Source: Aurantiochytrium sp. KH105 | Taxonomy: Eukaryota; Sar; Bigyra; Thraustochytrida; Thraustochytriidae | Reading direction: 5' to 3' | Assembly: GCA_003116975.1 (NCBI GenBank) | Contig: BGKB01000200.1 | Coordinates: forward strand, 65,564-129,563 | DNA length: 64,000 nucleotides | Shown here: positions 1 to 64,000 of the stretch, in pieces | Layout of the letters: every line of letters begins with the position of its first letter | How positions within the stretch are numbered: position 1 is the stretch's first letter | Made by a program: the position numbers and the translations under genes | Notes under the pieces: model-generated | What the model saw: the letters and a program-made list of their open reading frames with translations, nothing else | The model's database searches: none | What the model was told of the DNA's origin: nothing

Positions 1-583
1 TTGTCTCGCGTGCTTCCTCGAATGGCTGACAATCCACATCCACCAACTTGTGTGCCGCACTGCAAACCTCCTCGTCACAGAACGATCTTCTGCGATTGTT
101 CTGTCCCTCTACAACCTGAGGGTTCCCCACGGCCAATGCACCTGACATTTTCCTGGCAGACGCAAGAGGCGGCCCTGGTGAGCTTTCTTCCGCCGCGAGC
201 CGCTGAAGCGCCGCGCCGAGCACGTTCTCCCTCCCGACCCCCGGGGTATATCAGGCTTTCAAGTTGACAGACAGAGGGCCCGGCAAAGCCCCATCCGCCC
301 ACACCTGCGTCCCATTATACTACCATGACCATAATCGTGATATGAGAGGGGAACCCGCCACCGAGTGAAGAAGCAGCGGTTCCCGTTCCCCGGCCACGTC
401 GGTGACGAAAACACGGCGACAGATCCTTGGCTTCATGCATGGGTTCCGGTTCGCATGCACGAGTCCGTTCCGCGGCCCAAAAGGGAGAAGAAACGGGAAG
501 GAGGAAGGAGAAGAAGGAGACGCCGGAAGGTCAGCAAAGCCCAATTAGACCCAGTCCTAGCCCGTTTGCCGTGAACGAACGAG
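1..583. other. Upstream intergenic region
   Basis: No convincing gene was seen. Short open frames exist on both strands but are arginine/serine-rich shadow translations without domains. The last ~100 bases lead into the ATG at 584 and should hold the promoter and 5' UTR of the TPR gene. No canonical TATA box was picked out. Confidence 0.5.
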
Positions 584-3181
584 ATGGCCGCACGCCGCGC
601 GAGCATGCTGCGCAGGAGCCTTGCCAAGAGGGCGTCCTTTTTGCACGGCAATAGCAGCCACAGCCAGGCGAGCCACGACTCGCTGAAAAGCCAAGATGTG
701 GAACAGACGCGACGCATCCTGAGTCACCAAAGCGTAAGCTTGCGCTTCCTCAAGGAACTCGTCGACGACATCGCCAGCAGGCGCGTTGCAAGCGACGTCG
801 AACTCTTTGTCGCGATGCGCGACCTTGGCGCAGATATTCCGACAGGCACGACGATTCGTCGCGTTGCGACTCTGCAAAACGGCAAAGTCAAGGGAACCGT
901 CGACTTTGTTCCAGGTACCATCGATTTTCTTCCCGGCCAAGACGCTCGCGAGAAACCGCGCGCCGAGTGGAGCACCGAGGACGTCGCCCAGCGAGTCGTT
1001 CTCGCAGCCACCCAGCAGCTTCGAGGATCGCAAATCTACTTGGACATTATTGGAGACACGACCGACGTAGGCGACGAGTTCCAAGGCATCTTTGTCAGCC
1101 AAGCGCGCAAGTGCTGCTTTGCTGATCTCGTCCAAGCGCTCGATATGTACTTTGCTGAGAGCGAAGACGATACAGAGCCCTTTGTCTGGCTCGATCTCTT
1201 TTGCGCCAATCAGCCCCTGCTTCTGAGCACCGACGAAGACCTCCCTGCTGAAGTGCTCGCTTCGCGAGAGCGCATTCTCACGGAAGGTTTGCACGAGGCC
1301 ATTGCTCGCTTCAACCACACTGTTGTTTTCTTCGACCGATGGGACCGACCAGCGCCCCTCCAGCGCGCGTGGTGCGTTTGGGAAATTTTAGGCTCCGTCA
1401 ACAACGGCCAGCCGGCGCGTGTCATTTACGCAGATGGTCAAGAGTCCGATTATATTACGCAGCTACTTGAAGACCCCGCGCAGATCGCCCGGGTCATGGC
1501 CGATAATATGGACATGCGCAAGGCGCGCTGCTGGAAGCCAGAGGATGAACGCCGCATTTCCAATGCGATCAAGCGTACACTCGAAAATGGTTTCGTCACC
1601 CTCAATTCCGTCATCAACGAGCAGGTCCGAACGTGGCTACTTGGAATGGCACGCCAAGCCATTGCGACTGCGCGAACGCAGAGCGACGAGCTTTACCTTG
1701 CAAGTCTTCTTGCGCAGACGGGGTTCTTGGCAGACTCTCAAGGCTACTACCAGGACGCCCTGTCGGAATTTTATATGGAGGCGCTCGAGATTCGCAGGCG
1801 CATTCTCGGACCCTCAGATCACGAGACCGCGAACACGCTTGTAGGCATCGGCAACGTTTACACGAAGCAGGGTTACTTTGCGGAGGCTCTGCAGATATTT
1901 AATGATGCCCTGGTAATCTTGCAAGAGGGACGCGGAAGCCGAACGCCAGCCGTCGCAAATGTCCTCAACAGCATCGCACGCGTGCACTTTCGACAAAGAA
2001 ATTATGAAGATGCGCTCACCTTTTACAAGGATGCCCTTGCCATCTATCGAGCTAGCTTGGGAGCTAAACTTGAAAAGGTTGCCATCACGCTCATCGGAAT
2101 TGCAGATGTTCGTCACGCTCAAGGTAAGAACGAAAAAGCTCTTCGCAACTACAACCAAGCTCGCTCGATTATCGTCAATGCGCTCGGTGAGCGCCACCCA
2201 CTTGTTGCCACGACTTTGCACAATATCGCCAAGGCCTACGCGAGCCAGCAGGACTTCGAACAGGCCCTCCAAGTGTATCACGCGGCGCTCGAAGTTCGCC
2301 AAGAAGCGCTCGGATCGCGTCACCCAGCTGTGGCTGAAACACTCAATGGCATCGCGCTCGTCTTGCACCAGACAGGCGAGCACGATGAAGCTCTGAAAAA
2401 GTACTTTGAGGCTCTTGACATTCGAAGAGAAGCCCTTGGACCGCGCCACAAAGCCGTAGCTTCGGTACTTTGCCACATTGCGGATGTTCATCGAGACCTG
2501 CACAACTTTGACGTTGCCTTAGAATACTACCGCGAGGCCCGGTCGGTGTATCTGGACGCCGTCACACCTTCGCAGTTGGAACTTGCGGCGCTGCTTGTCA
2601 ACATTGGAAACATTTTCACCACTACGGGCCAGTTTGCGCGTGCGCTCCACTACTACGAGGACGCTCTTCCACGTTGCAAGGGCGCCGCGGCGCGGCTCCT
2701 GAAAGCCCAAGTGCTAGACAAAATTGCCGGAGTCCAATGCGCGCAGCGAAAGTACGTGGATGCCCTCAATAACTATGAGGCTGCTCTCGAAATTCGACGA
2801 CAACATGCCGAGGATCTCGATCTCGACATGGCCTACTCTCTTCGCAATGTAGCTTCGCTACATCAGCGCCTGCGACATTATGAGGAGGCGCTCGCACTTC
2901 TCAATGAAGCTTTTGAAGTTCTTGAGCAAATCCAAGATGTTTATCCGGCTGAATTTGTATACATTCTCGAAGCTATCGCAGACATTCATGCCGAGCAAAA
3001 CAATCGCAATGAGGGATTACAAGTCTTGCGTCGTGCCGAGGCTCTGTGCAAGAGAGAATTGGGCCCCGATGACGAATGTACACAAAGGCTTAGCGCCAAG
3101 ATCGCCACTTACAAGCGGGCGTCGTCCGCGTGGAAGAGGCTCTCCTCTCGCTTTCGGTCCGAGTCAAGTCCAGAAAAATGA
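584..3181 (+). CDS. TIR-like N-terminal module + kinesin-light-chain-type TPR protein
   Basis: 865 aa from an ATG in good context (gagATGgcc). The second half is a run of ~42-residue tetratricopeptide repeats of the kinesin-light-chain (TPR_12) type, from about residue 385 to 840, with recurring ALEIRR, LGxxHxxVAxTL and GxxxEAL patterns. TPRs are protein-binding scaffolds. The N-terminal ~330 residues form a separate globular module with WLDLFCANQ near residue 201 and RAWCVWEIL near residue 259. Alternating hydrophobic strands and the W-D and W-x-x-W-E-I motifs resemble TIR-like/effector-type heads found before TPRs in many protist proteins. No nucleotide-binding P-loop lies between head and repeats, so it is not a full STAND/NLR protein. 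It is probably cytosolic and involved in signalling or scaffolding; the partner is unknown. The TPR call is firm, the head assignment is inference. Confidence 0.85.
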   Translation: MAARRASMLRRSLAKRASFLHGNSSHSQASHDSLKSQDVEQTRRILSHQSVSLRFLKELVDDIASRRVASDVELFVAMRDLGADIPTGTTIRRVATLQNGKVKGTVDFVPGTIDFLPGQDAREKPRAEWSTEDVAQRVVLAATQQLRGSQIYLDIIGDTTDVGDEFQGIFVSQARKCCFADLVQALDMYFAESEDDTEPFVWLDLFCANQPLLLSTDEDLPAEVLASRERILTEGLHEAIARFNHTVVFFDRWDRPAPLQRAWCVWEILGSVNNGQPARVIYADGQESDYITQLLEDPAQIARVMADNMDMRKARCWKPEDERRISNAIKRTLENGFVTLNSVINEQVRTWLLGMARQAIATARTQSDELYLASLLAQTGFLADSQGYYQDALSEFYMEALEIRRRILGPSDHETANTLVGIGNVYTKQGYFAEALQIFNDALVILQEGRGSRTPAVANVLNSIARVHFRQRNYEDALTFYKDALAIYRASLGAKLEKVAITLIGIADVRHAQGKNEKALRNYNQARSIIVNALGERHPLVATTLHNIAKAYASQQDFEQALQVYHAALEVRQEALGSRHPAVAETLNGIALVLHQTGEHDEALKKYFEALDIRREALGPRHKAVASVLCHIADVHRDLHNFDVALEYYREARSVYLDAVTPSQLELAALLVNIGNIFTTTGQFARALHYYEDALPRCKGAAARLLKAQVLDKIAGVQCAQRKYVDALNNYEAALEIRRQHAEDLDLDMAYSLRNVASLHQRLRHYEEALALLNEAFEVLEQIQDVYPAEFVYILEAIADIHAEQNNRNEGLQVLRRAEALCKRELGPDDECTQRLSAKIATYKRASSAWKRLSSRFRSESSPEK

Positions 3182-4023
3182 ACAAGGCTGACACGCGTTA
3201 CAACTACTATGTAAATAAATCATGTAAATACGATGCTCATGCAATCTTTGACTTATCGCAAATTTTACGTTCTCATTGAACGCGTGCGCTGGCGTCGTGA
3301 CGTTTATCTCCCTCATCGATTGGCTTTGACGAATGCCTCTCAGGCTGCCAGCTAGCCTGAGCAGAGTCAACTTTACAACGCAAAAGTCGAAAACAAACTT
3401 CGTGTCCTTTTTCCTATAGCCAGGAAAAGGAGAAGAGTCTTTCCTCCGCGGTAGCGTCGCTCGGAGTCCTCAAAAAGACACTCAAAATAAGCAAGATATT
3501 ACGTCACGGTCGCACCAGACTGCTCGTTGCTCATGTAGTAAAAACTACGCACGCAGGACAACGATGCAGCATGATCTGTTTGGCAGCAGCATGCATGACA
3601 GACTCGCTGTTACTTGTCATGGCATCAGCCATCCCCTCGAAAGCGTCTCGTACATGTCAAACGCAGTGGTGACGGTGACCTGGCTCGTGTACCGAGGTGA
3701 GTTGCAAACTTGCAAACCGCTCTAGGGTCGCGCGGGTGTAGCGCGCCTACGACGGGACGCTGGTGGACCGCCCAGCGGAGCTGGCACGGCCGGCCGGCCC
3801 GCAGGCAGGCAGCCTCGCGCTCCGTTAAGGGGGCAGAAGGATCGCTTCACAGTACCACTTGCAAGCTCCCTCGCGCGCGGCGCGCCTCGTGTCGGGGATC
3901 GTTCGCTTGGTGGGCGGATTGGCTCGCGGCGCCTGCGACGACAAGTCGTGAAAAGCCGTAGGTGGCCCACGGTTCTTCGTCTTTGACGACCCGCGAGTGC
4001 GCGAGGCGCGCGCCGCGGGCGCC
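3182..4023. other. Intergenic region between TPR gene and ABCG gene
   Basis: About 840 bases without a supported gene. It starts with the AT-rich 3' UTR of the TPR gene; an AATAAA-like stretch lies near 3210-3220 and may be the polyadenylation signal. The 3' half becomes GC-rich (CCGGCCGGCC around 3789) and should contain the promoter and 5' UTR of the ABCG gene. Confidence 0.45.
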
Positions 4024-6810
4024 ATGCGGACGGTGCCTTTCGAGACGCAGGAAGGCGTTCGACGACGGCGCCCAGGAGCTGCGCAGGACTTTGCCTCGAG
4101 TCGAGTCTTTGGCAAATTCGACGACGGCGACGAAAACGACGACGACGCGGGGGTGCAGCCGAACGAGGAGGAGGACGGGGAGGCGTCCGAAGACGTTGAC
4201 GCGACATGGAGGTACTACGATGAGGACGGACACAATCCCTTTCGAAGATTCTTGCGTCCCGACAACCCCGAACATCTGTATCCGACAAGACGCTTCGTGC
4301 TCTTTCTCTTTCTGGGGTCATGCCTCAGCACCGTCGGCGTGCAAATCAGTGCAGACCAGTACTACGAGGGTCCGCAGCAGCAACACGTGATCGATTTCCA
4401 TTGGGAACAGGCAAGTCCCCTTCATATCGCCTTTGAGAACATTGGGTGTTCCATCAATGGCGTCGACCATACTATTTTGTCAAATGTCTCGGGCGAGGTG
4501 CAACCTGGTCGACTTATGGGCATCATGGGTCCAAGCGGGTCTGGCAAGACCACCCTGTCATGGAGCTTATTGGGTCGCGGGAAGCGATACTGCACCGGTG
4601 GGCTTTACGGCGACCTTTACTTGAACGGACGCCCACGGAACTTGGAATCTTTTCTCGATCGCGTCGGCTTTGTGCCACAAGATGACGTGCTCTGCCCTGA
4701 TTTGACAGTGGAAGAGATATTGCACTTTAGCGCAAGCTGGCGTCTTCCACGGGATTTGTCCGAAGAGGATCGTCAACAAGTGGTGGAAGATGTCATGGAA
4801 ACTCTCGACCTGGTCAAAGTAAGGGATCGACGTGTTGGTGGTGTCAACAAGCGCGGCATTAGCGGTGGAGAGCGAAAACGGACGAGCATCGGCATGGAGC
4901 TTGTTGCCAATCCTGCAGTTCTCATCATGGACGAGCCGACCTCGGGTCTCGACAGTGCGGGAACATTCCGCCTCATGAGCATGCTCAAGCGGATTGCGGA
5001 TCGCAACGTTTCCGTGGTGACCGTGATTCATCAGCCCTCGGCGCGCGTCTTTAGTCTGTTGGATGACCTGGTGCTCATGCAGGAAGGCGAAGCAGCCTAT
5101 GTAGGGCCTCGTGAAGGGATTCTGGACTTTTTGGACCAAATGGGATACAATGTGCCAGGTCGCGGACGAGACGGGATCCATGCTGACTTTGCAGAACCCC
5201 CTGCAGAATTCATTCTGGACGTTGCGGCCCGTTTAGAGCAGCCATCTCGTCCACCAGAGCTTGGAGACGGGCGTCGTATCGAGGACATTTGCGCCGAGCA
5301 CGATCACGAGTTCTGTCTTGCACGAGCGGATGGTCAGAGGCATCCTTTGCTGCCCGTCCTCTTTCGAGAGGTTTCCCAAACGCGTGGGGTGTGGACAGCG
5401 ATCGAGGAGCGGATGGGACGTGACCGCAGGGCGGAAGACGCGGAGCGCTGCGTTGCAGCCAAAGCCGACAGCGCAAAGGAGGAAGTGCTTGCGCACAGCG
5501 AGGACCGCGCTGCCCTGGAGGCCCTCGTGGTCACCTGGCGTGCCGAGTGCCAGGCGCTCCCCGATGATCAGCTCATGCAGGCCGCCAAGGGTTCCGCAGA
5601 AGAGGATTCCAGCTCGTCGGAGACGCTTCTGTCGAGCCTCGTCGAGATGCTCTGTGATGAAGAAAGTACAGCGCTGTACTGCGCCTTTTTGGAGCATCGC
5701 GATGCGCTGCTACCCTCGACGCAGCAACGAACAAAGCCTGGGCTCAAGCGTCAGGTTCAGCTGTGGTTTTGGCGTAATGTCTTTGTACTCAAGCTGCGAA
5801 GAGGCATTGCGGCCGAAGTAGCATCGGTGGCATCCTTGGCGCTGGTTGTATCCTTTGTCCGCAGCTTTAACAAGACGTGGAATCGGCGTGCTGTCTCAAA
5901 CCTCTTTCTCAGCATTTCGATTGGGCTCCTGGGTATGGTTGGGGCCGTATTTAATGACGACGTCGCGTACGCTAAGCGCGCCGCCGCTGCTGGCATGCTC
6001 CTTGGCGCACATGAGTTTGCCGTCCTCGCAGAGTCGCTGCTCTGGGGATGGTTCGTGAGTCACGTTTATTCGTTTTCCTACTTTGTCGGTTTATGGGCAC
6101 GCACGGGCGTCTGGGTGATTGACACGCCCGCCCCCGCCCCAGCCGGCGTGAGCAAGTTTGATCTTGCCTACTGGGTGCGTCTGCAAAAGTACTACGAGTT
6201 CGCACACCTTTTGCACCTCAATTACTTGACGTCGCAAGCCATTGGACAGGCGATTTGCGTCTTTGCAAATCACGCCACCACTGTATCATATATTGGTTCC
6301 ATGGCGACACTCATTGGCTGTCACGTCTTCGCCTTCTTTACGCCCAACCAGAATCAGATCCAGAACGACTCGATTCTCTTTGGTACGATCAACATTGCGC
6401 CGGTTGTTGAAAGGGTTTGTTCTGTGAGCTATGTGCGTTTCTTTCTCGAGGCCATTTTCCTCTGGGATCCCTCGCCAATGGACCCTGGCGGGCGCTCCTA
6501 CGTGTTGCGCTACTTTGGATACCACGATTCGGACAAGACGACATGTGCAACTTCAATGTTTTCGCTGTGGACGCTCATGCAGGCGGTGCGCTTTGTTGTG
6601 TTTGGACTGCGCAACTCGAATGACTTTCACTCTCTCCACGACACGCCGCTCTTTCTCATTTTCATTTTCAAGGTCCTTAGCTGCCATGTCGTGGCACTCT
6701 TGATTATGACGCTGATTCAGGAATGGTACTTTCCTTGGATCAATGCATTGCAAGAAAAGCTCAAGAATGCTGATGATTACGTCGATATCGTCGACGTGGC
6801 TGCCTCCTGA
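4024..6810 (+). CDS. ABCG-family half transporter
   Basis: 928 aa from ATG 4024, the first ATG of the open frame. The order is nucleotide-binding domain then membrane domain, typical of ABCG (White/WBC) half transporters that dimerise to export lipids, sterols or xenobiotics. The Walker A motif GPSGSGKTT begins at residue 169, the signature SGGERKR at 280, and Walker B (LIMDEPTSGLD) has its D-E at 303-304, so ATP hydrolysis should be intact. An acidic N-terminus (~60 residues) and a hydrophobic stretch (FVLFLFLGSCLSTVGVQI, near 90-108) precede the NBD, which is unusual for a half transporter. A long acidic linker (~400-570) separates NBD from the membrane domain (~580-900), where several hydrophobic segments can be read. 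The transcript runs toward the minus-strand gene at 7071-7517. The substrate cannot be told from the sequence. Confidence 0.93.
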   Translation: MRTVPFETQEGVRRRRPGAAQDFASSRVFGKFDDGDENDDDAGVQPNEEEDGEASEDVDATWRYYDEDGHNPFRRFLRPDNPEHLYPTRRFVLFLFLGSCLSTVGVQISADQYYEGPQQQHVIDFHWEQASPLHIAFENIGCSINGVDHTILSNVSGEVQPGRLMGIMGPSGSGKTTLSWSLLGRGKRYCTGGLYGDLYLNGRPRNLESFLDRVGFVPQDDVLCPDLTVEEILHFSASWRLPRDLSEEDRQQVVEDVMETLDLVKVRDRRVGGVNKRGISGGERKRTSIGMELVANPAVLIMDEPTSGLDSAGTFRLMSMLKRIADRNVSVVTVIHQPSARVFSLLDDLVLMQEGEAAYVGPREGILDFLDQMGYNVPGRGRDGIHADFAEPPAEFILDVAARLEQPSRPPELGDGRRIEDICAEHDHEFCLARADGQRHPLLPVLFREVSQTRGVWTAIEERMGRDRRAEDAERCVAAKADSAKEEVLAHSEDRAALEALVVTWRAECQALPDDQLMQAAKGSAEEDSSSSETLLSSLVEMLCDEESTALYCAFLEHRDALLPSTQQRTKPGLKRQVQLWFWRNVFVLKLRRGIAAEVASVASLALVVSFVRSFNKTWNRRAVSNLFLSISIGLLGMVGAVFNDDVAYAKRAAAAGMLLGAHEFAVLAESLLWGWFVSHVYSFSYFVGLWARTGVWVIDTPAPAPAGVSKFDLAYWVRLQKYYEFAHLLHLNYLTSQAIGQAICVFANHATTVSYIGSMATLIGCHVFAFFTPNQNQIQNDSILFGTINIAPVVERVCSVSYVRFFLEAIFLWDPSPMDPGGRSYVLRYFGYHDSDKTTCATSMFSLWTLMQAVRFVVFGLRNSNDFHSLHDTPLFLIFIFKVLSCHVVALLIMTLIQEWYFPWINALQEKLKNADDYVDIVDVAAS

Positions 6811-7070
6811 TCAAAAAAAGAACCAAAGCAAGAACATCAACCAGAAAACTAAATGTATTTCGTGATCAGCTCGGCAAAGTCTTTTTTGCCTGTCAAACGA
6901 GCAGAGACTCCCAGTCAGGTGTGCTTTGCCAGCGACGCCAGCACCTCTGGCAAACCCAGACTTAAGCCAAGCCGAGCCCCATTGGTATTCGTCCTTTTTC
7001 CATAAGTATTGTACACGGCATTGAAAGTTGTGTGTGTCTGTAGAAACTGCAAAGCGAGGGATGCAATGTC

Positions 7071-7517
7071 TCACTGCACGACGCCTCGCAACGTCGCCAA
7101 TGCTTTCTCCATTTCGTCGTCGGCTGCCGCAGCAGCAGCACCTACACCCTTGGTCTCCGGGACGATTTGCGTCGTCCACGGCAAGAGCTCGGCGTCCGCG
7201 ACCTTGGCGAGCTCGTCGCCGGACACGAGCGCTGCTCTGACGGCCTCGGCGGCAGCAGCGGCGGCCCCGCGCGCCTCCCCGCGCGCCTCGTCCGCGTCTG
7301 GCACCCCGAGCGCGACGGGGTCTCCCCCCTCCCCAGTTTGCAGCATCTTCTCGAGGTCCGCGAGGTCGGCGATGCCGAGCCCCTCGAGGCGCGCGGGGTC
7401 GCCCGCCCAGGCGGGGCGCGCGGGCGGCGCGGCGCGGCGCGGGGCCGCAGCGCGGGGCCTCGCCGCCTCCGCGCGCGCGCGCTCGAGCGCCGCGCACGCG
7501 TCGAGGCCGCGGCCCAT
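7071..7517 (-). CDS. Small alanine-rich protein of unknown function, divergent from separase
   Basis: 148 aa; ATG at 7517-7515, stop TGA at 7073-7071. I do not recognise the family. The protein is alanine/arginine-rich at the N-terminus, then carries an acidic amphipathic stretch (LEGLGIADLADLEKMLQTG), an alanine-rich helix, a less biased segment (ELLPWTTQIVPETKG) and a C-terminal helix (DDEMEKALATLRGVVQ). Third codon positions are strongly G/C as in neighbouring genes. The plus-strand reading across the same bases is serine/alanine low-complexity, so the minus frame is the better coding candidate. Its start faces the separase start 248 bases away, suggesting a shared bidirectional promoter. 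It could be a spurious GC-rich open frame; transcript data would decide. Confidence 0.5.
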   Translation of the reverse strand: MGRGLDACAALERARAEAARPRAAAPRRAAPPARPAWAGDPARLEGLGIADLADLEKMLQTGEGGDPVALGVPDADEARGEARGAAAAAAEAVRAALVSGDELAKVADAELLPWTTQIVPETKGVGAAAAAADDEMEKALATLRGVVQ

Positions 7518-7764
7518 GGCGCGACGGTTAGGTCGCGTCGGGGCTGCGTCGGGCGACGGTTTTCGGGTTTTGAATCCTCTTCTTTCGCGCATCTCCGTCG
7601 AGCGCGCGGAGCTCGCAGACAGCAGACCCCGAACGCGAGCAGCGCCGCGCCGCGCCACGCCTCGCCGCGCCAGGCCGGACGCGCTGGACGCGCCGGCGGA
7701 CCTCGAGAGACCCCGAGAGAGACCTCGAGCGGGAGGAAAGCGAGCGCTCGCCGTCGCGGGGGCC
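7518..7764. promoter_or_regulatory. Putative bidirectional promoter between small minus-strand gene and separase
   Basis: Short spacer between two facing ATGs (7517 minus, 7765 plus). The plus frame stays open through it, so some separase models may start upstream, for example at ATG 7516, which overlaps the minus-strand ATG. The spacer is arginine/proline-rich in translation and CpG-rich, with no obvious TATA box. Confidence 0.35.
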
Positions 7765-10700
7765 ATGGCGGAGCCCGAGGTCCTGCGCGACGCCTCGAAC
7801 TCGGCGGCGCCGCGCGGCAGGAGAGCACAGACGAAGAAACGGCCGCCGCGAAACGGGCCTGAAGCCGTGCAGTGGTCGCAAGGCGATGTGCTGGACCTGG
7901 CCGCCTCGCAAGGCCCCAATGGCATCCTGGAGGCCTTTCAAGACGGACTTGGGAACGTCTTCGAGGCGCTGTGCGACGAGGACCACCAAGACGCGGGCAG
8001 CCCGCTTGTGTCGGCAGAAATTGCACAGCTCGTGTCAAAGCCAAGCAAGCTTGGCATGGTGCTGGCGACCTTGGCGCAGACCTCGTGCAAGACGCTTGCC
8101 AGCAGCACGGAGTCGGACACGGCCCAAGACCACGCGACAGTCGCGCTCTTTGCCGTGCGCATGGTCATGCGAATCCGCGCGAGTCTGACCTTTAAACACC
8201 CGCTTGCGCCCGAGTCTCTTTGCCAAAAGCTTGTTGGCGCGTGCACGGAGGCCAAGTGCTTTGAAACTGCCATCTCCGCGAGCGATCTCGTCCTCGCATC
8301 ACTCATCCGTTCAGACCACCTTTCGCTGGACGAAGACCAGACTCGACACGATATGGGAGAAGCTCCAGTATGTTGTGAGACCTTGCGGCTTGGCACCGTG
8401 GACGACGCCAAAGTCGTGGGTATTACCGTCTTCACCATTTACAATTGCGTCCGTGCCCTTGTCGAGCTCGGACGCTCTGATGAGGCCCTACTCGCTTCGA
8501 GTACAAATCTCGCCTTTTGGTTGCGCGAGCTTGCGCGCAACGACCAAGCCAAGACGTTTGCTTTCCTCAAAGCGCACTTTTCGCTCTTTTATCACCACGG
8601 GGCGAGCCGCTGCGAGACCGTTTCGGACGCAGAAAAGGCATTCAGATATCGTATTGAGGCGCTTCGGACGGCACGAGGTTCCGTGCCACATGCCACAATG
8701 GTGAAAAGCAAGCTTGATGTGGCCCTTATTGAACGCTTGCTTGGCGCATGCAATCGCTATGCGCGAGAAGGAAGTTCACCAACCGAAAATATCCTCGAAG
8801 CACTCGACGAGCTCGAAGAAGACTGTGTCCTCGAACTCGCCGCGCAAGACCCTTTGGCGTCGGCTTATGTACAATTCTATCGCGAAATGTCTTTTCAGAG
8901 CATCGACAACATTGAGCCCGGCATCGCAATGTTTGCGCGTTGGTTTTCTGTAGCAACGGGTAACCTGAAAGGCGTGGTCATTCTCTCCGCGCTCATGTCT
9001 ATCATTGAGTGGACGTTGGTGACTCGACGGAAAATTCCACCGAGCTCAATGTCAAAGCTCCTGCAAGCCTTGGGCGCAGACGTCCAGCAAGCTACGTCCG
9101 CGCTTCCTGCGCTGTGCGATGCCCTGAAAGCATGCGCAAGCTCTTGTCAACTCGATGACCAAGTGCATGGCCCGCACCTCGCGCGACTCTTGGAAAAAGA
9201 GCTGCTCGTACTAGCGCAAAGATGCGCCAAGACCAAGCACGCGCAACTTCATGCTGTTCTCGCTTCGATGCTCGCTTTTGCTCGTACTTTTGCACCTCAG
9301 GCCCTTCTCAAGGCCCGACTCGCTGGTCTCAAAGTAGTGCTGGAACGCAGCGCTTCTGCAAACGACGTGGACGCAGCTCTTGCTCACTTGACCAAAATGC
9401 AAGAGATTGCCCGACAAGATGAGTCTCTGGGACGAAGTGTGGCCAATGCTGCGTATAACGTCGGCGCGAGATTCTTTAATGAGGCCTCATATGAGTCAGC
9501 AGTGGAATTCTTGCAAGTTTCAACTCAGCTCATGGACTCGTCGTCTTCGTCGACACAAGTCTCTCTGGCAGAACGCTTCAAGATCCTCGCCGTTTGTCTG
9601 CAACGTGCAGAGCGCCTTGCAGATGCGCGGGACGCCTTTGCTAGGACAATTGCTGCTCAAGTTGCCGAGGGGGAAATTCCCGATGTTACCGCGTTCTGCA
9701 GGTGCACGCAAGCCCTTGTCGAAGCTGGAGAGGGACACGTGCGTGGTGTCATGGCTGACATCAGCGATGTGGTCGATCTTGAGAGCAACGACCAGAACAT
9801 GTGGACGCGAATCATGTTGCGGACGCAGCTTGATGCATTCATGTCGCTCGGCGATCCTTCTTTGGCTGACGCGCTGGTCGACGACGCGAGAGCCCGTTGC
9901 GTCGATGCGCCGGAGCGAGCTCTTATTGATATTGAGCATGCGCGCTACCTCGTTGTGCGCAGCATTGGCCTGGATAAATTGCCTGGACGCAGCGATGATA
10001 CGCGCGAAGACGATGGTGAAGAATCGAAGATGCAACGATTGGCCCGCGCGGCCGAGCTTTGCGGAGAGGCTCTCGAAATGTCGGAGGACGAAGGCGATAC
10101 TATCTCGGCTCGATTTTGGCTCGGGGCCTGTGAGCAAGTCCTGGAGGGTCTGGATGAAGGCATTTGTGCTGCGGTCGATCTTTGGGCTGCACGCGACGAA
10201 GCGGACTTGGACTACTGTGCGATTCAAGACGTGGGCTTTGCCGGCGAGTGGTGCGAAGTCATCGGCTTGCATGAGGCCAGCTTTCGTGCGCGCGCGGTAT
10301 TTATACGCGCTGCGCGCGGCGCCGATCCCGTTCGTCTTGTTCAGATTGCCGCCCATAAAGAGTCAAGACTTGGCGTCGCGCTCCTGGCGCGTCTCTTGTA
10401 CGAGCAGAGCGATCGGCTCGACGAGACCCTCGCTGCGGTGGTCGCCGCTAAATTTTACAAGCTCGGGTACATGACCAGAATTGAGGCAGACGTAGAAACA
10501 GCGCGACAGTGCAAGGATCGACTTGTGCTTGCCGACGACGAGGAGGAAAAGGGAGACGACACCGGAAAGAGGGAAGGGACGAAATCGCAAACGGAACGTA
10601 GTACTGGGCTAGGGGAGTTTGTTGGCGTCCTGGAAAGCCGCGTTCACGACGTAATGGCGAGTCTAGACCCTGATGAGCAAGCCGACGAGTACGCAACGTG

Positions 10701-13452
10701 CACCTTTTTGCTCGCTTCGTTGGCGTTTGCTAGCACCACAGACTCTGCTCTTGTGCTTGACACGGCCGTCAAGGCGCTCAAGCTACGTGCAACTTGCCAG
10801 GAGGCCCCGGAGGGACCCCTGGCGGTGACGGGTCTAAATTGGAAGCACGTCAACGACGTCGTCGACTGCTTGGAGCTTCTTTGCGAGATCCATCTCTCGC
10901 GAGGAGATCCACGCACGGCTCGTTATTATGTAGAGCGGGGACGGACTCTTGCGGAGCGTGTTGGTTCGGATGCGCTCTTGAATCGCTTTCAAATGCTCAA
11001 GGGTCGCGTTGCTCTTCTCTGCGGCAAGCCAGATGATGCAGAAGAGCTTCTCGGGTCGATGAAGCGGGAGCAGAGTCGTAAGGTTGCTCTGCAACTTGTC
11101 CTCAGTCGCGCCTCTGTTGCGTTGGCACGACACGATGTAGACGCGGCAGCCGAACTTGTCGACGATGCAGAACACGCATGGCGCGCTTTCGTGGATCAGA
11201 CCGAGGGCGGTCGTCGTCTCGCAGACCAGGATGAGGAAGTCATCGCCAAGCTGTCGGGCCTTGATTTGGCCGGCGCTAGTACCAGCCCGGCCAAGGGACG
11301 CGCACGTGAACGCTGCGAGCGTTCTCGTCTGTCAGTATTCGCTGATGAGGCTCGAATCCAGTTGCTCGGTCTTCAGGGCCGTCTGGCGGTACTTCAGAAC
11401 CAGGATCCTACACGCTGGCTCACAAAGGCAGCGGCCCTTGGCGAAGGCAATGCTGTGCTTGAGCGACACGTATGCCGCGCAAAGGTCGCGTTAGGTCAGG
11501 CCTATTTTTCGTCGCAATCGTGGGCCAAGGGGCGTGCAACTTTGGAAAACGCTCTGGAAAGTGCGGTGCGTGTGGACGCAAGCCCCGAAACAGGACGCTC
11601 GCTCTTCCGAGCACTTGCCGCAGCGCGTGTGCGTGCGCAAGATACGGAAACATGGGCGTCCAGCGACTGGGAGACTGCAGCGATGGTGCATGCGTCCTTT
11701 GGCATGGCGCTTTCGCTCGAACGTATGCGCATCTGGACCTCGGCCCGCTGCCACGAGCTTCACATGCCCTGGAAGCATTCTCTTGAGCTTGGCGACGCCT
11801 TTGCTCGAGTATGTGCGGAAGAGCTTCCATCGACCATGACTGTGTGCTCGATTGCAGCTCTCGACGATCTTGGTGTTCTCGTTGTCTCTCGGCTGACGAG
11901 CAGTGGGCAGCCGCTTACCCTTGTTCTCCCGCTTGAGCAACGTGAGGAAGATCTTGCTGTGCAGATGCAAGACCTCATTGATGCTGCAGAGCAGACAACA
12001 AAGGGGACAACAGTGGATTCGACCGCTTCGTGGGACCGAACACGGAAGCGCGAGTGGTGGACGGAGCGAAAGCGTCTCGATCAGGATCTTGAACAGCTGC
12101 TTGACAGGATTGAGGCAAAGTGGCTGGGGCCCGCTGCAATTGCACTCTTGGCGCCAACAGCTTCCGCCTTGAAGGTGTGCGAGAAGACTCTCGAGTCGCT
12201 GACAAGGAAGCAGCTTTCCGGCGCGGGCGTCTCGACCAAGGGCGCTTCAATGGAGATCTTCAAGGTGCTCGTCCTTGCCGTAATCTCCGGAGTTCTCTCT
12301 TCCGAGGGTGCTCTCGAGGAGGCGTGCCAATCACTTTTTGCTCAGGCTCAAAGCGATGTCACGGATATCGTTACAGGCGTTCGCGAGGTCGCGGAGAAGC
12401 TTGCGAGCACGTCAAGTGAGGAAAAATGCGCGATGGCAACGAGGAAAGTTCAGGCAAAGCCTCCGCCGCAGCGCGAAGCAAAGGCGCCAGCTGACTTTGA
12501 GCCGTTGCCGAAGGCTCCCAGCGCGATGAAGGTGGTCGAACTACGTGCAGCTCTTGCGGACCGTGGTCTGCGAACGTCGGGACTGAAGAAGGATCTTATT
12601 GCCCGTCTTGAGGCCTATGAGACAGACTTGCAATCTGCAGACAATGGAAAGGAATTGGATACTGAAGACTCGTCTGACGAAGGCGACGCAGGAAATGTGA
12701 GTGCCAAGGAAGGAGCTCAAGAACACGAAAATGTGCCAAAGAATATGTCCAAAGAAGGTTCGTTGATTCTCGTATTGGACGAAACTCTCCAGGGTATTCC
12801 CTTCGAAGCGATGCCGACATTGCGGAAACGGTGCGTGAGCCGCATGCCGTCTTTTGCATTCATCGCAGAACGTTTGAAGTCGTTGAAAATGGGAGTGAAT
12901 GTGCATGGCGCGACTTACATGGTGGATCCCCGCGGGGATTTGTCTGGAACCGCCAAAACCCTGGCTCCGTTTCTGGAAAGCGCGGGGTCCCGGTTTGGCT
13001 GGCACGGCAGCGTTGGCAAGCTCAAGAGCCCAAGCAAGGGCACTGAAATGCTCAAGCAAGGTCTTGCGGAGTCGCCGGTGTTCCTGTATTGTGGACACGG
13101 CAGCGGCGAAGAGTTACTGGCTCGTGAACAGCTCGCGCAGCTAGACACGTGCGCGACTTCGCTTTTGATGGGCTGCAGCAGCGGCAAGCTTCGGGCGCAA
13201 GGCATTTTCGAGCCTGCTGGCGTTGTTCTTGCCTACGTGCTCGCAGGAAGTTCTGCGGTGGTGGCAAATCTCTGGGACGTTACGGACAAGGACATTGATC
13301 GATTCACCCTTGCAATGCTGAACGCTTGGCTCGACGATGGCCAGCGGCTCCCTGCTGCCGTGCAGGACGCTCGTGAATCATGCAAGCTTCGATTTTTGGT
13401 CGGCGCAGCCCCTGTCTGTATCGGTGTTCCCCTTGCCGTCAGTCGACAATGA
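7765..13452 (+). CDS. ESP1: Separase (cohesin-cleaving cysteine protease, clan CD family C50) with an internal SAP domain
   Basis: 1,895 aa from ATG 7765 (ggggccATGGcg, the best start context; the frame is open upstream to 7009). Separase cuts the kleisin subunit of cohesin at anaphase. Residues ~1-1500 are helical, repeat-like and rich in leucine and alanine, as expected of the separase solenoid. A SAP-like DNA-binding motif (KVVELRAALADRGL...KKDLIARLEAYE) lies near 1585-1620. The C-terminal caspase-like domain has the catalytic His in YCGHGSGE (H1778) and Cys in LLMGCSSGKL (C1804). The His-Cys spacing is 26 residues, equal to the spacing I recall for human separase. The motif ANLWDVTDKDIDRF follows as in other separases. 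Regulation by securin or phosphorylation cannot be read. The exact N-terminus is uncertain. Confidence 0.93.
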   Translation: MAEPEVLRDASNSAAPRGRRAQTKKRPPRNGPEAVQWSQGDVLDLAASQGPNGILEAFQDGLGNVFEALCDEDHQDAGSPLVSAEIAQLVSKPSKLGMVLATLAQTSCKTLASSTESDTAQDHATVALFAVRMVMRIRASLTFKHPLAPESLCQKLVGACTEAKCFETAISASDLVLASLIRSDHLSLDEDQTRHDMGEAPVCCETLRLGTVDDAKVVGITVFTIYNCVRALVELGRSDEALLASSTNLAFWLRELARNDQAKTFAFLKAHFSLFYHHGASRCETVSDAEKAFRYRIEALRTARGSVPHATMVKSKLDVALIERLLGACNRYAREGSSPTENILEALDELEEDCVLELAAQDPLASAYVQFYREMSFQSIDNIEPGIAMFARWFSVATGNLKGVVILSALMSIIEWTLVTRRKIPPSSMSKLLQALGADVQQATSALPALCDALKACASSCQLDDQVHGPHLARLLEKELLVLAQRCAKTKHAQLHAVLASMLAFARTFAPQALLKARLAGLKVVLERSASANDVDAALAHLTKMQEIARQDESLGRSVANAAYNVGARFFNEASYESAVEFLQVSTQLMDSSSSSTQVSLAERFKILAVCLQRAERLADARDAFARTIAAQVAEGEIPDVTAFCRCTQALVEAGEGHVRGVMADISDVVDLESNDQNMWTRIMLRTQLDAFMSLGDPSLADALVDDARARCVDAPERALIDIEHARYLVVRSIGLDKLPGRSDDTREDDGEESKMQRLARAAELCGEALEMSEDEGDTISARFWLGACEQVLEGLDEGICAAVDLWAARDEADLDYCAIQDVGFAGEWCEVIGLHEASFRARAVFIRAARGADPVRLVQIAAHKESRLGVALLARLLYEQSDRLDETLAAVVAAKFYKLGYMTRIEADVETARQCKDRLVLADDEEEKGDDTGKREGTKSQTERSTGLGEFVGVLESRVHDVMASLDPDEQADEYATCTFLLASLAFASTTDSALVLDTAVKALKLRATCQEAPEGPLAVTGLNWKHVNDVVDCLELLCEIHLSRGDPRTARYYVERGRTLAERVGSDALLNRFQMLKGRVALLCGKPDDAEELLGSMKREQSRKVALQLVLSRASVALARHDVDAAAELVDDAEHAWRAFVDQTEGGRRLADQDEEVIAKLSGLDLAGASTSPAKGRARERCERSRLSVFADEARIQLLGLQGRLAVLQNQDPTRWLTKAAALGEGNAVLERHVCRAKVALGQAYFSSQSWAKGRATLENALESAVRVDASPETGRSLFRALAAARVRAQDTETWASSDWETAAMVHASFGMALSLERMRIWTSARCHELHMPWKHSLELGDAFARVCAEELPSTMTVCSIAALDDLGVLVVSRLTSSGQPLTLVLPLEQREEDLAVQMQDLIDAAEQTTKGTTVDSTASWDRTRKREWWTERKRLDQDLEQLLDRIEAKWLGPAAIALLAPTASALKVCEKTLESLTRKQLSGAGVSTKGASMEIFKVLVLAVISGVLSSEGALEEACQSLFAQAQSDVTDIVTGVREVAEKLASTSSEEKCAMATRKVQAKPPPQREAKAPADFEPLPKAPSAMKVVELRAALADRGLRTSGLKKDLIARLEAYETDLQSADNGKELDTEDSSDEGDAGNVSAKEGAQEHENVPKNMSKEGSLILVLDETLQGIPFEAMPTLRKRCVSRMPSFAFIAERLKSLKMGVNVHGATYMVDPRGDLSGTAKTLAPFLESAGSRFGWHGSVGKLKSPSKGTEMLKQGLAESPVFLYCGHGSGEELLAREQLAQLDTCATSLLMGCSSGKLRAQGIFEPAGVVLAYVLAGSSAVVANLWDVTDKDIDRFTLAMLNAWLDDGQRLPAAVQDARESCKLRFLVGAAPVCIGVPLAVSRQ

Positions 13453-13716
13453 GAACGCGTAGGTAAGAAAGAAATGACATTGTAGTATACTACACTTAGC
13501 CTTCTCGCCATGTGCGCGCTTCGTCTTGGTTGCTCTTTCTTTTGGCAAGTCTCGAGAGAATGCACGCCTTTTCTGTCTCTCTCTCTCGTCTTGCCCTTGC
13601 TTACTTTTTTTCCCTCCCATTGCCGCCGCGAGTGCCGAAAGTTGGTTAGACACGGCAAACACCATCGAGGAATCGCGGGACGCGAGCGCGCGCAGATAGA
13701 GTGCGGCGCGGGGACG

Positions 13717-16227
13717 ATGCTGTCGCCGGAAGGCGCGCACGGGTCCGAGACCGCTGCCGCGTCGGGCGTCGGCGCCGGCGCCGGCGGCAGCGATGGCGAT
13801 GGCGCAGAGGTGGTGGTGAGCAACAAAGACAAGGAAATGGCCGGCGACGACCGCGGCGACGGCAGCGGGAGGGAGGACGAAGGAAAGGAGCGCAGGCTGA
13901 GCAGGGCCAAGTATATTAGCAACGAGCAGATGGAGTTCATTAAGGAGTGCAAACTCAAGTTGGAAAATATGTCCATCGAGGAGTGCCAGGCCAGATTTGA
14001 CCGCATCTATGATGGGAGCGTGATCTGGCTCGAGCGGCCTCGCGTCGAGCGCGACGCCTCTCCAAGTGCAGCCCAAGTCCGTGCCGTGGGCATGTGGTGG
14101 CCGTCCAAGATGTTTAGCACGATGTTTCTGCGCATTAGCTGCCCGTTTTGCGCGCGAAATGGCGTGCAGCGGTCTGTGCCTTTTGACTCGGGCAAGTGGG
14201 CTCAGCAGCCGCGCGAGATTGTCGGAGCGCAGAGCACATGGTTCCTGCTGTGCCGGCACTACCGCTGCAAAGGGTGCAATCGCGAATTTCGCAACACGCG
14301 AGATGATGTTCTGCGCATGTGCCCCGAGCCCGTGCGTCTCCACTTTTCTGTGTTGCTTCGCAAGCGACTGGCGATTGAGCGCGAAGCCGCACTCTCGCTG
14401 CTCTCCTCGTGGTTGTTGAGCCCGGCGATGGCACTTTCGGCCTTTCGCGAAGCGCACATGCGCCATTTTGAGAATCTCAAGCAACATTACCTCGCCCTTC
14501 AAGGAATGCAGGAGCCCAAGCCCTTGAGCCGACCCGAATTTGCAGAAGCGGGAATTGGCGCGGGCAATCTGAATCCCATGGATCCGGAAATTGCTCGACT
14601 TGCAGAGATGGCGGGGCTCGAGTCGCCCTCGTACGAGGAGGCACAGCGCGAGCTTGCAGCGGAGGATATCCTCCGATCAACGCTGCAGGATAGCCTGCCG
14701 CATCTCCGTTCCTTTGGCAAGGACAAGCTTCGTTTTTTCAAAAAGAATCTCGGGATCGAATACGTGTACGAGCTAGAGCAACTTTTGCAAGAGCCCCTGA
14801 CGAACGAGAATGTGCGAAAGTGGACGAGCGATAAGTCACAAAAACCAGCGAGACTGCGGAAAAAGGTGGAGAATTGGAAGACCGTCGTTATGGAGTACTT
14901 CGCGCCTCGTCTTGCTGAGGCTGGCTTCCAGAGCGTCGAGGAGGTCCTCGCCTGTCGCCAGCGGAGGCTCGAGCGGTCTGCGCGGAACGAGGAAAAGATC
15001 AAGGACCTCGAAGTCCAAGGTGTGCTCGCTTCTCCTCCCCCTCCCCCGCCGCCGCCTCCTCCTCCTCCTCTTTCTGCCGCACCGCACGGGGCCAAGTCCG
15101 CATCTGCTTTGGCCTCCGCGTCCGGCTCGGCCTTGCCTCCTTCTTCAACTTCTTCTTCCTCCTCCTCTTCTCTTGGTGGCGGCGGCGGCGACGAAGACGA
15201 TGATGGCAAAAATACACATGTACCTTCTGAAACTTTGCAGATTCACGCCGGAGCCGAGCCAGAGGAGACGCCTGCTCCTTTTGGGGACTTTGGCGATACC
15301 GAGGGCTACAATGGATATCTGATTGGCCGCAAGTTCCTTGATGATATTGGACATGATCTCTGCCGTGAGATACCTTCGTTGCAGGATGTCGATCGACAGC
15401 GTCTGATTCAGTCGGGCTTTACGGATGAGCAGCGTGAGGCGTTGCGCTTCCTTGCGCACAAACTCGCAACCTTTGAATACGCGGATGTATTTGCGCAGCA
15501 CACGAGTGACGGAATGCGAGGTGAGGCCGATGTAGAGGCTGATGTAGAGGCCGATGTCGAGGGCGACACTGGCGTGCATGCTGTTGATTTCGAAGAGCTG
15601 CCTGCCACGAGCGACACGTTCCAGAGTGGTGGGAATGGAGGTGGCGATCGCGGAAGCAAGTCGATGTCAAGCGCAGCATTTCAAAGGTTCGCTATTCTCA
15701 AGAGGTTGTATGTGGCCAATTCGCCTGAAATGCCCCGCGAGTCGTTGTCCATGGATCCAGCTGCCATGGAGAAACTCGAGCGTACTCCGGTCAACCCAGC
15801 AGAGCCGTGGCGGACACTCGAGAATCTGAACCCCCGCAAATATTGTCAAGGGTGTCACCGCCCGCGTCAGGGCCATTATGGTCTCGCGAAGCGAATGGCC
15901 CCGGGCATCGATTGTCCAAGTGGAGTGTATTGTGTGCTCCCCAAAACAACACCGGATATCAGCAAGCTGCCAATTGAGCATTTCTTTTCTGGCTCGCAGA
16001 GCCGTCGGGAACGATTGCAAAAGATCCACGGCCAAAAGTCGAATAATGATCACGGCGAAGAGGACACTGGAAGTCCGCTCGACGAGCCGTCAAGTCCGCG
16101 TTCTGCAAAGCGACAGCGCCTTGGATCGAACGGTCTCGAGGCCGATCACGTCGAGGATGAGGATGCGCAGGCTCACCTACAGCACGATATGGGCCACATA
16201 AATGTAGAAGAAGGTCCAACAATCTGA
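13717..16227 (+). CDS. Zinc-cluster protein resembling DUF6729
   Basis: 836 aa from ATG 13717 (the frame is open from 13510, with an earlier ATG there). After an acidic low-complexity N-terminus, residues ~120-235 show a metal-binding module: MWWPSKMF, then CPFC (C142/C145), a PREIV motif, and YRCKGC (C184/C187) followed by a conserved helix after ILRMCPEPV-like residues. This resembles DUF6729, known from fungal and protist proteins often linked to helicase or mobile-element-like architectures. The middle is helical; a 12-proline run and a Ser/Gly-rich tract lie near 437-500. A short repeat (EADVEADVEADVE) is at about 606-618. Near residue 708 a second Cys cluster (YCQGCHRPRQGHYG ... YCV) appears. 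The function is unknown; DNA or RNA binding is a guess. No sign of transposase or integrase motifs was seen. Confidence 0.75.
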   Translation: MLSPEGAHGSETAAASGVGAGAGGSDGDGAEVVVSNKDKEMAGDDRGDGSGREDEGKERRLSRAKYISNEQMEFIKECKLKLENMSIEECQARFDRIYDGSVIWLERPRVERDASPSAAQVRAVGMWWPSKMFSTMFLRISCPFCARNGVQRSVPFDSGKWAQQPREIVGAQSTWFLLCRHYRCKGCNREFRNTRDDVLRMCPEPVRLHFSVLLRKRLAIEREAALSLLSSWLLSPAMALSAFREAHMRHFENLKQHYLALQGMQEPKPLSRPEFAEAGIGAGNLNPMDPEIARLAEMAGLESPSYEEAQRELAAEDILRSTLQDSLPHLRSFGKDKLRFFKKNLGIEYVYELEQLLQEPLTNENVRKWTSDKSQKPARLRKKVENWKTVVMEYFAPRLAEAGFQSVEEVLACRQRRLERSARNEEKIKDLEVQGVLASPPPPPPPPPPPPLSAAPHGAKSASALASASGSALPPSSTSSSSSSSLGGGGGDEDDDGKNTHVPSETLQIHAGAEPEETPAPFGDFGDTEGYNGYLIGRKFLDDIGHDLCREIPSLQDVDRQRLIQSGFTDEQREALRFLAHKLATFEYADVFAQHTSDGMRGEADVEADVEADVEGDTGVHAVDFEELPATSDTFQSGGNGGGDRGSKSMSSAAFQRFAILKRLYVANSPEMPRESLSMDPAAMEKLERTPVNPAEPWRTLENLNPRKYCQGCHRPRQGHYGLAKRMAPGIDCPSGVYCVLPKTTPDISKLPIEHFFSGSQSRRERLQKIHGQKSNNDHGEEDTGSPLDEPSSPRSAKRQRLGSNGLEADHVEDEDAQAHLQHDMGHINVEEGPTI

Positions 16228-16666
16228 ATGAAACGAATTGCTTCGCCTTGAACTCCGTCATCTTATGCGCCGAAAGACTTGCTCAGACTGTTTGCGTTCA
16301 ATGTGACGTCGCAACAAGACTAGCAGGCCCCCTTATCTCACCTCTGCTCGCGCGCGGGATGCGTTCGAGCCTGACAAGTTGCATAGTCCTTTCCATCTTG
16401 TTGGCCGACGTGTATCTTGACCTTTGTTACGACAAGCTGGGAACGAGGAGTCATTGTGCGAAGGATCGTAGCTACGCTAGATCCTCTTCTGGAAGCCGAT
16501 TGGAGAGCCTACCAGCGAACTTACGCCCCGTCGCTCTTGGCTGGCAGATACTGAGTCGATGGACAGACGTGTACCCCTGCGTGGGCCGACGTCCGTGGCT
16601 CTCACAAACACAAATTGACTTCTACCAGGCAGCTGCAGCCAACATTATGTTCACATGATCACATGA
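16228..16666. other. Intergenic region downstream of zinc-cluster gene
   Basis: Lower GC than the flanking genes. Only short open frames without recognisable domains. It should hold the 3' UTR of the preceding gene. Confidence 0.4.
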
Positions 16667-16987
16667 TTGATGCGGCTTCACCTTACTTACAGTTACTCAC
16701 GCATCGGTGAAAAGTTGAGAGGGTCGGTTCTTGGCGCAGGGTACTCGATGGCGCCAGATTCCCACAATTTGACACTAACGTTATTTGCGGCCATCATCGC
16801 GACTAGACCAACAAGCCTTCGTGGGAGAAATTTTGGTGACGTGGGTGCTCGTGAGGTTGCCGGTGGCTTGAGGAAAAACTCCTCGCTGACACGACTCCAG
16901 GAAGTTGGATCTCGTTCGGCCTCAAATATGAAAAGCAATAGGGTCCCAGACGCGCAGAGTCGACAGTTCCCTGATCACGAACACTAA
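16667..16987 (+). pseudogene. Leucine-rich-repeat gene remnant (ribonuclease-inhibitor-type repeat)
   Basis: A short open frame contains one good LRR unit at 16813-16900: SLRGRNFGDVGAREVAGGLR followed by KNSSLTRLQ. This fits the RI/NLRC3-type consensus (LxLxxNxIGDxGAxxLAxxLxxNxSLxxL). The next repeat is degraded beyond recognition and no full gene can be built around it. Codon use is less GC-rich than in nearby active genes. It looks like a decayed LRR gene or an insertion of an LRR fragment. It sits just upstream of an unrelated LRR-RhoGEF gene whose LRRs are of the simpler SDS22-like kind. Confidence 0.5.
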
Positions 16988-17430
16988 CGATGTTGTTTGT
17001 TTACATTTCTCCGAACCACACATGCTCGCACGGTGAATGAATCTCTTCCCCCAAAATTCAGACATTGCATGTGATTTCCGTACGCGACCCTATTGTCCCC
17101 AGCAATCGAGGGCTTTCGCCGTCACCACGTTTGCTTTCTGCACAGCCAGGCGCGTCCCATTCCCTCATCCGCCCTTCGCGTCCGGTCCTCTACACGTGAC
17201 ACGGATGCCGTCGATTACGAGATGAAACGGTTACGTTGAGAACTCCCTCCGCGCCGCGAGACCGAGCAGCCAAAGCGGCAAGACACGAGCAGCGGCGAGG
17301 GCCCGCGCCGCGGCGGCCAGCAGGCGCAGAGCGGAGGCGGAGCGGAGAACGCCGCGCGGGCGCCCGGGCTCGCGCTCGCGCGCGCAGCGGCTGGCCCGGT
17401 GGATCGAGCGAGCACGCGGACGTGGGCGTG
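16988..17430. other. Intergenic region / promoter and 5' UTR of the LRR-RhoGEF gene
   Basis: Moderate-GC sequence turning strongly GC-rich from ~17250. The open frame runs back to 17236 but contains no ATG before 17431, so 17236-17430 is taken as 5' UTR. Confidence 0.4.
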
Positions 17431-20400
17431 ATGGAGGGCGTGTTGAACGATGTCATTGGCGGCAGGGACCCGCGCAAGGTGCGGTGGCTGAGCCTGGGGC
17501 GCGCGGCGGAGACCTTTGGCGTGGAGGAGCGACTCACGGACGTCCGGGGCCTGGAAGCGTGCGAGTCCCTGGTGAGCCTGGACCTCAGCGGTCACGCGCT
17601 GTCGAATGCGGACAGGCTGCGGCTCCTTCGCAAGCTGCAGGAACTCGACGTGTCTCGCAACCGTCTGCGCCATCTCGAGGGTCTCGGTCGACTCACGAAC
17701 CTGCGCGTCCTTAATCTGAGCGGCAATCTCGTGGAGCGTATCCCTGAGCAAATGGGTCTGCTCGTGGAACTGCAGTGGCTTGACCTGAGTGCAAACAAGC
17801 TCGGGGACCCAAGCGAATTTTCGCACCTGGCTCCGTGCGGCAAACTCTTTCGACTTTTTATCAAGGGCAACCCATTGTGCGGTCTCCCGACCGTGGGCGA
17901 TCTTGTCCTCAAGCATTGTGCTAGTCTTGTGTGGCTGGATGGAACAGAGGTGACGCGAGACGGGCGCGCGGGGCGCGCGCTCCCTGCGTCAGCCACAGCA
18001 TCTGCCAAACAGCTTGACGAGGAACGCGAAGCCAAGGACAAGATCCTGCGGCTCGAGAGGCAGATTGCCACGGAGCGCGCCTCTGTGCAGACTCTTGAGG
18101 CCCAAAATCATGACCTGAAAAGCGAGCTCGAGGCCACAGCGCAGCTCTTGGCGAGAAAGACATCCGAGTGGGCCGTGGCTGAGGAGCAAGCAAGCAGACT
18201 GCAACAAGAGCTTGCATTTCTGCGCATTGACGCCAGTGGCACTAATCATGCACCAGCGGATGATGCCGTGGCTGAGCCGAGCTCGGCCGGCATGGACGCC
18301 TCGCTCCTTTCTGTTGCACATTTGGAAGACGTGTCCATTCCTGAGTCCGAACAGCGAACTGGTATGGACGGAGAAGGCACCGGACTTCGGGATCGTGCAG
18401 ATCCAATCGCAGAGCTATGGGGCCTCGTGAGCCGGTCGCCGTTGAATGGACCGGTGTTTCCGAGCGGGGATCTTGCCGTTGCCTTGCGCGAGGTGGAGCA
18501 AGACATTGCGGACAATGCCCAGGAAGCAACGTTACAGTTGCGTTCGCTCAATATGGAATTTGCTGACGCCAAGGCAGATCTTGCTGATTCGCAGAACGAG
18601 CTCGATGAATTTTTGCACGATCTGACCCGACAGAGGTTTCTGCAGCAACAGCAGCAGCAGCAGCAACAAGTCGGTCAACCGGGCCAGAGCATGATTTCGC
18701 CGGCCAAGATGGCCCGGTCGCCCGAACGTAGCTCGCTGGATCTCAAGGACGCAGCACTCGATTTGCAAGCGAAGCAGCGCGAAGTGCGGGACATGACAAA
18801 GATTAGGCGACATGTCGAGCTTTTGCACAAGGCATTGCGCAAAAAGCTGGAATGCGCGCAGGATCTCTTGGTGCTCCACACGGAGCGCTTAATGACAGAC
18901 AAGGATGAGACACCAGACAGCGATTCGCACGTAAGTCAGCTTGCGTCGCTGGAGGAGCGCATTGCAAGCATGAAAAGTCAGCTGCGCGAGTCAGCAATGC
19001 ACGTTTCGATGGCATGGACGGAGCTGAGCGAAGTGCTCTCGGGCTGCAGCGAAAGCATGAGAAATCGTTTTCCCGACCTCGTGGAGCTCGAAGGCCTGGA
19101 AGAGCTCGACGAAGACGCGGTACAAAAGTACTTTGAAGCCGGGTCCGGGTTCCAGCGCACCTCTACTTTCTTTGATTCGAGCGTGGCAGCGCTGTCGGAG
19201 CAGGTAATGAAGATCAAAGAGTATGAATCGTCGGTGCAGGGTAGTTTGCAAGGGTGCGACGTGCGGTTGCAGCAAGTTCGGCGCGTGATCGAGGGTCTAG
19301 TAAGCTCGACTCGCGTGGATAGGGCGAGCTCGTCGCCGCAAACCTCGCCGCTTCCCCCACAAAGCGCAGGGAGCTCGTCGCCGCCGATTCAACGCGCAGA
19401 TGGGATGGCCTCGGAGGCGGGCGTGTCGCAAGTGCTGCGCGACGAGGAAGAGGTTCTGCAGGCCAATGTTCGGAACGCTCAGGCTCGTATTCGCGAGCTG
19501 CAGGCGGAAATTTTGCAGCTCAAGTGTGAGGCTTGGCGCGTTGAGGCGAATCTCCGCACACGCCAGTGCTCGATCATGTGCGCAGCGCTGGAGGAGAAGG
19601 AGGCGGAAGTGCAAGCCTGTAGCAAAACGATGCGTCGGCTCCAGACAAGTGGGGCCCTTGCAGAACAGGAGAGCAAGACTGGTGTGTGGGATGAGGATGC
19701 GATGGGCAATGTAAGCTATGCTGGCGGATCGACATGCGAAGGCGATGAGGTCTCGCTTGGAAGCCAGGCCGTGGACGCTGCGGCCTTGCAGCATCAGCAG
19801 CATCAGCGGCAGCAGCAGCGGCAGCAGCAGCGACGACAACAGCGAGGCGATGGAGGAGGAGGAGGAGGAGCGCAGAGCGCAGACACTTTCGAGGCGGCAA
19901 CGGCCGCATCGGCGGCCCTTATGGTTGCATCTGAGCAAAAGGCGCGCGAATTCAGACGAAAAGTTGTGGACGATCTCGTCGAGAGCGAGGCACAATATCT
20001 CGAGGCGTTGCGGCAACTCGTGAACAGCTTTTTGGTACCAATGCGACGTCGCTGTTTGCTTCCTCCACGAGATTTACAGGCAATTTGCCTGAACGCCGAG
20101 GACATTTTTCGCGCGCATGAGTCGATTGGCAATGCTCTGGAGCGGTGCCATGAACCAATGGAGATTCTGGGTGTCTATGCAAAGCGCGCAGAGCGCTTCG
20201 AGGCGTACATAAACTTTGGCGTAAATTGCTCGTTGTCCATGGCCATTGTGGAGGTACGTCAGCGCGAAGTGGCAGGCTTTGCGAACTTTGTGCGCGTGAC
20301 GCCGCAAGGCGAGGACGGGTGCGAGGTGTTGCGCGGTCTGCTATTGCGGCCGCTCCAGCAACTGTGCGTGTACGAGCAGACATTTCACCGACTTTTGGAT

Positions 20401-22059
20401 CTAAACAAGGCTGGCGGAAATGCCGCAATGCAAAATCGCTTGGAGGGCCTGGCGTCAATGGTTACAGATCTTTTGAATCGAATTGACTGCAATGTGGAGG
20501 AGGCCAAGCGACGCGCGGAGGCGCTTGCACACGTGACTGGCGTCATTCCTACACACAGCGCCATGGACCGTCGGTTAGTGACCTGGCTGACGACACCAAG
20601 TCTTCGTGCACGTCGTCGCACGTTTCACATGGAGGCGCGCTGCACGGACCTTTTGCTGTTAGTGCCAGGTCGCAAGGCTTTGGGCCTGCGAAGGTGCGTT
20701 TTGCTTGCGTTCTCGGATTGTGTATTGCTGGCCACATCGGGCGCGCCTTCGTCAAAGTGGAGACCCTCGTTTCCTGAAGAGCGTCCGCGTCGTCGCGCGA
20801 TTTGGGTCTTTCGCGCCTCGGATGGCCTGACATGCAGTCGTCCGTTCTTGGTGTCGACCTCGTCCTCTTCTTCTTCTTCGACCAGCAACGCAGAACAGCG
20901 AAGTCCGGCAGTACGTATCTGTGCGAATGCTCCATGGGTTAATTCTGCATCAGTATCGCCTCACGGCGTAGAAAAAGGCAGTGGCGATGATGTCGCTGTC
21001 GTGGAAGCCGTGGTGGCGTTGTCGGGCGATGGCGAAGCGGAAAAGGTGTACAATGTAGTGGAGAAGATCATTGGCGAATATCGCGTGGAGCATGGCGGCA
21101 AAGATGAAGGAGGGCGAGGACGAGGACGATCGCGACGACCTTCACGGGATGTTAACTCCTCGCAAGAGAGCGGCGTCTTGCGATTGCAGTTGCCCGGAGT
21201 CATTGGCGCGGACGCAAATGGTAGCATGACTGGCAAGGGCGAGTCTGCGGTGGCCAGTATGGCGGATGTGGATCCGAGCGATGACTCGAAGCTCTCGTAT
21301 GTACCCAAGTATCCGGGCACGGACATGGCGAAGCGTCGTGAGCTTGCGCGACGCCGGAGAGAGGCCCGCACGCAGTGGAAACCGCCCGAGTTGGAAAACG
21401 TGAACGCTGTGATTGCCTTGGAGCGAATTCGAAAGCGTGACGGAACTCCGCTTGCTGATGCGCACCGTCCACCGGAGAGCGTGCAAGCGCTCTTTCGCGC
21501 GTATCCTCGTCCTTCGAGTGAGAATGGGCGTGGGTCCTCCAAGTCCGGTGGTGGCAGTAGCGGCGGGGGGGGCGGCAGTGGCGGGGCTATTTTCATGACG
21601 CCAATCAAGGCCGAGGCTGCGCCGAGTCGCGGATCATCGCGACGGTCGCAGACGGGGTCGAAGGGTGGAATTGGTTTCGGCTCGGCGGCCAAGCTTGCGC
21701 GTAACGAGCCTCTGCCCTTTCGCAAGAGCGCAATCAAGATGCGGAGTCCGCGTCGTGTCCGCGAGAGTGAAGATCGAGACGGAAGGCTGCAAGAAGGCGT
21801 CAATGAAGAGGATGACGAGGACGAGGAGATCAACTTTGACCCGACGAGCCCTTATGCCAAGCTGGCACGGCAGCGACGGCGACAGCATCCAACGCCCGAC
21901 ATGTCCATCTTCAAGGCTCCCTTTCGAGGGCCCGACGCAACTGAGGCGCCGGATGTAGGGTACCGTTCAAAGCGGCTGATCGGTGTGCCAACAGACACGA
22001 GCAACGTGGTCAAGGAATTCCACGATGCCGAACAAAAGTTTTACCACCAAAAGAAGTAG
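17431..22059 (+). CDS. LRR-coiled coil-RhoGEF (DH-PH-like) protein
   Basis: 1,542 aa from ATG 17431, the first ATG in the frame. Residues ~40-170 carry SDS22-type leucine-rich repeats (LDLSGHALSNADRLRLLRKL, ELDVSRNRL, VLNLSGNLV, WLDLSANKL) with a C-terminal cap (GTEVTRDGR). Residues ~190-820 are coiled coil with two polyglutamine tracts. A Dbl-homology domain lies at ~840-1020: it starts DDLVESEAQYLEALRQL and includes RPLQQLCVYEQTFHRLLD, the family's helix near the Rho contact surface. A PH-like region follows (~1050-1220, including LLLLVPGRKALGLRRCVLLAF). The tail is basic, Gly/Ser-rich and acidic by turns. DH-PH proteins catalyse GDP-GTP exchange on Rho GTPases and so control actin. The LRRs and coiled coil suggest targeting to a cytoskeletal structure such as the cilium or cortex (inference). 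Confidence 0.88.
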   Translation: MEGVLNDVIGGRDPRKVRWLSLGRAAETFGVEERLTDVRGLEACESLVSLDLSGHALSNADRLRLLRKLQELDVSRNRLRHLEGLGRLTNLRVLNLSGNLVERIPEQMGLLVELQWLDLSANKLGDPSEFSHLAPCGKLFRLFIKGNPLCGLPTVGDLVLKHCASLVWLDGTEVTRDGRAGRALPASATASAKQLDEEREAKDKILRLERQIATERASVQTLEAQNHDLKSELEATAQLLARKTSEWAVAEEQASRLQQELAFLRIDASGTNHAPADDAVAEPSSAGMDASLLSVAHLEDVSIPESEQRTGMDGEGTGLRDRADPIAELWGLVSRSPLNGPVFPSGDLAVALREVEQDIADNAQEATLQLRSLNMEFADAKADLADSQNELDEFLHDLTRQRFLQQQQQQQQQVGQPGQSMISPAKMARSPERSSLDLKDAALDLQAKQREVRDMTKIRRHVELLHKALRKKLECAQDLLVLHTERLMTDKDETPDSDSHVSQLASLEERIASMKSQLRESAMHVSMAWTELSEVLSGCSESMRNRFPDLVELEGLEELDEDAVQKYFEAGSGFQRTSTFFDSSVAALSEQVMKIKEYESSVQGSLQGCDVRLQQVRRVIEGLVSSTRVDRASSSPQTSPLPPQSAGSSSPPIQRADGMASEAGVSQVLRDEEEVLQANVRNAQARIRELQAEILQLKCEAWRVEANLRTRQCSIMCAALEEKEAEVQACSKTMRRLQTSGALAEQESKTGVWDEDAMGNVSYAGGSTCEGDEVSLGSQAVDAAALQHQQHQRQQQRQQQRRQQRGDGGGGGGAQSADTFEAATAASAALMVASEQKAREFRRKVVDDLVESEAQYLEALRQLVNSFLVPMRRRCLLPPRDLQAICLNAEDIFRAHESIGNALERCHEPMEILGVYAKRAERFEAYINFGVNCSLSMAIVEVRQREVAGFANFVRVTPQGEDGCEVLRGLLLRPLQQLCVYEQTFHRLLDLNKAGGNAAMQNRLEGLASMVTDLLNRIDCNVEEAKRRAEALAHVTGVIPTHSAMDRRLVTWLTTPSLRARRRTFHMEARCTDLLLLVPGRKALGLRRCVLLAFSDCVLLATSGAPSSKWRPSFPEERPRRRAIWVFRASDGLTCSRPFLVSTSSSSSSSTSNAEQRSPAVRICANAPWVNSASVSPHGVEKGSGDDVAVVEAVVALSGDGEAEKVYNVVEKIIGEYRVEHGGKDEGGRGRGRSRRPSRDVNSSQESGVLRLQLPGVIGADANGSMTGKGESAVASMADVDPSDDSKLSYVPKYPGTDMAKRRELARRRREARTQWKPPELENVNAVIALERIRKRDGTPLADAHRPPESVQALFRAYPRPSSENGRGSSKSGGGSSGGGGGSGGAIFMTPIKAEAAPSRGSSRRSQTGSKGGIGFGSAAKLARNEPLPFRKSAIKMRSPRRVRESEDRDGRLQEGVNEEDDEDEEINFDPTSPYAKLARQRRRQHPTPDMSIFKAPFRGPDATEAPDVGYRSKRLIGVPTDTSNVVKEFHDAEQKFYHQKK

Positions 22060-22836
22060 GCGCCTAGAACTCGCTAAAAAAACTTTTACTTTAAAGGCCC
22101 TTCAAGCCATGCCTGCGATGATGATGAGATCATCATCAGTGTGGTCTCTGTCTCCTTTGCCTGTTCGGTGAGGTCGGTCGGTCGGTCAGTCTGTCGGTCA
22201 GCCAGCCCTCTGTGCTGCCCGAGAACACCACGAAGCTTGCCTGTTCGGACCCCTTCCCGTGCTGTGTGCCGGGCGAGATCCGCGCCGTAGAAAAGATCGG
22301 AGTTGGCCACCCACCATGGCCAGTCACCCAGCCACCCCACTCGATCCAGGCGCCACGGAAGCAGCAGCAGGAGCAGCAGCAGGAGCAGTGGAGCAGGAGC
22401 CAGCCTGCGTCACCAGCCACCACGGCCTCTCCCAGTCAAGCAAGCCGCTGCCGCTCGCTCGCGCGCCCATCAAGCCACAGCAGCAGCGACACATGCATGC
22501 ATGCACGCACCAGCAGCAGCACCAAACCTTGCAGGTTTCCCAAAGATCGCGAGCTCGTCATCGCTTGTGATGACGGCCGGGCCGCTGGCCTCGCAAGCGT
22601 TGCAGACTCGGAGGCCGCGGTCCGCCGCCGCGCGTCCTTCCCGGGGAGCTAGCACGTTAGATCGCGTGCGGCTGGGACAAGCTGCAGTTGCGCGTGCGCG
22701 TGTGCGTGTGCGCATGTGCGGGTGCAGTAGCGGCACGGCGAGCGCACACGGATGCAGATGAGACGAGCGCGCGAGATAGAAGGGGAGAAAGAAAAGAAGA
22801 AAAGAAGAACACCAACTCGAGAAGTGGGAGAAGGAG

Positions 22837-23025
22837 GGAAAGGAAAGGAAAGGAAAGGAAAGGAAAGGAAAGGAAAGGAAAGGAAAGGAAAGGAAAGGAA
22901 AGGAAAGGAAAGGAAAGGAAAGGAAAGGAAAGGAAAGGAAAGGAAAGGAAAGGAAAGGAAAGGAAAGGAAAGGAAAGGAAAGGAAAGGAAAGGAAAGGAA
23001 AGGAAAGGAAAGGAAAGGAAAGAAA
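22837..23025. repeat. (GGAAA)n pentanucleotide array
   Basis: About 37 nearly perfect tandem copies of GGAAA. It reads as KERKG or FLSFP repeats in open frames on the two strands, which are artefacts of the repeat. Purine/pyrimidine strand asymmetry is complete over ~190 bases. Confidence 0.97.
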
Positions 23026-23166
23026 TTTTCAAATTTGTGGGGACGCCGACGCCGCCACATCTGTGGGATCGGGGCGGGCGAGTCACTGCAGCCAGATGAT
23101 GAACGATCGAAAACGAGAGAGTGAACGAGCGATCGAAAGGATGAATGAATGGCTGAATGAATGACA

Positions 23167-23168
<2 letters not shown>

Positions 23169-23198
<30 letters not shown>
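23169..23198. repeat. (CTGG)n tetranucleotide array
   Basis: Seven tandem CTGG units directly after ATGAATGAATGG-type repeats. Confidence 0.9.
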
Positions 23199-23199
<1 letters not shown>

Positions 23200-24699
23200 C
23201 GATTCTAGGCTTCCCCAGACCAGGCCTAGGTAGCCGGAGAGAGAGCCTGCTATGGCCAGCCCCCGCGCGGCGCTGTGCTGTGCTGTGCTGCTGCGACGGA
23301 GCTCACTGTCTCTCGCTCGCTCTCGCTGGCCGCTTTGTCCAACCAGCCCATCTCGTTCCGCCTCCAGAGGCCGAACAAGCGCAGGTGCAACTTGGCTGCA
23401 GCCGTAGCTTTTGAAGCCTCGTGTGTTGACGGCATTCTCTGCGCCGTGCAGGTCGGGCGGGGCGGTCGGAGACGCGGCGCCGGTCCCGCGTCCTCGTCAT
23501 TCATCCTTGCGCAGCCATTAATTCGTGCATCCATTTTAGCTATTAGAATCCTTCCGTCGCAGGGCATTCATTGCAGGGCATCCTCGCCGGTCGATCCGAT
23601 ACTCTCGAACCGTTCGGGCGGCGGAAGCGTCACGCCTCGCGGCGTGGCGTGCCGAGGGTCTTGTGCGGGGAGCTGACTTCTGTGGAAGCCGCCGCGGGGG
23701 CTTCGCGGCGGCGGCTCGGGCAATGGTCTGGGCCCCGCGGTCTCGGGTAAGCACTGCACATGAGGCAAGCCTGGAGCGCCGCCGCGAAACTCGGGCGCGG
23801 CGATTTTTCTGGCCTTTTCGCGAGCAAGTGAGGGGACAAAGCAAAGCGGCAGCGTGGCGGAGGAAGAGGAGAAGGATGCCAATGGAGCGTGTCAAAGGCA
23901 GAGTGGCTCGTGGCGCGTGAGTTGCACGCGAGAGAGATGCGAGAGAAAAGGTTTCAATTTTTGTTCTACTACCTTTTTTGTTTCTTGATGTTTGTTTGTT
24001 TGTTTGTTTGTCTGTTGGGTTTCCTCACTACGGTGCGGGCGCATCATGCATTCACAGTCACAGCAGCAGGAGGAGCTTGCTGTTAGTGAGCGAGTTTGAC
24101 CGGCAGCGCGTGATGTCATCACCGGCATCCTCACCCGCACCAACGCCGCAGCAGCCGCAGCCGCACCTGCGCCGCCCGCGGCTGCGGCTGTTTCTTTGGC
24201 TCCGCTCCGCTTCGCTCGACCGACACGTGCGCGAGCGCGTGCGCGAGCGGCTGCGGAGAGGACCCTGCGCCAGCCCGGTCATTCCTCCCTCCCTCCCAGC
24301 CAGCCTCCGATCGACGCATCGATCGACGCGGCGGCGCGGCCGCGGAGGCAGACTTGGGAGGCGCGGGACCGGCCGCCGGTCCAGCCGCCCCCAGCTGTGG
24401 GCGCACACCAACACCTAGTCCGCGCCGCGGTGGCTGGCAGTCCGTCGCCCTGGCTGGCTCGCACTCGCACTCCTGCCGCGCGGGGGCGCCTCCTGCTTTG
24501 TCCAGATCGAGCGATCTACGCCAGCATCATCAGCAGTGTTATCCAGCAGTGCAGTCAGGATCTCATGATCATGCTGCCGTCAGCGAGTCGCGGTCGCTGC
24601 TGCTGCTGCCACTGCTGCCGGCACCGAGGTGTGGCCCGGGAGACGCTCCGTCGACGCGTCGGCAACGCTCCTCTCCGCGCCGTCCGAAAGTAGAAGCAG

Positions 24700-25098
24700 C
24701 GAGGCTAGGCTGCGCTCGAGAGCGAGCATCGTGAGCTTACGAACGCGACCGAGAAAGCCAGGTGCCGCCGGTCCGGGGACTCCCGCCAGTGCTGCCGCGG
24801 TGCGTGCATGGCGTTAGCTCAGCCTGGCCGACGGCCGCCTCGCTATGCATGAACGCGGAGAAGAAGAAGATGATGAAGAAGAGCTAGCTCGCTCTCCGAG
24901 AAAAATTGAAGAGGCCCGCCTGCTGCGAACTCGAGCGAACGCGGGGCGGGCGCGGTTCTTGGGCCCGCGGCAGGCAGGCAGGCAGGCGAGGCGGGTTGGC
25001 TGGCTGGGGCCGCGCTGCAACGCGGACGGGTTTGCACGCGGCTGCAGCGCAGCTGTGCCACGAGGCCGCGTTCGTCGGGATGGATGGATTCGTGGTCG
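24700..25098 (+). repeat. Left arm of a 399-bp inverted repeat
   Basis: The reverse complement of this segment recurs at 32639-33037. The two arms have equal length and, read base by base, differ only at 24775 (G) versus 32962 (T, which would read A on this strand). Both arms include the same AAGAAGAAGATGATG tract and the same CAGGCAGG repeat. Homology stops abruptly at both ends of the arm. No target-site duplication is evident outside the arms (GAAGCAG before, TGTTTATC after). Confidence 0.95.
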
Positions 25099-25437
25099 GT
25101 CGATCGGTGGTGTGGCGAAGAGGCGCACGAGCAGCACAGACAGTCTTCGCTGCTGCGAGTATTTCCCAACCGGGAACACCTCAAGCCTTGAAAGTCGAAG
25201 CCAAACGGGTGAAATCACTTGCTCCGCGTTCCCAGCTGCAGCAGGCAGCTGACAGCGCCCGGGCAGCCGCTAGACAGACAAGCAGAATGGATGACTGTGC
25301 AGGACAAAACTTTTTGACTTATAGATTTACGTGCCCGCAGCCTAAGATAAGATCCTCGCTGCACTCGCTCACGGTGGCCCGCTCCACCTCATTCCTCGGC
25401 CGTCGACTGTCCACCGGCCAAGAGCCCGACCGGATGC
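25099..25437. other. Spacer between left arm and hairpin array
   Basis: No gene is supported. The first part starts GTCGATCGGTGG and stays GC-rich; from ~25300 the sequence becomes less GC-rich and different from the surrounding island. Confidence 0.4.
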
Positions 25438-25487
25438 GATCGCACCCGCGATCAAAGATCGCACCCGCGATCAAAGATCGCACCCGC
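25438..25487. repeat. 19-bp tandem hairpin repeat (2.6 copies)
   Basis: Units start at 25438, 25457 and 25476. Each full unit contains GATCGC-ACCC-GCGATC (6-bp stem, 4-base loop) followed by AAA. The third copy is cut after GATCGCACCCGC. Confidence 0.85.
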
Positions 25488-25490
25488 TGC

Positions 25491-25650
25491 AATGATGCCG
25501 CCTTAACGAGGCCCCGCGTATCATTCCGTCAGCGAGTAATGCCGCCCTTGACGAAGGCCCAGCGCATTACTGAATAATGTCGCCTTGACGAAGGCCCAGC
25601 ACATTATTCCATCACCTTACATGCCGCTTTTACACGAGCCCGCGCATTTC
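25491..25650. repeat. Array of four related hairpins with covarying outer stems
   Basis: Units lie at 25491-25525, 25536-25570, 25572-25609 and ~25617-25650. They share a core of the form GCCGCCTTGACGAAGGCCCAGC but have different self-complementary arms: AATGAT/ATCATT, GTAATGC/GCATTAC, GAATAATGT/ACATTATTC and ATGC/GCAT. In the first three units the core can form an inner stem (GCCTT-GACG-AAGGC is the best). They lie ~225 bases upstream of the recombinase frame, with no open reading frame across them. Confidence 0.85.
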
Positions 25651-25872
25651 ATTTTCACCATGTTATTCATAGCATGAATCATAGTCTAAGCTGCACGAAG
25701 CCACGCATTCGCGAGCTCTCGTCCGCCAGCAGACCCGAATCACCCGAGCACTCGAACCCAGTGCGAGACCCGAGTTAACCGCTACCAGGGTGGCCGAATT
25801 GCAAGCAGACTCTTTCTAATCGTTCGACTCCCTTGCAACCTAGGCAAACAACTACAGTCTCCGAGCAGCTGC

Positions 25873-26472
25873 GTGAGACTCCAACTTCTTCCTCCCCTCC
25901 GCGCTACGCGCGGAGGGGACGATTTTCTTCGCAAGTGTGCTGATAACGGCAAAGTTCGTGTGATTCGTCTACCTGGTGGCAAGCGATGCTACTGTGTTTC
26001 TGATGTCTTCCAGCTCGTCGGATTGCCCCAGAATAAGTCCGAATGCGGGCAGCGTATCATCTACGCACGAGTTTCATCGGCGAAACAACATCTCGATCTC
26101 GAGCGACAGATCTCCGAGCTCAGTCTCGCTTACCCGGAACATCGCGTCATTAAGGACATTGGATCTGCCGTCAATTTCCGCCGCAAAGGCGCGCAAGCCA
26201 TTTTGGACCTCGCTTTCGAACGCAATCTCGCAGAAGTTGTCGTCTTGCACAAAGACAGACGTGCACGTATTGGATATCCCGTCATGGAGCACATCCTTGC
26301 TAAAGCTGGCGCGAAACTCGTGGTTCACAGTAAAGGCAACGATGTGCGATCCGCCAACAACGAACTCGCAGACGATGTTCTCGCCGACACTAGTCTTCTT
26401 GTGGCAAGCCATAATGAACGTAGAGCAGCTGCGAATCGAAAGAAGCGCAGAGTTGAAGCGCATCAAGCTTGA
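25873..26472 (+). CDS. IS607-family serine recombinase (TnpA-like), N-terminally degraded
   Basis: 199 codons counted from a GTG at 25873. The frame is open back to a stop at 25687 but contains no ATG before residue ~138, so the start is undefined. The visible protein begins within the MerR/IS607-type winged HTH: FLRKCADNGKVRVIRLPGGK is the second half of that domain, and the first ~20-25 residues expected are missing. The resolvase-type catalytic domain is complete: IIYARVSSAKQ with the nucleophilic Ser at residue 68, DIGSAVNFRRKG, a KDRRARIGY motif (family usual DRLARFG), and a C-terminal E-x2-x-D-x-L helix region ending in a basic tail. IS607 recombinases move the element without terminal inverted repeats. 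Its 3' end overlaps the nuclease gene by 59 bases, the typical IS607 arrangement. It may be a dead copy, or start through a spliced or non-ATG initiation. Confidence 0.85.
   Translation: MRLQLLPPLRATRGGDDFLRKCADNGKVRVIRLPGGKRCYCVSDVFQLVGLPQNKSECGQRIIYARVSSAKQHLDLERQISELSLAYPEHRVIKDIGSAVNFRRKGAQAILDLAFERNLAEVVVLHKDRRARIGYPVMEHILAKAGAKLVVHSKGNDVRSANNELADDVLADTSLLVASHNERRAAANRKKRRVEAHQA
25893..25919. repeat. Perfect 12-bp hairpin at the recombinase 5' end
   Basis: TCCCCTCCGCGC, loop TAC, then the exact complement. It lies exactly where the recombinase frame loses similarity to the family's N-terminal helix-turn-helix, so it may mark a rearrangement junction or a regulatory structure. Confidence 0.9.
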
Positions 26473-27820
26473 GGAAGAAGTTGTACGGGCGTTGCTCGAA
26501 CTGGCGAGTGATGATGAGACCGCGAGGGAAAGGCGAGAACGGCAAGCGATGGCGGGTGAAGATCGGATTTTATCCAAAAAGAAGAGTAAAATGAAGCGGA
26601 AAACGGAAGACGTTGAGAGTGAAAACGCAGTGCCCCCCACCAGCAGAATTCGGGCTCGGAAGATTCGTGTCTACCCAAACGAGAGACAACAACAAAAGCT
26701 TATGCAGTGGTTTGGAGTAGTTCGATTCGCATACAACAAGCTAGTCGCAAAGTACAGAAATGTCGAATGCGGTGTAAGCTTGGATTTACTCCGTGCTGAG
26801 CTCAAGCAATATGAGGAAAAACACGACTGGTTCAAGGACGTTCCATGCGAAATACGAGATTGTGCAGCGCGCGATATGGACAAGGCTCGGAAAGCACACT
26901 TTGCAAAGAAGAATAAGGGTGTGACGAACACGAGTGAGAGAGCATCTTTTAAATTTAAGACAAAGTCGGCGAGACAACAGTCCTTCGAGGTGCGCTCACG
27001 AGACTGGTCCCGAAAGTCGGGCAAATTTGCAGGTCTTTTCGGCCCACATTTGCGCTCTGCCGAGGGAGAGCTTCCTGAAACTGTGAATGCAACTGTTCGT
27101 GTTGTCAGAGACTTCAGAGGATGTTTCTATGTCTGTATACCTGAACAAGTGGAGATTAAGGAAGAAGAGCATGCGCCCAGTCCTAGCTGCCATTCAACCG
27201 TAGCTATGGATCCCGGTGTGAGATGCTTCATGACTACTTTTGACGCAGATGGACTTGTAACGGAGTGGGGAAACGGAGATATCGAACGAGTTTATAGACT
27301 TTGTAGACATGCAGACAAGCTCCAAGGATTCATTGACAAAGCAAAGAACAAGCAACAACGTAACCGGCGCAAACGCGCTTGGCGCAAGATTTTCGAGCGG
27401 ATTCGACGACTCGTTAAAGAGTTACATCGCAAGTTTGCGTCGTGGCTCTGTAGCAACTATCGGGTCGTTCTTATCCCCAAATTCGATACGCAGCAAATGG
27501 TACTTCGTGGTACAAGGAAAATTACATCCAAGACGGCGCGCAAGATGTTGACGTGGAGTCATTTCGCTTTTCGAGAGCATCTTATTCAACACGCGGAATT
27601 AAATACCTGGACGAAAGTTATTGTATGTGATGAAGCCTACACAACAAAGACATGTGGTCGTTGTGGACACATTCATAACAAAATCGGAGGGGCAAAAACA
27701 TTTCGTTGTCCAAGTACTTCCTGTTCCTACGTTGCCAATCGAGACATCAATGGTGCACGCAACATTCTTATTCGATACATGACCAATTATATGGGTCATC
27801 AAGCGGTGTCTGTTTCTTGA
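26414..27820 (+). CDS. TnpB/Fanzor-type RNA-guided nuclease homologue (IS607-associated, Fanzor2-like)
   Basis: 468 aa from ATG 26414; the frame extends upstream but there it is the shadow of the recombinase. N-terminus: a charged coiled coil and a basic cluster KKKSKMKRK (~55-63) that looks like a nuclear localisation signal. TnpB-type N-terminal domain: RIRARKIRVYPNERQQQKL, WFGVVRFAYNKL. RuvC-like nuclease: motif I D266 in VAMDPGVRC; the canonical motif II position reads LIPKFDTQQM with Asp358 rather than Glu; Glu407 in CDEAYTTKTCGRCG fits the relocated catalytic Glu described for Fanzors and related TnpBs; motif III D444 in NRDINGARN. A zinc ribbon uses C414, C417, C432 and C437. Fanzors are eukaryotic or viral TnpB relatives that cut DNA guided by an omega RNA encoded near the gene's 3' end. 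All catalytic residues and an uninterrupted frame suggest an active enzyme. Codon use is less GC-biased than in host genes, consistent with transfer from a virus or bacterium. Confidence 0.93.
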   Translation: MNVEQLRIERSAELKRIKLEEEVVRALLELASDDETARERRERQAMAGEDRILSKKKSKMKRKTEDVESENAVPPTSRIRARKIRVYPNERQQQKLMQWFGVVRFAYNKLVAKYRNVECGVSLDLLRAELKQYEEKHDWFKDVPCEIRDCAARDMDKARKAHFAKKNKGVTNTSERASFKFKTKSARQQSFEVRSRDWSRKSGKFAGLFGPHLRSAEGELPETVNATVRVVRDFRGCFYVCIPEQVEIKEEEHAPSPSCHSTVAMDPGVRCFMTTFDADGLVTEWGNGDIERVYRLCRHADKLQGFIDKAKNKQQRNRRKRAWRKIFERIRRLVKELHRKFASWLCSNYRVVLIPKFDTQQMVLRGTRKITSKTARKMLTWSHFAFREHLIQHAELNTWTKVIVCDEAYTTKTCGRCGHIHNKIGGAKTFRCPSTSCSYVANRDINGARNILIRYMTNYMGHQAVSVS

Positions 27821-27960
27821 AACAGGCAACCTTTGCCACTATAGGCCTGAGGTGGTCAACATTGTTCCCCATGTCCCACCTCTGCAGAAAACCTGGCTAC
27901 AATGAGTATATGAGCCCACTGGGAAAACTAGGTTTGCATAGGAGTACTAGGTTTTAAATA
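27804..27960 (+). ncRNA. Candidate omega (guide) RNA region at the 3' end of the Fanzor gene
   Basis: TnpB/Fanzor guide RNAs usually overlap or follow the nuclease 3' end. Here CTGTTTC-TT-GAAACAG spans the stop codon. Further on, 27849-27855 (GAGGTGG) pairs with 27876-27882 (CCACCTC), and inside that loop 27859-27862 (ACAT) pairs with 27871-27874 (ATGT), giving a bulged hairpin. A CTAGGTTT repeat follows (27929 and ~27948). There is no coding potential. The exact element end, and so the guide segment, cannot be fixed from one copy. Confidence 0.4.
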
Positions 27961-30900
27961 TAGCGTGGTGAATGAACGAATGAATGAAATCACCTCTGCG
28001 GCCGACCGAACACCTCCTGCGCTTTCGCGCACCTCTTCCAGTCTATCCGTCCTTGGCCGCTTCGGCTCAAGGGCCCGCGGGGAAGCCCGCTGCCAGCGCT
28101 GCGGGATTGCTGTGGTGCAAGGGCCCTCCGCGAGGCCGCCGGCTGTGGCGCCACCGCGGCCGCCCGCCCCCACTGGCTCCGCAGTCCGCAGCTTCTTTTG
28201 CCCCCACACCCACGGGCGGCGGCGGCGGGTCTTTCGCCGGCCGGACCGGGCCGCTGGCCGCCAACCAACGCGCGGGCCTCGCTCGCGCCGGAGCCGCCAG
28301 CCTGGCCCGCGAGGTCGATCGATCGCCCTGGCCGGCGGTAGCTGCGGCGCGGAACCTCCCAAAGGCGCCAAACGGACGGACCCCTCAGCGTCTCCAGGCC
28401 TGCCGCGCAAGTCGCAGTCGGTTGGCTTCGCCTGTGGCTGCGGTGGAAAGCAAGGCCAAGGCTTTCCTGGTCCTGCTTGCCTTATTGGCTCTCTCTAGTA
28501 CTATGATAAATAAGTCGGGTCTTTCTTTTCTTCCTTTTTTTCTTTTTCCTTTTTTTTCTTATTTCCTTGCTTTCTCGTTGAGGTTATAACAGCCGTGGCC
28601 GCCAGGGGAAGACTCGGCATGGGGCCTGGCCGCGAAGCCAGGACTCACGGCGCGCTGGTCGCTTCGCTTCGCTCGCTTCTGGACTGGCGACGGAGAGATC
28701 GCAGTCGAGCGCGGCCTCGAGGCTGACACAAGACTGCGGCAGCGAGCAAGTCAACTCGCCACAAGCCAAGACCAAGACAAGATTTCTTTCGAAATTCTCA
28801 AGCGTAACGTCAAGGATTCTGCTGGCTGCTGCTGCTGGCAGTGGCTGCTGCATGTTGGTCGCAGTCGGTCGCATTTGGTCGGCCGACCGGCCGGCGTCCT
28901 TCCCAGCTTCTCTCAGACTCTCTGTCGATCTGTCCACAAGATATCTTTCCCAAAGGCGGCTGCCGCCGCGGAGCCTGCCGGAGCAGCAGCCATCGCGCCA
29001 GCGAGACCTGGAGAAGAAAAACTCGATCGCCGTCTTCTCTTCTCTTATCTTTTCTTTCTGCTCTCCAATCTTCAACCCACTCGAGCAAGCAAGCAAGCAA
29101 AGTAAAGCAAATTGGCCAGCTTTCTCTATCACGGCATTCCGGCACGCCTCGCCGACCCACTCGCCGCTTCCTTCCCTCGCTCACTCGCGCGCCCCGTCCA
29201 TCACGACGCGTACCTCGACTCGGCCGCGTCCTCGGGGAAGAAGATATCGCCCGCCCGTTCAGGTTGTTAGGCCTCGGCAATCTTTTGCCAACAAAAAACC
29301 GCGCCAAGCGAACCAGGCCGCCATCACGCCGCGCTCTGCGTCGAATCCCTCGCCAAGCCTCGCCGCGTCGCGGCCTTGCGAGACCGAACGGAGGCTCCGA
29401 CCGTGCTGCGATTGCGCCCCGCCGAAGGATGTCGAAGGTAGCTGAAGGTCGTCGCAAAGATTGATGAAGCAAAAGCTGCCTTGAACGGCCTGCCAGCCTT
29501 GCTTGCCTTCGCTTGGCGAGCCTCGCCTTGGAGGCCTCGAGGCCGCCGCCAGCCACCGTTCCGGTCCCGTCCGCGCGACCGCGGCAGCCCAGGTGGCCGC
29601 CGCTGCAGCCCGACGCGGCGCCACGGCGCGCTCGCGAGGGATTTGAGGGACGCCATGGGATGTGGAGAACTGGCGCACAAGATGGTGAAGATGCTGATGC
29701 TGATGCCCTCGCCATGAACGGGGTCTCCGCCGCGTCGATGGACGCAAGCGAGCACGGACCCACGCGGCCGCCGAGGCCGCGGGCGAGGAGAGGGAGGAAC
29801 GAGACGCCGCGCTGTCGTCGCTGTCGTCGCTGGCGGGGCGGAGCGGGTCAAGCCGGGTCAAGTCGGGTCTCGCACGGCGCGCTCGGACGATGGACCGATC
29901 GACCGATCGAACCCGCGGCACTCGGACCGCCTGCCGAGGGCACCTGGGCTGCCGCCCCGGCGACGCCCGGAGCGGCGTGTCGATGGCGCGGCGGAAGTCG
30001 CGGCGGGGTTCGATCGCCCGCGCGCGATTCCAGCGAGGCCGGGCTCGGAAGTCTCGCTCGGGCAGAACTTGGAATAGACGAATGAATCAATGAACGAAGG
30101 AAGGTTTTTGGAGGAAAAGCAAATGACGATTGATTGATCGATCTTGCTTGTTAGGAAGCAATTTAGGCCTGGGTAGGCCTATCCGGAGCAGCTGGCTGCA
30201 GCAAGCATACATGTTCACTGCCCGTGCAATGGAAGCTGGCGTGGCTGCTCTCGTCGGTCATGCAAATTCGCGCCGATACTCGGATCGGGCAAGGACCGGC
30301 ACACAGAAGAAGGCGTGCGTGCGTGCGTGCGAGCGAGCGTGCGTGAATGCGTGGCCGGCTTGAGCGAACGCTTCCCCAAAGCCCAGAGCAGAACTTTATC
30401 TAATCCGGCAATTCACTTCCTTTCCTCGGCACAGGACGAGTCGTGTGGCGTGGCTTGCAAAATCCAAAATCGAAGAAAAAAAGTCCCTTTTTCCAGGCAC
30501 GCTTGATTTGCTGCTGCGCGTCGACGACGGTCGCAAAGCCAGCGTATATCATTTTTTACGCAAAAATTTTGACCTGCGAATGAGGGAGCGGGTGAGCGTG
30601 CGCGCAGTTCAGCTACGCCGCGGAACCGTGCATAGGGGCTTCGTCTACACAAGCCAACCTCATTCACAACTCAACCTCGCTGCTTCTCTATCAAACTAAA
30701 AAATAAACAAAACGACTCACCCGCGCACACTCTCTCTTACTGACAGTTCCTCTCTCTCCCTCTCTCAGATACTCCCCCTGCCACTCAACCCCACACAAAC
30801 CCTTCCCCCTACCCCCTCCCAATCCAGTAGTCAACCCGCCGGTCAGCCAGCCGGTTTTCCCACATCCCCCATCCCACAGCGATGGCAAGAGCTCCCCCTG

Positions 30901-32638
30901 GACGGCGGACGGTCCACTTTTCGAGGCCTCCCGGTTCAAGCCTTCGCGCTCACCACGCCGCGCTTTGCGATCGGTCTTCCTCAGGAGGCTGGCCGATCGC
31001 GTGGCGCTCGCTTGTTCTCTTGCCCCGCCCGCCACCGTCCGCGTCCCGGCCTCGCGACCTGGCTGCCTGGACGGGCGCTCGATCGGTCGGTCGGTCGGTC
31101 GGTCGTGGAGCCAAAGATCTTGACGCACCCTCGCGCTCCCTATTTGGCGGGGCTGGCACGGCTGGCTGCTGCTCGGTTTTTGGATGTTTTCGAATCGCGT
31201 CGGGAAGAAGGGAAATTCGATTGTAACGCCAGTGGTCGCTCTCAAGGCCTTCTTCTTCTTCTTCTTCTTCTTCTCCGAGCTCTTCCGCCTCGTTCTTCGT
31301 CTTTCTCGGACGGCGCGTATCCGCGACCGCAACTCGAATGCTTCTCGAGACCGACCTCAATTTCAATCTTGACCGCGCCTCGCTCGGACGAGCGATCGAA
31401 ATCTCCTTCGCTCAAAGCTTCGATCAAAAGCTTCGAAAACTCGTGCATGCCACGCCACCACTGCGACCGAGCGCGGCGATCCGCTGCCGGCGGCGGCAGC
31501 CGCACAGCCACTCTTGCTTGTTTCCCTCTTGCTTGCTTGTTTCCGCACGGACGCTCTCTCACTTCCTCCCTCGATCATTCGGACCGTCGACCGATCGTCG
31601 CGAGGCTCGGGCGGTTCTTGGGACCTGGCTGCCCCTGGCCGACGCCTCTGACGCGCTCGGGCTCGGGCGCTCCACCGGCCGCGGCGGCGCGCGTTCATTC
31701 AAGATGCCGGGCGGCGTTGGGCCACTCGCGCTCGAGGCGGGACGAGGCCTGCCTTGCGATCGTGCAGCTGCAGCGGGCCGCGACATGGGCGACAGCTTTT
31801 TCGAATCCAAGAGGCCTCGTCGAAATGCTGCAGCGTGCGCGCGAGCGTGCGTGCATCGCTCGACCAGGCACTGGCTGACGTGCGGTATGCACCGAAAGCT
31901 TGCGAGGAGGGATCGGATGGACGAATTATAATCGGGCTCTCAGGTATGCATCTATGCAAGCATGCATGCATGCCTGGCAGGCAAGCGAGCGTCCGAAGCA
32001 CGGGACTTGAAAAGGAAAGCAAGTCAAAGCAAAGCGAAGGATTCAGGAACCCTGGGAGGCAAGGATCGACCATACAAGCCCAAGCGACGCTTACCCAGAA
32101 CTCTTGTGCCGTTGCTCTTAATTTTTTTCCCCGTTTTTGTTCCTTCCTTCTCCCACCCCTTTCTCTCTCTGTCTCTATTTTCTTTCTAATTTCTTTCTAA
32201 TTTCTTTTTTCCTTTATTTTATTTTTATCGTGAATGAGGGAGACCAAACGCCCGAAGCGCCGGCGGATCCGGATCTCGGCTGCGGGAGCCCGTGAAGGGG
32301 ACGACCGGTGCCCGTCCTGCTCACTCGGGCAATTTGCATTGCGGGTGTGGGAAAGGCCATGGCGCAGTTTCCGATATGGCTGTGGGGTGTAGTTCCGTGA
32401 ACGTGAAGATTGCCCCCGCAGAGGGGGACAGTGTAAAGGAGGGGGATGTCGTGTCTGCTGTAGGTTGATGTGGAGCGGCGACAGCCACAACTAAGAGGGT
32501 CTCTGTGGGCCGGGGGAACGTTTAAGGTGGATTTCACGGGTTGACAATACATGTCTTGCTCAACGAGTATGTCCACGATTTAAGGCGCCACAGCGCGCAC
32601 CTGTCCCGCTTTCTCTCGGGTCATGGAAAACCGTCCTT
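27961..32638. other. Low-coding interior of the inverted-repeat segment
   Basis: About 4.7 kb with no recognisable gene. Many GC-rich stretches are open in several frames at once and translate to Arg/Ala/Ser/Pro-rich sequence without domains. T-rich runs occur at 28520-28570 and 32150-32230, and short tandem repeats include GGTC (31085-31113) and TTC (31252-31274). 32230-32636 has a different texture, including a short frame that reads VNVKIAPAEGDSVKEGDVV, but stops on both sides prevent a gene call. Confidence 0.6.
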
Positions 32639-33037
32639 CGACCACGAATCCATCCATCCCGACGAACGCGGCCTCGTGGCACAGCTGCGCTGCAGCCGCG
32701 TGCAAACCCGTCCGCGTTGCAGCGCGGCCCCAGCCAGCCAACCCGCCTCGCCTGCCTGCCTGCCTGCCGCGGGCCCAAGAACCGCGCCCGCCCCGCGTTC
32801 GCTCGAGTTCGCAGCAGGCGGGCCTCTTCAATTTTTCTCGGAGAGCGAGCTAGCTCTTCTTCATCATCTTCTTCTTCTCCGCGTTCATGCATAGCGAGGC
32901 GGCCGTCGGCCAGGCTGAGCTAACGCCATGCACGCACCGCGGCAGCACTGGCGGGAGTCCCTGGACCGGCGGCACCTGGCTTTCTCGGTCGCGTTCGTAA
33001 GCTCACGATGCTCGCTCTCGAGCGCAGCCTAGCCTCG
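32639..33037 (-). repeat. Right arm of the 399-bp inverted repeat
   Basis: Reverse complement of 24700-25098 with a single difference (32962). The inner boundary is abrupt: the next base inward differs and the following bases are unrelated. Confidence 0.95.
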
Positions 33038-36000
33038 TGTTTATCCTGCAATCTTTGCTTCATTTGCGGTGCGAGCGCTCGCACCGGCGTCCCGGCGACC
33101 CGCGGGCGGGCGTCCGGCAGACCGGCGGGGCGCGGCGCCAGGCTCGCGCGCTGCGGTCAGCCGCCGGACCACTGCAGGATGCCGCGCGGCCCACCCGGGC
33201 CCGCCGCGGGCCTGGCGGCCGGCAATCTGCGGCGCGCGAGGCCAGGTCCGCGGTCCCATCGCGATGGTCGATCGGCAACGCGGAAAACGAAGGAAAGAAT
33301 TGAAAAAAAAATTAATAATAATAACAGAAAAAGAAATGAATGGGGAAGAAAGCAAAGAAAATTGAACCGTCGCCCGCTCGCTCGCGCGCGAGTGGGCGCA
33401 AAGGTGTGCGCGCGGGCTCTCCTCCTTCTCCCCGAGCTCGAACCGGCAAGTGCGCTGGCGAGGTCGAGGTCGAGGTCGTGCTCGTGCTCGCGATCGCGGC
33501 CGCGGTCACGGTCGCGGCTCCGGACGCTGCGTCAGCGGGCAGCGGCTGCGGCTGCGTCAGCCAACAGCGCGACGCACGGGGACGGAGCGAGGAGAAAGAA
33601 GCGGCAAGAGGGGAGCGAGCGAGCGACACGCACGCCGAGTTCCAGCGGCTCGTCACGGCCCGGGTGACCATCGGCGACGGCGACAAAAGCGGCCTCGACG
33701 CTTCGGCGCCCGGTCACGTTTGCTCTCAGCAGCAGGCAGCAGCAGGCAGCTGCAGCTGGCTGGCCGATGACCGCATGCCGCTGCCACCCGGAGAGAGGAA
33801 ACCATCTAAAGTCGCGCGACATCGCCAAGCTGCAGAGCGAGCGAAAAGAAAGCATCATCCACCACAACAGCTGGCGTCCAAGAACCGCGAGCGAGCCTGC
33901 GAATCAATGCCCGACTCGAGAGGTCGGGGATGGAGCTCGATCGCTCGGTCGCTTCGGGTCCCGCGAGTCCGTCTGTGTCTGTCGGTCGATCGAACCGATC
34001 GATCGATCGATCGATCGACTCGTCGATGAATCCTGCCTGGGAGAGAGGAGGATGTGACGCGCGTTTGGAGGCAGCTAGCTCCAGCTGGACGGAGCTAGAC
34101 CTGCTCGCGGACCGGCCTGCAGAGGCCGCCGCGAAGGCGTCGCTGCAAGGCGTCGCTGCGAGGCGTCCGTCGACGCGCGCTCCTCTTTGTTTGTTGTTGG
34201 AGTCCGAGTTCGAGTTCGAGTTCGCGTCCAGTTGGCGAGCCGAGCCGAGCCGAGCCGTGATGTGATGGATGTGTCTGCGCCACGCGCGGTCGCCACGCGT
34301 CGAGCCGAGCGGAATGGAGTGGAGTCGAGTGGGGTCGCGGCGCAGGCGCAGCTGCAGTGGCAGGCAGGCAGGCGGGCAGGCGAAGGAGATAGCTAGCTAG
34401 CTAGGGCCCGAGCTAGGCGTGGCTAGGATCACGCGGGGCGGCTACTGCAGGTGCTAGAGATTTTGAATCGCCCGCGAAGCGCGGCAGGCGACGCGGCTCG
34501 CGTTGGGCAGGCTCGCAGAGGCCGTGCACGCTCGTCCGCCCGCCGACCCGCCCGCAGCCGCTCGCTCGCTCGCTCTCGGCACGGCGTTGCAGCGCTCGGC
34601 TCGCGGCCGCGCGAGTCGCGGAATTTGATTTGAAAATGTCGAAGTACAAGCAGCAGGCAGCCCTCGGCGCGAATTTGAATTTCCAGTCTCTCCCATGCGA
34701 GGTCCGACGAAGTCGCCGCGAGCGAGCCTGCATGCAGCTGCAGCTGCGTGCAGCCGCGTCCGGGCGCGGCGCGGCGCGGCGCATCACCTCCTGCCTGCTC
34801 CCCTCTACCGCACCGCGTCGCCTCGCAGGCAGGCTGGCAGGCCCAGCCAGGCCCGGTCCTCAATGAAAACTCCTGTGACGCATCCCGAGGTGCCGCCCGC
34901 GCTCACTGATCAGCCGCCGCGGCCGAGCCCGGCGGCCCGAGCCAGGCCGAGCCAAGCCGAGCCAAGCCGAGCCAAGCCGAGCCGGCCGGCCGGTGGCGGA
35001 CCGCACGGGAGGGCGCTTTGGATGCGTTTTTTCGAAGAAATTCAAACGAGATCCTCGTGCGGAGGCGCCCGCGATGCGAAGCGACGGCGAGGCAGGGCGA
35101 GTGGCGGAGCGGAGCGAATGCGCGCGATGAGCTCTGCTTCTACCTCGGGCCGAGGCAGCTAAAGCTAGCTGCCAGCAGCGAGACGAACTGGCGAAGGAGA
35201 GACTGATGGTATCCGGAATTTGAAAAACCTGAGCGGAGCCTCGAGCTTGGCGGGGGAGAGCGGCGAGGCCTGCACGCGGCACGCAGAGAGCCAGGGGGGC
35301 TGGCGGGCGCAGCTCGCGGGCAAGGCTCGCTTTGCTTTGCTTTGTTTTTCTTTGCCTCGCATTGCGCTGCTTCGCTCTGCTCTGCTTTGCTTTGTCAATC
35401 AATCAATCTTTTTTTTCTTTTTATAGTGATCGACGGTGAGTCCCTGTCCCAGAGCGGCGGCAGCAGCTCCATTTGTTTTTGAAAAGTTTGACAGTAGCTG
35501 CACGCAAAGTTCCACTTGTAGCTTGATTCAAATCCCTCCAGTCCGCAGCGATCTTTCTTTTTCCTCTCTCTTTTCAATCAAGAAATCTTTCTTTCATTTT
35601 CTTTTCCCCTTTTCCCTCCTGTCCCTCCTATTCCCTCCCTCCACCTGTGTTCTTTTCCGTTCCCCCCCCCACACGCCCCATTCCTCACCCTCCCACACCC
35701 CCGCACCGCCCCCCTCGCAACGGCGCGATCGGCACCGAACCTGCGCCCGCAGCGACTTACCGCTGCGGGGCGGGCGCCGCGCGCGGGCGTGATCTGGCGC
35801 AGCGGCGTTGGCCAGGGGGGACGGCGCGCGGGCGTCCCGCAGAGGGACAGCAGGAAGGAAGAAAGGAAAGAAAGGAAGAAAGGAAGGAAGGAAGCAAGGA
35901 AGGAGACGCGCCCCGCCCCGCCCGACGCAGGCAGTTAGTTCTTTTTAGGTAGTTGCACTGGCATAGTCAGGAAGGTGCGCGGCGGCGCTGACGTGGGCAG

Positions 36001-36626
36001 GCTGAGAGAGAGAGAGGGAGAGGGAGAGGGAGGGAGGGAGAGGCCTTTGGCCAGCCGCCAGAGACCCAGAAGTCTGGCCGGCTGGCTGGCTGGCTGGCCG
36101 GTCGGCCGGCCGGCCGGCTGGCTTTGAGCGGGAAGAGGGACGCGGGGCCGAGGAGGAAGCGTGCTCGTGATCGATGACGGCCTGATCGATCGGGCGAGTC
36201 GGAGGGCGGCGGGCCAGCCCGGCGCAAGTTTGGATTCGGATAGGAAAGAAAAGTTTTTTATTTATCATTTACAACTAATAAAAGGGAAAGAAAAGGGGGT
36301 TTGAAAGGGGAAAATTGAAAAATAAAAAATGATAAAAGAGTTTGCACGGAAGGAGCGAAAAAAGGAGGAGCGGCGCGAGGCCGGCGGCAGCAAACTCGGA
36401 AAGCGCCTCCGCCAGCCACGCCACGCACGCCGCCAGCGCGGGGAAGAAGAAGAAGGAGGAGGAGAAGGAGAAGAAGGAGGAGGGCGACGACGACGAAGAA
36501 GACCGCGGAGAGAGCGGCGCAGCAGCAGCGCGCGAGCAGCAGCAGCAGCAGCAGCAGCAGCGGCAGGAGCGGCGGCATCGCGGCTCCCCGCGGAAAAAGA
36601 AGAGCGGAGCGAGAAGGAGAAGAAGC
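33038..36626. other. Gene-poor, simple-repeat-rich region upstream of the bZIP gene
   Basis: About 3.6 kb without a supported gene. It contains GATC repeats (33996-34018), CCGAG/CCAAG repeats (34238-34256 and 34940-34985), GGAA/AAGG repeats (~35850-35900), GCTGGCTGGCCGG repeats (36075-36123) and T-rich runs. The last few hundred bases, purine-rich with a CAG tract near 36535-36562, form the open 5' flank of the bZIP gene but contain no in-frame ATG before 36627. Confidence 0.6.
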
Positions 36627-36942
36627 ATGGACAGCGAAAGCGCACTCAACTTTGTGGCCGGAGAGTCCGCAGGGATGAGCGGCGCGGACAGCGACCTCGC
36701 GTCGTGGATGCTCATGAGCGGGGACCTTCTCGGGTCCTCCGGCGTGCACGGCCTCGGCGACGAGAGCTTCGGCATGGACCCGCTCATGGCCGGCGCCATG
36801 ATGCCCCACCCGCCCCAGCCCGGCCAGCCGCAGGAACAGGGCCTGCAGCAGGCCGTGCCGCCGACGCGGGGCGCGCGCCGCACGCGCAAGGCCGCCAACC
36901 CCAACGCAGCCTTTGCAGCCCCCCACCAACACGCGGCCATGA

Positions 36943-36973
<31 letters not shown>

Positions 36974-38090
36974 CGCCGCCCTCGGCTCCCCCATGGGCAT
37001 GCCCCAGCCACAACAAGATGCGGCCCTCAGCCCGCCGCCCACCGTGGTCGCCAACAACAACAACAGCAACACCAACGGCGCCAAGCGAAAGCTCGACCGC
37101 GTCTCCTCCGTCGCATCGTCCACGACCTCCGGCAACACCACATCCAACAACAAACCCGCCGACCCGACCCAAAAGCGCCAGCGCAGGCTCGAGAAGAACC
37201 GCGAGATCGCGCGCAACTGCCGCCGCCGCAAGCGCGAGAAATACCAAAAGCTGGAGGAGGAGGTTGACCGTCTTCGCCAGTGGAATAAACAGCTCGAGAC
37301 CCAGCTCAACCAGGGCAAGGACGGCAGCGCCAAGGAGGCCGCTCGCAAACAGGAAATGACGCGCATGCGCAAGCACGTCGAGAACGCAGGCAACGTCGAC
37401 GAACTCAAGTCCATGCTCAAACAATACAAGGAGCTCTACTCGGACTTTGGCCGCGAACGCAACGCTGCCATCACCTACCACCTCAGCAAGCTCAAGGGCC
37501 TCCTCATCCCCACTACCGTCAGCAAAATGACCATGTGGTCTCTCCAGCAGAACGACGAGTTCTACGACGAAAAGAAGAACCAAAAGACCTTTGGCGGCGG
37601 CATCTGGAACATGCTCTGTGGCGAGCTCGAGCTTAGCGCCGAGCAAAAGGCCACGCTCATGTCCATGCGCGGCGGTATTCGCCAGCAGCGCCGCAACATT
37701 GCCGAGTGCCTTCGCATTCTCACCGAGCTTGACAGCCGCGTAAAGTCTAACTTTGAGTCCATGGCTAAACAGATGGACCAGGTCATGGAGTCTATCTCGC
37801 CCAGTCAGCAGGCCAAGTTCCTCCTCTGGATCGAGCGCAACCAGGCCTGCACTTTCATGCTCAACAACATGTGGAACAAGGCCACCGACGACGATCCCAC
37901 CGCCTACCCGGGCACGGACGAGGAGTTCGCCGATTCTGCCAGCACGATGGGTCTCAGCGATGACGCAAACTCGGCATCAACTCCGCGCCACGACCACGTG
38001 CGAAAGTCGCACTCTTCTGCCAGCCGTGCTTCGTCCACATCCAGCACAAGCCATTCCCCCCTCGACGTCAAGGACGAGAGCTCCAAGTAA
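36627..38090 (+). CDS. bZIP transcription factor with a DOG1-like C-terminal region
   Basis: 487 aa from ATG 36627, the first ATG in the frame. The N-terminus is acidic/Met-rich with a polyglutamine run, probably an activation region. The basic-leucine zipper lies at ~182-235: NREIARNCRRRKREK gives the N-x7-R DNA-contact pattern, followed by heptads KLEEEVDRLRQWNKQLETQL. The C-terminal ~190 residues are conserved-looking: ELKSMLKQYKELYSDFG, ELELSAEQKATLMSMRGG, a QQRRNIAECLRILTELDSRV helix, and QQAKFLLWIERNQACTFMLN. This spacing resembles the DOG1 domain of plant TGA-type bZIP factors (inference). It should act in the nucleus as a dimer on ACGT-core sites. A perfect TGACGTCA lies 210 bases past the stop codon. 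Confidence 0.9.
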
Positions 38091-39445
38091 GCAAGCAAAA
38101 CTTCAGCCTGACATACAGACAGACAAACAGACATGCAAGAGAGCGAGCAACCAAGCGAGCGATCATCAATCCATTCGCATGCAATGCAATGCAATGCAAG
38201 CAACACCTCGCTTCTCTCTCTCTTGCTCTCCTTCATTGTTCGTTCTCCCTCTCTCCCCCAAAATACATTTTCACACACCAAGTTGCCTTCGCAAGACGCT
38301 GACGTCAGCTCTTGCCGGCATTTTAGGGCCATTTTCCAAAAGTAAACTATTCTGCGGCTCTTTCTCTCCCTGTTTCTCCCCCTGCACCATCACAGGTTTG
38401 CATTACATCATCACAGCCAACCAACCGACCAACCGACTGACCGACTCAGCTCAGCTCGGCTCAGCTCGGCTCGGCTCGGCTCGGCTCGGTCAAGCCACGC
38501 GAGCAAAGGTTGGCGAGCCCACGGACCACAAGACAAAGAGCACTTGCCACTTGCCGCAGCACCTCCGAGTCCGTGGCTGCACAGCAGTGTCGCGTGCATT
38601 GTTCGGAGATCCGTCTTTCCAGAAGTATGGAATGGATGGATGCAGGAAAGGCGCGGTGGCCGTGCTGCGGCTTGTGTGCACGACGGCTTACGTACAGTAT
38701 GCCGTGGCGAGAACACTTCTGTTGTGGTGTGGCTTGTGCATGCATGGGTCCGTACGGGGCGCGAGCGACACTTTCTCTGCATACAGTACTCCACGAGAGA
38801 CCGACCGTCAGAGGAAAAAAAAAAGAAAGAAAAAAAGCCTCCGCCACGCAGAGAGTGCCATGGCGAAGCGCCACGTGGAAGTACCGCGAGACCTAACAGA
38901 GTTTTTTCTTGTGTTGTCCAACGCTCATTGACAGATCCAAGACCCGTCGTGGCAGTGCACTGCACTGCAGAGGAGTGCAGTACAGAGCAGTGCAGGTATG
39001 GCGGCGACCCGCAGTTTTTTCTTCCTTTGAGAAAGCGCCCGCGTCGTTGTTGTGCCCGCTGTTGGTCGGTCAAGGCGGCGACATGCGATGATTCGGACCC
39101 GCAGTCTACTTCAGATGTGGCGATGTAATTGACACGCACACCTTTCGTTTCAACCACCTTGCATCAAATTGACTTGCCCCTTGGCATCGCGGTGGCGCCC
39201 ACAGCACGAAAGAGGTACTTTTACTGTTCTTTTTCGAGATGCTTCAGATTTTACTTCTGCAAAGTAGCCCATTCTCTGCTGCTTTCTTTGAGGCTTGCGA
39301 TTGACCTCAGATGAAAGAAAAAGCCTAAAGCCGCATCGGTCGGGGGGTTTGAATAGGGGAGAGCGGGCAAAAAGTACAATCATTCAATTTTCTTCTTCTT
39401 CTATTTTTTTGGGAAGAGTATGCTACTTCAACTCAATGGTCGCTC
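38091..39445. other. Convergent intergenic region between bZIP and eIF3g-like genes
   Basis: No gene is supported. It holds the 3' ends of two convergent genes, AAGCAAGC- and ACAGACAG-type repeats after 38090, ATGCA repeats (38176-38200), a GCTCGGCTCG array (38455-38488), a GTGCA-rich patch (38955-38998) and A/T runs near the 3' ends. Confidence 0.55.
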
Positions 39446-40285
39446 TTACCGGCTCATAAATGCACCATGCTGGTTCTGGCCATGCTTTTGCCCGCCATGG
39501 TATCGTGGGTTTGATCCGCCACCACCGTTCCCGCCGGGACCACCCCCATGGCGCGGGTTCGAAGAATTGCCAGGCCGGTACCGTCCTGGAGAAGGACCCT
39601 GACCATACCGAGAGCGCGCAGGAGAAGGTCCCTGCCCGCCAGGCCCGCCACCTGCTCCGCTTCCACCGGGACCATTGCCCCGAAATCGACCTGGGCTGCT
39701 ACTGCTGCTACCGCCACCGCCGCCATTTGGATTACCGTATCGAGATGTTGATTGAGGCCTCCGCGAGTTAGAGTTGCCCCCACCACCCGAAGTCGCAGAG
39801 GATCGGGAGCTCACATACGTGTCATAGTCGTAAGCGGCCTCTTGTTCGGCCCGGTGAGCGCCCTTGTTCTTCACAGTGGCCTTGATCTTCTCAATCATGC
39901 GCTCCTCGCCCGTCTTGTTCGCGTCCTCGCTCAACGGGTCCTCAATCGTCACTTCGTCATGAGAAACCATCGACACGCCACGTTCCATGCCTTGCGCGCC
40001 TTTGGGCGCGCCAAAGCGCTCGAGCTTTTGCCGCCGTTCAATCGCATCTGTCGCCGCGCGCGTCCTGCGAAACAGCTTGTACTTGGCTACGCTCCTCTCG
40101 AACCCGCCAGACGCCTTCGGTTTGTACGCAATGTCAAACACCACGTCGTTTTCGTCTGGGACCGACCTTCGGTGCACGGTCTGCTCGTCCTCCGCCGCCT
40201 CCTCACCGCCGTGCGCGCTCGTGCCCACGTAGTTCGTTGTGCGCAGCGTCGCTGGCAAGGCCGCCACCGCCGCCATCTGCGTCAT
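39446..40285 (-). CDS. eIF3g-like N-terminal-domain protein with a Gly/Arg/Ser-rich tail and no RRM
   Basis: 279 aa; ATG at 40285-40283, stop at 39448-39446. Residues ~40-120 fit the N-terminal domain of translation initiation factor eIF3 subunit g: VVFDIAYKPKASGG, then AIERRQKLERFGAPKG, which corresponds to the family's ARRKxWKKFG motif, then SHDEVTIEDP matching its TxxVSxxVxM/I part. Subunit g uses this region to bind eIF3i/b in the cytoplasm. Human and yeast eIF3g continue with an RRM, and the human protein also has a zinc knuckle; here neither is seen. Instead there is a helical basic linker (EERMIEKIKATVKNK) and a ~120-residue Gly/Ser/Arg/Asn-rich tail with RGG-like and RYG/RYGQGPSPGR motifs, a type common in RNA-binding, condensate-forming proteins. 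It could be a diverged eIF3g or a paralogue. Confidence 0.6.
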   Translation of the reverse strand: MTQMAAVAALPATLRTTNYVGTSAHGGEEAAEDEQTVHRRSVPDENDVVFDIAYKPKASGGFERSVAKYKLFRRTRAATDAIERRQKLERFGAPKGAQGMERGVSMVSHDEVTIEDPLSEDANKTGEERMIEKIKATVKNKGAHRAEQEAAYDYDTYVSSRSSATSGGGGNSNSRRPQSTSRYGNPNGGGGGSSSSSPGRFRGNGPGGSGAGGGPGGQGPSPARSRYGQGPSPGRYRPGNSSNPRHGGGPGGNGGGGSNPRYHGGQKHGQNQHGAFMSR

Positions 40286-40763
40286 CTTCAACGACCCTCG
40301 CGAGTCTCACACGCGCGAGACTGCAGCGCCGTCTACCTTTCCCTCGCACCTCTCCGCTCGCTCGCGCTCGCGCGCCCGCACGCCTCGCACGCCACGCAAC
40401 GCCACGCCACGCAACGCAACGCACGCACGCAGCGCACGAAAGCCGACAACAGATACTGCTTGCTTTGTTGAACAAGGCAAAAGAGCGAGAAGAAGCCAAG
40501 ACTCGAGCGACCAAGGAAAAGCGTTGCGGCCGGTCATCGACGCGGAAAAGGTCATCACTGTTAGCCAGCGCGCATGAGTGATACTTTGATTGTCGAATAA
40601 ATAAATCTTTGCTCCTGTGCTGTCATGCAGAACACGAAAAGGCACGCCTTCTTGATAAGTTTCCCGCTGCATTGCTCAAATCACGCGGGATCAAAATGAA
40701 GAATGGAACAAAGGCAGACTCGCCTGCAAATAAAGAAAACTGAGCTGTATAGAAAGAGATTCT
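40286..40763. other. Intergenic region between eIF3g-like and ABCC genes
   Basis: Promoter/5' UTR of the eIF3g-like gene next to the 3' UTR of the ABCC gene; both genes are on the minus strand. It contains GCACGCC/ACGCAACGC short repeats (40380-40435) and no supported coding region. Confidence 0.45.
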
Positions 40764-43700
40764 TCAAAGAGCATTCTCGCTCGCCTCGGTGGCAGCCACC
40801 ATAGAGGAAAAAGTAGAGTTCGGGTCGGCAAGAAGCGTGTCAGGATGGTCAAACTCGACCATGTTGCCATCATCCATGACAAGAATGCGCTCGCAATGCC
40901 GAATCGTGTTGATACGATGCGCGATCATCATGACTGTGCTTTGCGCAAAGGCAGTCTGCACGACCTTTTGGATCTGCTCATCGCTTCGCATATCCAGCGA
41001 AGAAGTCGGCTCATCGAGAACCACCACCTTGAGTGACTTGCGCAAAATCGCGCGCGCCAGCGACAAGAGTTGACGCTCGCCAATGGAAAGCGCCAGCGCC
41101 TCCTCCGCGTCTTCCCCGTTCGCCTTTGGCTTGAGCAGATCCCGGCTCAGACCAACGCGATCCATAGCAGCGAGCAGATCAGAGTCCGAGTGCTCATCAA
41201 AAGGGTCCAAATTGCCTCGCAGGCCTCGAGACTTGAGCAAAAGCGGCTGCTGCGGAATAATCGTCAGCGACGACCGCAACAGCTGCAACCCAATTCTCGA
41301 AATGTCCTGCCCGTCCAGCATAATGCGCCCCGACGTGAGTTCGTGCACACGAAAGAGCGCAATCGTCGCTAGCGTCGACTTGCCCGACCCAGATCGACCC
41401 ACGACGCCCACCTTTTGCCCACCCTCGATCGAAAAGGTCACATCCTTCAAGGCGGGCGGAAGGTCCGGACGATACTGCAAAACGACACGTTCAAAGTCGA
41501 GACGGCCATGCGTTGGCCAAGCGCGCTCTGCAACGGGAACACTCCCCAGCACCTCGGCGTCGACGAGTCGAGGCGCCGACGGCTCCCCCGTCTCGGGGTC
41601 GAGCTCATTCGCCGCCCAAGATTTAGCGTGTCCGTCAACGAGTTCCATGTCGGCTTCCAGATACCAAGCGGGCTCCTGCGACACTTGGTCGCTCTTGAGC
41701 TCGACGATGCGCTCCAGACTCGTCAGCGCCGCGAACCCAATGGGAAGAGCGTTCGAGAGAATGGCCAAAAAGTAAGGCAAGAGCAAACTGTACGAGACCG
41801 CGAGACCCACCAGGGCAGGATCATACTTTTCGCGCCGCAGCATGACCACCATCGCCGCGCCCAGCGACAGCATAAACGAGACAATGCCACTCACCAGCGT
41901 GCTAAAGTTCACCAGCGTGTAGCTAAAGTACAAGTTCGTCGTGTACCGGTCCACGTGCGAATAGTGGCGCAGCTTGAAAAAGTTCTCGAGCTGCATGCAC
42001 CGAATCAGCTCGCGCGCGTCAATCGTCTCCGAAATGTTGGTCAGAATCGGCGACAAGGACTGGTTCGAGTATCGCTTCACCTCGCGGTTCGTGCGGTCGA
42101 CGGCCACCACCTGCCAAATGAACAGGGCCAAGCCCACAAAAATGACTGGCACCAGCTCGGGAACAATGTAGCACACCACCACTGCGAGTGAGAGCAACAA
42201 AAACACAAACTGAAAAACGTCGTCAAAAATGAAGGCAAGCTGGCGGTCCACCATGGAGAGATCACCCGAAAAGCGAGAGACAATGCGGCCAGAGGGCGTC
42301 TTTTCGTACCACGTAATTGGGGCGTGCAAAATGTGGTCAATGCAGCCGCCATGTACATTCTTTGACGCAGCTACTGACGAACCCGTATTGTGCAGCGAGA
42401 GGATCTCGATGCCAATCACGTTGCACACGCCGAGAGCAATGTAGATTGCTGCGTGATGCAAGTGCTCGCTTTGGTCCTCAATCGAGGCTGCCTTACTGGT
42501 CCAGCTGGCTAGATACATGTCACTTGCGCCCATAAAGGCATAGGCAACAAGCGCAAAGAGAAAGGAAAACGGCAAGCGCCCTCGACCCATGGCGGTCAAG
42601 TACTCTTGCAGAATTCTCGAGGATACAGCGCCTTTCTCGCCCTTTTCCTTGTCGACCAGCACGTGATGTCGCACAAAGTCGCTCTCCTTGGTGCCCTGAA
42701 CGGACTCCATTTCCGATGACATAAGACGCGGCTCGTGCATCTCGACAGCCATCTTGGCATCGTCCATGTCCTCTTCTTCCTCCGCCTCCTCCTCGACCTT
42801 GAGCGCAGCCTCTTCCGACATGGCGCCACCAGCGGTTGTGGCAGTGGCTCCAGCAGCATCTGTGACCGAAACAGGGTCTCCCTTGGCGCTCGTTGCTGGG
42901 TTGTTCGCCTCCTCGAGACCAGCCTTGACATCGTCTTCATCCACCTCTTCGTCTTCCGTCACACTTCCCGCATCCGCCGGGGCCTCGTCAGCCTTGACCT
43001 TGACTTCGCCGTGCATCATTCGCCACAGAGGACCACCATGCCGCGACATGAGCTCCGCGTAAGCGCCTTGCTCGGCAATGCGGCCTGTGCAGGCATCATC
43101 CATGACGATAATGTGGTCAAAGTACTGCAGCAAGTGAAGCTGGTTGAGTGTCATGAGCACAGACCGACGACCTCCACGTTCTACACGCAGACTCGAAGAC
43201 CGACCCATGAAGCCGAGAACCGTGCGTCGGAACAAATTGTTGGCAACCTCGGGATCCACGGCAGCGAGAATGTCGTCCATGAGCAAGAGTTCCGCGTCGT
43301 GGTACAGAGCTCGCGCGATTGACAGACGTGCGGCCTGGCCGCCCGAAAACGTCTGCCCACGCTCGCCAATTTCCGTCTCCGCGCCATCCGGCATGTGCGC
43401 CAGGTCTACATCAAGCGCGGACGCGTGCAAGATGCGATTGAACTTTTCTTCCTCAAAAGGATGGCCCATGAGCACGTTTTCTCTCGCCGTGCCGCTCATG
43501 ATAAAAGGTTTTTGAGGAATGTACGCAATCTTGTTGGTCAAGCGCACCGAGCCCTCGTCGAGAAACATGGAACCGAGAATGGAGCTCAGCAGACTGGACT
43601 TGCCGCTGCCAACCTTGCCCACAATGGCCACGAGATGGTCGCGGCTTCGCACGGAAAAGTCAATGTCGTGCAGGCCAAATTCGCCAGTCTGTGACATGGA

Positions 43701-45074
43701 CGCGACGGGCTCCACCGTCGCTTTCTGGGCCTCGGTCGTCTCGCTCTCAGGGGATGACGCCGGGGGACCGCCTGTTGCGGCAGGATTGCGTCGCGACCAG
43801 CTGAACGAGGCGCCGGAAACCTCGACGGCGAGCGGGCTGTCCTCCGGCAGGGCGTCAGCAGGCGGCGCATCGTCGAGCAAGAGGTATTTACGCAAGCGAC
43901 CAAAGGACACCAGCGAGTTCGCTAGCATTGTTGTCTGCTGCGGGACGGCAATCAGTGGCAGTCGGAGGCCCTGAAACGAACTAATGGCCACAAAAATCGT
44001 CGCCGCATTAAGACTATCCGGGTCCGTGACGGCCAGCGTGAGAATGGAAAAGCAGGCTGCGAGAATCGGCGACGCGCGGCCGAGATTGATCGAAGTCACC
44101 GTGAGCGTGCGGAACCGCTTAATGTACCACGTCTCGTCGGTGCGTGCCTTGGTAATGAGTTTCTGAAAGGGAATCTCCCAGGCCATCATCTTGATGGCCT
44201 TGACGCCGTCGAGAATTTCGCGCAGAATGCTGATACGTTGGTCGCCCAGGGCAAAGTCCTTTTCCTCGACGCGTTTGACCAGTTTGGTGATGCGAAAGTT
44301 GGCAAAGGCAATCGAAAACATAATCACAAAACCCACAATGCTAGCGCGGCGCAACACGTACGCAAGAATGACAACGCCGCCAATGAGCGCTGTAAAAACG
44401 TAGGGAAGCATGCACATCCAGCGCCAATCTTCCACCATGCGCGTCACGTCGCTGCCAATAAGCGATTGCTCTTGCAGACCAGCCTTGCTGACGGCAGCGG
44501 TCGACACTGTCGTCGACTTGCGATGCACGAGGCTCGACATCCAGGCAATGTAGCGAATGCCCAGCTGGCACGAAAGCAGCTGCTTGACCTGCGCCTGCAG
44601 GAAGCCTTCGAGCATAATCACGATAGCAAAGCAGATGGCCACAGCTACGCCCAAGGCGTCCGTGGTGGCCGGGTCGGAGACCATGTTGATGATTTTACGG
44701 AGGAGGAGCGGTCGCGCTACGGAGAACAACACGCCTTGCAAGACAGACAGCAACAAGCCCATGTAGAACTCGAACCCCTGGAGGCTGAGCATGAGGCGCA
44801 CCAGCGAGGTTTTCTCGCGCGGCAGCTTCTCGAGCTGTTCGGCCCAAAGTTCCTCGGCGCGGGCCGTCAAGAAGTCGGCCTCTTCCCGACGGTTGTGCAT
44901 GGGCACCTCTTCCTCGTCCAGAGGCGTGCGGTATCCCTTGAGCACCCATGGCAACACCCACGCCAAGCTCAGGTCGACCCACTTTCCGGGTCTGTGCGAG
45001 CGCTGTTGCTTCTTCTTGTCGCCGCCGCTTTCAAGGTCCGCCAGCTGCGCCGCGGACCCAGACACCGCCGCCAT
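40764..45074 (-). CDS. ABCC/MRP-type full ABC transporter
   Basis: 1,436 aa; first ATG at 45074-45072. The order is TMD1-NBD1-TMD2-NBD2, the ABCC core, without the extra TMD0 of long MRPs. NBD1: Walker A GKVGSGKSSLL near 486, signature FSGGQAARLSIARALY near 571, Walker B LLLMDDILAAVD near 595, where the catalytic Glu is replaced by Asp as usual in ABCC proteins. NBD2: Walker A GRSGSGKST near 1226, signature LSIGERQLLSLARAIL near 1328 (family usual LSxGQRQ), Walker B VVLDEPTSSLD with the Glu present. An acidic insertion (EEEAEEEEDMDD) links NBD1 and TMD2. ABCC pumps export glutathione, glucuronide and other anionic conjugates at the plasma membrane or vacuole. The substrate is unknown. Confidence 0.95.
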   Translation of the reverse strand: MAAVSGSAAQLADLESGGDKKKQQRSHRPGKWVDLSLAWVLPWVLKGYRTPLDEEEVPMHNRREEADFLTARAEELWAEQLEKLPREKTSLVRLMLSLQGFEFYMGLLLSVLQGVLFSVARPLLLRKIINMVSDPATTDALGVAVAICFAIVIMLEGFLQAQVKQLLSCQLGIRYIAWMSSLVHRKSTTVSTAAVSKAGLQEQSLIGSDVTRMVEDWRWMCMLPYVFTALIGGVVILAYVLRRASIVGFVIMFSIAFANFRITKLVKRVEEKDFALGDQRISILREILDGVKAIKMMAWEIPFQKLITKARTDETWYIKRFRTLTVTSINLGRASPILAACFSILTLAVTDPDSLNAATIFVAISSFQGLRLPLIAVPQQTTMLANSLVSFGRLRKYLLLDDAPPADALPEDSPLAVEVSGASFSWSRRNPAATGGPPASSPESETTEAQKATVEPVASMSQTGEFGLHDIDFSVRSRDHLVAIVGKVGSGKSSLLSSILGSMFLDEGSVRLTNKIAYIPQKPFIMSGTARENVLMGHPFEEEKFNRILHASALDVDLAHMPDGAETEIGERGQTFSGGQAARLSIARALYHDAELLLMDDILAAVDPEVANNLFRRTVLGFMGRSSSLRVERGGRRSVLMTLNQLHLLQYFDHIIVMDDACTGRIAEQGAYAELMSRHGGPLWRMMHGEVKVKADEAPADAGSVTEDEEVDEDDVKAGLEEANNPATSAKGDPVSVTDAAGATATTAGGAMSEEAALKVEEEAEEEEDMDDAKMAVEMHEPRLMSSEMESVQGTKESDFVRHHVLVDKEKGEKGAVSSRILQEYLTAMGRGRLPFSFLFALVAYAFMGASDMYLASWTSKAASIEDQSEHLHHAAIYIALGVCNVIGIEILSLHNTGSSVAASKNVHGGCIDHILHAPITWYEKTPSGRIVSRFSGDLSMVDRQLAFIFDDVFQFVFLLLSLAVVVCYIVPELVPVIFVGLALFIWQVVAVDRTNREVKRYSNQSLSPILTNISETIDARELIRCMQLENFFKLRHYSHVDRYTTNLYFSYTLVNFSTLVSGIVSFMLSLGAAMVVMLRREKYDPALVGLAVSYSLLLPYFLAILSNALPIGFAALTSLERIVELKSDQVSQEPAWYLEADMELVDGHAKSWAANELDPETGEPSAPRLVDAEVLGSVPVAERAWPTHGRLDFERVVLQYRPDLPPALKDVTFSIEGGQKVGVVGRSGSGKSTLATIALFRVHELTSGRIMLDGQDISRIGLQLLRSSLTIIPQQPLLLKSRGLRGNLDPFDEHSDSDLLAAMDRVGLSRDLLKPKANGEDAEEALALSIGERQLLSLARAILRKSLKVVVLDEPTSSLDMRSDEQIQKVVQTAFAQSTVMMIAHRINTIRHCERILVMDDGNMVEFDHPDTLLADPNSTFSSMVAATEASENAL

Positions 45075-45807
45075 GGTCTTGAGAACCCCTGCAAGGTTCA
45101 CGGTCTGCTCCCCCAGGCCCGGCTGCGACAGGCCTGTCGCGCGAGAGCTCGCGAGGCGCGGCTGCGGCTGCGGCTGCGGCTGCGGCTGCGGCTACTACTT
45201 CACCTTCGAGTCCGCCGTCGAGTCCGCCGTCGCCGCCGTCACCAACAGCAAGTTCTCGTCGCTGCCTTTCTTCAAGTTGGGAGAGAGGGGAAAAGGGAGG
45301 GACTTTCGGAGTTTGGCAGCTCGCCGAATTCGCTTTCTCACCCGTCGCCCTGCTGTGCTACCTGCAGTGACTGGAGCGCGAGCGAGCCACTTTTGCCTCG
45401 GGGTTCCGGGTCCGTGCCTCGTTCCCCACTTGCGCGACCGTCACCGCGGCCGCCACGACCACGACGATGAGGACCCTGGCAGCTAGCTAGCTGCAGCTGC
45501 AGCTGCAGCGAGCGCGAGGCTGCTCACTGGCGGATCGGACGCAGACGGAGCAGGTTGATGGTCTGGACGCTTCAACCAGCCCAGCCAGCGCAACACGCGA
45601 GGCTAGCGCAGGATGCACGCGCGCGCCGCCAAGGTCTTGCGCAAACCAGAAAGACACGTCTTCCGCTTTAACAATAATTAAAACCGGTCTCGAACCCCTT
45701 TGGGCCGTCGACCTCGAGCGTGGCGAGCGAGCCGCTGCCGGCCACGGCGAGCAAGCGCGCGAGCGTGCGTGCGTGCGTGCTGCAGCTGCAAGCACGCGAG
45801 CTTTAGC

Positions 45808-45839
<32 letters not shown>

Positions 45840-46623
45840 GAAGTTCGCGCGTGGTCTCCCGCAGCGCTGGCCCGGGAGCCTTTTCAGCCCCTGCACGCAC
45901 GACAGCGACGGCCCGTGCCAGCTCGCTCGCTCGCTCGCTCGCTCGACGCGCGCGCGCCTCCCAACCTCCCTCCGCCGAGCTCCGCGCCCGCGGCCGTCTC
46001 CTCGCTCTCTCCCTCGCCGTCGCCGTCGCCGTCGCCGTCCTCGTCCTCGTCCTCGTCCTCGGCGCGGATTTGAATTCGAATTCGAATTTGAATTTGAACG
46101 GGCTCGCGCGCGGCTCTGGCCGCCTGCCGCTGCCGCCGGCCCTCGCCGCAAGTCGCGCAAACGCGCGCGCGAACACGGGCAAACCCGGCGCGAAGTGGGC
46201 GGCCCCGAGCGCGCAAGTGCGCGAAAGGAAGGCGCGGAAAGAGCGCGCGGAGGGAGGGAGGGAGGGAGGGAGGGAGGGGAGCGATTTTCAGAACCGATTG
46301 TCGTGTGCGCGGGCGGACGGACTGGTGACGCCGGCCGCGGATCCAGGATCATCGAGCCCGGAAACGGCAACAGCGGCGGCGAGGCCGTTGCCGACGGAGC
46401 GCTGCGCCGGCGGCACCGGGGAGCTGGCGCACGACGACACGCCTTCGTGCCAAGGCAGAGGAAGGAAGGGTTTTTCCGTGATGAAGGCCGGGCAAGCGCA
46501 CGGGATGGACGGATGGATGTTGGAGGGAGAGACCAGGCGAGGAGGATAGCCAAGCCAAGTCAAGCCAAGCCAAGCAAAGAATAAAGCGAGGAGTAAAGCG
46601 TTAACGCAAGGCCTTCTTATGAG
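45075..46623. other. Intergenic region between ABCC and SPP genes
   Basis: About 1.5 kb without a supported gene; both flanking genes read on the minus strand. It is rich in simple repeats: GGCTGC (45157-45195), AAGC (45813-45840), GCTC (45922-45948), GAATTC/GAATTT (46073-46098) and GGGA (46248-46279). Several long open frames overlap each other on both strands and are composition artefacts. Confidence 0.6.
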
Positions 46624-48087
46624 CTAGTCGTCCTTCTTGGAGGTCGCGGCGGCCGCGGCGTCGGCGTCGCCGGTAATGTCGATGAGGGTGTCTTCGACGA
46701 CATAGCTGTTCAGCTGCGAGAACTCCCCCTTGGCGAGCGCAAAGCCGAAAGAAGCCACGAGAATGTACGGCACAATGTACAGCAGGGCTGGCTGCGCGTG
46801 GTTAAAAACGAGCATGACGAGCACCGTAGTGATGAGGCTCAGCGTGTAAGCCACCATGGTCACGTTGAGAAAGGAGTACGTCTGCGAAGCAGCAAAGGCC
46901 GGCCGACTCACGTCGTACTTTGCCAAAAAGGCAATGGTGAGCCCAGGCACGACAATGTCTCCAAGCCCCAGCATCGAGAACATCATGTTGCCGCAACCAT
47001 CCTGACCCCGTGGGAACATGAGCTTGATGGGCGCCTCCACGCCCGTGGCCACCGTCACCATGACGTTGCTGCCAAAGACCGACGTGCTGCCAAAAACCCA
47101 AAAGCAGTCGTACAAAAAGAGGCCCAAAAGCATGATGACACCCGTCCTGTACGAGGAAATGCCAATGTGCTTGATGCCCAACAGGCAAAATGACAGACCC
47201 ATCATGTTGTTCACAATCCAGTTCTTGGTCTGCATGTAAAAGACGCCAAGCAGCGCCGAAATAATGTAGGCAACAATGTCGATCCACGTTACGTCAACGT
47301 CAAAGTACGGCACGCGAAAGAGCGTGCGGAACTGACCGAGACCACGACTGTTGTACCAAAGGGCCACAAACTGACCGAGATTGATGCCAAGACCGTTCGT
47401 GCACATGACCACCACGTAGCAGCTAAAGAGATATTTGATGAGGTCCGAGTCAATGTACTTGTAAATCACAAAGAGACCAAAGAGGACGGCCGATCCAATA
47501 ATGGGGAAAAGGTATGCGTCCCCGTCCTGAAGGGCCGACTGGCCGACGTCTTCGTCGTTCTCTTCGTCCTCAACGTCGTTGGCATCGGGCCGGCAAAACA
47601 GCCACACCGAGTGCTTGCTCGCGAGATATACGCAAATGACCGAGAGAATTAGCAAATGAATTGACGGCTGAAGCGCTTGCATCGAAAGCTTGCTCTCGTT
47701 CGCCTTGGCGTCACGTCGCTTGATCCATGCCGCGTTCTTGGGATGACCCACCGGATACATGATGCTTTCGGGGTCCACGCCCTCGGGGACCTCAATCGCC
47801 GAATTCGAAATCCACTTGGATCCATCCGCGGAAAGGTGCTCGCCAAAGTGCGGGTGGCATTTCGGAAACGGGCCCAGCTCCACGGGGTCAAAGTCCTCCA
47901 CGTGGATGAGCGAGCCGTCTTCCTTCTCGAAATACCCGGCCGGGACCTTGTGCGTCATGACCAGCGAGAGTCCTGCGAAAAACGCCAAGACGCCTCCCAG
48001 CAGAGCATACAGCACGAGCAGCTGCGACCGCAGCGCCCGCGGCCTCACTGCGCGCTCGACCTCCGCGCTTTCGTCGTTGCTCGCCAT
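46624..48087 (-). CDS. Signal peptide peptidase (presenilin-like intramembrane aspartyl protease)
   Basis: 487 aa; ATG at 48087-48085. SPP cuts leftover signal peptides and other type II segments inside the ER membrane. The catalytic motifs are all present: YD in LFLYDCFWVFG (D327), GLGD in MLGLGDIVVPG (D377) and the PAL motif in QPALLYIVP near the C-terminus. Multiple hydrophobic segments can be read, the first at ~22-46 (LLVLYALLGGVLAFFAGLSL). There is an acidic cytosolic-type loop around residues 170-190 (ANDVEDEENDEDVG), and the C-terminus ends in an alanine/lysine-rich tail (AAAATSKKDD) resembling a KKxx-type ER retrieval signal. It is head-to-head with PEX14, 615 bases apart. Confidence 0.95.
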   Translation of the reverse strand: MASNDESAEVERAVRPRALRSQLLVLYALLGGVLAFFAGLSLVMTHKVPAGYFEKEDGSLIHVEDFDPVELGPFPKCHPHFGEHLSADGSKWISNSAIEVPEGVDPESIMYPVGHPKNAAWIKRRDAKANESKLSMQALQPSIHLLILSVICVYLASKHSVWLFCRPDANDVEDEENDEDVGQSALQDGDAYLFPIIGSAVLFGLFVIYKYIDSDLIKYLFSCYVVVMCTNGLGINLGQFVALWYNSRGLGQFRTLFRVPYFDVDVTWIDIVAYIISALLGVFYMQTKNWIVNNMMGLSFCLLGIKHIGISSYRTGVIMLLGLFLYDCFWVFGSTSVFGSNVMVTVATGVEAPIKLMFPRGQDGCGNMMFSMLGLGDIVVPGLTIAFLAKYDVSRPAFAASQTYSFLNVTMVAYTLSLITTVLVMLVFNHAQPALLYIVPYILVASFGFALAKGEFSQLNSYVVEDTLIDITGDADAAAAATSKKDD

Positions 48088-48702
48088 GATGTTCTCCTTC
48101 TCGTTGCTTTCGTATCTTCCCCCAGTTTTTTCTCTCCTTCTTCGTCAGGCCAAGCCAGCGCGCAGGCGGGCGCGAGCACGAGGGCGAAGCAGAAGGCGCG
48201 CGCGCGCGACGCTGCGGCACGTGCAAAGGCCTCGCGACTGCGAGACTGTCTGAGCCAGGCGCCGTCCGGTGATTCTTCTTCTTCTTCTTCTTCTTCTTCT
48301 TCTTTCCTTCTTTCGTGGTCCTACAAAAAAAAAGAAGAAAAAAAGAGAGAGAATGAAAAAAAAAGTGGTCCGAGCACGCGAGCGACGGCATTAGGCTCGC
48401 TCAAGAGCGGAAGATGTTCTTTCCCAAGAGCGCCGGCCGAGACGATGCTCGATACACGCAAGCTCTGTAAAAGCTGCACACGAAGAGCAAAGCAAAACCC
48501 CTTGGCTTGGGCCTGGAAAGCTCGACTTCCCGCGCTCGCTCGCTTGCTTGTTTGCTTGCTTGCTTGCTTGCTCGGTCGCTCGCTCCCTCGACGGAGGAGA
48601 CGAGAAGACGAGACTGCGCAGCACCGCGCAGCTCGGCGCAGCGCAGAGCAGGGTGACCCGCGACCGCGCGAAGGAAAGGTGGTGTGGATTGAGGAGGTGA
48701 AT
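48088..48702. promoter_or_regulatory. Bidirectional promoter region between SPP and PEX14
   Basis: The ATGs of SPP (minus) and PEX14 (plus) face each other across 615 bases. The spacer holds a TTC array (48273-48303), an A-rich run (~48323-48365) and a GCTT repeat (~48540-48570). An open frame runs through it on the plus strand but lacks ATG support and conserved sequence before 48703. Confidence 0.5.
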
Positions 48703-51168
48703 ATGAGGGAGGACCAGGTGTCCAATGGCGTCAGTTTCCTGACGCACCCCAAGGTCCAACAGGCCCCGCTCGAAGAGCGACTCACCTTTCTGCGCAACAA
48801 GGGCCTCACCGAAGAAGAAATCGAAGAAGCCGTGCGCAGGTCCGAGAACCCAGATGGTGAAAGCGGCGAAAAAAGCGGCGCCGCCGCTGACCAAAATGCC
48901 GCGCAAGGGGGCCACGACTCCACCAGCAGCAACAGCAGCAATGGCCAGGCCAAGGGAAACGGACAGACACTTCCGCCTCACGCCAATGGCGGACCGCCAC
49001 GTTTCCAGGGCCTGCCCCCGCCTTCCGTGGACCAGTCTTCTTCATGGGTCTCCAAGTACCTGGTCCCAGGAACGTTGGCGCTTTCTGCAGGCGCAGGCAT
49101 GGCGTTTCTCTACAAGACCATGGTTCTCAAGGAGAACATGGGTGGCCCACGACAGTGGTTTGGCCCCGGTCCTCCGCCACCCGGAGTGTATCCGGGTGTG
49201 CCTGTACAACAGCAGCAGCAACAACAGCAGCTTCAGGGCCAGCCCATGCCTGGACAAAATCAGGCTCTCACACAGCCCCAACAGCAACTGCAACAGCAAA
49301 GGTCGTCCTCGTCTCTGCCAGGTGCACCCGGCGCCATGGAGGCGCTTTTGAGCCAAGGCAAGAGCATCCCCAGTCTTGAGCAACTCGAAAAGGACCGCTC
49401 CTATAACAAGGATGACCATCAGTCCACCGCCATGACCACCTACGATCCGTCCTCGTCCATGTTTGGAAGCGCCCCATATGGATCCGCACAGGGACTCGGA
49501 TCCGACCTCATGGCGCCCGGGTTCGATCCATCGGGCAGCGGAACGGGCGCCTTGGGCGAAGTCGTGAAAAAGCAGACCGAGCTTCTTCAGGACGTGAGCA
49601 GCACTCTTAAATCTGTCACAAGCCAACTCGCCGACATCAAGGCGGACCGTGGAAATGGTGGCTTCGGCATTAGCACTTCGGGCGGCACGCAAGCCATGAT
49701 TGCCAATCTCTCGCAGACCACGAGCGACCTCAAATCCGAACTCAACACGCTGAAAATGCTCATTCTCTCGGGCAAGCTCGGCGGCAGCGGCAATAGTAGT
49801 GATGGTGACGGCGCCCTGAGCGAGGAGGCAGTGCGCAAGCTCATTGGCCCCATTGACGAAAAGCTCTCGCAACAGCAGCAAAACAAGAACCAGCTGGATC
49901 AGCTCATCAAAGCGACCTCGGGGGCTGCAACGGATGCCAGTGACACCGCGTCTGCAAGCGGGGCCAATCAAGACGACGCGCAGGTTAGCGAAGCTCCCGA
50001 GGCCAAGACCGACGACGATATCGCTCAGGAAAAGATGCATGCATCACGCACGGCCTTGGCACAGCTTGTCGAGGCATGCCCCTCCGACAAGCTTCGCGTA
50101 GCCGTCAATGTCTTGCTGCTCTACCTGCGCAACCTGGTCAAGGATCCGGACGTACCCCGCTACGGCCGTATTGCGCGTACGAATCAGAGTTATGTCAACA
50201 ACCTTAGCAAGGTGGAGCACCACATGGATCTTCTCAAGGCTAATGGTTTCGAGGAGCGAAACTCGGGAAGCCTCAGTCGAGCGCCGACGCTCGAGTGGTC
50301 CGAGGAGTGGCGAGAGAAAAAGGACGAGTGGGCCCTTCGCGTGCTCAAGGACACCATCGAGAATCTTGAAACTGTTCAAAAGCAGGGCGCTGCAGCGGCG
50401 CCCAAGCCTGCACCCGTCAAAGAAGCTCCGGCGGAACAGCCGCCTGCGCCAGCAGAGGAAGCCCCCAAGCCCTCTGCTGCCCCTGCCGCCGCCAAGCCGG
50501 GTTTTGTTGCGCCCCCCTTCACCATTCCCGGTGTTTCACAGCCACCTGCTCAGCAAGCCGCCGCGCAGCAGCCCCAGCAGCAGCAGCCCCAGCAGCAGCA
50601 GCAGCAGACTCCTGCTCAACAACCGCAGCAGCAAGCACCTGCGCCGCAAGAAGATAAGGACGCAGGGGCGGCAAATGGGGCACCAGAAGCCGCAAATGAT
50701 CAAATTGCCGGCTCGTACCCTCTCTCGTACAAGGAGATTCTGGGATATGTTCAGCGGGACGAAAAGCCACCCGGCGTCCAGGACATTCCCAACAACCTTT
50801 CCAGTGATGAACCCACACCCTCATCCATGGCGCCCCCTCGCAAACCCTGGGAGAACCCTGCAAGTGAGGCAAGCAAGCAAGAACCTTCTGCAGCAGGCTC
50901 CATGGAGGGGAACCCATTCACTGCCTTCGCCAACGGCAATGGCAATGGCACGGACTACGCCGAGGACGTGCCATATCCGGGCTACATGGGTCGCTCCACG
51001 GCAACGATTGAAGAAATCAACGACGACGAGCCAGAAACTGAAACCGTTCCGCCACCGCAGAACACGTCTTCTGCAGAGAATGGTGTGGCATCGTCAGCAT
51101 CAGCGCTCCCGTTCCCAGAGGTCGACTCTGCGAGCGAGGTTGCATCCGCCGCGCCCTCAGGTCCTTGA
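48703..51168 (+). CDS. PEX14: PEX14-type peroxisomal docking protein with an internal PUB-like domain
   Basis: 821 aa from ATG 48703. Residues ~9-48 are the conserved PEX14 N-terminal domain (VSFLTHPKVQQAPLEERLTF, then LRNKGLTEEEIEEAV), which binds the WxxxF motifs of the import receptor PEX5. A single hydrophobic segment follows at ~118-136 (VPGTLALSAGAGMAFLYKT). Then come polyglutamine tracts and a coiled-coil-like region. Residues ~447-560 fit a PUB domain: KLRVAVNVLLLYLRNLV, DVPRYGRIARTNQSYVNNL and LLKANGFEE match the family's YRxIxLxNxxF and LLxxxGF pattern. PUB domains bind the tail of the AAA ATPase p97/Cdc48. A Pro/Gln-rich stretch leads to a C-terminal motif KPPGVQDIPNNLSSDEPTPS...KPWE, seen in other PEX14 proteins. 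PEX14 sits in the peroxisome membrane as part of the import pore. The PUB-like insert is unusual. Confidence 0.9.
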   Translation: MREDQVSNGVSFLTHPKVQQAPLEERLTFLRNKGLTEEEIEEAVRRSENPDGESGEKSGAAADQNAAQGGHDSTSSNSSNGQAKGNGQTLPPHANGGPPRFQGLPPPSVDQSSSWVSKYLVPGTLALSAGAGMAFLYKTMVLKENMGGPRQWFGPGPPPPGVYPGVPVQQQQQQQQLQGQPMPGQNQALTQPQQQLQQQRSSSSLPGAPGAMEALLSQGKSIPSLEQLEKDRSYNKDDHQSTAMTTYDPSSSMFGSAPYGSAQGLGSDLMAPGFDPSGSGTGALGEVVKKQTELLQDVSSTLKSVTSQLADIKADRGNGGFGISTSGGTQAMIANLSQTTSDLKSELNTLKMLILSGKLGGSGNSSDGDGALSEEAVRKLIGPIDEKLSQQQQNKNQLDQLIKATSGAATDASDTASASGANQDDAQVSEAPEAKTDDDIAQEKMHASRTALAQLVEACPSDKLRVAVNVLLLYLRNLVKDPDVPRYGRIARTNQSYVNNLSKVEHHMDLLKANGFEERNSGSLSRAPTLEWSEEWREKKDEWALRVLKDTIENLETVQKQGAAAAPKPAPVKEAPAEQPPAPAEEAPKPSAAPAAAKPGFVAPPFTIPGVSQPPAQQAAAQQPQQQQPQQQQQQTPAQQPQQQAPAPQEDKDAGAANGAPEAANDQIAGSYPLSYKEILGYVQRDEKPPGVQDIPNNLSSDEPTPSSMAPPRKPWENPASEASKQEPSAAGSMEGNPFTAFANGNGNGTDYAEDVPYPGYMGRSTATIEEINDDEPETETVPPPQNTSSAENGVASSASALPFPEVDSASEVASAAPSGP

Positions 51169-51380
51169 TTGTCCATTCTTGCGTATTGCTAAGCTTTTAA
51201 CTTATACCGTCAGACATGCTCATTGTCATTGTTGCTTCTCGTTCGCTTGCTTGCTTGTTTTGACTGCAGCAGCAAAAGACAATGATGTTGTGGTCCTCTC
51301 GACCCGCGTCATTTCATTCACAGGCTGTTGCAAAAGAAGAAACACTGCAAAACAAAGCAGTTCTCGTTCTTTTGGCGAGC

Positions 51381-54308
51381 ATGCCAGGAGGCTTCGAGTC
51401 TGGGCCAGGCGCCAGTGACATCCTTGGCCCCTCCGATGTGCGCGCAAAGCAGGAAGAGTGGGCCGAAGCTCCTGACGCTGCGCAAGACACCGTGAGGGCC
51501 TCGTCGTCAAGCGCAACGTCGACGCCCATGGCAGCATCAGCACCAGCGGTCGTGGACCTCGTGAGCGATGAGGAGAGCCTAGTGGGCGACAGGAACAACG
51601 AAAACGGCGACGAAAGCGACGAGAAAGAGCAGCATAGAGCTCACGTCAACGACTGCGATGGACCTTTGGAGGGTACCGCTTCAGATCAGACGGCTCAACG
51701 CGGATTGGACAGCCCTCAGCCTTCAAATCGTGCGAAATCACAACCCGATGAGGTGGTGGACCTTGATCTCACCAACTCTCCCCGGCGGTTGTCCAAAGGA
51801 ACCCATGCAAAAGCCAAAGGCAAGCGCCAGCAGCATGTTAGTGCACAATGGGGCGCCTTGCTCACAGGATCTGCCAAGAAAAAGCCCACTGGAATCAAGG
51901 ACGACTCTCTCCTCACCGCTGTCGCTCCCGTCGACACCTGGGGAATGGTGGTGGACGCCAAGTGGCGTGCAGATTTTCAGAGCTTGACACCAATGGAGCG
52001 GAATATACAGCAGACACTCAAGTACATGAGTTTGGAAACAGGCGGACCCTACACGCCAGCCTTTGCACTCGCCGACGGCATTTCGGAGCAGGCTTTTCGT
52101 CCGCCAGGTAGTGGATCCTACGCCTTTGACAGGTTACGTAGCGCCCGTAGCCAGCACATCGCCGCACCTACCTGGCAACTCTGTGCCCCAAACCTACACG
52201 TGGCTATTCTCGCATATCTTGACATGACGGCGCGCTCACTCCAAGGTTACCTCGATCCAAGCGTTGACGAACTGTACCAGGCCTTGGCGGCAATGGTCCA
52301 GCACGAGACGCATCGTGCAGAATCACTTGGCTTCCGAATCCTCGCTGCACTCTTTTACTCGCGGACGCGCTGGGTTTCAGAGGACCAGCTTGTTGAGCGA
52401 TGGCGGCTTGCACCTCTTGATGAAGAAACAAACCTTGCAGACACCGTGCGTGAATTGTGTCGTGCGGGTCATGTCCGCTCCACACCATCTAATCTTGCAG
52501 ATTGCCTGGACATGCTTCAATCTTGCACTCGAGGTCTACTTTTGCAGCTTGCGCCGCTGCAGCGATGCGGTCTGAGTAGCGCAACCAAGGGTCAAGTGAT
52601 GGCATTCATTGCTGAAAAGGGGATCAACTTTGCTCGTAAACTCTGTTCCTCCATTTCTTCTCGTCTCGTGCGTCTCTCTGATGGGACGCGAGGTCAGTTA
52701 CGTCGGTGCATGGTGCATCTCTTTGCTCACACGGGCTACAGCAGCGAAGAGACACGGTATCTCTTGCGACACGTTTCGCTCGCCGATCTTTCCTTTGCAG
52801 GTTCTTCGCCCTCTTCGGTCGCCTTTGGCAATCTTGCAGCCAACTTACCTTCAAAGCAAAAACAAGAGCAAAAGCCAGTCGGGGATGCCGAAGCAACCTC
52901 GCGCTGTCTTCAAAGAATCCAGCAACGTGAAGATTATTTCAAAGCTGTCGATTTTTCGGGGAAACTTTCGCTCTACGCTGCACAAGGAGACGCTGGGCGC
53001 GCGTACCGTGTCTTACACGAGGCCTCGAGTCGACTGATGCGGATGCTTGATGGTGCTGAAACGTTTCAGCTTCGCGAGCTACATGCGCTCGCTCGAGTTT
53101 GCTTGACGGGATGTCAATTGTTGGAACGCGAGCGACGGTATGCGGACACAGAGCATTATCTGCGCATGATTATTCAGAGTACGGGCCATCACAAGGAACT
53201 TGTCATGGTCCACTGCGAGGCACTCCTTCGCTTGGTTCAAGATCTGATTCATCGGAATGCCAAAACAGCTGCGCTAAAGCTCGTGGAAGAGGCTTTGCGT
53301 CAAGACGCGTGGGTGCTGGGATGTGCCTTGCATCCGGCCAACGAGTCGCCAAATCGTCTTGGGGGGACTGGAGCTGCGCTAATGGGACGTTGCGTCCGCT
53401 TGAGCGTTCCACCGCGTCGCTGGCGTCTGGCCATTCAAGATGCAGCGCGTCTCAACGCCCCACGTCTTGTCCATATTTCTGCTGAGCGCGCCAACCAAGT
53501 GATTGGGAGGCAGTCCTCCGGGGGCAGTGCTGGAGGAGGGTCGCAGACTGGGAAACCTGTCAAGGCGAGTTGGGAGACCGCATCCACGGTGGAAGGCGTG
53601 GTCCTAGAGCACTTTCAACGCCACGGCGGCTGGTCCGGGATTCATTGCGAAAACGGATTTGGCATTACTGTGTACACACTCATATTTTGGGATATCATCT
53701 TCGATCTCGACGCCCCGCACGCTGAGCGCCACAGTGCGTTTGTCGAAATGCCTCGCGCTGCTGCAGATGGGACGTGGTTACGATATCCGGCGACGCGTCA
53801 AGCTGTGGAAGCGCGCCTTGCCGCCATCGCAGACGAAGGAAAGGGACGAGGTCTCATTCGCGAACGCGTCGAGGCCGCATGGGACCGCGCGACCGCAACG
53901 CATGCTCGCGGTGTAAATCTCGATCGTTTGTCACTGCAGGACACTTTATTTGTTCTGACGGGTATTTCGCTTCGTGCGATTGCCATGATTTGCTCCCTCT
54001 TCGCAGAGAACTACAAGGCCTGGAATGGCGGACTTCCCGATCTTATGCTTTGGCGAACACAAACCAACGTCGTCGTTGTTGCAAAAGACGAGGTCGAAGA
54101 AATCCCGGCCAGCTCAGATGGGGAGCCTCGGCAGCAGCGACAAGAACAACAGCAAGAGGTTGCAGAAACGTGTTTCATCGAGGTCAAGGGTCCAGGCGAC
54201 AGTCTGAGTGATCGTCAACGCGCTTGGATCGACAAGCTGACCCAGGCAGGAGCTGACGTATCTGTGTGTCACGTCAAGGCTGTTGCAGTTCCCTCGGCAC
54301 CCACCTGA
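51381..54308 (+). CDS. FAN1: FAN1-type structure-specific nuclease (VRR-NUC)
   Basis: 975 aa from ATG 51381; an in-frame ATG at 51282 would add 33 residues but would leave only 113 bases after PEX14. FAN1 unhooks DNA interstrand crosslinks and trims 5' flaps in the nucleus. The C-terminal ~300 residues match FAN1: WSGIHCENGFGITVYTLIFW, then the VRR-NUC (PD-D/E-x-K) centre with GGLPDLML (D887), FIEVKGPGDSL (E934, K936) and SDRQRAWIDKL. The central part is helical and TPR-like, as in the family (TGCQLLERERRYADTEHYL). The N-terminal ~150 residues are disordered and acidic with a VVDLVSDEE motif that may bind SUMO. No UBZ zinc finger is visible, though some non-vertebrate FAN1 proteins lack it. 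A Gln/Glu-rich stretch of about 30 residues is inserted inside the catalytic core between D887 and E934. Confidence 0.93.
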   Translation: MPGGFESGPGASDILGPSDVRAKQEEWAEAPDAAQDTVRASSSSATSTPMAASAPAVVDLVSDEESLVGDRNNENGDESDEKEQHRAHVNDCDGPLEGTASDQTAQRGLDSPQPSNRAKSQPDEVVDLDLTNSPRRLSKGTHAKAKGKRQQHVSAQWGALLTGSAKKKPTGIKDDSLLTAVAPVDTWGMVVDAKWRADFQSLTPMERNIQQTLKYMSLETGGPYTPAFALADGISEQAFRPPGSGSYAFDRLRSARSQHIAAPTWQLCAPNLHVAILAYLDMTARSLQGYLDPSVDELYQALAAMVQHETHRAESLGFRILAALFYSRTRWVSEDQLVERWRLAPLDEETNLADTVRELCRAGHVRSTPSNLADCLDMLQSCTRGLLLQLAPLQRCGLSSATKGQVMAFIAEKGINFARKLCSSISSRLVRLSDGTRGQLRRCMVHLFAHTGYSSEETRYLLRHVSLADLSFAGSSPSSVAFGNLAANLPSKQKQEQKPVGDAEATSRCLQRIQQREDYFKAVDFSGKLSLYAAQGDAGRAYRVLHEASSRLMRMLDGAETFQLRELHALARVCLTGCQLLERERRYADTEHYLRMIIQSTGHHKELVMVHCEALLRLVQDLIHRNAKTAALKLVEEALRQDAWVLGCALHPANESPNRLGGTGAALMGRCVRLSVPPRRWRLAIQDAARLNAPRLVHISAERANQVIGRQSSGGSAGGGSQTGKPVKASWETASTVEGVVLEHFQRHGGWSGIHCENGFGITVYTLIFWDIIFDLDAPHAERHSAFVEMPRAAADGTWLRYPATRQAVEARLAAIADEGKGRGLIRERVEAAWDRATATHARGVNLDRLSLQDTLFVLTGISLRAIAMICSLFAENYKAWNGGLPDLMLWRTQTNVVVVAKDEVEEIPASSDGEPRQQRQEQQQEVAETCFIEVKGPGDSLSDRQRAWIDKLTQAGADVSVCHVKAVAVPSAPT

Positions 54309-55108
54309 TCCTCCCCAATTCTGTAAAAGATAGCCGGTCACCCCGTGTAAAAACACTCCAAAAGTCAATTCTCTCGGCCGGCGTCGCTACTTACTTCCCG
54401 GCCCCCTTCCCCAAATCCATGCACCCATCTTTCCATCCCTCCTTGGCCCCGACACCAAGCCGTCTCTCCTCGCAGCCTGGGTCGTATTATGGACAGCGCT
54501 GGACTTCCTGCCGCATGCGTCTCGTCTCGTCTCGTCCCGTCCCGTCCCGTCGGAGAGGCCTTGTGCACGCGACGCGAGCGCAGTCCAGTCCCTGGAGTTG
54601 CCAGGATGCGCAACGGATAGGGCGCGGGAAGGTATGGGTGCTGCAGCTACACGCAAGATTGCCCTGCCTGCACAGCGGAAACAGCGGAATAGGATGGCAC
54701 GTCCAAATCAAAGGAAGCAGAGCGCCTTGCCAATTTGACAGCGAGCTCGGCAGAGCCGCACGCGACCTGGCTGCGAGCGCGGCGGCGCGGCAGAGCCCGA
54801 GCCGGCAGCGGGCGGGCGGGCGGGCGGGCGGGCGGGCGCGGCGCGAGCGGCGCCGAGGCGGAAGGAAGCGAGCGAGCGAGCTGGAGACGGGCATTGCGGC
54901 ATTGCACATCGTGGCGCAGCTGGCACTTGGACAAGGAGCGCACGCACGCACGCACGCGCGCAAACGCGCACGCACGCAGGCGAGCGCGAGCGCGAAGGCG
55001 AGCGGGAGAGAGGTGGCAGGAGAGGAGAAGCACGAGAAGCACGAGAGGAAGTAGCAGGATAAGAAGCAGAAGAAGCAGAAGAAGAAGAAGCAGGAGGAGG
55101 TCGAGAGG
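54309..55108. other. Intergenic region between FAN1 and the LIM gene
   Basis: No supported gene. It contains CTCGTCCCGTC repeats (54520-54550), a GGGC array (54807-54838), ACGC repeats (54940-54980) and an AGAAGA run just before the LIM gene ATG. Confidence 0.5.
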
Positions 55109-58100
55109 ATGAGCTCACCGAGGTACGGCGGCACGACGACGCGATGCTGCGTGTGCAACAAGACCGTGTACCATTTGGAGCAGGTGGCCATCGGCGACAA
55201 GGCCATGCATAAAGGGTGCTTCAGGTGCTTTACGTGCAACAAGCCGCTGAGTCTGGCGGACTTTGGCATTGTGGACGACAGGATCTTCTGTGGGCAACAC
55301 CACAAACGTGCTGCGAACATTCGGCCCAGTGAAAGCCGCTCGCCGTCGCCGGCTCCGCGAAGGGCGGAGTCGCGCCCGACGTCGGCAAGATCGAACCGGT
55401 CCGGCAAGAGCAGCCGCAGCGAGCCCGTGCATCCGGGTACGCTCAAGGAACGTCTCCGTCTGTACGCGCAGCAGTCCGGCCGTAGTCTTCCGGAAGAGGA
55501 AGGCGTCAATGACCTCGCTCACGAAGAGGAATATGAAGAAGAAGAAGAAGAAGAAGAAGAAGAGGTCGAAGCCGTAGTGGACGAGGTCGAAGATCAGCGT
55601 GCTCGTCGAGGCGGCGGTCGCTCGCGCAGATCGAGCAAGGCGAACGGGTACGCGCACAACGCCTTTGAGGGCGAGGAGGAGCAGCATGAAACGGAAGACT
55701 ACCCGCAAGATCAAGCCTATGATGAAGCGCCGGCACCCCGATCCGCACGCAACGGACGTTCGGGAAGCACAAGCGTGAAAATGTCAAAGAAGAAAAAAGG
55801 CGCGGTTGACAAAGTGTCGCCTCGCAACCGCGCTTACGATGATGATATTCTCGAGGCGAACATGGAGTATTACGAAGGCGAGCAAGACTTTGACGAGGAT
55901 GCAGACATGGTCTACGACGATGACGGCGTAGAAGTCGCGTACGAAGAGCCTGCGCCTCCTGCTGAATCGAAAAGGAAGAAGAAAGCCAAATTGGCCCCTA
56001 GCAAGGCTGTGAAACCATCCAAGGCGTCACCCAAAATTCCGCAGGCGCGACCCTCTTCTACGAGCGCTCGCTCGCCGCGCGTGTCGAACGGTGGCCCGCC
56101 AAGTGCCCGGAGTCGCGCGAGCAGCAGGCGCTCCCAGTTTACAGAAGATGACGATCTTTACGAGGATGAAGTTGAGGACCAAGGGGAAGAGGAAGACTAT
56201 GGAGTAGACAGCCCTCCCTCCTCGGCAGCTGCTAGAGCCGCCCCGGATTCGAGACCTCGTCGCGCGTCTCGCGCGCAAGAGGATCGCAAGCTCCGTAGAC
56301 TTGTTGAAAACAAGCGCAAGTCTCCCCGGAAAACGCCCAAGACTGCCCCGCCCGCTGCCGAATACGACGATGAGGAACAAGATGATGAAGAAGAGGAAAT
56401 CGCGTACACTGTCAACCGAGGAAAGCCAGGCCGCAGGCGCACCGTCGAAGACGAAGTAGAGGAGGAAGAGGAAGAGCAGGAAGAGGAGGAATACCAGGCG
56501 CATCCAAGGGCATACGGTGAACGTCGCATGTCCCGGTCCAGTAAGGCGAGCGCAAAGTCGACCAAGACCGCGCGCACAGCGCAGTCCGCGAAGTCGAGGC
56601 GAAGCAAAGCCTCACGCGCCGATGTTGACCCCTATGAGCTCGAAGACAGTGAAGGCTTTTTCCAGGACGACCTTGAGGAGGACGATCTCCCTGTGGATGC
56701 CCCATCAGCGCAGTCAAGGCGGCGGTCTCCAAAAACTCCTCCAACGTCGGCAGGAAGACAGCGCACCATGTCTCGCAAAAGCAGCACTGGATCTGCCATC
56801 ACGAACGGAAGCGTGACGAAGGCGTTTCAACTTGAATCGCAGCTCGATCGCGTACGCGAGCTCTTGCAGGCAAAGGAGGATGAAGTGGCGACGCTTCAGG
56901 GCAAGTACTCTGATGTCGTGAACCGACTTGAAGACGCAACTGATGAGCTGGCTCGACAGGGCGCCAAGATGGACAAGCTGGCAAATTCGATGGAAGACCT
57001 ACGACGGGTCAAGGACAACGCCGAGCATGAGCGTGAGGAAGCGCAGCTCGCCATTGAAGAGCTCGAAAAGTCAGTCATTAGCTTTCGTTCAAAGAGCACT
57101 GGTCTTGAGCGCAAGGTCCAAGATCTCACGAGCCAAGTGGAAGATGCCGAGGCGCGCGCTGTCGCTCTTTCCCACAAGAATGAGAACCTTCACCGAGCCC
57201 GCGCAAGCCGGCCGAGCCCTCGCGCGGTCGCAACGGGCTCCACCAACAAGGCTCGTTCTCGCTCCTCTCCCAATTTGGAGAGGGAGGCCTACGAGTATGG
57301 GGATGATGATAGCGATGTAGAGATCCGTGCTCCCCCGGCCCGGTCGCGAGGTGCGTCGTTCGCTTCAACTCGGTCCGGAAGACCGGCGCTTCGTGTCCGC
57401 ACTTCGCCTCTCAGCGCCAGCACGGGTGGGTCTTCGCCCTCTTCGCCAAGAGTGACGCCCCGCATTCGTGGCGCTTCACAGCCCATGTCTGCTTCTTCTG
57501 CATCTGCTGTGCGCAAGTCTAGCAAATCGCCGGCGCAGGAGCAGCAAGAGCTTCTTCGTCAACGACAGTTGGATCAGCAGAAACAGCAGAGTCAACGAGC
57601 TCGTCGCGAAGCGGACGCGTCTTCGGAAGAAGAGAGCTCTTCCGAGGAGGATGAACCTGTAGCCAAGATGAAGTCGTCGCCGGCAGCCCAGGCAGCCAAG
57701 GCCGGCAAGCAGCCACAGCAGCAGTTGTCGAAGCAGGCCGCCGCCGCTTCCCCGAACAAGGCGCAACAGGCGCAAGCTTCACCCAAGGCACAGCAGGCAC
57801 AAGCGGCGATGATGCGGCGCAGAAGCTCAACCTCGGCGGTAAAAAAGAGCCCGGTATCTGGGACCTCGCACGCGAGCCGCAGATCTGCCGCGCTCTCGAC
57901 TGCTTCTGCGCGGTCTCGCAAGGCTCGTGGCAAGAAAGACGACTCAACGTCGGATTCGGACTCGGGCTCGGATTCGGACTCGGACTCGGATTCGGACGCC
58001 TCGAGCGAGGCTGGTGGCGAGAAGCGCCGTTGCAACATTTGCACAATGCCATACGGCAAGTGTCCTCACACAAAGGGTAAGTCTATTGTACGGGAACAAT

Positions 58101-58563
58101 ATCGTTCTCGTCAAACACAACTGCCGTCGCCGCCGCCGCTGCAGCACAATCACCGCAGACAGCCGCAAGAGCAGTGTCAGCGTCAGCGTCAGCAGCAGCA
58201 GCAGCAGCAACAACAACAACAACGAAGTCGACGACACCAGTCTCGCCAGCAAGAGCAATGGCAGCAACATATTGAATCTCCCCGAAACCTTTTGCAGCAA
58301 TCGCCACAGCATTCACAACGGCAGCGGCGGCGATAACACGTGCATGTGAGACAGTAGAACCCTTGCAGTCATGAACAACACTGTGCACACGAACAAACCA
58401 GAGAGACTGACGATTTTATCATGCTCACATGCATTGCCGATACACGCCCACAGGAAAGAAGCCGAAGCGCAAGAAGAAGAAGAAGTCCGACGAGCCGAGC
58501 ACGTTTCAAGCGATCTTGTTTATGATCGTTCTTCTGATCGTGATCATGTGGCTTTCAATCTAG
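55109..58563 (+). CDS. Tail-anchored LIM-domain coiled-coil protein (two exons)
   Basis: Exons 55109-58076 and 58454-58563 give 1,025 aa. The LIM domain lies at residues ~12-66: CCVCNKTVYHLEQVAIGDKA, then HKGCFRCFTCNKPL and FCGQHH supply the two zinc sites. A long low-complexity region follows, rich in Glu, Lys, Arg and Ser (30-680), then a coiled coil (~570-710, QLESQLDRVRELLQAKEDEV and similar), more Ser/Gln-rich sequence, an SD repeat (SDSDSGSDSDSDSDSD) and a Cys-containing motif CNICTMPYGKCPH near 980. A consensus donor (GGTAAGT at 58076) ends exon 1 in phase 1. After the acceptor CACAG, exon 2 reads GKKPKRKKKKKSDEPS and then ~20 hydrophobic residues (FQAILFMIVLLIVIMWLSI) to a TAG. This is a classical C-terminal tail anchor with a basic flank. 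If the intron is retained, the frame continues into a Gln-rich tail ending at 58336, which looks artificial. It may link a cytoskeletal or protein-binding LIM to an ER-type membrane. The role is unknown. Confidence 0.85.
58077..58453 (+). other. Predicted intron of the LIM gene
   Basis: 377 bases, GTAAGT...CACAG. It contains a CAG/CAA microsatellite near 58192-58223. Splicing joins codon GG|A in phase and restores a conserved-looking tail anchor. Confidence 0.8.
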
Positions 58564-58866
58564 GAATAAGAAGAAGTAAGAAGAAAGTGTTATTCTCCTG
58601 CAACGCAAGTCTTATTATTTGCTATATTTTGGAAAAGCATTGTCGGCGTGCCTGCTTGCCAACAGTAGCTAGCTCCCTTGTCGATAAAAGTCAACGAGAA
58701 CGTATTGAGGCCAAAGTTCACATGCAAATTCTGCAGACCTAGATAATACGCTGAGCGCGTGATTGAAAAGACAAAGGGAAGAATGAGTGATAAAGGGTGC
58801 TCACGAGCTTAGTCTTTTTGAAATCTATGGTTGTCTCTACTACTTGATGGTCTGGTTTTGGTAAAA

Positions 58867-60555
58867 TCAAAGGAGATGCGTCTTCATGAAGGAACGGTAC
58901 TTTTGGTATCCAACCGAAGCAAAAACTCCCATAAAGGCAAGCATAAAGAGAAAGGGCCAAAGCCAGGAACCACTGGCGGTCTCCTCAGCCTCTTCGAGGG
59001 GTTCGATGGCGACCTTGAGCCGCTCGGCAAGACGAACAATGCGCTGGTTCATGTGGTGCTCCTTGACACGGATGTCGCGTACCATGTTGGTCAGCTGATC
59101 AACCGTCTCGGAGATCTCGGCCTCAAGATGGTTGCGAATCGACTTCATTTTTTCGCGCTGCTTTTCCTGGAGGTCCTTAATGTCCCTGCCAATCTTGGTG
59201 CTTTCGAGAATCTCACTAATGGACGCAAGTTCGGCGCGCGACAACTTGCGAGATTTCTTGTCTTTGTCGCCGCTGCTCTTGCCAGCGCGTTCTGCCTTGC
59301 GGCGCTCGTACGCCTCGCGGACCTTTGCCACGCGCTCGGCCTGGGACATTTTCGAAAATCTACGATCATGCGGGTCCCTTTTTGAAGGCTCTTCCTCGTC
59401 ATCGTCGTCATCATCATCATCATCATCGTCGTCGTCATCATCGTCGTCATCGTCGTAGTCGTCGTCTTTGAAGAGCGCTGGGTCATAGTCTTCGTACTCG
59501 TCGTCTTTGCCCTTTCGATCGTTCGCGTAGCGGTGAAGGTAGCCATAACCACCGTAGTAGTCGTCGTAGGTGTCCTTGTCGTCAAAGCGCTCGGGGTCAA
59601 ATTCGGTCTCTTCGATAATCTTCTTTTCCCAGGTCTCAAACTCCCTGGCCACATCGCCAGAGGCCATCATGGCCTCCCACATTCCAGGCATCTCGAGCGG
59701 ATCGTTGGGCGCAGCGTACTCGTAGGGATCCATTTCGATGTTGGTGTACGCCTTGATCTCCACCATGTGGTGCTTATCCACAAGCTGGCCAGTCATAGCA
59801 CTGACACCAAAGAACAGTTTTTCACCTGGAATTTTGAGATCGGGCATGGAGACGCACTGAATCCAGTCCACGGCGCCCTTGGGCTGCATGATGACGGTGA
59901 GCTCGTTTTTGCGGTAGGTAATGCGAGCCACTGTAGTGGCCATCTCCTTGCTATCCTTTTCCCGAAAGGGAATGTGGCAGCCGTTGTTAATGTCGCGTGG
60001 CTTGATCTTGCCATAGTTGACGTTGTGGTCGTTGGCGATGGCGTACACGTAAGGATGGCGCTTGCCGCGGAACTCTTTGTTTTTGTAAGTGTCAAAGAAG
60101 ACGCCGAGACCACGCCAGCGATCAGGTCCGCCGAGCGCATCGCCGCCGACGCCTCTCTCTTCGGCTAGCCAAAAGCCGAAACCATCGCCAAAAAAGTCAC
60201 CTTCCTGGCCACCCACACGGAACGTGAGATCGACTTGCCAGTCGTCTTTGGTATTGAGGGGCCGGCGCGCCCAGGTTGCTCCCTTCTGACCCGGTTTGTC
60301 GTCCGTGACATGGATGGCATCGTCCTTGGAGAAGCAGCTCCCAAAGAGCTCCCAGTCCATGTGCATGTCTTTGGGAAAGGGTGCTGGGCCTAGGCTGTAC
60401 TTGGGCATCAGGTCCCTTGACGCCCACGCATCTCTTCCGAGCTCCATCTCCAAGGCGGCTGCTGGCGTGCCGCTAGCGACTAGCGCCACGGCGACCAGCA
60501 CGCCAACGGCGCTGGCCCTCCTGGAGGGTGTCGTCGCCTCGGCCATCGTCTTCAT
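58867..60555 (-). CDS. L-type (legume-like) lectin cargo receptor, ERGIC-53/VIP36 class
   Basis: 562 aa; ATG at 60555-60553. Signal peptide ~1-35 (AVGVLVAVALVASGTPAAA). The lectin domain at ~50-280 includes YSLGPAPF, GDGFGFWLAEERG, GLGVFFDTYKN and VYAIANDHNVNYG, matching the Leu-lectin fold where Asp and Asn residues bind calcium and high-mannose glycans. It continues with a polyaspartate tract coded by GAT/GAC repeats (59393-59463), a coiled coil (~440-520, IGRDIKDLQEKQREKMKSI) and one C-terminal membrane segment (SWLWPFLFMLAFMGVFASVG) with a short tail ending KTHLL. So it is a type I membrane protein that likely carries glycoproteins between ER and Golgi. The tail lacks a KKxx signal but has hydrophobic C-terminal residues that could act as an export signal. 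Confidence 0.93.
   Translation of the reverse strand: MKTMAEATTPSRRASAVGVLVAVALVASGTPAAALEMELGRDAWASRDLMPKYSLGPAPFPKDMHMDWELFGSCFSKDDAIHVTDDKPGQKGATWARRPLNTKDDWQVDLTFRVGGQEGDFFGDGFGFWLAEERGVGGDALGGPDRWRGLGVFFDTYKNKEFRGKRHPYVYAIANDHNVNYGKIKPRDINNGCHIPFREKDSKEMATTVARITYRKNELTVIMQPKGAVDWIQCVSMPDLKIPGEKLFFGVSAMTGQLVDKHHMVEIKAYTNIEMDPYEYAAPNDPLEMPGMWEAMMASGDVAREFETWEKKIIEETEFDPERFDDKDTYDDYYGGYGYLHRYANDRKGKDDEYEDYDPALFKDDDYDDDDDDDDDDDDDDDDDDDEEEPSKRDPHDRRFSKMSQAERVAKVREAYERRKAERAGKSSGDKDKKSRKLSRAELASISEILESTKIGRDIKDLQEKQREKMKSIRNHLEAEISETVDQLTNMVRDIRVKEHHMNQRIVRLAERLKVAIEPLEEAEETASGSWLWPFLFMLAFMGVFASVGYQKYRSFMKTHLL
59393..59463. repeat. GAT/GAC trinucleotide tract coding polyaspartate in the lectin gene
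   Basis: Tandem TCG/TCA-TCA triplets on the plus strand encode about 20 Asp residues. The tract lies between lectin domain and coiled coil, where length changes should be tolerated. Confidence 0.9.
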
Positions 60556-60869
60556 TCCCGTTGCTCCTGAGCTCTCTCCGGAGTTCTTCTGGCCTCAGCG
60601 AAGCCGCTTCCGCGCACGCGGCTCGGCGCGGGTCGAGCTCTCGCGCCGCCCGCCGTTCGCACGCGCTCGGCCGTGCGCACGCGGCACGTCTTTCTTCTTC
60701 TCCTTCTTCGTCTTCGCCGTTTGTTTGCCAACTTGGTCGTAACCATGATCAGCAGTCAGTGGGTCCAAGATAGCAGGATATTCACGCATCAAATCTTCAA
60801 GTTGATGGGGCGCATTGACAGCCCCGAACGAATAAGGAGGATGTCTGCCTGGCCACTTCGAGCACGTGG

Positions 60870-61235
60870 GTGACGGACGTCGTTCAGCGTCTTTTGATGA
60901 ACAAGACAAGCAAGAAGTGAAGATCGTCAGTTTATGTTCGCCTTTTTGTTGAATGATGAGCAAGAGCCGCAAAAAAAGGGAACCGTCCGTGTCAGGCCCG
61001 AAACGATGGAGAGTCGCTGGGAGACAAGCTCAAGCTTTTCGTTTTTGTTTGAGAGCGTGACGGACGTCGTTCACCGTCTTTCGATGATCAAGACAACAAG
61101 CAAATGGTGCTGATCGTCGGTTTGTGTTCGCCGTTTTTGTTGAGTGAAGAGCAAAAGCCGCAAAAATAGGAACTCGTCCATGTCAGGCCCGAACAGGTGG
61201 AGAGTCGCTGGGAGACAAGCTCAAGCTTTTTGTAT
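60870..61235. repeat. Tandem direct duplication, period ~187 bp
   Basis: GTGACGGACGTCGTTCA starts at 60870 and 61057. Both copies continue through CGTCTTT-GATGA, GTTCGCC-TTTTTGTTGA, GTCAGGCCCGAA and GGAGAGTCGCTGGGAGACAA, and end at CTCAAGCTTTT (61039, 61230). They differ by scattered substitutions and small indels, roughly 85% alike by eye, so the duplication is not very recent. No long open frame crosses it. Confidence 0.9.
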
Positions 61236-62257
61236 TTGATCTCCTTGACCAGGTCTGGGCTGTCATCTTCAAGGGATACGGATTTCTCCAACAGCGACAA
61301 GGAGTGCATTTCTCCCTGGTTGGAAAAAATGCTCAGCTCATGCATGCTCAACAGTCGAGTATTTCACGGCTGACGCACACGACTATTCCGTCAGCACTAG
61401 GCCTTAACTGTAAGTCTGCACCTAGTTTCGAATAACTTCGAATAACAAAAAGGTCTCGACACAGCTGAGCAGCTCCATGCACGACAGTCCATCTTCATCG
61501 AAGCATTCCGCTGCGAGCACCTTTCCTCACGATTCGTGAAGATCCACGACACTCGATCCGTTGACCTCAAGCCAGGTCTAGAGGCCCCTAGACCTGCCAC
61601 CAACCCTCGCTCCATGAACCTTCCCATCCTCGGCCGCGCCAAGCCTTGGCTTGCGTTGCCCTTCTTTTCGCCGCAGCTCGCGCAGCCCCCAATTTGCTTC
61701 CGATCCTCTTTTTAGTGCCTCGCGTCCCGCTACGCTCCCCACATCCTCGCCCAGGGCGCCCTCGCGCTCACGCGCCTTCGCGCTGCGGCCGCACCCGGGC
61801 CTGGCAGCCCCGCGCTCCTCGAAGTCCGCGACGGCAGCGCTCTCGAAGCAAGATCCCTCGGCCTTGCACGGCCTGGCTTGGCCTGGCAAAAGAGGCCTGG
61901 CATGCGAGACCCATCATCCCATATCCAAATTGCTCCATGCGCGCGACGGCCGCGCCCCAAGCACCCTCGCTCGCTCTGCGGCCGCGGCTCTGGGTTCCAA
62001 GCTCCGCGCGTGGCGGCCGGGAGACGCGCGGTCCGTGCCGTGGCGTGCGCCGGGGCCAGGGCCAGGATTCCGGAGCAGAGTTTTAGGCCAGCCCAAGCTC
62101 TGGCTTGGCCGGTCCCGCGCCTGCTCGTCGTGCCAGTAGTAATAATAAGACCCGCACGGTCCGACCAGCGCCGGGCGCAGTCCGCCGCTGCGCTCCGGCA
62201 GACGCGCATCGTGATCTGGCGGCAGCGCGAGCGAGCAAACCCGATCCGAGAGAACAG

Positions 62258-62294
62258 CAGCAGCAGCAGCAGCAGCAGGAGCAGCAGCAGCAGG
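62258..62294. repeat. CAG microsatellite in the 5' flank of the nitronate monooxygenase gene
   Basis: About ten CAG/GAG triplets within ~65 bases upstream of the ATG at 62322. Confidence 0.85.
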
Positions 62295-62321
62295 AGCGAG
62301 AGCAGGAGCGGCGGCGGAAAG

Positions 62322-63311
62322 ATGGTGCTCAAGACGCGGATTACGGAGCTCTTTGGGATTGAGATCCCCGTGCTTCAGGGCGGCATGCACTACGTCGGGT
62401 ACGCGGAGATGGCGGCGGCCGTGAGCGAGGCCGGCGGTCTCGGCATCATCACGGCGCTCACGCAGCCGTCGCCCGAGAAGCTCCGCGAGGAGATCCAAAA
62501 GTGCAAGAAGATGACCTCGAAGCCCTTTGGCGTGAACCTGACGCTCCTGCCCATGCTCGCGCCGCCCAACTATGGCGACTACGTGAACGTCATCATTACC
62601 GAGGGTGTCAAGGTCGTCGAGACGGCCGGACGCGCCCCCGATGAGTTCATCAGCCAGTTCAAGGAGCACAACATCAAGGTCATTCACAAGTGCGTCTCTG
62701 TGCGCCACGCGCTGAGCGCCGAGAAGAAGGGCGTCGACGCCATCTCTCTCGATGGCTTCGAGTGCGGTGGCCACCCCGGCGAGGAAGACGTAGGCAACTT
62801 TGTTCTTGCGCCCCTCGGCGCCGAGAAGCTTACCGTGCCCTTTGTCGTTTCGGGCGGCGTCGCCAACGGCATGCAGCTCGCTGCCGCCTTTGCCATGGGC
62901 GCCGACGGCGTCAACGCCGGCACCCTCTTTATGTGCACCAAGGAGGCACCCATCCACGAGAACATCAAGAAGGCTCTCGTCGAGGGCGACGAGCGCTCCA
63001 CCACGCACATTTTCCGCACGCTCAACAACACCGAGCGCGTCTACAAGAACGAGACCGCAATGAAGGTCCGCAGCATTGAGGCAGAAAAGCCTGGCGACTT
63101 TCCCGCGATTCGCCCCTACGTCCTTGGCGAGAACTACCGCAAGTCCTTTCAGGAGACTGGTGACACCACCAGCTCTTGCTGGAGCTGCGGTCTGAGCATG
63201 GCGCTCATCCACGATATCCCGACCTGCAAGGAGCTCCTCAAGCGTATGGTTGCCGATGCCGAGCAGGCCGTCAAGCGCGCTTCCTCCAAGGTTGTTTCGT
63301 CCAAGCTGTAG
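62322..63311 (+). CDS. Nitronate monooxygenase / 2-nitropropane dioxygenase-type flavoenzyme
   Basis: 329 aa from ATG 62322 (cggaaagATGgtg); the upstream open frame is low complexity. This is a TIM-barrel FMN enzyme that oxidises alkyl nitronates such as propionate-3-nitronate. Seen: the N-terminal PVLQGGM motif, EAGGLGII, KPFGVNLTLLP, the active-site region DGFECGGHPGEED with the conserved His, and the FMN-phosphate region VVSGGVANGMQLAAAFAMGA followed by DGVNAGTLFMCTKEAP. The length is normal for the family. The C-terminus has a Cys-containing motif (SSCWSCGLS) and ends SSKL; the last three residues SKL are a canonical PTS1 peroxisomal targeting signal, so the enzyme probably acts in peroxisomes. 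Confidence 0.93.
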   Translation: MVLKTRITELFGIEIPVLQGGMHYVGYAEMAAAVSEAGGLGIITALTQPSPEKLREEIQKCKKMTSKPFGVNLTLLPMLAPPNYGDYVNVIITEGVKVVETAGRAPDEFISQFKEHNIKVIHKCVSVRHALSAEKKGVDAISLDGFECGGHPGEEDVGNFVLAPLGAEKLTVPFVVSGGVANGMQLAAAFAMGADGVNAGTLFMCTKEAPIHENIKKALVEGDERSTTHIFRTLNNTERVYKNETAMKVRSIEAEKPGDFPAIRPYVLGENYRKSFQETGDTTSSCWSCGLSMALIHDIPTCKELLKRMVADAEQAVKRASSKVVSSKL

Positions 63312-63764
63312 ATTTATTTACAAAGCAGCACACGCTTTTCTTTTGTCGCTTCTTCCCTTATTACTTGTTACTCGCTCGCCTCCCTCTTTCCTCTTTCGGC
63401 TGCTTGTCAACTTTACAGTGATGTCAAGTCTGTGGCCTACAAACTCCCTGTAAACATGACTTGCAGGTGCAAGTGAGGCAAACGCACTGCCTGCTCGACA
63501 TTCTTGTAGAATAAGAAGAAGTTAATGCTCAACTGGGCGTGTTCGGGAGAGGCAACCGCACAACGCACAAGGGCGAGGCGCACCATGCTTGGACTTTTGC
63601 AAACATCAATCCTCGTATCGTATGAGGGCTGATTTTGTAAAGGCTATTCGGTTTTTTTGCGAATTTATTATTCTTAAGGGCAATCGCAATAAGCCGCTTT
63701 TTGGCGCCATAAATCTATAATTTGGATTTTTGGAAGATGACTCTAAAAAAAAGTTTTACCGATG

Positions 63765-63788
63765 GAGCCATGCTGGCCAGCATGGCTC
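63765..63788. repeat. Perfect 24-bp palindrome
   Basis: The 12 bases GAGCCATGCTGG are followed directly by their exact reverse complement. It is set in AT-rich flanks (AAAAAGTTTTACC before, GGTTTTAAG after) that themselves look roughly inverted. Confidence 0.95.
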
Positions 63789-63958
63789 AGGTTTTAAGAA
63801 TTTCTTTCAATTTTCTTTAAGGTAACTCCGACATGCGAGGAAAATCTATAATGTGCACCTCTCGTTCTCATGCGAACCCTAGAATTGTCTAGCCTACCGA
63901 CCAGAGAAACATCGTCTAACCTTTCGTAGGGGGGTGTTTTACAAACTCTTGGTCACGT

Positions 63959-63996
63959 ACCGGTGAATCTTTGCCTCCGGACTTAGTTTCACCGGT
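63959..63996. repeat. Inverted repeat at the window edge
   Basis: ACCGGTGAA (63959-63967) pairs with TTCACCGGT (63988-63996) across a 20-base loop. It might be a terminator-like or mobile-element end structure; the window stops four bases later. Confidence 0.7.
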
Positions 63997-64000
63997 GCCA

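Follow-up and report, generated by a model that had tools for sequence, protein, structure and literature searches.

A Fanzor2 nuclease gene within a 5′-damaged IS607-type transposon of Aurantiochytrium sp. KH105

The window, by which we mean the whole 64,000-nucleotide stretch of contig BGKB01000200.1 analyzed here (positions 65,564 to 129,563 of the forward strand), carries a Fanzor2 frame whose start overlaps a frame for an IS607 serine recombinase (TnpA) by 59 bases, the latter running from 25873 to 26472. A sequence-only reading of the same DNA had placed a Fanzor/TnpB gene at 26414..27820, and these coordinates hold for the Fanzor frame but fall short of the element, which spans 25104–27965 and includes the tnpA frame and two repeat fragments. 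The host of the element is eukaryotic. Twenty-seven open reading frames of at least 300 aa lie in the window, and of the ten that were scanned, eight or nine are host-like by size and place and nine gave Pfam matches, several to domains typical of eukaryotes; nearby frames encode A22B signal peptide peptidase, RhoGEF, LIM and legume-like lectin domains. The features of the locus are as follows.

24700–25098, + strand: 399-bp arm at the left edge of the copy, an inverted duplicate of 32639–33037 within the window (99.7% identical)
25104–27965, + strand: chimaeric IS607-Fanzor2 copy of family A, 2862 bp, 98% identical from end to end to C201:84107-86949, with both flanks unrelated
25104–25424, + strand: host repeat R2 (a fragment), occupying the position of the IS607 left end, 78–88% identical to places on contigs C22 and C12
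25466–25929, + strand: internal fragment of R1, a dispersed repeat of ∼660 bp, with a GC-rich hairpin at its end, where it is fused to tnpA
25915–26472, + strand: 5′-truncated tnpA (IS607 serine recombinase; NF033518, 111.0 bits, cut-off 110)
26414–27820, + strand: Fanzor2 coding frame, 468 aa (NF040570, 133.2 bits)
26576–26602, + strand: basic stretch KKKSKMKRK (residues 55–63), candidate nuclear localization signal from sequence
27821–27965, + strand: candidate guide RNA scaffold (together with the last part of the frame), comprising the 3′ region and the right end, ...TAGCG; conservation between families A and B reaches as far as TAGCG
27966–27985, + strand: flank after the right end, predicted ωRNA guide, placed by analogy with IS607 TnpB as passages of PMC10711439 describe it

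The Fanzor frame and its active site

The Fanzor frame runs from an ATG at 26414 to a stop that ends at 27820, with no internal stop in the window sequence. The translated protein exceeds the cut-offs of the NCBIfam guided_TnpB model (133.2 bits against 100), of Pfam Cas12f1-like_TNB (53.5 against 26.3 bits) and of a Pfam HTH domain, and falls barely below that of OrfB_IS605 (30.3 against 30.5). A protein database search returned 686 homologues at E ≤ 0.001, and the best ten among the 120 of these that were listed are 49–55% identical over 79–96% of the query. These matches go well past what chance would give. The window protein is an ordinary, well-formed member of its family, and the uninterrupted 468-residue frame, Asp266, Glu407, Asp444 and the four cysteines are all where the sequence-only reading had put them.

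The active-site motifs are MDPG at D266, DEAYTTKTC at E407 and NRDIN at D444, with a zinc ribbon at Cys 414/417/432/437 followed by RD at 443–444. By the features used to define Fanzor2, the window protein carries both the C4 zinc finger with RD after it (Bao and Jurka 2013) and the DPG at RuvC-I (Yoon 2023), here Asp266-Pro-Gly, together with a moved glutamate, Glu407, six residues ahead of the zinc ribbon. In an alignment of the window Fanzor with 69 of the 120 listed homologues, Asp266, Pro267, Gly268, Pro355 and Glu407 are each found in 70 of 70 proteins and Asp444 in 69. In the 89-row alignment that underlies the tree described below, the canonical motif II glutamate of all six outgroup TnpB rows aligns to Pro355, and none of the six has Glu at column 407; column 355 is proline in 81/81 rows of family A/B, database, bacterial and viral origin, and glycine in the two rows of family C. 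The earlier claim of a relocated catalytic glutamate is therefore borne out, while its placing of Asp358 at the canonical motif II site is not: that column holds Pro355, three positions away, and residue 358 is a separate, mostly acidic column with Glu in 57 and Asp in 5 of the 70 proteins. The same column rules out the window Fanzor as a canonical IS200/IS605 TnpB. The reading of a Fanzor2-type protein with a relocated glutamate in a eukaryotic chromosome is upheld, given the nearby frames with eukaryote-type domains.

Yoon et al. used a strict search expression, a filter for prokaryotic relatives and not a definition of Fanzor2, that requires CxxC as the second zinc pair; it fails in families A and B, where this pair is C-x4-C; a relaxed version matches both, and the three family C copies tried fit the strict version.

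A predicted model of the window Fanzor (pLDDT 86.2) has as its best Foldseek match the mimivirus Fanzor2 (TnpB-like protein L79, PDB 9b0l), which is also the top hit in a sequence search of solved structures (80.6 bits); by VIA-align Z, the bacterial TnpB structures 8h1j (23.2) and 8exa (22.9) rank above 9b0l (21.2). The mimivirus protein has the same DPG and an alternative glutamate before the zinc ribbon, and passages of PMC3627910 place it in an IS607-type element, ISvMimi, comparable to the IS607 setting seen here. Even so, the two proteins are only ∼21% identical, the second zinc pair is CxxC in the mimivirus protein, and the latter sits in a viral genome, whereas the window Fanzor sits in a eukaryotic chromosome. 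Fanzor1 (SpuFz1, PDB 8gkh) shares the Fanzor fold but is a far weaker match (Foldseek E 1.1e-4), and according to passages of PMC10711439 it is found in non-IS607 transposons; in place of the canonical eukaryotic transposon that characterizes Fanzor1, the window Fanzor has an IS607 TnpA beside it. Judging from its loop position and from homology, Glu407 would reach the active site.

The ATG at 26414 is not common to family B, in which 3/3 copies have ACG at this point, and the first methionine shared with that family, by eye, is residue 46 (window 26549). The basic stretch KKKSKMKRK overlaps a low-confidence segment of the model (residues 60–67). A K-K/R-X-K/R motif ahead of the domain occurs in 16 of the 23 database rows that have at least 20 residues there (28 rows in all), versus 1/24 bacterial and 0/25 viral rows, in two of the four family A/B rows and in neither of the two family C rows. 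A nuclear localization signal, which the sequence-only reading had proposed, is plausible as a candidate. We also observed that the Fanzor frame stays open upstream (25964–26413) across most of tnpA, in another frame, and that its length from stop to stop is 618 codons in A1, 578 codons in A2 and 644–647 in family B.

Copies in the genome and the chimaeric window copy

A search of the same genome (76 Mb in 367 contigs) returned at least 24 Fanzor and at least 19 TnpA matches. Five of the Fanzor copies are full-length, each on a contig of its own and with flanks unrelated to those of the others; the frame is open in all five, and TnpA adjoins Fanzor in each of these near-intact copies, full-length in family B and truncated in the window copy. 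Family A consists of A1, the window copy, and A2 on contig C201, which are 98% identical in DNA. Family B consists of B1–B3, on contigs C165, C266 and C242, which are 98–99% identical to one another at three sites with unrelated flanks and are complete, with left end, ATG-started TnpA, Fanzor and right end. The Fanzor proteins of the two families are 66% identical. A fourth family B copy on C27 (L021:1836-4614) is broken: its pieces are 99–100% identical and are separated by an insertion of 1.4 kb and by an internal deletion of 1.6 kb, in which 587 bp of other sequence stand. The remaining 18 Fanzor matches are diverged (29–49% identical). Judging from the DNA common to the seven loci compared (L013–L017, L019, L020), family C is a second, diverged IS607-Fanzor2 family in the same genome; internal deletions were seen in some of its loci.

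Since the five copies occupy five different contigs whose flanks are unrelated, and one pair of flanks is found joined without the element on a sixth, the window Fanzor does not come from a lone bacterial contaminant, and with eukaryote-type neighbours beside it bacterial contamination is ruled out. Because of these sister copies, the window element is more informative than the Fanzor gene alone would be.

The window tnpA has lost its start. Its open reading frame (GTG start, 199 aa) shows homology to family B from residue 15 onwards and matches NF033518 from profile position 14 with 111.0 bits, just above the cut-off of 110, a score that falls to 109.8 bits when translation is taken from the upstream stop; family B TnpA scores 124.4 bits and matches from position 3. 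The window TnpA has a single methionine, residue 138, which lies past the YARVSS motif, and A2 carries a TAG in the GC-rich hairpin. DNA homology of A1 to family B starts only at position 376 of B, so that neither the left end of B nor its tnpA ATG (at position 255, 255 and 242 in B1–B3) has a counterpart in A1. What stands there instead is a fragment of R2 at element positions 1–321 and a fragment of R1 at 363–826. R1 accounts for 40 of the 52 rows in a genome search with the window copy, and its fragment was compared with eight R1 copies (loci L043–L050). R1 carries a GC-rich hairpin close to one of its ends and, in our reading, also tRNA-like boxes. By this comparison of DNA, both A copies are chimaeras in which two host repeat fragments have replaced the left end and the TnpA start. 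With these parts replaced, the window copy is best read as TnpA-defective, depending on TnpA in trans for any movement.

Rearrangement has affected the left edge of the window copy as well. R2 homology extends leftward past the boundary in C201, C12 and C22 and not in the window, and the 399-bp inverted duplicate stops 5 bp short of the edge. For the first of these reasons, position 25104 is not the ancestral end of the element and is ruled out as a true one. The TCGG...TAGCG at the edges of the window copy had at first resembled a CG core. On the right, both A copies end exactly at the right end, at different sites, and copying of the chimaera would therefore have followed its formation, presumably by means of TnpA supplied from elsewhere.

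The earlier description of the nuclease as recently active fits family B, with its 98–99% identity at three sites, better than it fits the window copy, whose TnpA has neither the N-terminus nor a methionine before YARVSS. The best reading of the element is a eukaryotic IS607-Fanzor2 that has been recently mobile as family B. Comparing A1 with B1, pN is 0.184 and pS 0.806 in the Fanzor core, and 0.178 and 0.537 in tnpA. Between A1 and A2, the Fanzor core has 11 non-synonymous and 7 synonymous changes (one-sided binomial P 0.078) and tnpA has 5 and 0, so constraint on Fanzor since the two copies split is at best suggested; the B copies differ by 6:1, 1:1 and 5:2 in the same counts, which are too few sites to tell. 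This weak constraint, the truncated tnpA of both A copies and the rearranged left edge would all fit a window Fanzor that is already a dead relic, with nothing to maintain the nuclease frame once tnpA is broken and too little time since the damage for the frame to have closed, which would be compatible with the element as described. We consider this quite possible but lean against it, given that both A copies retain intact catalytic and zinc-ligand positions, that the frame is open in five near-intact copies and that the chimaera appears to have been copied after losing its left end.

Element ends, an element-free site and the candidate guide

On the right, the similarity between copies of A and B extends to TAGCG, to within a base, and the right end of family C is TAGTAACGG in six of the seven loci. 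Terminal inverted repeats are absent in family B, where the outer 20 bp pair at only 8, 8 and 5 of 20 positions in B1–B3, and a single 8-bp subterminal inverted match lies just inside the ends. Short subterminal repeats, AAACCTAT and ATAGGTTT, occur at both family B ends (L012:2846-2900 and 5270-5297) and are possible candidates for TnpA binding sites. The core dinucleotide on the right is CG in all five copies, and on the left TG, TG and CG in B1–B3.

When joined flanks were used as the query, contig C48 proved to hold an element-free counterpart of the B3 site, whose left and right flanks are 95% and 88% identical to those of B3, values from which we take the site to be paralogous or allelic. 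At this one site no target-site duplication is seen, and the junction differs by a single base. The right flank of B3, which is the predicted guide, fits the C48 site at 20 of 24 positions, or at 21 of 24 when counted from the second base; in IS607 TnpB, according to passages of PMC10711439, the first base past the right end belongs to the scaffold and not to the guide. The same kind of query of the genome found no element-free site for B1, B2 or A2. The flanks of A1 were found only apart, on C97, where homology to the element-free sequence begins exactly at 27966, and since the left flank is rearranged the insertion of A1 cannot be read on that side.

The position of the guide RNA is a candidate one, placed by the conserved right end and by analogy. 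Folding of the 3′ region gave no significant structure (z −0.90, with 39 of 200 shuffles folding as well), the covariation term of the A/B alignment (+0.4, both partners having changed in 7 of 67 pairs) gave no support for one, and an Rfam search matched no family in the element. Outside the element, a sub-threshold miRNA match (E 0.56) was seen at 24291–24362.

Relatives, origin and proposed mechanism

We placed the window Fanzor in an 89-row tree, built by a quick method with SH-aLRT support only and including no named Fanzor2. Its rows are four of the five A/B copies (B2 was omitted as a near-copy), two of family C, 28 database proteins from public genomes and metagenomes (drawn from the 120 listed of 686 homologues), 24 bacterial and 25 viral rows and an outgroup of six. 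The bacterial rows come from a search that found 305 loci, of which 80 were kept, and the viral rows and the outgroup from an alignment search that found 307, of which 80 were kept and 31 entered the tree; a viral search with the single window protein gave nine stretches, none of them confirmed.

Together with 14 database proteins, the A/B rows make a group of 18 (support 100), nested in a window clade of 32 rows, 28 of them database proteins (support 90). Its sister, at support 98 and on a long branch, is L072, from a viral contig; the next clade, joined at support 90, holds 21 cyanobacterial rows, among which three viral-contig rows are nested. Family C stands apart on a long branch that the tree does not resolve. 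The best 80 of the 305 bacterial loci are mostly cyanobacterial and 30–39% identical, a pattern that matches the cyanobacterial pro-Fanzors described by Yoon et al. in passages of PMC10711439. The DPG and alternative glutamate, as a motif expression, occur in 73/80 bacterial and 11/80 viral loci. These pro-Fanzors are IS607 TnpBs with the same active-site layout and form the sister clade, but they are bacterial and have the basic N-terminal motif in only 1/24 rows. The nearest relatives of the window Fanzor are best read as the database proteins, followed by the cyanobacterial pro-Fanzors. From matching size and source, TnpA is probably on the same contigs as Fanzor in eleven pairs among the listed database matches.

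The sequence-only reading had also suggested acquisition from a giant or mirus-type virus, and the tree does not show it, with none of the 25 viral-contig rows inside the window clade. A recent viral source would draw on the position of L072 as sister to that clade at support 98 and on the IS607-Fanzor2 elements that giant viruses carry, as passages of PMC3627910 report; however, L072 lies on a long branch, the nearest rows are database proteins, and in our judgement no virus-specific family was seen in the ten of 27 window ORFs of at least 300 aa that were scanned. The L072 gene itself (L072:3707-5158) is Fanzor2-like and lies on a 175-kb viral-contig record. No TnpA was recognized near it in the four scanned of nine ORFs of at least 130 aa (9 kb), among which only the Fanzor exceeded a cut-off, and a capsid search of the record gave no match, nor did its control. 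Overall, a recent origin from a giant virus or mirusvirus seems to us decidedly improbable. That the Fanzor is kept as a domesticated host gene with a role beyond transposition is more improbable still, to the point of being hardly credible, because several copies with precise right ends, unrelated flanks and broken relatives form the pattern of a transposon and not of a host locus, even though both A copies pair an intact nuclease frame with a broken tnpA.

The window element belongs to a kind already described, the eukaryotic IS607-Fanzor2 elements, as passages of PMC3627910 and PMC10711439 set it out. The closest descriptions are ACa-1 and CRv-1 (Bao and Jurka 2013), which, according to passages of PMC3627910, combine a serine recombinase with Fanzor2 and have neither terminal inverted repeats nor target duplication; the likeness to them is one of description only, and unlike them the window copy has no left end or tnpA start. 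No description of the window element was seen in the titles and abstract openings of the openly available papers that were listed, and a literature search linking Fanzor with thraustochytrids found no paper.

Protein family, motifs, TnpA, copies, ends, one element-free counterpart and the truncation are direct observations, and we think it very probable that they are together best explained by a Fanzor2 gene in a 5′-damaged eukaryotic IS607 transposon that works as follows. As is known for IS607, the TnpA of family B would bind both ends and form a circular double-stranded intermediate, which would insert at a short core without target duplication. By extension from TnpB and Fanzor biology, the Fanzor would associate with an RNA that covers the 3′ end of the Fanzor gene and the right end and whose final ∼20 nt would be copied from the flanking host DNA. 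The nuclease would thereby cut DNA that matches the flank, namely the empty site or its paralogues, and repair of the cut would copy the element back in. The window copy, having lost its left end and tnpA start to host repeats, retains a complete Fanzor frame and right end and would need TnpA in trans; like the RNA, its guide, cleavage and homing, such trans-mobilization is our inference.

A further step would be that family A, having shed the transposase start and left end and taken up host repeats, spread by borrowing the TnpA of family B, with the nuclease as its only working gene. We hold this to be unlikely on present evidence. If true, family A would represent a eukaryotic step from an autonomous IS607 element to a nuclease-only element, in a group that passages of PMC10711439 propose as the bridge from bacterial TnpB to the eukaryotic Fanzors. 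With several young and nearly identical full-length copies, an element-free site that matches the predicted guide of one copy, and derivatives that retain the nuclease frame without a working TnpA, this genome lets the question of what use the nuclease is to its transposon be asked in a eukaryote.
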